Shown in pieces: positions 1 through 36,890 of a stretch of DNA of 36,890 nucleotides (its first letter is position 1; every line of letters starts with the position of its first letter). Position numbers and translations under genes: made by a program. The notes below the pieces were generated by a model. The model saw only the letters and a list, made by a program, of their open reading frames with translations. It did no database searches and was not told the origin of the DNA. The stretch is taken from NCBI GenBank assembly GCA_013203185.1, contig JABMOS010000011.1, positions 1 to 36,890 of the forward strand, written 5' to 3'. This DNA is from Fidelibacterota bacterium. Its GTDB lineage: Bacteria > Fidelibacterota > UBA8477 > JABMPR01.

Positions 1-14
1 CAAAGGAGTTTACC

Positions 15-242
15 ATGCAAATTAAAATAGAATATAGCGTTACCTGAAACTACCTACCTCGAGCAACCAGTTTGGTTGCAGGCATTCTAGATAGATTCGG
101 AAATGAAGTTCATGACTTGACCATTCTGCCATCATCAGGTGGAGTATATAATATATGGAAAGACGACAAACTGATCTTTTCAAAAAAAGAAGTGGGTCGA
201 TTCCCGCTAAGTGATGATGAGGTGATTAACCAATTGGGATAG
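15..242 (+). CDS. SelW/Rdx-family selenoprotein with in-frame TGA (Sec)
   Basis: A 75-codon frame opens with ATG at 15 behind a strong AAAGGAG ribosome binding site (2-8) and runs to TAG at 240-242, interrupted only by TGA at 45-47, codon 11. Reading TGA as selenocysteine (U) gives residues such as SVTU-NYLPRA near the N terminus and PSSGGVYNIW and GRFP further on, which match the thioredoxin-like SelT/SelW/SelH (Rdx) family. That family normally has CxxU or CxxC at this site; here the first position is Ser (AGC), so the motif is SxxU. The family is thought to act in thiol redox chemistry. A SECIS-like hairpin follows the TGA and a terminator follows the gene. A plain nonsense mutation is the alternative, but the preserved frame and hairpin argue against it. 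The Sec machinery is not in the window. Confidence 0.82.
57..82 (+). promoter_or_regulatory. Candidate bacterial SECIS element
   Basis: A perfect 6-bp stem, GCAACC (63-68) with GGTTGC (74-79), closes a 5-nt loop AGTTT. CCT (57-59) can pair with AGG (80-82) across a 3-nt bulge. The loop starts 21 nt after the TGA at 45-47 and has G as its second base. Known bacterial SECIS elements have a short apical stem, a G in the first two loop positions, and a loop about 16-37 nt after the UGA. All of these are met. SelB binding is inferred. Confidence 0.7.
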
Positions 243-286
243 GTGAATATCCAGCCCCAATACATTGTCACATTCTAAATGAAATC

Positions 287-316
287 AACCCAGGTTCATT
301 CTGAGCCTGGGTTTTT
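287..316 (+). terminator. Rho-independent terminator of the selenoprotein gene
   Basis: AACCCAGG (287-294) pairs with CCTGGGTT (306-313), the stem can extend inward by about three pairs, and a run of T follows (312-316). It lies 45 nt after the selenoprotein stop and separates that gene from the propeller/amidase cluster. Confidence 0.85.
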
Positions 317-465
317 ATTTCCTTCCAACCACAACCAATAAAACACCTGTAAGTATTGTAAATGTTAAGCTTTTGATATTTGAATAAGATCAATAAACAT
401 TTAGTTTGGTAAGAATATTTACAAACTAATTGAAATGAGACACAACGACCATAAATGGAGATACC

Positions 466-1419
466 ATGACAAAAAAAGTGGGGACGATTATCAGCTTGCT
501 TATCCTCTGCTCAACAGTTGCTCTGGCAAAGCAAATTGAGACCACGGGTGACCCGATAGCACTCAGCCACCCCGGCGAATATTATATGGGGCCCAAGTGG
601 TCACCAGATGGTGAGCAGATTGCAGCGGGAGGACCCAGCTATACCGGTCTCTATCTACTGGATTTCCCCACAGGAAATGCCCGTCAAATCAGTGGCGACT
701 ACTCAGCAGGATACGGATTTGCCTGGTCTCATGATGGCACTCGCATTGCCTCCAAAATTTCACATTTTGACAATATGCGACGCTCACATACCCTGGTCAG
801 CTTCAATATCTCCCAAGGGAGCATGGAATCACTTTCAGCGCCACGAAACAGGATGAGTGGTACCCCTGTATGGACTGATGACGATGCTCATGTGTATCTC
901 ACATTCGCTGAAAAATTTGAGAGCTTCTCCACTGTCAATTCAAACCAGGCTCTAAGCATACCTCAGGTTAATTATATCAAAGATGGTCGCTTTCAAAACA
1001 GAATGACTCAACCATCAAATGCCCAGAGCTCTGAAATTGCCCAATTCTCCGACCAGGATCATATTTACAGTTATGCTATATCCCCAGATGGCGCTCACGT
1101 TGTCTATTCAACTGCAGGTCAAAATCTATGGTTAGCGAAAGTAAACGGCGATGATCGCATGAGTCTTGGAAGGGGTAGCGCACCAGCATGGGCTCCCGAT
1201 GGACAATGGATCACCTTTATGCTCACTTTTGATGACGGTCACTCCGTCACAGCCTCAGATATCTATGCCATCCATATTGATGGTAGTTCTCGCACCAATT
1301 TGACAGAATCTCCTGACCTGTTTGAAATGAACCCTCAGTGGTCACCTGATGGTGCCTGGATTGTTTATGATACAGATCAACGGGGTCAACTGTTCATTCA
1401 GCAAGTGGAACAGAGGTAG
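466..1419 (+). CDS. Secreted TolB/PD40-type beta-propeller protein, copy 1
   Basis: This 317-residue protein begins with a signal peptide (residues 1 to about 21, ending ALA). It carries several PD40/WD40-like blades with the motif WSPDG or close variants: near residue 45 (KWSPDG), about 87 (AWSHDG), 206 (AISPDG), 242 (AWAPDG) and 291 (QWSPDG). Such repeats form TolB-like propellers in the periplasm or outside the cell and usually mediate protein or glycan contacts; no catalytic motif is visible. GGAG lies 6 nt before the ATG. The gene is 2 nt from the amidase gene, and the same pair recurs downstream, so the two products probably work together. The exact partner or ligand is unknown. Confidence 0.8.
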   Translation: MTKKVGTIISLLILCSTVALAKQIETTGDPIALSHPGEYYMGPKWSPDGEQIAAGGPSYTGLYLLDFPTGNARQISGDYSAGYGFAWSHDGTRIASKISHFDNMRRSHTLVSFNISQGSMESLSAPRNRMSGTPVWTDDDAHVYLTFAEKFESFSTVNSNQALSIPQVNYIKDGRFQNRMTQPSNAQSSEIAQFSDQDHIYSYAISPDGAHVVYSTAGQNLWLAKVNGDDRMSLGRGSAPAWAPDGQWITFMLTFDDGHSVTASDIYAIHIDGSSRTNLTESPDLFEMNPQWSPDGAWIVYDTDQRGQLFIQQVEQR

Positions 1420-1421
1420 AT

Positions 1422-3932
1422 ATGAAAAAATTAATACTCTTTCTGTTACTTGGATCCGCCATGTTGAATGCTCAGGTTACTGGATTATCAGGTTGGAACA
1501 TTTTTGTCGATCCGGGTCATAGCATCACTCAAAACATGGGCATAAATGGTTATTCGGAAGCAGAAGAAACGCTTCAGACAGCACTCCATTTGCGCCAAAT
1601 GTTACTCTCCAAAACAGATATTGATACCGTCTGGTCTTCCCGATACAATGATCAGATCGAAGTGGGTCTTACCGAGCGTAGTACAGATGCTAACAATAGA
1701 GGCGCATCATGGTATCATTCTATTCACAGCAATGCTGGTGGCGCCACTAGTAACGATGTCCTATTGCTCTGGGGAGAACTATGGGACGGCACGCCTGATC
1801 CACCAGTGGGTGGAGAGGCCATGAGTGATATCATGGTCGATCTTCTGGCTGATGTGATGAGGATCCCTCAAAACGGTTGGGGATCTACAGGGGATTGTAG
1901 CTTTTATTCAGGATGGGCATCAACACCCTGTACTCAAAACGGATTTCAGGGTCCCTATCTTTCGGTGAACCGACGCACCAATATGCCCAGCGAATTGAGT
2001 GAACAGGGACATCATACCCATCCCCTACAAAACCAGCTTGATATGAACACTGATTATTGTCGCATGATGGCCTACAGTATGTTTTGGACTATTCTTGACA
2101 AGTTTGATCTAGACAGGCCATACCCTGGGATTCTGGCGGGTATTGTTACTGATTCTGAGACTGGTGTCCGCGTGAATGGTGCCACCATTGAAGTCAATGG
2201 CCTATCCTATACCACAGATACATACGAATCTCAGTTCAATCAATACAGCTCAGACCCCAATGAGCTGCACAATGGATTCTATTTCTTTGAAGGCCTGCCA
2301 GACTCAAGCTATGAGGTTGTCGTAACTGTAGAAGGATATTATACGGATACCTTGGTGGTGTCTGAGATGTCGCCGGATTTTGTGACCTTCATGGATATTC
2401 TTTTGGCTCCAAATACACCCCCCTATATCGTTGAATCCAACCCGGTAGAAGGTGATTCGCTCTACGGTGCCTGGAGAAACCCCTCCATTACCTTCTCTAG
2501 AGCCATGGACGAGGCTTCGGTTGAAGCCGCCTTTTCTATTGAGCCAGCAACGGCTGGGTCCTTCTATTTCACAAGCAGCTCCAAACGAATGTCATTTCTG
2601 GTTGAAGACTCTCTTGAATTTCTTACAAACTACACCATTACCATTGCAGGAACGGCAACTGACTTCTCTGGCAATCCTATTGACGGCAATCAGGATACTG
2701 TGGGAGGCGACGCCTGGAGTTTGCACTTCAGGACCGGACCTGAGGATATGTCACCCCCATTCGTGATAAATTCCACGCCTGTAAATGGCTCCAATACTGT
2801 GAATCTGAGACCCATTATCAATCTCGTTTGGAATGAAGAACTGGACTCTGCCAGTGTGACTTTGGATCGCATCGAGTTTGATAGAGTATCTGACAGCCAG
2901 GCACAGCCTTTTTCTCTGGAACATCACGTCATCAATTCAAAAAGCGTGATGACGATCTACGCTTCCAGTGATTTATTGGATAGTGAAGCCTATCGCGTCC
3001 GTCTACTTCCAGGATTTGCCGACCTCTTTGGCAATACCCGTACCATCGAAACAATCATGAACTTTTCCACGGCAAATTATGACTTTAGCAGTACCTCTAT
3101 CGATAATTTTGAAACATCGGCTGTGAATTATTGGTGGGCCCTCCTTGGTTCAGGAAGTACTACTGGCGTCCTACCAGAAATAACACTTCGGGATTTTACA
3201 ACTGACCTCAGTGTCTTCACAGAAACTGACAGCATCTCCCTTCAGATAAATTACGGCTGGGATACCAGCGCCGACTCCTGGCTTATTCGTGAATATCTGG
3301 GTGGTGGTCCAGGAAGAAATATCCACTTTAATTCCAACAACATTATGCAAGCCTGGGTCTTTGGAGATGGAAATGGGAACACTTTTCGGTTCTGTGTTGA
3401 TGATAACATAGGCGGGGCAGGTGCTCATGAGGTAAGCCCATGGTATACAGTGAATTGGTATGGTTGGAAATTGGTCAGTTGGGATATGGCCGTTGACGGC
3501 ACTGGAACCTGGATCGGAGATGGAAACCTGGATGGTACCCTTGAATTTGACAGCTTCCAGTTCGGTTATACACCAGGCAACAACAATATTGGTACCTATC
3601 ACATTGACAATCTCCGTGTGGTTGACAGAAACTACCTTGATATAGATGAAACACAACTTCAGCAACCCGCCGAGCTTGCCTTGCTACCGAATTACCCCAA
3701 CCCCTTCAATCCCTGGACAACCATTCCATTTACCCTGGTTGAATCAGCTCGAGCTACAGTCACCATCTATAATCTGAGGGGAGAACTGGTAACCACCTTG
3801 ATTAGCGGACACCTTGGAGCAGGATATCATGAAACACGCTGGAATGCATCGGATGTATCCTCTGGCGTCTATTTGATCAAGTTGGAATCAAAAGGCGTGT
3901 CACAGACTCGCAAGATTATGGTTCTAAAATAG
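1422..3932 (+). CDS. Exported N-acetylmuramoyl-L-alanine amidase (Amidase_3) with Ig-like domains and T9SS tail
   Basis: The 836-residue protein has a signal peptide (1-17) and then a zinc amidase domain to about residue 225. The expected residues are visible: H33 in VDPGHS, E46, H101 in SIHSNA, and the catalytic-type E193 in a PxxLxExG motif. It would cleave the bond between MurNAc and the L-Ala of the stem peptide. After it come a carboxypeptidase-regulatory-like domain (about 235-328), two Big_5/Ig-like domains (about 330-560), a jelly-roll-like segment (about 565-740), and a C-terminal T9SS type A sorting domain containing NYPNPFNP and ending KIMVLK. T9SS cargo is surface-attached or secreted, so the substrate may be foreign or released peptidoglycan. 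GAGG precedes the ATG. A terminator follows. Confidence 0.9.
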   Translation: MKKLILFLLLGSAMLNAQVTGLSGWNIFVDPGHSITQNMGINGYSEAEETLQTALHLRQMLLSKTDIDTVWSSRYNDQIEVGLTERSTDANNRGASWYHSIHSNAGGATSNDVLLLWGELWDGTPDPPVGGEAMSDIMVDLLADVMRIPQNGWGSTGDCSFYSGWASTPCTQNGFQGPYLSVNRRTNMPSELSEQGHHTHPLQNQLDMNTDYCRMMAYSMFWTILDKFDLDRPYPGILAGIVTDSETGVRVNGATIEVNGLSYTTDTYESQFNQYSSDPNELHNGFYFFEGLPDSSYEVVVTVEGYYTDTLVVSEMSPDFVTFMDILLAPNTPPYIVESNPVEGDSLYGAWRNPSITFSRAMDEASVEAAFSIEPATAGSFYFTSSSKRMSFLVEDSLEFLTNYTITIAGTATDFSGNPIDGNQDTVGGDAWSLHFRTGPEDMSPPFVINSTPVNGSNTVNLRPIINLVWNEELDSASVTLDRIEFDRVSDSQAQPFSLEHHVINSKSVMTIYASSDLLDSEAYRVRLLPGFADLFGNTRTIETIMNFSTANYDFSSTSIDNFETSAVNYWWALLGSGSTTGVLPEITLRDFTTDLSVFTETDSISLQINYGWDTSADSWLIREYLGGGPGRNIHFNSNNIMQAWVFGDGNGNTFRFCVDDNIGGAGAHEVSPWYTVNWYGWKLVSWDMAVDGTGTWIGDGNLDGTLEFDSFQFGYTPGNNNIGTYHIDNLRVVDRNYLDIDETQLQQPAELALLPNYPNPFNPWTTIPFTLVESARATVTIYNLRGELVTTLISGHLGAGYHETRWNASDVSSGVYLIKLESKGVSQTRKIMVLK

Positions 3933-3973
3933 AGGAATAATCAGCTGGGGTTTATGCCAGATCACTTTCATTA

Positions 3974-4004
3974 AAGCCCTTAAGCATTATGTTTAGGGGC
4001 TTTT
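3974..4004 (+). terminator. Rho-independent terminator after amidase copy 1
   Basis: AAGCCCTTAA (3974-3983) pairs with TTAGGGGCTT (3993-4002), ten pairs with one G-T wobble and a 9-nt loop, followed by a short T run. It lies 42 nt after the amidase stop and divides the two copies of the module. Confidence 0.7.
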
Positions 4005-4075
4005 CATATGCGAGGTGATTGCATTAAAACATAAAAAACGGGGCCTTGAGATATTATCCCCGGGGAAGCAATACT

Positions 4076-4993
4076 TTGAAGATAAAATATTTTGCATTGA
4101 TCTTAATTCTGGCCACAAGTCTTCTTGGCAAGAACATCGTCATTAAGAACACTGAGCTCCTCCTGAGCGAAGGCAAGACCCCTTTCTATTTCCCCGTCTA
4201 TACCATAGATGGACAGTCCATTCTTTTGACTCAAAATGCTTATACTGGACTCTGGATACTTGACAGATCCTCAGAAGATCTGCGTCAGATCACCAAATCT
4301 CAAGGTGCTGGATTTGAACCCCGCAGTCTCCTGGACGGTTCTATCATATATCGTCAAGATGAATATGAGCAAGGCAGGAAGTTTACCTCCCTTTATAAAG
4401 CGGATACAACAGGCAATCATCTCATTGCAGATAGGGCTAGATTTGTTTCACCGGCCAATATGGTTGACCATAGGATGTACTATTTAATTGATGAAACACC
4501 AACCATCCTCAATGCCAGCAGCGGCACTCTTGAGAACAACCTGAAAAACTATACCACTATCCTGAATGACAAACTCTCACTAAAGCATTACAAGGCAGGC
4601 GTACAAAGCATTTTAGCTCCACATGGTCAAGGCAATTATATTTGGTCTGAGCTATCACCAACAGGTGATATGTTAGTCTTTACTAAAACAGGACAGGGAA
4701 CGTATGTCTGTGATCTTGATGGAAAAATTAGTGCTGACCTGGGGGTTGCCCATGCTGCAAGGTGGTCACCTGATGGGCAATACCTCGCCTACATGAAAGA
4801 CCTGGATGATGGCAGTCAGTATACGGAATCTGAGATCTGGATCGTCTCCTACGATGGGTCGCAATCATGGAAAATCACAGATACACCTCATATTATTGAG
4901 ATGTATCCGCAATGGTCTCCAGATGGACAGCGCTTGATCTATCACTCGCTCCGCGGTGAAATTTTCGAAACCTCCTTTGAGATTGTGGAGTAG
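4076..4993 (+). CDS. Secreted TolB/PD40-type beta-propeller protein, copy 2
   Basis: This is a diverged paralogue of the propeller protein at 466-1419, about 305 residues long. The start chosen is TTG at 4076: GGGGAAG stands just upstream and the first residues (MKIKYFALILILA) then form a clean signal peptide. An in-frame TTG at 4046 would add ten residues that spoil it. PD40 blades are clear in the second half (SPTGD, RWSPDGQ, QWSPDGQ), and the C-terminal region with a DDGS stretch aligns with copy 1. It is followed after 5 nt by the second amidase, as in copy 1. Function is inferred as an exported binding protein partnered with the amidase. Confidence 0.78.
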   Translation: MKIKYFALILILATSLLGKNIVIKNTELLLSEGKTPFYFPVYTIDGQSILLTQNAYTGLWILDRSSEDLRQITKSQGAGFEPRSLLDGSIIYRQDEYEQGRKFTSLYKADTTGNHLIADRARFVSPANMVDHRMYYLIDETPTILNASSGTLENNLKNYTTILNDKLSLKHYKAGVQSILAPHGQGNYIWSELSPTGDMLVFTKTGQGTYVCDLDGKISADLGVAHAARWSPDGQYLAYMKDLDDGSQYTESEIWIVSYDGSQSWKITDTPHIIEMYPQWSPDGQRLIYHSLRGEIFETSFEIVE

Positions 4994-4998
4994 GTGCA

Positions 4999-6672
4999 AT
5001 GATGAAAAAAATATTCCTGCTGGCAATGATGGCATCCATGGTCTGGGCACAGGACCTGAGCGGTGTAAGAATATGTATTGATCCCGGACACTCTGGGCAT
5101 GAAGGTGATGATAGATTTATGGAAGCAACCGGCTTCTGGGAATCTGAATCAAACCTCACCAAGGGGCTGGAACTAAGAGCTATCCTGCAAGGATTGGGTG
5201 CTGAGGTTGCCATCACCCGTACTGGGAATAATAACACAACTGATGATCTGGGGCTCTCTGAACGTGCGGCAGTGGCCAATAATTTCAACGCAGATTATTT
5301 CAATAGTAACCATAGCAATGGTTTTAATGGAACGGCGAACTATGCCATGGTTATTTATAATGGCACCACCAATTCACCGACCTTTCCACTGGCCCGCACC
5401 ATGGCCAATATCATGGCACCTCTTATTCATGATGTCAACCACACCACAAGCGATGTTTCTATTGGCGACCTGACATTAAATCCAACCTGGACCAATGGCT
5501 ACGGCGTACTTGTTCCAGCCAATATGCCTGCAACTATTTCTGAAGGCTCCTTCCATGACTATATCCCTGAATCATGGCGTCTCATGAATCTGGATTATCG
5601 TAAGCATGAAGCCATGGCGATGGCGCGTAGCTATCTTGAGTATTTTGGCCAGCCAGGCTTCACCGTAGGTGCCGTTGCCGGTTTAGTTAAGGATCCTGAA
5701 AATGTGGTCTCTTATTACTCAATTGGCTCACTTCAAGATCAATGGCTACCTGTCAATAATATTGAAGTCTCTGTGGAACCAGGTGGTCGTCGATACTATG
5801 GGGGCGAAAACAATAATGGTTATTTCAAAGTAGACAGTCTGGATCCTGGTACCTATGAAGTCATCGTTTCTGCTTCAGGATTTGCCACAGACACATCCAC
5901 AGTTACGGTATTGGCAAATCAAACAACCATGTCAAATTTTATGCTGGTAAACACAGCACCGCCTATAGTTATAGAATTTCATCCTGAAGAGGGAGATACT
6001 ACTTGGCCTGTTTGGGAAATCCCCTTCTTTGATTTTTCCAAGGCTATGGATAGAACCTCGCTTGAGAATGCCTTCTCCATTGAACCCTCGGTAGCCGGCA
6101 CTTTCTATTTGTCTGCTGACCTAAAACGCATGGCCTGGATTCTTGCAGATTCGCTGGAATTTCTTACAGATTATACCATCACAATCGCTGGCACTGCCAC
6201 GGATGTGGCAGGTCATCCCCTTGATGGGAATCAGGATGGTACCGGCGGAGATGATTTCACCGTATCCTTCAGGACAGGCTCCAGAGACTTTTTTCCACCT
6301 GTTATTGAAGAGACCTACCCCGATTCAAATGCTGAATTGGTGGATTTGCGTCCCGTTTTCAATATTGCCTGGGATGAAGAAATTCAATTCGATAACGAAG
6401 CAAATAGTCGAGTCGTTCTGCAACGGATCTATGATTTACAGATACAAGAAACCACTCTTGAACACTATGTCATCAACGATAAGAGTCTGCTGGTACTATA
6501 TGCCACAAATGATCTGCTTGATAATGAGCAGTACAGGGTAAGCATTTTACCTGGCTTCAGTGATATGCTAGGCAATAGTCAAAACTCAGAAACAACCATC
6601 GAGTTCACTACTTCCAACTATGATTATGCAGTAACTAATATTGACAACTTTGAAGCTGGCGTCGGTAACTAG
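4999..6672 (+). CDS. Amidase copy 2, N-terminal part, ended by an in-frame TAG
   Basis: This paralogue of the 1422-3932 amidase has a signal peptide (1-17) and intact zinc-amidase residues: H31 in IDPGHS, E48, H105 in NSNHSN, and E182 in PxxxSEGSF. Carboxypeptidase-regulatory-like and Big_5-like domains follow, as in copy 1. The frame stops at TAG (6670-6672, codon 558), exactly where copy 1 has a Tyr codon inside an NYWW stretch. Without any frameshift the reading frame continues to 7470 with the jelly-roll and T9SS domains. As read, the product is a 557-residue amidase that keeps its export signal and active site but lacks a sorting domain, so it may stay in the periplasm. A nonsense mutation, a sequencing error or suppression are all possible. 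Confidence 0.8.
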   Translation: MMKKIFLLAMMASMVWAQDLSGVRICIDPGHSGHEGDDRFMEATGFWESESNLTKGLELRAILQGLGAEVAITRTGNNNTTDDLGLSERAAVANNFNADYFNSNHSNGFNGTANYAMVIYNGTTNSPTFPLARTMANIMAPLIHDVNHTTSDVSIGDLTLNPTWTNGYGVLVPANMPATISEGSFHDYIPESWRLMNLDYRKHEAMAMARSYLEYFGQPGFTVGAVAGLVKDPENVVSYYSIGSLQDQWLPVNNIEVSVEPGGRRYYGGENNNGYFKVDSLDPGTYEVIVSASGFATDTSTVTVLANQTTMSNFMLVNTAPPIVIEFHPEEGDTTWPVWEIPFFDFSKAMDRTSLENAFSIEPSVAGTFYLSADLKRMAWILADSLEFLTDYTITIAGTATDVAGHPLDGNQDGTGGDDFTVSFRTGSRDFFPPVIEETYPDSNAELVDLRPVFNIAWDEEIQFDNEANSRVVLQRIYDLQIQETTLEHYVINDKSLLVLYATNDLLDNEQYRVSILPGFSDMLGNSQNSETTIEFTTSNYDYAVTNIDNFEAGVGN

Positions 6673-7470
6673 TGGCCACCCAGTGGCAGCGGGAGCACGA
6701 CTGGCATTGATGGTGATCTCACATCCCATACCGCCAGCACTGAAACAAGCGCACTGAATATTGGCAGCAATACAGCCATGGCGTTGAATTACACCTGGAT
6801 TGAAAGCGCCGGTGCCTGGCTATTGCGAGAGTATCTTGGAGGTGGAGCTCCCCGAAATGTCCACTTTAATTCCAACCGAATCATGCAGGCCTTCATCTTT
6901 GGCGATGGAAATGGTAATAAGTTCAGGTTTTGTGTCGATGATAACATCACAGGTGGTGGCGCCCATGAAGTCAGCCCCTGGTATACTATTGATTGGGTGG
7001 GCTGGAGACTGGTGAGCTGGGATATGGCCATGGATGGCACAGGTACCTGGATCGGAGACGGCACTCTGGACGGTACCCTTGAATTTGACAGTATTCAGCT
7101 TACTTATGAACCTGGTCAACCTGTCACAGGTGTTTACTATATTGATGATCTACGGGTCGTTACCCGGGATTATCTGGCATTAGGTGATGCTGGTGTTGGA
7201 CATCCTCTTGAGTTCGCGCTGCTTCCCAACTATCCCAATCCATTTAACCCCTGGACCAGTATTCCATTTACACTGCCTGAATATGCTGAAGTCTCCATAC
7301 AAGTTTATGATCTCAAGGGACACGAAGTGGCCCATCTCCTCAGTGGTCCACTGGCGGCCGGACACCATGTGACCCGGTGGAATGCCTCTGACATGTCTTC
7401 AGGTCTCTATCTGGTTAAAATGACAGCCAATGATATCTCCATCACACGCAAGATTACGGTTCTTAAGTAA
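6673..7470 (+). pseudogene. Amidase copy 2, C-terminal remainder with T9SS sorting domain
   Basis: This stretch is in the same frame as 4999-6672 and follows its TAG directly. It aligns throughout with the last 265 or so residues of the copy 1 amidase: GSGSTTG, LREYLGGG, FGDGNGN, SWDMAMDGTGTWIGDG, then the sorting domain with NYPNPFNP, ending KITVLK. It has no signal peptide and no evident ribosome binding site; the first ATG (6778) lies inside the jelly-roll-like domain, so independent translation is unlikely. The sequence is otherwise undamaged, which points to a recent lesion, an error, or readthrough. With the TAG read through, the protein would be 823 residues, close to the 836 of copy 1. 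Confidence 0.75.
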
Positions 7471-7479
7471 CTTGGATAC

Positions 7480-8391
7480 ATGAATAAGATTTACCATATT
7501 CCATACATGAGAAATGCACTCACTATCGTTCTGCTATTGGCTGGCTTATTCGTCTATGCAGATCGCGACTCAAAACACGGACCTGCCCCTACCAGCTGGT
7601 CCGATCAGGTTGAAAAAGATATGGTGAACATGATCTCAAAGAATGAACAGGCCAGACAGGTCTATGGGAGTGTGATCAAGCGCTTACGTCGTAGCGGCGT
7701 CCCCGCTGCCTACGCCTGGCAAGTGTTCTCCAATCCAGGGATTAAAATTGAACCTAATATTTCAGCCAAATTCTCCAAACCGGCTGAAAAGATGGAGTAC
7801 ACCGACTATCGTCGAATTTTCGTGAATGATAAACGCGTAAATGGTGGTGTAAAATTTTACAATGAACATTCCGAGCTCCTTCACCAGGTGGCCAAGCAAT
7901 ATGGTGTGGATCCATTTTTGATCCTCAGTTTTGTCGGTGTTGAAACCCAATATGGACTTTATGCCTCATCCTACCCTGTCTTCAATTCACTGCATACCAT
8001 CATTCACAATATTCCTCGCAGAGCAAAATGGGCTGAAGATGAGATGGTCGCCTGGTTTATGATATGCAGGGTTGATGGCCTGGGACCACACGATGTAAAG
8101 GGATCATATGCTGGTGCCTTTGGATATGGGCAGTTTATGCCAACAAGTTTTAAGAGTTATGCTGTGGATATGGATGGTGATGGCGTTCGCGAGCCCTTCG
8201 AATGGGCAGATGTCATGGGAAGCATTGCCAATTACCTGCTTAAAAGAGGCAACTACGATATTACCAGCACTGATTTTTCAGAGAATTCTGCAAACTGGCG
8301 AGCAGTGTGGAAGTATAATCCTTCAAAAAATTATGTGAAGGTTGTACTGGAACTCCGCTCACAGCTCCAGGATGCCATTAAAAAATCATAG
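7480..8391 (+). CDS. MltB-family lytic murein transglycosylase
   Basis: The 303-residue protein has a hydrophobic export segment (about residues 11-27) and an SLT_2/MltB domain. The catalytic Glu is E155 in the GVETQYG motif, and GAFGYGQFMPTSF (about 211-223) and the DMDGDG segment are family hallmarks. Such enzymes cut the MurNAc-GlcNAc bond to give 1,6-anhydro ends. The gene begins 9 nt after the second amidase frame, so it probably shares its transcript. It would supply glycan-strand cleavage to complement the amide cleavage of the amidases. An ATG at 7507 would also leave a signal peptide but has no ribosome binding site. No lipobox is visible, so it is probably periplasmic or secreted rather than a lipoprotein. 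Confidence 0.88.
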   Translation: MNKIYHIPYMRNALTIVLLLAGLFVYADRDSKHGPAPTSWSDQVEKDMVNMISKNEQARQVYGSVIKRLRRSGVPAAYAWQVFSNPGIKIEPNISAKFSKPAEKMEYTDYRRIFVNDKRVNGGVKFYNEHSELLHQVAKQYGVDPFLILSFVGVETQYGLYASSYPVFNSLHTIIHNIPRRAKWAEDEMVAWFMICRVDGLGPHDVKGSYAGAFGYGQFMPTSFKSYAVDMDGDGVREPFEWADVMGSIANYLLKRGNYDITSTDFSENSANWRAVWKYNPSKNYVKVVLELRSQLQDAIKKS

Positions 8392-8433
8392 CACAACTGA
8401 AGTCCTCCAAGCCTTAAACATTTAGAATTTTCG

Positions 8434-8997
8434 TTAAGCAGTCTCGCTCGACAGTTTTGTTCTGTTCATCAGGTCAAGCACACCAGCTCCCACGATGTAC
8501 AATAAAGACAGGATCACCAATCCAAACTTTGGAAGGGCCATCCAGCGAGCCAGGGGCGGCAAAAAAACATTCTCAGAGCCCGTTAGCAATAGAATAAGCG
8601 ATATGTTCTCAATCACGTCCAGGCCTGCAGCGATGAGGGTACCAAGGGCCAACCAGCGTCCCAAAGTTTTGAGATTCTGAAATCTAACAGGCATTCTATC
8701 CGATAGGATCAAACATCCCAATGTGATGGCTAATCCGTACAAGAAGATGAATAGAAAATCCAGCCCTAAATTGATACCGGCCCAGGTCATTGTTGGCCCC
8801 TGCCAGGAATCAATAATACCCTGACTCCCTGCCAAAGTGCCTACAAGTTCGAAACTCACAATTCCCCCTGGGGCAGCCTCGGTTACGAGAGCCGATCCTG
8901 TTATTTGCATCCCTACAATTGTGACAACTGTGAGACCAAGTAAAAGCCAGAAAGGCTGCGTTTTGCTCTGAGCGTGAAATCCTATAAAGGGGATCAT
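8434..8997 (-). CDS. Unknown integral membrane protein, about 4 TM segments
   Basis: I do not recognise the family. The 187 residues contain about four hydrophobic segments (roughly 16-36, 72-94, 107-130, 150-172) and a polar C terminus. Its ATG overlaps the stop of the MscS gene by 4 nt (ATGA), so the two are translationally coupled and the product may act at the membrane with the channel. It ends about 40 nt from the oppositely oriented transglycosylase gene. Confidence 0.6.
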   Translation of the reverse strand: MIPFIGFHAQSKTQPFWLLLGLTVVTIVGMQITGSALVTEAAPGGIVSFELVGTLAGSQGIIDSWQGPTMTWAGINLGLDFLFIFLYGLAITLGCLILSDRMPVRFQNLKTLGRWLALGTLIAAGLDVIENISLILLLTGSENVFLPPLARWMALPKFGLVILSLLYIVGAGVLDLMNRTKLSSETA

Positions 8998-9812
8998 TTC
9001 TCTTCTTGATGAAGGTGTATGTCTGTCTGTGGGAAAGGAATGGTGATCCCAGCTTCTTCAAGTGCTATTTTAATTTTTTCAGTCAGGTCAAATTTGACAG
9101 CCCAGTACTCTTCTGTTTGAACCCAGGGTCGTACGAAAAAATTCACACTGCTATCAGCTAGCTCAGAGACCACAATCAGGGGAGCAGGCTCATCCAATAT
9201 TCTAGAATCAGCTTCCAGGATATTTTTAAAAATAGCTTTGGCTGTGAGGATATTGTCTCCATAGCTAATACCAAAAACCAGATCCAGACGACGGGTGGGG
9301 TTGGCGTTAATGTTGGTAATGACACCGTTGGTAATTTGACCATTTGGAACGATCATACGCTGGTTGTCAAAGGTGAGAAAAGTCGTGTTAAAAATGCTGA
9401 TGGCCTCAACCTTGCCAGTCACTCCACCGGCTGTCACAGCATCACCAATTTTGAATGGGCGAAAGAATACCAATAGGACTCCACTTGCAAAATTGCCCAA
9501 TGAGTCCTTTAGGGCCAAACCCACAGCCAGTCCCGCTGCTCCAAGAATGGTTAAAAAGGAATTGGTGTTTACACCCAGTCTATCTGCTGCAGCCATGAGT
9601 ACGACAACCATCAAGGTGTATAATACTATCTTGTCCAAGAAACGGATGAGTGTTTCATCTACCTCTTGCTTCTCCATGAGTTTTCTCAGCAATGCTACTA
9701 GTTTTCGTGCAAGCCATTTTCCAACAAGAAAAATCAGCAACGCTCCCAAGATGTTTATGGTATATGTGGTGACAAACGCTGTGGCCTGCTCTGCCAGTGC
9801 CTGAAAATTCAT
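8994..9812 (-). CDS. MscS-family small-conductance mechanosensitive channel
   Basis: The 272-residue protein is close to E. coli MscS in length. Three hydrophobic segments (about 18-38, 62-80, 88-115) include the pore helix with its Gly/Ala pattern (GAAGLAVGLALKDSLGNFASG). The beta domain follows with RPFKIGD, NTTFLTFDNQRMIVPNG and TNINANPTRR, all typical of the family. Such channels open under membrane tension to release solutes during osmotic downshock. AGGAG precedes the ATG. It is followed by a coupled membrane gene of unknown role. Confidence 0.93.
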   Translation of the reverse strand: MNFQALAEQATAFVTTYTINILGALLIFLVGKWLARKLVALLRKLMEKQEVDETLIRFLDKIVLYTLMVVVLMAAADRLGVNTNSFLTILGAAGLAVGLALKDSLGNFASGVLLVFFRPFKIGDAVTAGGVTGKVEAISIFNTTFLTFDNQRMIVPNGQITNGVITNINANPTRRLDLVFGISYGDNILTAKAIFKNILEADSRILDEPAPLIVVSELADSSVNFFVRPWVQTEEYWAVKFDLTEKIKIALEEAGITIPFPQTDIHLHQEEK

Positions 9813-9848
9813 AATATCTCCTGTTCTATTTATTAAAATTAATTATTA

Positions 9849-10337
9849 CTATTCAACAGGTCCAGGACTGGAATTCCCCATATCGACAGCTACTTTCCAT
9901 TGACCGTCTTCCTGCCTGGTCCAGATATTCAAATATTTACCATATCGCTTTTGTTCATCACCATCTTCATCTTTGAAACTCAGTACATAATTGCCCCAGG
10001 TCCAGCCCATGTCCTCGGAACCAGCCACCTCAGCACGTTGCGGCTCCCAAGCCAGATCATAGTCTTCCTGGCCAACTTTCATTTCCTGGTAAATCTGGTC
10101 CCGGCCAATGACGGGATGCTGATTGTGGGACATTCCCATGGCATCTTCAGTAAGAAAATGATTAAAGGCTTCAGCTGCCCCCTTATCCAGGGACATCTGA
10201 GCAAACTGTCTGTCCGTATTTAACAACCGACGTCTCTCTGTATCCAGATCATCCTTGATATTGCAGCTTAAAGTCATTGAAGTAAAAATAATCAAGATTC
10301 CCAGCAATGAGCCTAGTGTTTTGTATGAATTGCTCAA
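9849..10337 (-). CDS. NTF2/SnoaL-like (DUF4440-type) lipoprotein
   Basis: This 162-residue protein starts with a lipoprotein signal with Cys25 in SMTLSC, then a cone-fold domain of the NTF2/SnoaL type: an alpha-helical start (RRRLLNTDRQFAQMSLDKGA), a FLTEDAMGM segment and paired beta strands ending with QWKVAVDMG. Proteins of this group bind small ligands or act as auxiliary factors; no specific activity can be assigned. The start is TTG at 10337, only 3 nt after the cupin stop, so it is co-transcribed with that gene. The start codon is the least certain part. Confidence 0.7.
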   Translation of the reverse strand: MSNSYKTLGSLLGILIIFTSMTLSCNIKDDLDTERRRLLNTDRQFAQMSLDKGAAEAFNHFLTEDAMGMSHNQHPVIGRDQIYQEMKVGQEDYDLAWEPQRAEVAGSEDMGWTWGNYVLSFKDEDGDEQKRYGKYLNIWTRQEDGQWKVAVDMGNSSPGPVE

Positions 10338-10340
10338 TTT

Positions 10341-10694
10341 TTATTCTTTTATATCAATTATGTCTTCCTGGTTGGGAATGAGACACAAAAACTCAAAAGC
10401 TTCAGGACTGGTGGTTCTGTAGCTGTGGGGGATATTGGCTGGGATAAAGACCACATCATTTTTCTTAACCGTGACCGTTTCATCACCAATCACAACCTCT
10501 GCCTCGCCACCAATACAAAATTGTTCATGTTCAACTGAATTTGAATGGAGAGGCATAAATCCACCAGGCTCAATGACAAAGCGCCGCATGGCGAAATTGG
10601 GTCCCTCGTCATGCGAGATGAGCACCTGCTTGGATGTCTTTTCTCCTGCTGAGATCGGTTCTAGTGGTAAATCCTGTAAATGCTTAACAGACAT
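10341..10694 (-). CDS. Small cupin-domain protein
   Basis: A single-domain cupin of 117 residues. Metal-binding cupin motif 1 reads GGFMPLHSNSVEHEQFCIGGEAEV (central His, His, Glu) and motif 2 lies at about residues 86-95 with PANIPHSYR. AGGAA stands about 5 nt before the ATG. It is first of a pair with the NTF2-like lipoprotein gene. Substrate is unknown; such proteins can be dioxygenases, isomerases or binding proteins. Confidence 0.82.
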   Translation of the reverse strand: MSVKHLQDLPLEPISAGEKTSKQVLISHDEGPNFAMRRFVIEPGGFMPLHSNSVEHEQFCIGGEAEVVIGDETVTVKKNDVVFIPANIPHSYRTTSPEAFEFLCLIPNQEDIIDIKE

Positions 10695-10730
10695 AATGAT
10701 TCCTATAAACTTGAATTAATAAGATGGTAC

Positions 10731-11360
10731 TTATTGCGATAGATAATAATGCCACAATATCCTGGCTGCAACTGCGCGATGCGGTCGCCACCCTTCCGCC
10801 AGTTCTTGAAATTCTTCTCCCCGGGGTCGATGATCAAGCCCCAGAAGGTTTTGAAGCCCCACTTCAAGGGCCAGATCACCAGCAGGCCATATATCAGATC
10901 GTCCCAGTGCCATGAGGAGATAAATGTTTGCAGTCCAGGGGCCAATCCCAGTAAGGGCGGTTAATTGCGAAAATACCTCATCACCTGAAAGGCTAGCCAT
11001 TTCTGCAAGCTTGAGAGATTGATCCAATATTGCTTGCGCCACTATTCTGGAATACCGTGTTTTCTGTCGACTAAATCCAACGCCTAATAATGCATCATCA
11101 GATAAGCCTAGAAATGATTCAGGATTCAATTTCTCCAGGGCTGAATTCAGTTTGTCAAAACAAGCCTTCGCTGAAGCCAGGGATACCTGCTGTTCCAGAA
11201 TTATATGTATCAGCGTTGGGAACCCGGGTTCTCTCGCCCACAATGGCGGCAAGCCATACTCATTTACCACCGCCTGAAGGTTGGCATCTCTCTGGCAAAG
11301 AATCTCCACCGCACTTGATAGGCTGGCTTTATTGAGCATGACGATTTCATTCATATGCAT
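10731..11360 (-). CDS. AlkA-like DNA-3-methyladenine glycosylase (HhH-GPD)
   Basis: The 209-residue protein has the HhH-GPD fold: the helix-hairpin-helix LTGIGPWTA lies at about 136-144, and the likely catalytic Asp is D162 in PAGDLAL. It has an EQQVS motif near residue 56. These match the alkylbase glycosylase group that removes alkylated purines in base excision repair. No FeS cysteine cluster of the EndoIII/MutY type is present. It lacks the N-terminal extra domain of E. coli AlkA, as do many short homologues. An ATG two codons inside is an equal start candidate. It lies downstream of the M16 terminator, so it should have its own promoter in the short gap. Confidence 0.87.
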   Translation of the reverse strand: MHMNEIVMLNKASLSSAVEILCQRDANLQAVVNEYGLPPLWAREPGFPTLIHIILEQQVSLASAKACFDKLNSALEKLNPESFLGLSDDALLGVGFSRQKTRYSRIVAQAILDQSLKLAEMASLSGDEVFSQLTALTGIGPWTANIYLLMALGRSDIWPAGDLALEVGLQNLLGLDHRPRGEEFQELAEGWRPHRAVAARILWHYYLSQ

Positions 11361-11390
11361 ATATAGTCAATCTCAGACTATCTGGGGGAT

Positions 11391-11419
11391 AAAAAGATGG
11401 CTCCATATAGGAGCCATCT
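11391..11419 (-). terminator. Rho-independent terminator of the M16 protease gene
   Basis: AGATGGCTCC (11395-11404) and GGAGCCATCT (11410-11419) form a perfect 10-bp stem with a 5-nt loop. Read on the - strand it is followed by TTTTT, 22 nt after the protease stop. Confidence 0.93.
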
Positions 11420-11440
11420 CATCGCTATTTGGATACTTGT

Positions 11441-14269
11441 TTAGTCTTCAGGATTTAAGGTCACCTGTACCATGCGTTCCAGATTAAAGTACTTTGCCGC
11501 AGCTGCCTGAGCATCCTCACCTGAAAAACCTTCAATCAGTTCGTTGAACTTCATGAAATCTGAAAGCTCACGACCCTCACGGTAATAGACTGCCAGGGAA
11601 TTCAACCAGTATGAATTCTTCTGAATATTTATTTCACGTTCGCGACGCTGGGCTTCTTTCACCTTATTGACATTCACCTGGTCAGGTATCTCCGTCATTA
11701 TCTTTTTTATCTCATCCATTACAGCATTAGTCAATTCCTGAACTCGATCAGGTGCACAGCCAAAGGTCACATTCAGCGTGTATGTTGCTTGTGGTTCCTT
11801 GGACATACTGGCCCAAACGCTAACTCCGTAGACACCGCCCATATCCTCGCGAAGGACTTCGCGCAAACGAATGCGCAGCACTTGCATCATGGAATACATA
11901 TCATATCGGTTCTGACGGGTATAGTCAAAGTTTCCGGGGAAAACAATACGCGTGCGACTCTTGGGTTCCACGCCGCGCTTGACTTCTTTTTCGATTATTC
12001 CCAGGGGTGTCATTACACCCTCATCAACCCAGGTTTCATTTCTTCCAGTGGCAGGGAGTGAACCGAGATATTGCACAATGAGTGGCAACATTGTTTCCAT
12101 TTTGAAACTTCCCACAAACAGAAAGGTAAAATCACCTGCATCTTCAAAACGCTCATCATACAGTTCCTGAGCCCTGTTGAGATCAATCAGATCAAGTTTT
12201 TCAACGGTCATCGGCTGGCGTCGTGGGTGATAGCGATTCATGGTTGCTGCTAGCGTATCACCATAAGCGGCCTCAGGACTCAAGCTTTTGTTTTCAAGTT
12301 GTGATCGAAACTGGGTCATTAAAGCTGAAACAGCTTCTTCATCCTGGCGACTACCTGTGAACTGGAGATAGATCATCTGAAAAAGTATTTCAAGATCATT
12401 GGGTGATACCGAACCACGTAGTCCCTCATAGAGGGCATTGATATATGGTGTTGTTGCAACCTCTTTACCAGCCATCAATTTCTGCAGAACCATGAGACTG
12501 AAATTTCCAAGGCCACTGTAGTCCATTAATTTGTCGGCCATCATACCTGTAACCAGATCTTCATCTTTAAAGACTGAATAACCACCTGGACTATAGGCCT
12601 GAAAGAGGATTTCATCATTTTTAAATTCTGTAGATTTCAAAACGACTCTCACACCATTGCCCAAGCGCAATTCGTAGGTATCAATATCTTCATGGTATTT
12701 TTCTTCAACAACTTCCCCAGCTTTAGGAAGTTCTGATAACAATGGGTCCGTGGAGACCTGATCAACATAGGGTTCAATAGTCAATGTTGCGATGCTTGCC
12801 ATGACAGCAGCCAATTCAGCTTCGTCAGGTACAGATGCGCCTTCTTTTTCTGGTCCCGAAGCCATAACCACCCGATTCTCATCTGTGATAAATTTCTGTG
12901 CCAACGTATTTACTTCATCGAGTCCGATTCCAGGAACAGTTTCCATGTAAAGTTGATACTCGTACTCTATACCTGAAACCGATTCTTCTTCTAGAAAGTG
13001 ACGAATGAGTTCTGAGGTAAAACCACGGGACTCTTGTTTATCTCGCTCCTGATAAAGCGCTTCCATAGATCGAAGCACTGATTTTTTTGCACGTTCCAAC
13101 TCTGTTGACGTGAAACCATGACGACGAACACGTTCCCCTTCAATGAGAACTGCTTCCAGGCCAGCAGGGATTCCACCATCCACAACACCAGCACCAAGAG
13201 CAGCCATGACTGATGTTCTAGCCCAACCCCATTTTGTTGAGAAGGCATACAAAAAGGGTGCATCTGCCTTCTGGGACAATTCACTAAAGCGTGCATTCAG
13301 CATTTCATGATAAATCCGTTCAACAATATTATCGCGATATTCACCTGCAGTCCGATCAATTCGTGCAGGATGTTTAAAGAGAATGTTAACACTTGAACGA
13401 GTGGCTTCTGGATCTGATGCAACCGCATACAACACCTCAGAATGACCAGGGACATCAAAAACTGTGCGATCTCTGGTTTCAGTAGCCTTGGGAATTGCGC
13501 CAAAGAGATCTTTAATTCTTGCTTCTATATCTGCAGGATCAAAATCTCCCACTGCCACAACAGCCATAAGATCTGGTCTATACCAATCATTATAAAAGCG
13601 TCTAACACTTTCGTGACTGGCATTCTGAATCACATCCATTGAACCAATGGGAAGTCTCTCAGCGTAACGTGAGCCCTTAAAAAGAACTGGGATTTGCTTG
13701 TCAAAAATTCGTTGACTTGCACCCTGTCCCAAGCGCCATTCTTCGACAACAACGCCACGCTCTTTATCAATTTCCTCTCCTTCGAGACTGACTTTGTGAG
13801 CCCAGTTCTCTAAAATCTTGAAACCTGTTGCCATCTGGTTTATGCTGTCAGTGGGAACCTGAAGCATGTACACAGTTTCATCGAAACTTGTGTAGGCATT
13901 CAGATCGGGGCCAAAACGCATTCCAATGCCTTCCAGATAGTTTACAAGCTCCTGCTTGGGAAAATCTTCAGTACCATTGAAGGCGAGATGCTCAAGAAGA
14001 TGTGCTAAACCAAGTTGATCTTCATCCTCCATGATTGAGCCAGCATTAATGACCAGGCGTAGCTCAGCGCGGTTTTCTGGCTTGCCATTCTTTTTGATAA
14101 AATATTTCAACCCATTGTCCAATTGTCCTTCGATGAGACTAGGATCTGTGGGCATCTGTGCCTTTAAATCGATGCGACTTTCATCAACATCCTTTCCTGT
14201 AAAAACACAGGCGGATATGAGTAGTGTGAGTGTGATCATTAGTGTGAGAAGTGATCGTGAGCGGTACAT
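11441..14269 (-). CDS. M16-family zinc metalloprotease, lipoprotein
   Basis: The start is ATG at 14269, which has GGGAG 8 nt upstream; a start at 14311 would add 14 residues without benefit. The 942-residue product begins with a lipoprotein signal (LLISAC). The inverted zinc motif HxxEH is H90-LLE93-H94 within LAHLLEHLAFNGTEDFP, and the downstream helix with ERGVVVEEWR supplies the third ligand. The length and the second half, with SRTRIVFPG and a YGVSV strand, fit a two-lobed pitrilysin-like enzyme such as PqqL. These clamp-shaped proteases degrade peptides in the periplasm. The gene stands alone with its own terminator. Confidence 0.92.
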   Translation of the reverse strand: MYRSRSLLTLMITLTLLISACVFTGKDVDESRIDLKAQMPTDPSLIEGQLDNGLKYFIKKNGKPENRAELRLVINAGSIMEDEDQLGLAHLLEHLAFNGTEDFPKQELVNYLEGIGMRFGPDLNAYTSFDETVYMLQVPTDSINQMATGFKILENWAHKVSLEGEEIDKERGVVVEEWRLGQGASQRIFDKQIPVLFKGSRYAERLPIGSMDVIQNASHESVRRFYNDWYRPDLMAVVAVGDFDPADIEARIKDLFGAIPKATETRDRTVFDVPGHSEVLYAVASDPEATRSSVNILFKHPARIDRTAGEYRDNIVERIYHEMLNARFSELSQKADAPFLYAFSTKWGWARTSVMAALGAGVVDGGIPAGLEAVLIEGERVRRHGFTSTELERAKKSVLRSMEALYQERDKQESRGFTSELIRHFLEEESVSGIEYEYQLYMETVPGIGLDEVNTLAQKFITDENRVVMASGPEKEGASVPDEAELAAVMASIATLTIEPYVDQVSTDPLLSELPKAGEVVEEKYHEDIDTYELRLGNGVRVVLKSTEFKNDEILFQAYSPGGYSVFKDEDLVTGMMADKLMDYSGLGNFSLMVLQKLMAGKEVATTPYINALYEGLRGSVSPNDLEILFQMIYLQFTGSRQDEEAVSALMTQFRSQLENKSLSPEAAYGDTLAATMNRYHPRRQPMTVEKLDLIDLNRAQELYDERFEDAGDFTFLFVGSFKMETMLPLIVQYLGSLPATGRNETWVDEGVMTPLGIIEKEVKRGVEPKSRTRIVFPGNFDYTRQNRYDMYSMMQVLRIRLREVLREDMGGVYGVSVWASMSKEPQATYTLNVTFGCAPDRVQELTNAVMDEIKKIMTEIPDQVNVNKVKEAQRREREINIQKNSYWLNSLAVYYREGRELSDFMKFNELIEGFSGEDAQAAAAKYFNLERMVQVTLNPED

Positions 14270-14392
14270 ATATATTTCTCCCTTATTCAATATCATAAAA
14301 TTGCTTGGCATTATAATCCTAAACGCATGGGAATGTTATGCTTACTTGCTTACAGTAAAATAACGAGGCGGGACCAGGGAGTGTGCTGAAAT

Positions 14393-15103
14393 TTAGCTAG
14401 CAGATAATGAGATCAGCCATTTGAACAAATCTATGCCAATAACATCATTGGTTTCTGATTCAGGATGCCATTGAACGGCCAGCAGCGGAATGTTTTTATC
14501 TTTTGGTTCCAGGGCTTCTATGAGACCATCGGCACTTCGTCCTGTCACGCTTAATGCTTCTGGAACCTCTTTTATAGCTTGATGATGGGCACTATTCGTT
14601 TCTACTGTCAATAATCCTGTTAATCCATGAAGAATTGAATCCTGTTCAAGACTCACATCATGACGGGCTTCAAACCAGTCCCCAATTTTGTGGACCAGAG
14701 GATTGCTGACCTGTGAAGGAATATCCTGATGAAGAGAGCCACCCAGAAACACATTTACCTCCTGCATCCCCAGGCAAATGGCCAGAGTGGGTATTTTATT
14801 TTCCCATACATATTCGAAAATTTGACGGTCATGGCTTCCTCGACGAGGATGAAACGGTTTGGGTGTCAATGGGTGAGAAGCTTCCCCATAGTATTCAGGA
14901 TGTAAATCTTCGCCACCTGTAAGAACAATGCCATCTAATCTTTTGATAAGGAGTGCAAGGTCATCTTTTTCGATAATGGGTGGTATCAAAACAGGTAGCC
15001 CACCAGCCCTTTGTACGCTATCGGTATATGACTTGCCCAGAATGCTACGATCCATTTCCTTGTGCTCATAGTATGATGGGCTGAGACCAATAAGAGGTTT
15101 CAT
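14393..15103 (-). CDS. Class I glutamine-amidotransferase-like hydrolase (peptidase C26, PuuD type)
   Basis: The 236-residue protein has the C26 triad: C110 in AICLGMQ, H213 and E215 in QWHPE. GIVLTGGEDLHPEYYG at about 58-73 is typical of gamma-glutamyl-gamma-aminobutyrate hydrolases of the PuuD kind, which cleave a gamma-glutamyl amide to release glutamate. The family usually has Arg after the nucleophile (CRG); here it is Leu. The gene is last in a set of three, its ATG overlapping the stop of the amidohydrolase gene by 4 nt. The true substrate is unknown. Confidence 0.87.
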   Translation of the reverse strand: MKPLIGLSPSYYEHKEMDRSILGKSYTDSVQRAGGLPVLIPPIIEKDDLALLIKRLDGIVLTGGEDLHPEYYGEASHPLTPKPFHPRRGSHDRQIFEYVWENKIPTLAICLGMQEVNVFLGGSLHQDIPSQVSNPLVHKIGDWFEARHDVSLEQDSILHGLTGLLTVETNSAHHQAIKEVPEALSVTGRSADGLIEALEPKDKNIPLLAVQWHPESETNDVIGIDLFKWLISLSAS

Positions 15104-16671
15104 ACTTTACTTCCATTCATGTAAACTGCCTGAATTAGCCCTTCTGGAATTTCATCAATTGCATCGAGATGTTGAAAGTCAGGATCAAGAATTACAAAAT
15201 CAGCAAGGTGTCCTGACTGGAGAACTCCCAGATCATGTTCTCTAAAGCCAGCATAGGCAGCTGTTCGTGTGTGAGCCTCCACTGAGTCGTCCAGACCAAC
15301 CGCTTGTTCAGTATGCCAACCTGCTCGATGAATGGCACCATGGATGGTTGCAACGGGATCAGCAGGCGACACAGGCCAGTCTGATCCAAAAGCCAATCTG
15401 GCATTCGCTTGTCTCAAAGACTGGAAGGGGTAGGCATAATTGCAACGATCACCCAGCAACCTATTGGCATAGAGTGCATCATCCACACAATGGGCCGGTT
15501 GAACAGATGCGATGACATGGAGCTTGGCAAACCTGGGTTGATCCTGTGGATGAATATGTTGGGCGTGCTCAATTCTAAAACGACGATCCCGAGGTCCATT
15601 TTCCCGTATAACTTCTTCAAACACATCCAGCACCTCGCGCACAGCTCTATCACCAATGGCATGGATAACTGTTTGATATCCCATCTTATCAGCCTCAGAG
15701 ATGTTTGTACGAATCAGGTTTACATCCTGCCAGTCACTTTCATAGATCCCTGCTGACTCAGGACTGTCTTCGTATGGTTCCAACATAAGGGCTGTGTGCG
15801 AGCCAAGGCTTCCATCACTAAAACCCTTCAATCCCTTGTATTGGAAATACTCATCTTCATATATGCCTGCCTGCAACAAGGCTTGCATCTCCTGCCATTT
15901 TAAGATGGGTGTATAGGCGGTTACTCGTACTTTCAGCTTCCCCTGACGAGCCATGTCCTGAAGAAATCGAAAGTGGTTCATATCATAAATCATATCACCC
16001 ACAGCTGTGACGCCTCGTTCTAACAAGTATTTTTGGGAGGTGTCCAGGTTCTTTTCCAACTGGGATACCGACTCTTTTGGTATCTCATGCATGAGCAAAT
16101 CGATGGCCGACTCTCGCAAAATGCCAGTGGGCACCCCCTGTTCATTCCGATCGATCACACCGCCTGGTGGATCGGGCGTTTTGTTAGAGATGTTGGCCAA
16201 ATCAAGTGCAGTTGAGCTGGCAATGGCTGAATGGCCATCGTGTCGCGTAAGAATAATGGGATGACCAGGCGCTGCCTCGTCCAGCCAGCTTCTATGCGGG
16301 TAGCTACCATCTGTAAAGTGATGCTCGTTCCAGCCGCCGCCCTTTAACCATGATCCAGCAGGTTGATCCTCTGCAAACCGCCTCACAATATCTATAAAGT
16401 CTGATTTTGATTCAGCTTCATGGGCTGGAATGGTCAGCAATATCTCACCACCCCATAAAAAATGTAAATGGGCATCAATAAATCCGGGGACTACAACAGA
16501 GCCGTTTAAATCGATGGATTCCGTTTTATCATCCGTGTATTGGGACAGATCATTCCCCACAGCCAGAATGGACCTTCCGTGGGTTGCCATTTGAGAAACC
16601 TGGCTGCGCTCATCATCCTGAGTCAGAATGATGCCATTGATATATATCTTTTCAGCTCTCAGCACACTCAT
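15100..16671 (-). CDS. YtcJ-like metal-dependent amidohydrolase
   Basis: The 523-residue protein belongs to the amidohydrolase_3 group. A beta-sandwich N terminus with VVVPGFIDAHLH gives the metal ligands H68 and H70. Later come a VIHAIGDRA motif, EHAQHI and GSDWPVSP, which are the usual metal and substrate positions. Members hydrolyse amides of unknown nature. No signal peptide is seen, so it is cytosolic. Its start overlaps the BtpA-like stop by 4 nt and its stop overlaps the C26 hydrolase start by 4 nt. This strongly suggests a shared catabolic pathway. Confidence 0.9.
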   Translation of the reverse strand: MSVLRAEKIYINGIILTQDDERSQVSQMATHGRSILAVGNDLSQYTDDKTESIDLNGSVVVPGFIDAHLHFLWGGEILLTIPAHEAESKSDFIDIVRRFAEDQPAGSWLKGGGWNEHHFTDGSYPHRSWLDEAAPGHPIILTRHDGHSAIASSTALDLANISNKTPDPPGGVIDRNEQGVPTGILRESAIDLLMHEIPKESVSQLEKNLDTSQKYLLERGVTAVGDMIYDMNHFRFLQDMARQGKLKVRVTAYTPILKWQEMQALLQAGIYEDEYFQYKGLKGFSDGSLGSHTALMLEPYEDSPESAGIYESDWQDVNLIRTNISEADKMGYQTVIHAIGDRAVREVLDVFEEVIRENGPRDRRFRIEHAQHIHPQDQPRFAKLHVIASVQPAHCVDDALYANRLLGDRCNYAYPFQSLRQANARLAFGSDWPVSPADPVATIHGAIHRAGWHTEQAVGLDDSVEAHTRTAAYAGFREHDLGVLQSGHLADFVILDPDFQHLDAIDEIPEGLIQAVYMNGSKV

Positions 16672-17483
16672 GAAAGCAATCTTTCACGTGCCTGAACCAG
16701 GGCCTCGATTCGCTGGGGATCCGGGTCATGTTTCCAGTTGCCATCGTGTTTAAAATAGCTACCAACAATAAATGCGTCTGCAGTATGAAAGATTTCAGAG
16801 AGACCCGTGGGAGCTACACCACTTCCCACCAGGACGGGGAGTTGTGCAGAGGCATAAACCCTGCTGAGCTCTTCCTGGTTAACTGGTTTACCTGTATGGG
16901 TGCCTGTAATGATCACACCATCACTGAGGAAAAATTCGGCAGCTTCAACGGTATCTTCAAGAGACACATCGGAGGTCAGGGCATGGCTGCTGTGCTTTTT
17001 CTTGATATCAGTAAAGATCTGGATTGATTCCGCACCGATTTTCCTGCGAAAACGAAGGAGCTCTCCAGCATCAGATTGAAGCAAGCCTTCATCAGCCATG
17101 TGTCCAAAAACAAAGCCTTCTGCCCGGATGAATTGTAATTCGGATGCTTGAGCCACCGACAATGCTGCTTGATTGGCTCCAGCTAAAATTTGAAGACCAA
17201 GTGGTAGATCTGTGATCCCTCTGACATCTGAACAGACCCGAGTCAAGGCTGAGATAATTTCGGGACCCACATGACGATTCAAATAGGGCACGTCATGCAT
17301 ATTTTCCAGCATGATGGATTGCATCCCATTGTCTGCAAGAATTTTTGCCTCTTTGACTGCTTGAGCAGCAATTTCAGCAACAGTGAGATGGTTTTGCGGT
17401 GTGCCTGGCAGTGCCTGGACATGGATCATACCGATGAGACTTTTGGATTGGGGAAATATATTAGAAAATGTTGATGTATTCAT
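16668..17483 (-). CDS. BtpA/SgcQ-family TIM-barrel protein
   Basis: The 271-residue protein shows the BtpA family opening (LIGMIHVQALPGTP at about 17-30), LENMHDVPY, and a C-terminal VLVGSGVAP and VGSYFKHDG phosphate-site region. BtpA was named for photosystem I biogenesis in cyanobacteria, but most homologues, such as SgcQ, are metabolic TIM barrels of unknown reaction. No photosynthesis genes are present. AGGAC precedes the ATG. It opens the three-gene set with the amidohydrolase and C26 hydrolase. Confidence 0.87.
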   Translation of the reverse strand: MNTSTFSNIFPQSKSLIGMIHVQALPGTPQNHLTVAEIAAQAVKEAKILADNGMQSIMLENMHDVPYLNRHVGPEIISALTRVCSDVRGITDLPLGLQILAGANQAALSVAQASELQFIRAEGFVFGHMADEGLLQSDAGELLRFRRKIGAESIQIFTDIKKKHSSHALTSDVSLEDTVEAAEFFLSDGVIITGTHTGKPVNQEELSRVYASAQLPVLVGSGVAPTGLSEIFHTADAFIVGSYFKHDGNWKHDPDPQRIEALVQARERLLS

Positions 17484-17553
17484 GTTGTTGTCCTGTCCTA
17501 ATTCTTAGCACATAATATAGCTAGAATTGGTGATTGGGGATGCCTCTGACTCG

Positions 17554-18279
17554 TTATTGAATAGTGGTTTCCATATATAGTTGTCTCGGGCGTTTGATCC
17601 CATACTTGCGCAAATGTGCTTTGATGTCCCTGGCAGTTTGATCCAGGGCTAAAAATCCCGGTCTTTCACTTTCTGCTTGCGTCATGGCATCGACTTTCGC
17701 TTCCATTTTGGCGGTGTCAATCTTGTCTGGCGCAGCCTCTTGTGAATTGAGGAGAATTTCTTTTGAGCTTATTCCCAGCCCTGCATCAGAAACCATCTCC
17801 TGAATTTCAAAAGATGTGTAAGTCATTTCATGAAAGACCCCATGCAGTCGATCAATTTCTGCCCTCAAGGTGTGGTAACGAAAATAGCTTTGCTCGGCTT
17901 CAGAGAGATCGTTGCTGAACATCTCTGTAATGATAATTTGACCATCCTTTTTCAGGACTCTTTTAAGTTCGGTAAAAACCCCTGGTTTATCTCTGAGATG
18001 GTGGAGGGTGTTGGATAGGGTTATGGTGTCAAATTGATTGGATTCAATATCCAGGGGAAGGTTTTCCTCGACCTCAAAATGGACATTAAATGCTTCAAGA
18101 GTTGTCCTGGCACTTTTTACTGCTTCTGGATTTATATCGACTGCAGTGACAGACTTGAAAGAAATATTTTGATCAAGGACATATTTAAGAAATCCCCCAT
18201 CGCCGCAGCCAAACTCCAGATAGTCACCCAGCTCAAGTGCTTGAATGCGCTTGGAGAGTGCGTGATATTCAGTATACAT
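17554..18279 (-). CDS. Class I SAM-dependent methyltransferase
   Basis: The 241-residue protein has SAM motif I at about 21-31 (LEFGCGDGGF), an acidic end of strand 2 (AVDINPEAV) and LSNTLHHLRDKPG plus LKRVLKKDGQIIITE, the usual UbiE/type 11 pattern. The substrate is unknown. It starts 6 nt after the epimerase stop, with GGGAGG 10 nt before its ATG, so it shares that transcript. Confidence 0.88.
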   Translation of the reverse strand: MYTEYHALSKRIQALELGDYLEFGCGDGGFLKYVLDQNISFKSVTAVDINPEAVKSARTTLEAFNVHFEVEENLPLDIESNQFDTITLSNTLHHLRDKPGVFTELKRVLKKDGQIIITEMFSNDLSEAEQSYFRYHTLRAEIDRLHGVFHEMTYTSFEIQEMVSDAGLGISSKEILLNSQEAAPDKIDTAKMEAKVDAMTQAESERPGFLALDQTARDIKAHLRKYGIKRPRQLYMETTIQ

Positions 18280-18285
18280 GAGAGC

Positions 18286-19275
18286 TTAGCCTCCCACTGC
18301 AGAATGGTCTTGTATCATCTTTTCGAATAGATCATTGAGGTGAGGATCTATTATCTGACGTGCAGTATCAGCTTCATACCAGGCAACAATCTCTTTGGCA
18401 CCTTGTTCAAATGGAATATCCGCTGAAAAATCTGGAACCAGAGCCTTAATTTTTGAATTATCAAAAATCATGGAATGGGTTTTGTCGCCTAAAAGGCCTT
18501 CTCCAAAGACTGGGTCATAAGCAGCTATGAGATCTGAGGGAATATGGACCATATTAGGTTCAACTCCCAAGGCTGCACCCATTAAACGAAAGATGTTATC
18601 CCAGGACAACCATTCATCTCCAGTTATATGATAGGCTTGATTAATAGCTTCCTCTTTTCCCAGTAAACCCACCAATCCTTTAGCAAAATCTTTGTGGTGG
18701 GTTAAGGTCCAAATCGAGGATCCATCGCCATGGACAACAACGGGTAGCCCTTGCTTCAAGCGCATGAGGGCGGTAATCCCACCCTGAAGGGGAATAAGTG
18801 TTTTATCGTAAGTATGGGAAGGTCGAACAATGGTGTATGGGAAACCTTTTTCCTTATAAGCTTCCATCAAAAGGTTTTCAGCCGCGATTTTTTTGCGAGC
18901 ATATTCCCAAAAGGGGTTGCCTCTCGGGGTCTCTTCGGTGATTGGCAAGCTGCTTGGTGGTGTTTCATAAAGGGCAGCAGTACTAATATGAACATACTGT
19001 TTTGTTCTATCGGTGAACATATCGATATCACTTTGAATATGTTCTGTTGTGAAGGCTATCCAATTAACCACGACATCAAATTTATGATCGCCCAGTGCTT
19101 GTTCTGTTTCAGCGTAATTCCTGATATCTGCACGAATAGTGTTTACACCTGGAATGGGTCTCAAACTGTTGCTCTTGCCTCGGTTTAGATGGTATAGATC
19201 AATACCCCTTGAAACTGCCAACTCTGAACAGGCTGAACTGATGATGCCAGTTCCACCTATAAATAATACCTTCAT
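18286..19275 (-). CDS. NAD-dependent epimerase/dehydratase (extended SDR)
   Basis: The start is ATG at 19275, preceded by GAGGTGG; the open frame extends further to 19380 but that part overlaps the neighbouring gene. The 329-residue product begins with the Rossmann motif KVLFIGGTGIISS and has a YxxxK catalytic pair in EYARKK. SDR features such as RPSHTYD and HHKDFAKG are present. It probably acts on a nucleotide-sugar or related substrate; which one cannot be told. Confidence 0.86.
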   Translation of the reverse strand: MKVLFIGGTGIISSACSELAVSRGIDLYHLNRGKSNSLRPIPGVNTIRADIRNYAETEQALGDHKFDVVVNWIAFTTEHIQSDIDMFTDRTKQYVHISTAALYETPPSSLPITEETPRGNPFWEYARKKIAAENLLMEAYKEKGFPYTIVRPSHTYDKTLIPLQGGITALMRLKQGLPVVVHGDGSSIWTLTHHKDFAKGLVGLLGKEEAINQAYHITGDEWLSWDNIFRLMGAALGVEPNMVHIPSDLIAAYDPVFGEGLLGDKTHSMIFDNSKIKALVPDFSADIPFEQGAKEIVAWYEADTARQIIDPHLNDLFEKMIQDHSAVGG

Positions 19276-19297
19276 ACCACCTCGTTTTCTGAGTAGA

Positions 19298-19759
19298 TCA
19301 ATTCGTATGGCCTTTGGGCAACTTCCCGAATAGTCCCAATAGCCAATGATGGAACTTATGTAACCCTTGGGGTTGAGCAAACATCAGTATGCATTCCCCA
19401 TGGATAACCTCTATGTCATTTTCCTTACAATATTCAATCGCAGCAGGTGAATCAGACCCCTGTTGCATCCAAACTTTTCTAATCCCAGAAGCATGTGCTT
19501 CTCTTACAAGTTTTTCGGTCTGAATGGCTGGAACAACATTTATCAGGCCACCCACATCTGTTGGCAATTCAGCCAGGGAGCCATAGCAGGGGACACCATC
19601 TATTGACTCTGCTTCAGGATGCATCAAAAGTAACTCATAACCCTTGCTACTCAATTCCTTGAAAACGGCATTACCAAACTTATTGCCTTTTCTCGATGCA
19701 CCAGCTAGTGCCAGCTTTTTTTCTGCCAGAAATGATTCAACAATAGCTTGTTCTACCAT
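19298..19759 (-). CDS. CoA-binding (CoA_binding_2) domain protein
   Basis: This 153-residue single-domain Rossmann protein has LALAGASRKGNKFG near the N terminus, then HPEAESIDGVPCYGSL and VWMQQGSDS, as in YccU-type CoA-binding proteins. ATG at 19759 is chosen because GGAGGGG lies just upstream; a TTG at 19774 falls on the ribosome binding site itself. Its role is unknown; it may sense acyl-CoA levels. It precedes the epimerase by 22 nt. Confidence 0.85.
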   Translation of the reverse strand: MVEQAIVESFLAEKKLALAGASRKGNKFGNAVFKELSSKGYELLLMHPEAESIDGVPCYGSLAELPTDVGGLINVVPAIQTEKLVREAHASGIRKVWMQQGSDSPAAIEYCKENDIEVIHGECILMFAQPQGLHKFHHWLLGLFGKLPKGHTN

Positions 19760-19784
19760 TTTTCCCCTCCCCAATACTATTAAT

Positions 19785-20234
19785 TTATCTCCGCCTTATG
19801 GATTGGATGACAACATCTAATTTCTGGAGAAATTCAGACCGATCTCGTTGTGTCAGTGGTGGTGGTCCGCCTGTAATTTCGCCAGCCCCTCTTAGCTCTG
19901 CCAGCAGATCACGAGTTGCCAGGGTCTGACCTATATTATCATCGGTAAATCGTTTTCCAGAATTACTCAAGACCTCAGCTCCAGCAGTGATGCAACGTCC
20001 TGCCAGAGGAATGTCTGCTGTGATGACCACATCACCCTCTTGCACATGTTCCACAATCCAATCATCAGCTTCATCAAACCCATCTCCAACGACCTCCAGC
20101 TTGACACGTGAACTTTGTGGTACGCGCATACGTGAGTTTGCTACCAGCGTCACATTGAGTTTATATCTCTCAGCCACTCGATATACTTCGTTTTTGACTG
20201 GACAAGCATCTGCGTCTACATAGATGTGCAGCAA
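19785..20234 (-). CDS. UPF0178 (YaiI/YqxD) family protein
   Basis: The 149-residue protein has the family signature from the start: IYVDADACPVKNE, ANSRMRVP, VVGDGFDEADDWI, VITADIPLAGRC and GGPPPLTQRDRS. It is a PIN-like fold of unconfirmed nuclease role. The start is TTG at 20234, with AGGAG 8 nt upstream inside the end of the beta-lactamase gene; the two frames abut with no gap, so they are co-translated. Confidence 0.92.
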   Translation of the reverse strand: MLHIYVDADACPVKNEVYRVAERYKLNVTLVANSRMRVPQSSRVKLEVVGDGFDEADDWIVEHVQEGDVVITADIPLAGRCITAGAEVLSNSGKRFTDDNIGQTLATRDLLAELRGAGEITGGPPPLTQRDRSEFLQKLDVVIQSIRRR

Positions 20235-21065
20235 TTAATTCAGCTCCTGTAAGGTCTTGGGCAATACTTCGATTAACTCAAACGCTTCCCTCGTTATTTC
20301 CTTATGATACTGAGCCTGCATATTATCGGTAAGTTCGATATTTGTAGCAAAAAACCAAACCTGATCCCCCTTTTCAACATACCCCACCCACCAGGTATGT
20401 TCTCCATCACCTCGAACTGCCCACCCCGTTTTTCCACGGATTGTATGGTCATCTGTATGTTCAACCATCATAAACTCCTTGACGAGCTCGATATTTTCAG
20501 CTTTAAAGGGCAGATCATTTTTATAGAGCTTCTTGAGAAAAGCGATTTGTTGCACTGCAGTAATTCGGAGGTCCCCATCCAACCAAAATCTAGAAACATC
20601 CGACCCAGTCATCATATTGCCGTAATCCAGCTGTTTTAGATGTTGGAGATATTTTTCATTCCCAATTCTCCTGGCCAACTCCTGATAAAACCAGACACAG
20701 GATACTGGAAAAGCAGTCCGCATAGAATGGTCCTGGTTCCAGGCATCAAGAAATCTAACTTCGCCGTCCCATTTAAACACTTCATCGGGACTGGAAACTG
20801 CACCCTCTTCCAGAGCAATCAGTGAATTTGGTATTTTGAAGGTTGATGCCGGCAACAATGGTTTGTTTGCGCGTTCTGGATAGGCTTGAAATACTTGTGA
20901 TCCATCCAAGGTACTTATGACCATGGTTCCTTCTACCCCGCGCTGGGTAAAAAGTGGTTCCAAATCAAGAGGAGGAGTGGATCTAGAACATGAAGCAAGA
21001 GTTGCCAGCACGACTAGGATAACTAGCTGATTTTTTGCTAAACCCATTACCCACCTTGCTTTCAT
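20235..21065 (-). CDS. Class D (OXA-type) beta-lactamase, lipoprotein
   Basis: The 276-residue protein carries all class D landmarks: S74-T-F-K77, S122-C-V124, Y148-G-N150, and K212-T-G214, with the FWLDGDLRI segment near 160. It would hydrolyse beta-lactams through the acyl-serine and carboxylated lysine mechanism. A lipobox places Cys26 (LASC) at the mature N terminus, so it should be membrane-anchored. ATG at 21065 lacks a clear ribosome binding site; ATG at 21047 has AAGGTGG close by and is a fair alternative. There are no mobile elements nearby, so it is probably intrinsic. Activity could be weak or directed elsewhere. Confidence 0.92.
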   Translation of the reverse strand: MKARWVMGLAKNQLVILVVLATLASCSRSTPPLDLEPLFTQRGVEGTMVISTLDGSQVFQAYPERANKPLLPASTFKIPNSLIALEEGAVSSPDEVFKWDGEVRFLDAWNQDHSMRTAFPVSCVWFYQELARRIGNEKYLQHLKQLDYGNMMTGSDVSRFWLDGDLRITAVQQIAFLKKLYKNDLPFKAENIELVKEFMMVEHTDDHTIRGKTGWAVRGDGEHTWWVGYVEKGDQVWFFATNIELTDNMQAQYHKEITREAFELIEVLPKTLQELN

Positions 21066-21068
21066 AGA

Positions 21069-21425
21069 TTATCTTTTCTTCTTCTTTGTTGTTGGCTTTG
21101 GTTTGAGAGTACCGATATGGTCATAGCTCACATCAAAATATGGTTTCAAATCTGATGTTGACTCTAGCATATCCTGGGGGATGCTCACGTATTCCTTCAT
21201 AACGGCCCCATATTGTTCACTGAGGGATGTTTTAAACTCAACCAGAAATGACTCTCTGGCCGAATTGGGGAGACGCAGAGCCATGACGCCTTGTTTGTCC
21301 AAAAAACTAAACATATGACCATTCCTGGAGGTATAGGGCATGGTCTTACCCTTTCGCTCAACCTGGGGATTGGTGGCAAGCAGGGCTTCGTATAGTTTTA
21401 AATTGGTCTCATAATCTTGATTCAT
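21069..21425 (-). CDS. Small conserved protein, possibly TfoX/YjbR-like
   Basis: The 118-residue protein has a short helical start (YETNLKLYEALLA), then a small alpha/beta domain (GHMFSFLDKQGVMALRLP) and a basic tail (PKPTTKKKKR). It resembles TfoX N-terminal-like or YjbR-like small proteins of Bacteroidota, but I cannot confirm that. GGGAGG lies upstream of the ATG. It sits 3 nt before the beta-lactamase frame and should share its transcript. Confidence 0.6.
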   Translation of the reverse strand: MNQDYETNLKLYEALLATNPQVERKGKTMPYTSRNGHMFSFLDKQGVMALRLPNSARESFLVEFKTSLSEQYGAVMKEYVSIPQDMLESTSDLKPYFDVSYDHIGTLKPKPTTKKKKR

Positions 21426-21462
21426 TATTTACTCCACCTCCCTCTTGATCGATATTTATGGT

Positions 21463-22104
21463 CTAGACTGAATGGACGTTATTGTGTTCTTTTAGTATGG
21501 TTTTAACCATTTCCTTCTCATCGCTGCGTCCAGGATCCTCATTGAGAAAAAGATCGGAAACCTCTATGGCCATAATGGCCAACTGTGTGGGGTTTCCTGG
21601 CAATTCATCTGGTTGGAATAGCTGGGATTTGCTTTTTAAAAACGAGGCCGCTTTTTGAACCGCCTGATGTGCCTTCATTTCATCAGTGTTTGCAAAATCA
21701 AATTTCCAACGTTCAGCCTGCTGGGTGATAAGACGTTTGTCTTTACCACTTATCTGAATGCCGGTGGCAGGAAATATTCTACAATCATAGCTCCGGCAGG
21801 TTAATGGTCTATGCTCATAGATTGAGCAAGCGCCATTTTTGAGCATTGGACAATGTCCCTGCTCATCATATCCCATGAGGACATTTCCTTCAGGCATTCC
21901 AGGCGCAGGGAAAAGCAATTCATCCAGGATATGAGACAAGGTATCTGTTTCAGTTGGTTTGATATGGATAAAATATGAGGATGTGCAACAGGCAGTGCAA
22001 TCCCCACAGGGGACCTCTGTTTCAGCATCATTTTTTAGCGCGGTGCGGGTATCGCTAAGCCAGCTAGAAAAGTTACCTGCGTTTAATTCTAGTGGGGCTG
22101 ACAT
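21463..22104 (-). CDS. YkgJ-family cysteine-cluster protein
   Basis: The 213-residue protein has a cysteine-rich core: CGDCTACC, then GHCPMLKNGACSIYEHRPLTCRSYDCR. This is the YkgJ/CxxCxxCC family, which probably binds zinc or an iron-sulfur cluster. ATG at 22104 lies 5 nt after the zinc-ribbon gene's stop and is preferred over GTG at 22125, which would overlap it. The pairing with another Cys-cluster protein suggests metal or redox work. Function is unknown. Confidence 0.83.
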   Translation of the reverse strand: MSAPLELNAGNFSSWLSDTRTALKNDAETEVPCGDCTACCTSSYFIHIKPTETDTLSHILDELLFPAPGMPEGNVLMGYDEQGHCPMLKNGACSIYEHRPLTCRSYDCRIFPATGIQISGKDKRLITQQAERWKFDFANTDEMKAHQAVQKAASFLKSKSQLFQPDELPGNPTQLAIMAIEVSDLFLNEDPGRSDEKEMVKTILKEHNNVHSV

Positions 22105-22109
22105 AGAAT

Positions 22110-22637
22110 TTAGAAGGCACCCCACTTTTGTTTGCCAGGGATATAGTAGGATGGCAATAAGAAGCGAAACATTTTGGCAATTTTGCCGGCTCTATCTGCT
22201 TTTTCCTGACTCTCCTCTAACATCTTCTCCAATTCTTCCCCAAAGGTGTCATGGAAATAGCTCTCAGCAGCTTTGGTTCTGTCGGCTTCTGACTTGAATT
22301 GAGTTCTTATTTGACCTAGCTCGCCTGCATCAAGCCAAAATCCACCACAGTTACCGCATTCATCTACTTCTACATCTCGTTTAACACTCATGAAGTGCTT
22401 CATCATGGTTACGCCTTCACACTTGGGGCAAGGTCGTTTTTTTGTGAAATCAACTGAAACAGCTGGATTTTTTTTAAACTGTAAGAGTTTTTCTCCAGCA
22501 GCTTCATGACTTTCATCGACCTGCTTTAGTTCATGGGCATCAAACCAGAGACCTCCACAACCATTTTTACAGACATCAATTGTGATCTCACCAACTTTTG
22601 TTGCTACAAGTGTATTGGCACATGCCGGACATTTCAT
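22110..22637 (-). CDS. Double zinc-ribbon (zf-TFIIB) protein
   Basis: Two zf-TFIIB-type ribbons are visible: C3, C6, C23 and C27 with GLWFDAHEL, and C70, C73, C94 and C97 with GGFWLDAGEL. The last 75 residues are charged and helical. The 175-residue protein is cytosolic. Such proteins bind zinc; partners are unknown. It opens a two-gene unit with the YkgJ-like gene. Confidence 0.88.
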   Translation of the reverse strand: MKCPACANTLVATKVGEITIDVCKNGCGGLWFDAHELKQVDESHEAAGEKLLQFKKNPAVSVDFTKKRPCPKCEGVTMMKHFMSVKRDVEVDECGNCGGFWLDAGELGQIRTQFKSEADRTKAAESYFHDTFGEELEKMLEESQEKADRAGKIAKMFRFLLPSYYIPGKQKWGAF

Positions 22638-22735
22638 TTCAAACCCCTATTGTTTGTATTGATTCAACTATAATTAATCTAGGCATAATTTCCCGTGTAA
22701 ACCTGGGTATCAAAGCTAAAATTTTCCAGGTGGTG

Positions 22736-23101
22736 TTATTCGTCATCTCGATGGACAGACCCTGGGGAAAATGCAGGAAGGCACACTGCGATGTACTCAG
22801 CCCCCTCTTTCCCAGGTGTGCTATATTGAATCCATTCTCCTGGATTTGTGACTATGGATTGTCCTGCGATTACATCATAAGTTCCGTCACTATGCTCAAC
22901 ATGAAGGTGACCCTTCAAAACCAGGGTTATCTCCATAAATTCAGGTCGCTGACCTGGCTCTACCCAGCCCCCAGGTGAGATCATGCGTGCCACACTAACT
23001 TCACCATGATCTGAATTGACATGGCCTACAAATTCTTCTATGCGCTTTGGCTTGTTGCCTGCTGATTCTATAATTGTCGGGGCTTCTATGAGAATGGGCA
23101 T
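22736..23101 (-). CDS. Cupin-domain protein
   Basis: The start is ATG at 23101, with AAAGGTGA just upstream; an ATG at 23116 lacks one. The 121-residue protein has cupin features: PGGWVEPGQRPEFMEITLVLKG with HVEH, and a second motif GQSIVTNPGEWIQYSTPG. Metal-binding histidines are sparse compared with the cupin at 10341, so metal use is uncertain. It follows the deacylase gene by 34 nt and may share its operon. Confidence 0.8.
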   Translation of the reverse strand: MPILIEAPTIIESAGNKPKRIEEFVGHVNSDHGEVSVARMISPGGWVEPGQRPEFMEITLVLKGHLHVEHSDGTYDVIAGQSIVTNPGEWIQYSTPGKEGAEYIAVCLPAFSPGSVHRDDE

Positions 23102-23135
23102 CAATTCACCTTTCATTTAATGATTAACCAGGATA

Positions 23136-24665
23136 CTAGTGTTTACGTAGCATTTTTCCAGGATGTTTTCCTGTGAATTCACCTTCTGTACGGATGATAT
23201 CACCATTTACGATTACCCATTCAAAGCCTTCCGCTAGTTCATGGGGATTTTCGAAGGTGGCCACATCTAAAATACTATGAGGATCAAAAACAAGAATATC
23301 AGCAGCATAACCGGCTTTCAGAAGACCTCGTTTTTGCTCAATCAGACCCACTGTTTTTGCTGGCAAACCTGACATTTTATAGACAGCCTCTTCGAGGGTC
23401 AGTAGGTTTTTTTCATTCACATAATAGCGAATCACCTTGGCAAATGAACCATAACCCCTGGGATGACGCATTGTGGGACTGCCATCTGAACCAGCCATGA
23501 TATTTGGATCAAGAAACAGACGATCCTGAAGTTCTTGATTCATGACAAAATAGGCTCCACTGGCACCTCGGGGTCCAACATCATCAATCAAAACATCCTC
23601 AAAGGGTTTATTCAATTCAATGGCAACTTGTGCCAGGGTCTTGCCAGCCCAGGGAGCCGTTCCAAATAGAGTTGCTTCAGGTCCATTCCGCCGCTGAATT
23701 CTATTCCTTAAATAGTCGGCCAGTTCATCTCGACGAGAGGCAACAATTTCGGTGTAATTATTAGGCGGTTTTGCCCAGTCGGGAAACACAATCCCGATTC
23801 CAGTATAACTAGCCAGATAGGGATACATATCTGCTGTAATGGCTATTCCCTGCTTACGAGCTTCCTCCATCTGGTTGAGAATTGCTTCTGCTCGGTTAGC
23901 GCCCTGTCCATAAACTACCTTCAGGTGAGAAATGTTCACAGCACATCCAGAATCACGTCCCTGATTGATCAGCTCAGCAATAGAATTCTGCACCGCCTCA
24001 TCATCTTCATTACGCGTATGACTACTGACCAGACCACCCCTTTTGCCAACTGGCTTGGCAATGGCTATCAATTCATTTAATTTTGAAAAAGACCCAGGTT
24101 GGTATTCCAATCCTGTTGAAAGGCCAAAACAGCCGGCCTCCATTGCCATCTGCACCTGAGCTGCCATTTTTCGTCTGTCCCAATAGGATGGCTTTGGATC
24201 AAGTTTTACTCCTGCCTGATTTCGAACCGCTCCATGTCCGACATAAGTCCCGATATTGATGGTTGTGTTTTTTGCTTCAACCTGATTCATCCATTCAGAG
24301 ATATTCTCAGGGCTATCCCCATCTTGACCCAAAAAAATGGTGGTCACCCCCATGGCTGAGAAATTCTTGAATTCAGGCGTAACCAGGGGGTTTCCATGAG
24401 CATGATTGTCAATGAAGCCCGGGGTTACAACCCGACCTGTAGCATCAATGGTTCTTTGGGCAGAAATGGAGGCAGTGTGTGTATTGCTGATAAGAAAGAT
24501 TGACTCCCCCTTCACCAGCACGTCAGCCTTAAAGCCAGGGGCTCCGGTTCCATCAATGACCGTTCCATTCTTGATAAGTAGATCGTATTTTTCCGTGTTT
24601 GCCATTTGACCCTGCCCCCCCACAGCCACCAAAAAAAGCACAATAATGGTTAGCCATTTTTTCAT
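23136..24665 (-). CDS. Exported N-acyl-D-amino-acid deacylase (D-aminoacylase) family
   Basis: The protein of about 509 residues has a signal peptide (MKKWLTIIVLFLVAVGG) and an amidohydrolase fold: FIDNHAHG supplies the HxH pair, followed by SSHTRNEDDEAV, NISHLKV, and GSDGSPTMRHPRGYGSF, a D-aminoacylase signature. It would release free D-amino acids from N-acyl forms. That fits the cell-wall-degrading theme of the window. ATG at 24665 gives the cleanest signal peptide; ATG at 24677 or 24719 are possible. Confidence 0.87.
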   Translation of the reverse strand: MKKWLTIIVLFLVAVGGQGQMANTEKYDLLIKNGTVIDGTGAPGFKADVLVKGESIFLISNTHTASISAQRTIDATGRVVTPGFIDNHAHGNPLVTPEFKNFSAMGVTTIFLGQDGDSPENISEWMNQVEAKNTTINIGTYVGHGAVRNQAGVKLDPKPSYWDRRKMAAQVQMAMEAGCFGLSTGLEYQPGSFSKLNELIAIAKPVGKRGGLVSSHTRNEDDEAVQNSIAELINQGRDSGCAVNISHLKVVYGQGANRAEAILNQMEEARKQGIAITADMYPYLASYTGIGIVFPDWAKPPNNYTEIVASRRDELADYLRNRIQRRNGPEATLFGTAPWAGKTLAQVAIELNKPFEDVLIDDVGPRGASGAYFVMNQELQDRLFLDPNIMAGSDGSPTMRHPRGYGSFAKVIRYYVNEKNLLTLEEAVYKMSGLPAKTVGLIEQKRGLLKAGYAADILVFDPHSILDVATFENPHELAEGFEWVIVNGDIIRTEGEFTGKHPGKMLRKH

Positions 24666-24765
24666 ACCAACACCCATAAGATTCTGCCTAATTTTCTTTA
24701 ACCTTGAACTTAATAGCATACGACACCCATGTTAATTGTCTCCCCAGGATGAGTTTGGAGAGATG

Positions 24766-27120
24766 CTATTTTAACAACAGAATTTTGTGCGTTTTGCTCA
24801 CTGATCCCTGTTGTAATTTCACAAAATATATTCCTGCCGAAACGTTGCTCCCTGACATATCCAGGCCATCCCATGCCACTGAATAATCTCCATTGCTCTG
24901 GAAGCCCTGGATCAGCGTTTTTATGAGTCTACCTTTTAGATCCAGGATATGTAGACGAACGAGACCACTTTCAGGAAGCTGGTATCGTATGATGGTTTGG
25001 GCATTAAATGGGTTGGGGCGATTAGCCAACCTAAAGTTCTTTGGCAAATTTAGCTCTACTTCAGCGGCGCTGGTCCCATTAGCAAAACCCGGCGTTGGAC
25101 TGTCATAAAAGGTCCATAAGTCTCCGCCATCTGGAGATCTCCCGTAGGAAACGTCCTCCTGCTGGGATCCAAAATTCAAGGCATCAATAATGGTAAGTCC
25201 ATCTGTGTCTATCAGGGCCAGGAACTCGCCACCTCTACTCAACTTGAAATTGCTATGCAAGCCTTCCTGCTCCTGGTCCTCATCGCACCAAACCAGCAAA
25301 TGTCCTCCTGATTCCAACACCACTCCCCCCATGGGAAACATCCATTTCGTGAGATTGGCTGGATCATCTGTGAGGTACATACCGCTTAAAAATATATCAG
25401 AGACACCTGAATTATAAATCTCTAACCAATCATCATATTCGCCAGCTGCATCTGGAATTGCCATCACATTATCCGCTAGAAACTCATTTATACGCAAGGG
25501 ATTTGATGAAACTCCAGGGACTTGGATGTATTTGAAATCGCTACGGGGATAAAGCATATTTTGTCCACTCAAATCCACGGCGCCAACCTGAAACCTGCCA
25601 TGACCCATCTCACCCATGGGAGGAATAACGCCAATCCATCGATCAGAGCCCTCAATTGATATGGGGTTTGGGTCCGGTGAATAGTGCATTGGGTAGGAAA
25701 GTACCACAGTTAATACACCAGGATGGTATGCGATGGTCAAGCTATCCAGACCCACATGGCTAAAGGCTGCCACACTGACATAAATGCTGTCCTCTGGCCC
25801 AGGAATGAGGGGCGAATACTGAAGGTCATAAATTATTGGCGGGGCGGGCTCATATACAAGTTGGTTGTCAAGGGAGGCATGTCGCTCATTAACGAACTGT
25901 TTGAGTCCTTTTTTGACATGCTGATTTGAATAGGGGTTCGGTGAATAGGATTGGTAAAAATCTGAAATCCCAAAACCATAATCCAACATTCTGAACGTAT
26001 CAAGTTCCGCCCAGGGAGCAATCATTGACTTCAATCTATCCACTCTTGTTTCCCATAAACTTAAGTCTGTAATATTATCCCTGTAATATTCAATAATATG
26101 GGTATACAAGTTTCGATACTGGGTATTCCCCATGATTTTTTCCATGAGCGGCCTGGCGCCAGGACTATTTCCCTGAGCTTCCTCTATAGTCATAAAACTA
26201 TATGGATTTACTTGAGTCCAATCCACATTGAACCAATCAATACTAAAACTATTGTCATAATCGTATGGTATAAATCGGAACCGATCCAGGCTAGGGTCAT
26301 GATACAGGTAGTAATTGTTCTTTAGAAACCAATAGTCATCCCAATTCCCCATGAGGACATTCATAGCCGCATATTTTAGAACATCTGAAACTATCAAAAC
26401 CTGTTCAAGTGAATCTGGAAAAGAAGCCTGGGGCGAGTCATGAATGGTGGTAATAAGAGTGGCCAACTCACTATAATCATAGAGGTCTTCATTGGTTTTC
26501 AATTCATATGGGCGTGTCTCATCCTGGTAGGGATAATAATCGCTGGCGTTAGGACCCCTGTAGGTGAGGTCAGCTGGCCATAGACACTTCCACAGATTAC
26601 CTGAATCATCTTCGAAATGGTTCTTCAGAAACTCTTCATCGATATGCTCTATCGATATGTAGAGACCGTAGTAGATGTCATTGATATATACTGCACAGTG
26701 GGCAGCTCTGGTGGTGGCCAAGCCAGCCTGTTGATAGTGATCCCAGGCAATTTTGCTACGAATAATAGAGGGGTCATTGTGCTCACCATTCAGGTTCAGC
26801 TTTTCCACATCATAGAATTTGCGCCCAGGCTCAAAGGTGTTAAACGATAGTTTGAATGATTTTTTCTGGGCATTTCTAGAAGTATTACCTCTGAGTCGAA
26901 ACCCAACATTTTCTATGGTTTCATCAATAAAGGCATTGGTGAAATGGACAGTTGAGAGGTGCATGGAGTCGCTCTGAACGTGATCATACATCCAGAGGAG
27001 ACCTTCGGGATCCATACTTATTTCAATGATGGCGACCTGGCTGTCATCATAGAGTAAATCCAGGTCATTGGCAGCTAGCAGTAGGGGCAGAAACAGCATG
27101 ATTCCGATTGTGACTTTCAT
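24766..27120 (-). CDS. CotH-kinase / lamin-tail domain protein with T9SS sorting domain
   Basis: The 784-residue protein has a signal peptide (1-17). A CotH-like kinase domain spans about 30-420 with FRLRGNTSRN, KKSFKLSFN, EKLNLNGEHNDPS and YGLYISIEHID; FIPYDYDNSF near 280 is also typical. Then comes an Ig-like region, a lamin-tail domain starting at LRINEFLADN with DDWLEIYNSG, and a C-terminal T9SS tail with NRPNPFNAQT, ending KILLLK. CotH in Bacillus phosphorylates spore-coat proteins; bacterial homologues on surfaces are mostly unstudied. Here the kinase would act outside the cell. Confidence 0.9.
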   Translation of the reverse strand: MKVTIGIMLFLPLLLAANDLDLLYDDSQVAIIEISMDPEGLLWMYDHVQSDSMHLSTVHFTNAFIDETIENVGFRLRGNTSRNAQKKSFKLSFNTFEPGRKFYDVEKLNLNGEHNDPSIIRSKIAWDHYQQAGLATTRAAHCAVYINDIYYGLYISIEHIDEEFLKNHFEDDSGNLWKCLWPADLTYRGPNASDYYPYQDETRPYELKTNEDLYDYSELATLITTIHDSPQASFPDSLEQVLIVSDVLKYAAMNVLMGNWDDYWFLKNNYYLYHDPSLDRFRFIPYDYDNSFSIDWFNVDWTQVNPYSFMTIEEAQGNSPGARPLMEKIMGNTQYRNLYTHIIEYYRDNITDLSLWETRVDRLKSMIAPWAELDTFRMLDYGFGISDFYQSYSPNPYSNQHVKKGLKQFVNERHASLDNQLVYEPAPPIIYDLQYSPLIPGPEDSIYVSVAAFSHVGLDSLTIAYHPGVLTVVLSYPMHYSPDPNPISIEGSDRWIGVIPPMGEMGHGRFQVGAVDLSGQNMLYPRSDFKYIQVPGVSSNPLRINEFLADNVMAIPDAAGEYDDWLEIYNSGVSDIFLSGMYLTDDPANLTKWMFPMGGVVLESGGHLLVWCDEDQEQEGLHSNFKLSRGGEFLALIDTDGLTIIDALNFGSQQEDVSYGRSPDGGDLWTFYDSPTPGFANGTSAAEVELNLPKNFRLANRPNPFNAQTIIRYQLPESGLVRLHILDLKGRLIKTLIQGFQSNGDYSVAWDGLDMSGSNVSAGIYFVKLQQGSVSKTHKILLLK

Positions 27121-27243
27121 GCTGATAATCTAGGCACAATCCGCACTTCAAAAATGATTTGTTCTAGTGGGACCAGACATTTCCATGGTTCCAGGGCCTC
27201 TTAGCTTTGACTTGACAGCCAAACCAAAAGTCCGGAGAGAAAA

Positions 27244-28188
27244 TTATGACTCTAGTTCTGTATGCTGAATATTGCGGGCCGCGACAATTCCGATATTCAG
27301 TTCAAAGCCAATAATAATAGCTAGAGCGTAACAAAATATCATGAGCATAATAATGGGCAGGGTTCCTATAGAACCATAAAGTGCGTTGTAGCGACTGAAA
27401 TGATCAATATAAAATCCAAAGCCTGTGGTCATCAAAATTGACAGGACAGTTGACAGACTTGCCCCGGCCGAGATGAATCTATATTGGCTTTTTTTAGCGG
27501 GACCCCAAAAATAAAGAAAGGAGTAAGCAAAATAGAAAACGCCCAGGATGACAACCCACTTACCAATATTGACCATGTAATACAGCCAACCTTGTATCAT
27601 GAGTTCTTTGAGGACCAGAAAATCCAGAAGTCTGTGGGTGATGGTCATGAGAGAAACACCAATGGTAACCAGGAAAAAGAGCGAAACAACCAGTACAAAG
27701 GCTACGGCTCGTTGCATTAGCCAGCTCCGACTTTCCTCGACATGAATTGACACGTTAAAAGCATCTATGAGAGCCACAATACCATTTGTGGAAAACACAA
27801 GGGCGAAGGCAAAACCAAATGACAACAAGCCACCATGTTTGATGGTAATGATATCTTCAATAATCCTCTGAACCACCACATAAGTACTGGCTGGCAATAT
27901 GGATTGAATCATCAGGAGAAGATCGTTTTGAAAATTCTCAATGGGAATCACGGGGATGAGAGTGAAGAGAAAAAGGATGGCTGGAAAAACTGCCAAAACC
28001 AGGTTAAAGGAAACTGCCTCTGCTCTTGCAATCACCCGGCCATCACGAATACCTCTAAAGAAAAATAAAAGCACGTTATATGCAGGCACCTGATCAAAAC
28101 CTGGGAATGACACCTGCTTGGCTCTATTTATATAGGGCACCAACCATCGGAACTGTTTTCTATAATAAAAGTGATGTTGATCATTCAT
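27244..28188 (-). CDS. YihY/BrkB-type multi-pass inner membrane protein
   Basis: The 314-residue protein has about six membrane segments and the family signature ARAEAVSFNLVLAVFPAILFLF (about 55-76), then GFAFALVFSTNG, YFWGPAKKSQYR and GSIGTLPIIMLM. These match YihY (formerly thought to be RNase BN). Role unknown. The ribosome binding site is weak. It ends 120 nt from the CotH gene. Confidence 0.9.
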   Translation of the reverse strand: MNDQHHFYYRKQFRWLVPYINRAKQVSFPGFDQVPAYNVLLFFFRGIRDGRVIARAEAVSFNLVLAVFPAILFLFTLIPVIPIENFQNDLLLMIQSILPASTYVVVQRIIEDIITIKHGGLLSFGFAFALVFSTNGIVALIDAFNVSIHVEESRSWLMQRAVAFVLVVSLFFLVTIGVSLMTITHRLLDFLVLKELMIQGWLYYMVNIGKWVVILGVFYFAYSFLYFWGPAKKSQYRFISAGASLSTVLSILMTTGFGFYIDHFSRYNALYGSIGTLPIIMLMIFCYALAIIIGFELNIGIVAARNIQHTELES

Positions 28189-28256
28189 AGTTATTCAAAG
28201 AACCTACAAAATTAAATTCCGCTATCAATTTCTTTTAAGGGTGGGTCCAGATTTAT

Positions 28257-29045
28257 CTAGAAGTTGTATTCGCGATTCAAGACCTCTGAGCGGGCTTCAA
28301 CAACAGCTGCCTCAGCATTGAGTGTAATAGCGATGTAAACTTTTAAAATTGATGAATATTCTTCAATCTTCAGGATAGTTAGCTCTTCCACTTCAAGTTC
28401 ACTCGAGGGATCAAGATCAGCCATCTTTTCTCTATATCTTTTAATCCTGCTATCAATGCGTTTTACAATAATTCGAGTATAATTCTGTCTACGATATATA
28501 TCATGGAGTTCTTTTATCAGCGGATTATCAAGCATACGGGGATTGCGCAAAAAGAGGTCATTGATCTCATCTCGCAGGGGATTGATCTTAGATGCTTCCC
28601 TGGCAGCCTGGGCATATAATTTGGTTACTTCATTGATCAATTTAATGGTCTGCTCAGAGGTTCCGCTGATCCGATAATCCTTCATTTCTTCGAACCACTT
28701 AAGTTCTGAGCTAAGATGATCAATGGTTTGCTGCTCAAAGTGAGGGGCAATTCCTCTAATTAAAGTTACCAAATAATTCATATTATCAACCAGTTGGGCC
28801 CTCAAACGACTGCGTTTTTGTCTCCCGCGTAAAACAGATTCAATGATTCTCACACTCAACCACACACCCAATAACTCTGTACCAATATTGGGGACAATGG
28901 ATTCCCTGAAGACTGTTTCCGCCTCCACCCCATCAACACCATTGAAATAGTATATTATCAGGGCCACACCGATACCGAATACAGGGATATCTATAAAAGA
29001 CCAACGGAAAAACCATTTTTTTAATTTATTGAGTATAATTTCCAT
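28257..29045 (-). CDS. Unknown membrane-anchored protein with long helical region
   Basis: The family is not recognised. Of 262 residues, the first 80 hold two hydrophobic segments (about 17-34 and 52-67). The remainder is charged and mostly helical with likely coiled coil (about 95-240), and probably cytoplasmic. It is between the kinase-like gene (51 nt upstream) and the YihY-like gene. Hydrophobic start KKWFFRWSFIDIPVFGIGVALIIYY fits insertion into the membrane. No enzymatic motif is seen. Confidence 0.6.
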   Translation of the reverse strand: MEIILNKLKKWFFRWSFIDIPVFGIGVALIIYYFNGVDGVEAETVFRESIVPNIGTELLGVWLSVRIIESVLRGRQKRSRLRAQLVDNMNYLVTLIRGIAPHFEQQTIDHLSSELKWFEEMKDYRISGTSEQTIKLINEVTKLYAQAAREASKINPLRDEINDLFLRNPRMLDNPLIKELHDIYRRQNYTRIIVKRIDSRIKRYREKMADLDPSSELEVEELTILKIEEYSSILKVYIAITLNAEAAVVEARSEVLNREYNF

Positions 29046-29096
29046 GCCCGTTAAAGTCTTTAACTATGGACGATCTGGTTACTGCATCAGCCGAGA

Positions 29097-30449
29097 TTAG
29101 TGAACATCATAAATACTGCCACCAATAAACTCTCGGAAATGTGAGGTTTCAGGAATTGGAGATTCATCAGTAACAGGGGTCACTGACTCCAACATTTCAC
29201 GGACCCTTTTGGCTCGCAGATAGGCATCCACTCGACGGGGGTCATCCTTATAGTCCTTCTCCCACTGAATAAAGTGCTCTAATAGACGATTTCGCATAAC
29301 TGGCAATTCGTAGGGAACGGCTCCGTTAATGACATAATCAGCAGTGCTGATATAGGGTAAAATGTTGCGCAATTCTGCATTGCGGACATAGTGCCAGTGG
29401 GTCAGAGTCTGACGAGGGTCATAAGCTCGATGCTGTTCATCGCGAATCATGCGACGCATGAGTCTCAGATCAGTCCAGCGGATAAATTTTCCGTTGACAC
29501 CTTTCATCTGAAGTAAGGTTTCTATATATACTTTGAAGATTGTAGTCTCATCAATACCACTGAGCATATCACCATAGAGTCCATGGAGGCTGTCTATAAG
29601 GATAACATCTGTGGATTTAATCTTCATGGGAATCTGATTAAGGGTTCGAGTTCCAGTCTTAAAATCATACGAAGGAGTCCGTACCTCCTCACCTGCCATC
29701 AATTGCTTGATGTGCTCATTGATGAGGGGTAGATCCAAAGCCTGGGGTGTTTCAAAATCATGGTCGCCAAACTCATCAACTGGGTGCATATCCAGATCAA
29801 AAAAATAGTGGTCCACATTCAACTCAACCAGGCCCATTCCCTTTTTCGCTAGATAATGAGCCAATTTTCGTGTTGTGGTGGTTTTACCGGAAGATGAAGG
29901 ACCGGCAACAACCACTATTCTGGTATCACCATCCCGTTCGGTGATGAGTTCAGCAGCTGCCTGGACATCAGATTCATAGGCTGCATCAGACTCCAGACAA
30001 ATTTCAGGGAACTCACCTCTGGCTATGCGTTGATTCATTTTCTCAACAGAATTAAGGTCATGATCTGAAGCCCAGCACAGCACTTCATAAATTTTTTGAT
30101 AGGGAATATTGCCAGTATGAACGGTACTTTTACTAAGCTTGGCTTTGCGTTTCTCGCTTTGCGTTGCGCGATAAACAATGAAGTGTTTGGCAACGGTGGC
30201 ATGACCTTCCTCGATGAGAACTTTTTCAACAATATCCTGAATCTGCTCCACCATGGGCGGATGCTCAACCGAATAGTTTTCGCAGATAATACCCTCAATT
30301 TTTAAAGAGAGTTCATCAGCCTTGTCCTTATCGCGTCCACCGACAGCAACAGCCGCTCGATAAATGGCATTACTGATACGCTTTCTGGAATAAGGAACAT
30401 AGGTTCCGTCACGCTTAAAAACATGGGTCAGTTTGCATACTTCATTCAT
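29097..30449 (-). CDS. ATP-cone + uridine kinase-like P-loop fusion protein
   Basis: The start is ATG at 30449, eight nt inside the TPM gene's end and behind GGTGA; this gives 450 residues. Residues about 5-100 are an ATP-cone (FKRDG, YSRKRISNAIYRA, VAKHFIVYR), a nucleotide-sensing domain usually found in ribonucleotide reductases and NrdR. A linker follows. Then a phosphoribulokinase/uridine kinase-like domain starts with Walker A GPSSSGKTT (183-191), LNVDHYFFDLD and DSLHGLYG. The combination suggests a nucleoside or related kinase under allosteric nucleotide control. The substrate is not determinable here. Confidence 0.87.
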   Translation of the reverse strand: MNEVCKLTHVFKRDGTYVPYSRKRISNAIYRAAVAVGGRDKDKADELSLKIEGIICENYSVEHPPMVEQIQDIVEKVLIEEGHATVAKHFIVYRATQSEKRKAKLSKSTVHTGNIPYQKIYEVLCWASDHDLNSVEKMNQRIARGEFPEICLESDAAYESDVQAAAELITERDGDTRIVVVAGPSSSGKTTTTRKLAHYLAKKGMGLVELNVDHYFFDLDMHPVDEFGDHDFETPQALDLPLINEHIKQLMAGEEVRTPSYDFKTGTRTLNQIPMKIKSTDVILIDSLHGLYGDMLSGIDETTIFKVYIETLLQMKGVNGKFIRWTDLRLMRRMIRDEQHRAYDPRQTLTHWHYVRNAELRNILPYISTADYVINGAVPYELPVMRNRLLEHFIQWEKDYKDDPRRVDAYLRAKRVREMLESVTPVTDESPIPETSHFREFIGGSIYDVH

Positions 30450-30903
30450 CACTATCACCAAATTTGATGTCATCACTCAGTTCGTTGACATCAGATTTGG
30501 AAACAGGAAAATAGGTAGCAAGATTTTCGCCTAACTTATGAATTCCAGCTAACAAACCTTCTCGCATATTTCCCTGTGAAAATTGTGTCCGCATCTCACC
30601 AACGGTTTCTTCCCAGAAATTTGTGGGAACCTTTTCGTGGATACCCACATCACCATAGACGGCAAATTTTTGTTCAGAAAGGAAAAGAACGATCAATGTT
30701 GCATTGCGCTCTTTGGTCTCAAAGAGTTTGGCTTTTTCGAATATTCTTTTGGCAGCTTTGTAGGGTTGATTATGGGAGCTGGTATTGAAACTAATGACAA
30801 TCTCACCACTGGTGCGACCCTCAAAAGTATTTATTGCAGCAGATATATCCTGCAAATCCTGATCACTAAAAATCTCTTTTGCCAGCTTTTCAGCTTTACT
30901 CAT
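30442..30903 (-). CDS. TPM-domain protein (TLP18.3/Psb32-like)
   Basis: The start is ATG at 30903 behind AGGAGG, giving 153 residues. The TPM fold is seen in TSGEIVISF, FLSEQKFAVYGDVGIHEKV and FSQGNMREGLLAGI. Most TPM proteins carry a signal peptide or membrane anchors; this one has neither, and so is cytosolic. It starts 20 nt after the RNase E/G stop and overlaps the kinase-like gene by 8 nt. Family function is unclear (phosphatase or assembly-factor roles proposed). Confidence 0.85.
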   Translation of the reverse strand: MSKAEKLAKEIFSDQDLQDISAAINTFEGRTSGEIVISFNTSSHNQPYKAAKRIFEKAKLFETKERNATLIVLFLSEQKFAVYGDVGIHEKVPTNFWEETVGEMRTQFSQGNMREGLLAGIHKLGENLATYFPVSKSDVNELSDDIKFGDSDE

Positions 30904-30923
30904 CTTACCTCCTGGGAACAATC

Positions 30924-32486
30924 TCAATAATCGTCAGTGATGTCCTTGCCTTGTTTCTTGCTTATCACACGAAATTCATCCATGTTTTTGGACTCATCTT
31001 CAACAAGTTCAACTTTTATAAAATGCTGCCACTGAATTGAGCGAACCACATTCTTCTTCCCTGACTTTAAAAACTTCGCCAGTTCGGGATTAACAACCAG
31101 TTGAAGTCTGAATTCACGTTTTTGCGAATGAAAACGACGGAACCAGCCTTCAATCTGAGTGGTGAGTGCGGCCTTGGACATAATGCGACCTCGGCCATGG
31201 CAGACTGGACATTCCTCAGTTGCTGATAGCAATAAGCTGAGTCGAATGCGTTGGCGAGTCATTTCCAGAAGACCAAAATCAGAAATGTAGCTTACTGCTA
31301 CCTTGGCTCTATCTTTCCGAAGTTCACGTCGGAGTTCGTAATAAACTTTCTTTTTGTTATCCTCGCGGGACATATCAATAAAATCAATAACAATTAACCC
31401 ACCCAAATCTCGAAGACGTAATTGTTGGGCGATTGCCCGGGCAGCTTCCAGATTGATTTTCACCGCATTGGCCTCATGATCCTTGCGACCAATAAATTTT
31501 CCGGAATTTACATCGATGGACACCAGAGCTTCAGTTTGCTCAATGACGATTGACGCGCCACTCTTTAAGCCCACTTTCCGAGCCATGGAAATATCAATAC
31601 CCTTCTGGACGTTGTAGGCATCAAACATGGGCAATTTTTTATTGTAATGGATGAGACGATCAAGCAACTGTGGTGCAGCACCCTTGAGATAACTGCTGAT
31701 TTGCTTATACATCCCCTTATTATCCGCAACCACACGTTGCACATCATTGGTAAATAGATCCCGGATTAGACTGGAAACGGTCTCCATATCCTTATAAACA
31801 AGCACAGGTCCTGGTTTGCTTTTAGTAACCTTCTCCATGCGTTTGTAGGAATCCATGAGATTATTTAAATCAGCCCCCAGGGTCTCATCATCTTTGCCCT
31901 CAGTAACGGTTCTGGCGATTAAGCCAAATCCTTCAGGTTTCATTTCCTGACAGCTTCGACGTAAGCGACGTCGCTCATAATTATTGTAAATTTTGCGGGA
32001 AATGCCGATTGAGTTAGAGTTGGGCACCAAAACCAGGAATCGACCTGGTAAAGATATATTGGTCGTTACGCGGGCCCCTTTACCCATATATGGTTCTTTG
32101 ATAACCTGGACTAGAATCTCTTGTCCCGTCTTTAATTTTGGTGCATTGGGTCTTCTATGATCGTGACGATGATTCTGGTTTCTTGATCGACCTCGGTTGC
32201 CCTTTTGTGGTTTTGCATCGTCGTCGTCGTCATCGTCATCATGATCCAGGAGAAAAGATTCACCCTCTACTTCTGAAAAGGGCAAAAACGAATTAGCTCC
32301 AATACCTATATCGACAAAAGCAGCCTGCATTCCAGGTAAAACATTTTCCACAACACCCTTGTAGATATTGCCAACAATTCTAATGTTTTCAGGTTTTTCA
32401 ACATAAAGTTCAACCAGGACGTCATCCTCATGGATGGCAATCCGTGTTTCCTTATGCGTTTGGTTTATAAAGATATCCTTCTTCAT
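30924..32486 (-). CDS. rng: Ribonuclease E/G family endoribonuclease
   Basis: ATG at 32486 with AAAGGA 6 nt upstream gives a 520-residue RNase G-sized protein. An N-terminal S1 domain (about 38-135) is interrupted by an insert with eight consecutive Asp residues (83-90) followed by an Arg/Asn/His-rich stretch. Catalytic Asp residues are D325 in SIDVNSGKF and D368 in IDFIDMS. The zinc link Cys pair is C426-xx-C429 (CPVCHGRG). It has no long disordered tail as in E. coli RNase E. Such enzymes cut AU-rich single-stranded RNA, matured rRNA and mRNA. Its neighbour upstream, the radical SAM gene, is a usual partner in the genome order of other bacteria. Confidence 0.95.
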   Translation of the reverse strand: MKKDIFINQTHKETRIAIHEDDVLVELYVEKPENIRIVGNIYKGVVENVLPGMQAAFVDIGIGANSFLPFSEVEGESFLLDHDDDDDDDDAKPQKGNRGRSRNQNHRHDHRRPNAPKLKTGQEILVQVIKEPYMGKGARVTTNISLPGRFLVLVPNSNSIGISRKIYNNYERRRLRRSCQEMKPEGFGLIARTVTEGKDDETLGADLNNLMDSYKRMEKVTKSKPGPVLVYKDMETVSSLIRDLFTNDVQRVVADNKGMYKQISSYLKGAAPQLLDRLIHYNKKLPMFDAYNVQKGIDISMARKVGLKSGASIVIEQTEALVSIDVNSGKFIGRKDHEANAVKINLEAARAIAQQLRLRDLGGLIVIDFIDMSREDNKKKVYYELRRELRKDRAKVAVSYISDFGLLEMTRQRIRLSLLLSATEECPVCHGRGRIMSKAALTTQIEGWFRRFHSQKREFRLQLVVNPELAKFLKSGKKNVVRSIQWQHFIKVELVEDESKNMDEFRVISKKQGKDITDDY

Positions 32487-33006
32487 TTCAATTCCTTTGA
32501 TATGAATTGAACCGGTAAAAGAAGAAGGTTGAGGCATTTGCTCTCAACGGGGAGGCCATTCATTCTCATTGAATGAACCTTTCACAAAATTTTTTCTGCG
32601 CTTACTCTGCTTGAGCGGACACTCTACTGTCCTTTTCTATCGGATCTTGCGCACTATCGATTCGGAAATATCCTTTAGGAATCGATTAAATTCTTTTACC
32701 AATTCTGGTTTTAACAGTCTTATGATCTGCTATTAAATCAGGTGCATCTATGGATGTTCACCTGTTTTGCAGTCGTAAAAAGCGTTCCCCATGCTCGGTT
32801 GATTTTTTATGTAAGCGGGAACGTAATGACCTGACAGTAATCCTTCAATAAACAGATTTTAGAATACCCCACCGGTCTAGACCTCAATGTTTTTAGGCTG
32901 CCGGGGTTGCCTTAATAAGGCAAACGTGGATAAACCGCTATACAGACGGGAGATGTGGATCTGCTCAGGTTCTTTTTACAACGTTACTCACCGATCGTCC
33001 AACCAA
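32487..33006 (-). other. Long gene-free structured leader upstream of RNase E/G gene
   Basis: No gene is visible in this 520-nt gap. It holds a series of inverted repeats: 32559-32565/32571-32577; 32617-32621/32628-32632; 32656-32663/32679-32686 (8 bp); 32739-32748/32753-32764 (10 bp with a 2-nt bulge); 32783-32789/32817-32823 (7 bp); a 10-nt palindrome at 32874-32883; and 32907-32913/32917-32923 (7 bp, loop AAT). In E. coli the rne 5' untranslated region folds and is cut by RNase E for autocontrol. A similar leader is inferred here. RNase P, tmRNA and 6S signatures were not found. Confidence 0.55.
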
Positions 33007-35580
33007 TCACGCCGTGAAGTTCATGAAAACAGCTTCTCTTTGGACAGTGTGTATTGGTAGGCTATCGATCGGAACTTCAAAAAACGCGGGGAGAAATTCG
33101 TTTAATCGGATTCCCTTCCCGTTTTGGACCAGAGTGATAACCTCAAGGCTACTACCCTTTATTTCAATAGACTGGATATATGATTTTATATCCAGAGATA
33201 TTACTCGCTGTTTTCGCTCGCGTTTAATATACACATTTTTCTTCTTTTCAAAGTTTTGTTTCAAGCGCTCCAGTGACATTTCAGCTGGGACATCTTCCAG
33301 ATTAATTCTTTGTTTAATGGAGCCAATCTGACCAGTCACAGAGTCTATTCGGCCCTTGTGCCAGTCTACTTCTAGGACAGCCACGCCTGCTGGCAAGTGT
33401 TTATTCAAGTCCTCTATTATGGACTCTACCTTGTGAAAAAGCAGAATGTCCATGTATTCAGCTTCAGAGGTATAGCCAAGTGGGAGAGCCGGTCCACTGG
33501 ATATCTTGGGACGACTATTAAAACCCTGTGAAAAAATAACGGGCAAATTTGCCAGGCTAATGGCTCGCATAAATGAGTTCTGAACATCAAGATGACCCAG
33601 ATAGCTTGCCATGCCCATTTTTGAGTACCTCAGACGAGCAGTATGTACTGGCGTGGTGTTGAGCAACTCGGGGAGTGGTTCTTTTTCAGGGGCAACATAG
33701 GGTTCTAATTTCACAGTTGACTCACCAACAGTACCATCTTTAACAACCCGCATGATAAGTTCATCGAAATCACAGACCCCACAAGCCAGACAGCCATCAC
33801 GACAATCAATGACCGTTGCTTCCTGGTAGGCTTTTCGTTTTTCCCTGCGGAGAAATTTCTTCAGAATACCATTATCAACTATATCCCAGGGAAGGATGTC
33901 TTGATCATCTCTTTCCATCAGATAATCCCCATAGTTGATATCTGCAGTTTCAAAGGCCTTCATCCAGCGATCATAACGAAAATAATCACCCCAACTGTCG
34001 AAGCGAGCGCCTTCCTTCCAGGCTTCATAAATAGCAAGTGAAACCTTACGATCTCCACGGGACAACACACCCTCAATCTCAGAGTATTTAGGATCCCGAT
34101 AGGACGCACGAACATTCTTATGTTTCAGATTATCCATGAGAAAGTCAATTTTTTCACGAATGACTTCTTTGCTGTCCTGCGCTTCCCACTGGAAGGGTGT
34201 TTCCGGTTTAGGAATAAATGTGGATAAGGTCACATTGATCTTAATCCTGCCATAAGGATTGGCCATTTTTCGCACATCATTAATGAGGTCAATAATGCCC
34301 TGCAGATCAGCTTGAGTTTCGGTGGGCAAGCCAAGCATAAAATAAAATTTTAGCGTTTTCCAACCGCCATCCAGGGCAATCTGTACTGAGGAGTATAAAT
34401 CCTCGTCACTAATGAGCTTGTTTATTACCCGTCGCATCCGCCAGGTGCCTGCCTCAGGCGCAAAGGTAAGACCTGATTTTCTCTCCTCAGAGGCAATTGA
34501 TGCAATCTCTTTTGTAAAGGTATCCAGACGCATTGACGGGAAGGAAACCGATACTCGGTTTTCTCTGAGATAGGGTTTCATCCCCTCTACTACTTCACTG
34601 AGACCAGTATAGTCACTGGTTGAAAGGGAGAGCAGCGATATGTTTTTTTGTCCGGTGTTGGCCAGTGTTGTCTTGGCTGACTCAATGAGCTCTTCTGGTT
34701 TGCGCTCACGAATGGGTCGATATACCATTCCAGCGTGACAGAAGCGACAACCCTGGGTACACCCTCGCATAACCTCTACTGCAAGCCTGTCCTGGGCTGT
34801 TTCAACAATGGGCACTACCGGTTTGGTAGGATAATTGGAGGCTTCTAAAATAGGTATTTTTGCACTCTTTACCCGATCTGGTGCGCCTTCAAAATTTTTC
34901 TTAATAGCGACTAGTTTGCCATCCTTGTCAGACTCAAAATCATAAAAGGCTGGCACATAAACACCTTCAGGCATGGTTGCCAGATCTTCTAGAATTTCCC
35001 GCCGTGATTGCTTGGCACGCCGACCTTCACTTATGCGTCGAACCAGCTCCACCACCTGTTCCTCTGCATCCCCAATGAAAACCAGATCAAAAAAGTCAGC
35101 CACGGGTTCAGGATTGTAGGCATTGGTTCCACCCGCAATGACAAAGGGATCATCATCTCCACGATCTTTGGTCCAGATAGGAATATCAGCAAGATCTAAC
35201 ATGGTTAATATGTTGGTGTAAAGCAGGTCATAGGGAAGCGAAAAACCAACTATATCGAAGTCTTTTAATTGATGTTTTGTCTCCAGACTGTACATGGGCA
35301 GACTATGCTCTCGCATGAGTGCTTCCATATCTGGCCAAGGCGCATAAACACGCTCTGCGGCGATATCCTTTTCCCGATTGAGTATATGATACAAAATCTG
35401 AAACCCGTTATAGGGCATGGCTGTATCATATACATCAGGGAAAGCCAATGCTATACTGGCCTGGATTTTCTCCCAGTCTTTGGTGATAATGTTGTGTTCG
35501 TTTCCCAGGTATCTCCCGGGTTTTGATACTTTTGAAAGTATCCGCGTATGTAAAATATGTTCTATATCTTTGGGTTGCAC
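33007..35580 (-). CDS. Fused TIGR03960/TIGR03936-type B12-binding-like radical SAM protein
   Basis: The 857-residue protein starts with GTG at 35580 with AAAGGA about 10 nt upstream. Residues about 40-250 form the B12-binding-like N domain. The radical SAM cluster is C274-xxx-C278-xx-C281 (CTQGCRFC). The Cys-rich segment DCRDGCLACGVCDFDE lies near 600. From about 655 onward (RLRYSKMGMASYLGHLD, FSQGFNSRPKISSGPALPLGY) it matches the TIGR03936/DUF2344 domain, which is often a separate gene. The order with the RNase G-type gene next is common in bacteria. The substrate is unknown; a link with RNA or ribosome modification has been suggested by gene order only. Confidence 0.92.
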   Translation of the reverse strand: MQPKDIEHILHTRILSKVSKPGRYLGNEHNIITKDWEKIQASIALAFPDVYDTAMPYNGFQILYHILNREKDIAAERVYAPWPDMEALMREHSLPMYSLETKHQLKDFDIVGFSLPYDLLYTNILTMLDLADIPIWTKDRGDDDPFVIAGGTNAYNPEPVADFFDLVFIGDAEEQVVELVRRISEGRRAKQSRREILEDLATMPEGVYVPAFYDFESDKDGKLVAIKKNFEGAPDRVKSAKIPILEASNYPTKPVVPIVETAQDRLAVEVMRGCTQGCRFCHAGMVYRPIRERKPEELIESAKTTLANTGQKNISLLSLSTSDYTGLSEVVEGMKPYLRENRVSVSFPSMRLDTFTKEIASIASEERKSGLTFAPEAGTWRMRRVINKLISDEDLYSSVQIALDGGWKTLKFYFMLGLPTETQADLQGIIDLINDVRKMANPYGRIKINVTLSTFIPKPETPFQWEAQDSKEVIREKIDFLMDNLKHKNVRASYRDPKYSEIEGVLSRGDRKVSLAIYEAWKEGARFDSWGDYFRYDRWMKAFETADINYGDYLMERDDQDILPWDIVDNGILKKFLRREKRKAYQEATVIDCRDGCLACGVCDFDELIMRVVKDGTVGESTVKLEPYVAPEKEPLPELLNTTPVHTARLRYSKMGMASYLGHLDVQNSFMRAISLANLPVIFSQGFNSRPKISSGPALPLGYTSEAEYMDILLFHKVESIIEDLNKHLPAGVAVLEVDWHKGRIDSVTGQIGSIKQRINLEDVPAEMSLERLKQNFEKKKNVYIKRERKQRVISLDIKSYIQSIEIKGSSLEVITLVQNGKGIRLNEFLPAFFEVPIDSLPIHTVQREAVFMNFTA

Positions 35581-35951
35581 CCCAATAATCCTTTCATTAC
35601 CCCCGTCAAGCCTCTGATTATAATTGAGTTTTTAGCAGAAACCATAGAATGATTCCTCTTGCAGAGACGCAAGGCGTTGTATTGAGCCTGTCGAAATGGC
35701 GCAGAGATATTTAGATCTGAAATGATTTACTTCTAGTACAAAATCTATCCAATGTGTCTTTGCGAGAAATGGAATGACGAAGCAATCGCTGACTCTTTTT
35801 AGACAGAAATCCGAGATCGCCGCGGTCACTCCGTTCCCTCGCGAAGACATTGAAACTGTATTGCAGTTGATCAACCTGCTAATTTCTTATTCATAAGGAA
35901 TTTGATCTCTGTTGGTTAAATTATGCTTATAACACAAGCAGGGAGGTCAGA
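35581..35951. other. Divergent intergenic region between radical SAM and DUF2007 genes
   Basis: The 371-nt gap lies between divergently transcribed genes and should hold both promoters; I cannot place them with confidence. It contains the palindromic repeat at 35756-35848 and, at about 35678-35690, a GAGCCTGTCGAA segment similar to short motifs often scattered through intergenic DNA of FCB genomes. A small - strand frame (35632-35874) spans the repeat and looks spurious. Confidence 0.5.
35756..35848. repeat. Imperfect palindromic intergenic repeat (REP-like)
   Basis: The left arm 35756-35787 (GTCTTTGCGAG to GCAATC) and the right arm 35813-35848 (GAGATCGCCGCGG to GCGAAGAC) are imperfect reverse complements of each other, about 32-36 nt each, around a 25-nt centre. 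The TTGCGAG ... GACGAAGCAATC wording is that of a well-known class of dispersed palindromes found in many unrelated bacteria. Whether it recurs in this genome cannot be seen from one window. Confidence 0.7.
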
Positions 35952-36212
35952 ATGAATCAATCTACAGAAAAGCCATGGGTCGTATTACGAAAAGTTGAGG
36001 GTGATATTACAGCTGAAATGTTGTGCGAGGCATTAAGAAATGCAGATATTCCCTGTGAGATCAAGCGGAGCATGCTGGCATCCGGTCTTGGGGCTCATTC
36101 AGTATCTTTAACTGGGAATCAGGCCACTCTCCTGGTTCCACCTGAAAAATTAGCTGAAGCTGAAGCTGTTTTAGAAGCTATTGATTTTGAGCCCGGAGAA
36201 GAAGAGGCCTAG
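35952..36212 (+). CDS. DUF2007-type small putative signal-transducing protein
   Basis: The 86-residue protein has GGGAGG 6 nt before the ATG. It fits DUF2007: WVVLRKVEGDITAEMLCEALRNADIPCEIKR, a two-strand/two-helix ferredoxin-like fold resembling PII or ACT domains, then LLVPPEKLAEAEAVLEAID. The acidic tail GEEEA ends it. The function of DUF2007 proteins is unknown; regulatory binding has been proposed from fold. The gene stands alone ahead of a hairpin-rich region. Confidence 0.83.
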   Translation: MNQSTEKPWVVLRKVEGDITAEMLCEALRNADIPCEIKRSMLASGLGAHSVSLTGNQATLLVPPEKLAEAEAVLEAIDFEPGEEEA

Positions 36213-36380
36213 TCCCTATTTGAATATTTTAGTTTTTTATTCCTTTTACCTGGATAGACCTACGAATTTCTAATCCGTAGGTTACTTCATAGCTAAGCAA
36301 AGTTAGCTATTCAGCACAGGCTCCGGTTCGAGCTCTGTCCGGAGTACATAAAATAAGCCCTCAAAAGAGGGCTTTATTGT
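36213..36380 (+). ncRNA. Run of four hairpins after the DUF2007 gene, candidate structured RNA
   Basis: Four consecutive hairpins fill the space: ACCTACG/CGTAGGT (36258-36264/36276-36282); ATAGCTAA/TTAGCTAT (36289-36296/36303-36310, perfect, 6-nt loop); CTCCGG/CCGGAG (36321-36326/36339-36344); and a terminator at 36355-36374. An alternative stem (36316-36323 with 36330-36338) excludes the third hairpin, as in switching RNAs. It may be a 3' untranslated region, a small RNA or a leader for the downstream ferredoxin-type gene. I recognise no known RNA family. Confidence 0.4.
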
Positions 36381-36385
36381 TTTTG
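36355..36385 (+). terminator. Rho-independent terminator
   Basis: AAGCCCTC (36355-36362) pairs perfectly with GAGGGCTT (36367-36374) around an AAAA loop, followed by TATTGTTTTTG on the + strand. The opposite strand is also followed by a short T run, so it could serve both directions. Confidence 0.85.
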
Positions 36386-36623
36386 TATCTGGGGAGTGAA
36401 GTGTACCAAACTCTCGAACTTTAGTGAGAGACGGTTCAAACGGAGGAAATTTATTCCCGGAGTAAGCCGAACACTGACGCTAATCAATAGCATTTGCCAT
36501 TTAGCAGTATGTTCAATATATTTACACGTCGAGCACTCAATACTCTGAATTCTCACAAATCCCCGCTGACAACACCTAATGCTCGAATGCTTGAGAGAAC
36601 ACAAGCGAAACAAGATCATTGAT
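36386..36623. other. Leader region before the ferredoxin-type gene
   Basis: No gene is supported here. A weak hairpin CTCTC/GAGAG occurs near 36413-36428, and short GGAA/TTCC pairing near 36440-36455. With the preceding hairpins the stretch from 36213 gives about 410 nt without a gene. No cobalamin-riboswitch box could be matched, although the downstream gene is corrinoid-related. A small - strand frame crossing it is judged spurious. Confidence 0.4.
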
Positions 36624-36890
36624 ATGATGAGACTCAATATTACACTGGAAAATGTGGACTACCATATACCATTTAGGAATGGGGATACAATACGTGAAAT
36701 ATTACACTCCGCTGATATAAGCCTACGCTCTGATTGTGGAGGATTTGGAACATGCGGCCTTTGCCTCGTTGGTATTAACGAAGGAAATGTTCCTGATTTT
36801 ACCAATAACGAGCTGCAATATCTTTCTAAAGACCAGCTGGTAAAAGGAAGTCGTCTTGCCTGCCAGGTTCAGCCTCATGCAGATATTCAG
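36624..36890 (+). CDS. 2Fe-2S protein, RACo/DUF4445-like, N-terminal part (cut by window end)
   Basis: The 89 visible codons encode a plant-type ferredoxin domain: CGGFGTCGLC gives three cluster Cys residues (C-x5-C-x2-C) and a fourth is in RLACQVQP. The downstream wording (NELQYLSKDQLVKGSRLACQV) is typical of the N terminus of DUF4445/ASKHA proteins such as RACo, which reduce the cobalt of corrinoid proteins in methyl transfer. The ASKHA part would lie past the window edge, so this is an inference. Starts at ATG 36624 or 36627; no clear ribosome binding site. The frame is open to the last base. Confidence 0.75.
   Translation, partial: MMRLNITLENVDYHIPFRNGDTIREILHSADISLRSDCGGFGTCGLCLVGINEGNVPDFTNNELQYLSKDQLVKGSRLACQVQPHADIQ

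Follow-up and report, generated by a model that had tools for sequence, protein, structure and literature searches.

The stretch of DNA analyzed here, called the window, is 36,890 nt long and is the whole of contig C94 in the draft genome of a marine bacterium (3.07 Mb, 155 contigs, 82% complete). A small gene, selW, begins at base 15 of this contig. As deposited, its letters read ATG at 15, AGC at 36–38, TGA at 45–47, and the stop codon TAG at 240–242. A profile search of the 75-residue frame, with the TGA read through, matches the Rdx domain (Pfam PF10262) at 58.8 bits versus a cut-off of 22.6, and the family CXXU_selWTH (TIGR02174) at 47.4 bits versus a cut-off of 34.2. The top score among NCBIfam profiles is that of NF041051 (SelTWH_Campy, a SelT/SelW/SelH family (seleno)protein), which covers residues 3–74 at 70.9 bits, below its own cut-off of 88, so that equivalog status is not reached. 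Solved relatives of the frame amount to six sequences (best E 5.5e-9), one of which is named selenoprotein W-related. Judged by these matches, the Rdx assignment of the frame at 15–242 is beyond chance, and the protein presumably works as a thiol/selenol oxidoreductase.

A first-pass annotation of this DNA had proposed that, if the TGA stands for selenocysteine (Sec), the frame gives a complete Rdx-family protein with its own ribosome binding site, a SECIS-like hairpin, and a terminator. All of these elements were recovered. The frame runs intact from ATG to TAG with both family profiles over their cut-offs, and the hairpin and terminator-like stems lie at the positions given in Table 1. Among the 17 same-genus relatives, the ribosome binding site position is occupied by AGGAG in 13, AGGAA in three, and GAGG in one.

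Table 1. Features at the start of contig C94 (positions are those of the window).
Feature	Positions	Strand	Basis and remarks
Dovetail with the tip of contig C95 (own genome)	1–82	+	3 substitutions, 1 inserted base
Ribosome binding site AGGAG	4–8	+	Sequence and relatives
selW-like (Rdx family) selenoprotein gene	15–242	+	75 residues with TGA 45–47 as Sec; profiles and same-genus relatives
AGC (Ser), versus TGC/TGT (Cys) in C95 and 17 same-genus relatives	36–38	+	Overlap and relatives; probably contig-end error or minor variant
In-frame TGA, predicted Sec	45–47	+	Kept in 17/17 same-genus matches outside the own genome; Sec machinery in genome
Bacterial SECIS-like stem-loop	63–79	+	Fold; inner five pairs show conservation and covariation, outer two poorly conserved
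Terminator-like stem (287–313) with T-rich tail	287–321	+	Fold downstream of the gene

The genes that follow in the window encode beta-propeller repeats (466–1419) and an amidase domain with a Por secretion tail (1422–3932), and have no evident link to selW. Beta-propeller-like and amidase-like genes alternate twice (466–1419 and 1422–3932, then 4046–4993 and 4999–6672) in what looks like a duplicated gene pair, and a separate frame at 6778–7470 is similar to what the first amidase gene encodes at its C terminus. On the minus strand, a reading frame at 20235–21065 looks by eye like one for a class D beta-lactamase or a penicillin-binding enzyme of related type, with motifs resembling STFK and KTG.

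The TGA at 45–47 is predicted to be read as Sec, with SelB and tRNA-Sec decoding the UGA by way of a SECIS stem-loop that follows it closely. The first-pass annotation, which had proposed Sec decoding, pointed to selA, selB, selC, and selD elsewhere in the genome as a check. In profile searches of the own genome, selA, selB, tRNA-Sec (anticodon tca), and selD all match above curated cut-offs, and an in-frame TGA is also present in selD, near the N-terminus of its product. A same-genus search matched the frame in 18 of 19 genomes, the own genome included; the one genome that lacks a match (G016) is 63% complete. At all 17 matches outside the own genome the TGA is in frame, with Rdx protein on both sides of it. 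Twelve loci come from named genomes, namely 11 of Candidatus Neomarinimicrobiota, some of which are the same genomes as the same-genus loci, and one of Candidatus Obscuribacterales with a CGAU motif. On this basis the window very probably belongs to the phylum Candidatus Neomarinimicrobiota. Recoding is supported because the Sec machinery is present in the own genome and the TGA is in frame in every one of the 17 relatives.

The RNA from the TGA onward can form a stem of seven pairs that starts 18 bases downstream, counted from the T of the TGA. As a single sequence its fold is unexceptional (z −1.39; 19 of 200 shuffles are as good), and Rfam gave no match at the gathering score within the 36,890-nt window. 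The support comes from comparison. In 45 distinct sequences (the window included, one sequence with N dropped, and kinship ignored in the statistics), the five inner pairs account for 218 paired cells out of 225; 1000 rounds of shuffling, in which synonymous codons were swapped within alignment columns, gave a mean of 198.8 and a maximum of 206. When the stem is slid by 1 to 3 bases, 33 to 104 of the 225 cells are paired. The two outer pairs are formed in 36 and 24 of the 45 sequences, and all seven pairs together in 278 of 315 cells (shuffle mean 258.7, maximum 267). Three of the five inner pairs change on both sides somewhere among the 45 sequences: the third of the seven pairs is A-T, G-C, C-G, or T-A, the fourth is G-C or A-T, and the sixth is C-G or, once, T-A. 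Some of these paired changes coincide with amino-acid changes.

Under the standard code the frame ends at TGA 45–47, and what follows would then be the remainder of a decayed gene. The Sec machinery of the own genome, the conserved, covarying inner hairpin, and a TGA that all 17 relatives keep at the Sec position, followed by conserved protein, all speak against a plain stop, which we reject as having next to no chance of being correct.

The gene shares with bacterial SelW-like selenoproteins (PF10262/TIGR02174) a profile match over most of the protein, a TGA at the Sec position, and a SECIS-like hairpin. It differs from them in its letters at one position: the motif of those proteins is CxxU, whereas the window spells SxxU, a spelling contradicted by an overlapping contig and by relatives. 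In the part of the 2008 GOS survey available to us, SelW-like selenoproteins with the motif CxxU number 427 in 40 samples, the highest number among the table rows listed (PMC2398784). The spelling S-x-x-U does occur in different protein families, as S/TxxU in peroxiredoxin and as C/SxxU in a putative mercuric transport protein, according to the available portions of two reports (PMC1794560, PMC13188914). In the parts available of the selenoprotein literature searched for SxxU, no SxxU was found in SelW-like proteins.

The AGC codon lies 36 bases from the end of C94. The search of the own genome also matched the tip of contig C95. The last 83 bases of contig C95 dovetail with bases 1–82 of C94 at 95% identity; C95 ends inside the same gene and reads TGC (Cys) at this codon. 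Moreover, C95 and C94 map side by side and in order, meeting at the selW gene, in all 13 related loci that were compared, a set that includes some genomes twice. Therefore, it is reasoned that the two contig ends are one gene split by assembly, not two copies. A second paralogue on C95 was rejected given this adjacency and given that C95 ends exactly where its dovetail of 82–83 bases with C94 does.

Neither tip agrees fully with the 17 same-genus relatives, whose loci were extracted for this base comparison (as for the hairpin set, where AGC was also allowed) by expressions that demand Cys. Base 29 (A, third place of codon 5; A in 0 of 17) and base 36 are private to C94. An extra A that shifts the frame, inserted at about C94 bases 24–27, and CAA for Arg-16, a residue invariant in an alignment of 29 proteins, are private to C95. 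Since each contig departs twice from the sequence kept by relatives, both tips look unreliable. The four differences in the overlap are what would be expected of unreliable tips, or of a strain mixture broken at a variable spot. An argument that the oddities lie nearer to each contig's own end was dropped, as the C95 insertion is nearer to the end of C94; because the overlap is only 82 bases long, the place of a difference within it does not show which contig is wrong.

Imperfect overlaps occur at other contig ends of this genome as well, for example between C85 and C90 (96% over 78 bases), C90 and C105 (96% over 105), and C88 and C100 (95% over 146). These show that an assembly break may land in variable or repeated sequence. 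Several of the matches are repeats, and the control, which took in 60 ends of 40 contigs (of 155), gives no error rate. The ends with mutual imperfect overlaps or repeats belong to C85, C90, C102, C105, C86, C93, C99, C88, and C100.

SxxU members among SelW-like proteins, for which the first-pass annotation had suggested a search, did not emerge. When residue 8 was left free in the search, it was Cys in 17 of 17 same-genus proteins. Across the phylum, 245 genomes (one genome per species) were surveyed with a DNA pattern that required Tyr, a Ser or Cys codon, TGA, Tyr, and Arg-Ala; the pattern thus covered Ser and Cys at residue 8, and other residues or other flanking letters lie outside it. 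The Cys pattern is present in 91 of the 245 genomes, and by this count the SelW-like gene is common in the phylum. The own genome scores zero in the Cys search, with Ser in C94 and a C95 tip that departs from the pattern at the Arg codon. The Ser patterns (AGY and TCN) gave only the window and two chance matches in the 245 genomes. AGY was found in two genomes, the window's own and G139, where the match lies within a different gene: stops lie close downstream in the frame of the match and another frame is open. TCN was found in one (G131), where no Rdx protein is read and the match runs into the end of a different open frame. Both were rejected as chance.

At the protein level, 47 loci (17 of the same genus and 30 others) were read from the 91 genomes with the Cys pattern. 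An alignment of 29 proteins combined the window with 16 of the 17 same-genus loci (all but L031) and 12 of the 30 from other genera. The window row alone lacks Cys at column 8; 16 rows are informative on this point, the 12 others having Cys by construction.

In ordinary CxxU proteins, according to established or inferred chemistry, the selenol of Sec attacks the substrate, and the intermediate is then resolved by the Cys that precedes Sec by three residues; the selW product would be expected to act in the same way if its residue 8 is Cys. Were the serine real, the species or strain would have an SxxU SelW-like protein in which glutathione or the thiol of a partner resolves the intermediate. 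A candidate for such a partner lies nearby. On C95, a gene for a DCC1-like thiol-disulfide oxidoreductase (Pfam PF04134; L052:11464–11883, minus strand) is divergent from selW, and 12 of the 17 same-genus loci have a DCC1-like gene no more than about 1.5 kb away from selW; the encoded oxidoreductase is possibly a redox partner of the selW product. The serine also has in its favor that AGC is what the deposited contig C94 reads, and that the rest of the C94 frame is intact, whereas the Cys-bearing tip of C95 is frame-shifted. However, the DCC1-like neighbor also stands beside CxxU relatives, and it is present in 0 of 30 other-genus loci, in which flanks of up to about 1.5 kb were covered; as an obligate partner it is thus unsupported. 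Further against the serine are the TGC of the overlapping contig, the Cys in all 17 relatives, the yield of the Ser patterns in the phylum, and the nearby base 29, which is likewise private to C94. Taken with these points, a real serine resolved by another thiol is very improbable, though with one genome per species a serine specific to this species keeps a small probability. A genuine strain- or species-level SxxU SelW-like selenoprotein without a resolving Cys, which would be the sole one seen in the phylum, is very improbable.

The reading we favor, with a probability of roughly nine in ten, is an ordinary CxxU SelW-like selenoprotein whose Ser codon at 36 arose at the end of C94 through faulty sequencing or assembly, or else reflects a minor variant among strains. 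The TGC of the overlapping contig and the Cys of the related genomes make this the most likely origin of the serine. Counting against the error-or-variant explanation is that C95 is not clean either, and because C95 also carries the extra base and CAA for the conserved Arg, neither contig end is taken as the truth by itself; the majority sequence of the species probably has Cys at residue 8. Of the SxxU selenoprotein claimed in the first-pass annotation, the AGC letters are indeed there, and the serine as a true feature is not confirmed, given the TGC of C95 and the Cys of 17 of 17 relatives. That annotation had itself held that reads with TGC at 36–38 would refute only the SxxU part; C95, standing in for reads, comes close to providing this. 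The different catalytic cycle that had been suggested is, like the motif, unsupported.

A second selenium-related gene run lies upstream on C95. At L052:4462–7598, about 4.4–7.5 kb upstream of selW, profile searches find YqeC, MocA-like, YqeB, and XdhC-like genes, of which YqeC and YqeB score above their cut-offs and the MocA-like and XdhC-like genes below theirs. By their profile matches, YqeC and YqeB are assigned to the maturation of selenium-dependent molybdenum hydroxylase, to which we take the MocA-like and XdhC-like proteins to be tied as well. Because of this run, two selenium traits share a neighborhood. Some related loci, L050 and L055 among them, show DNA similarity to parts of the run.

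Standard-code gene calling would cut this selenoprotein gene at the TGA. The case shows that, when an odd residue falls within a few dozen bases of the end of a draft contig, any overlapping contig should be consulted before the residue is taken as part of a new catalytic motif. As far as can be judged from sequence comparison, the start of C94 does encode a small, selenium-containing redox protein, and its gene is a further member of a well-known family, the SelW-like/Rdx selenoproteins.
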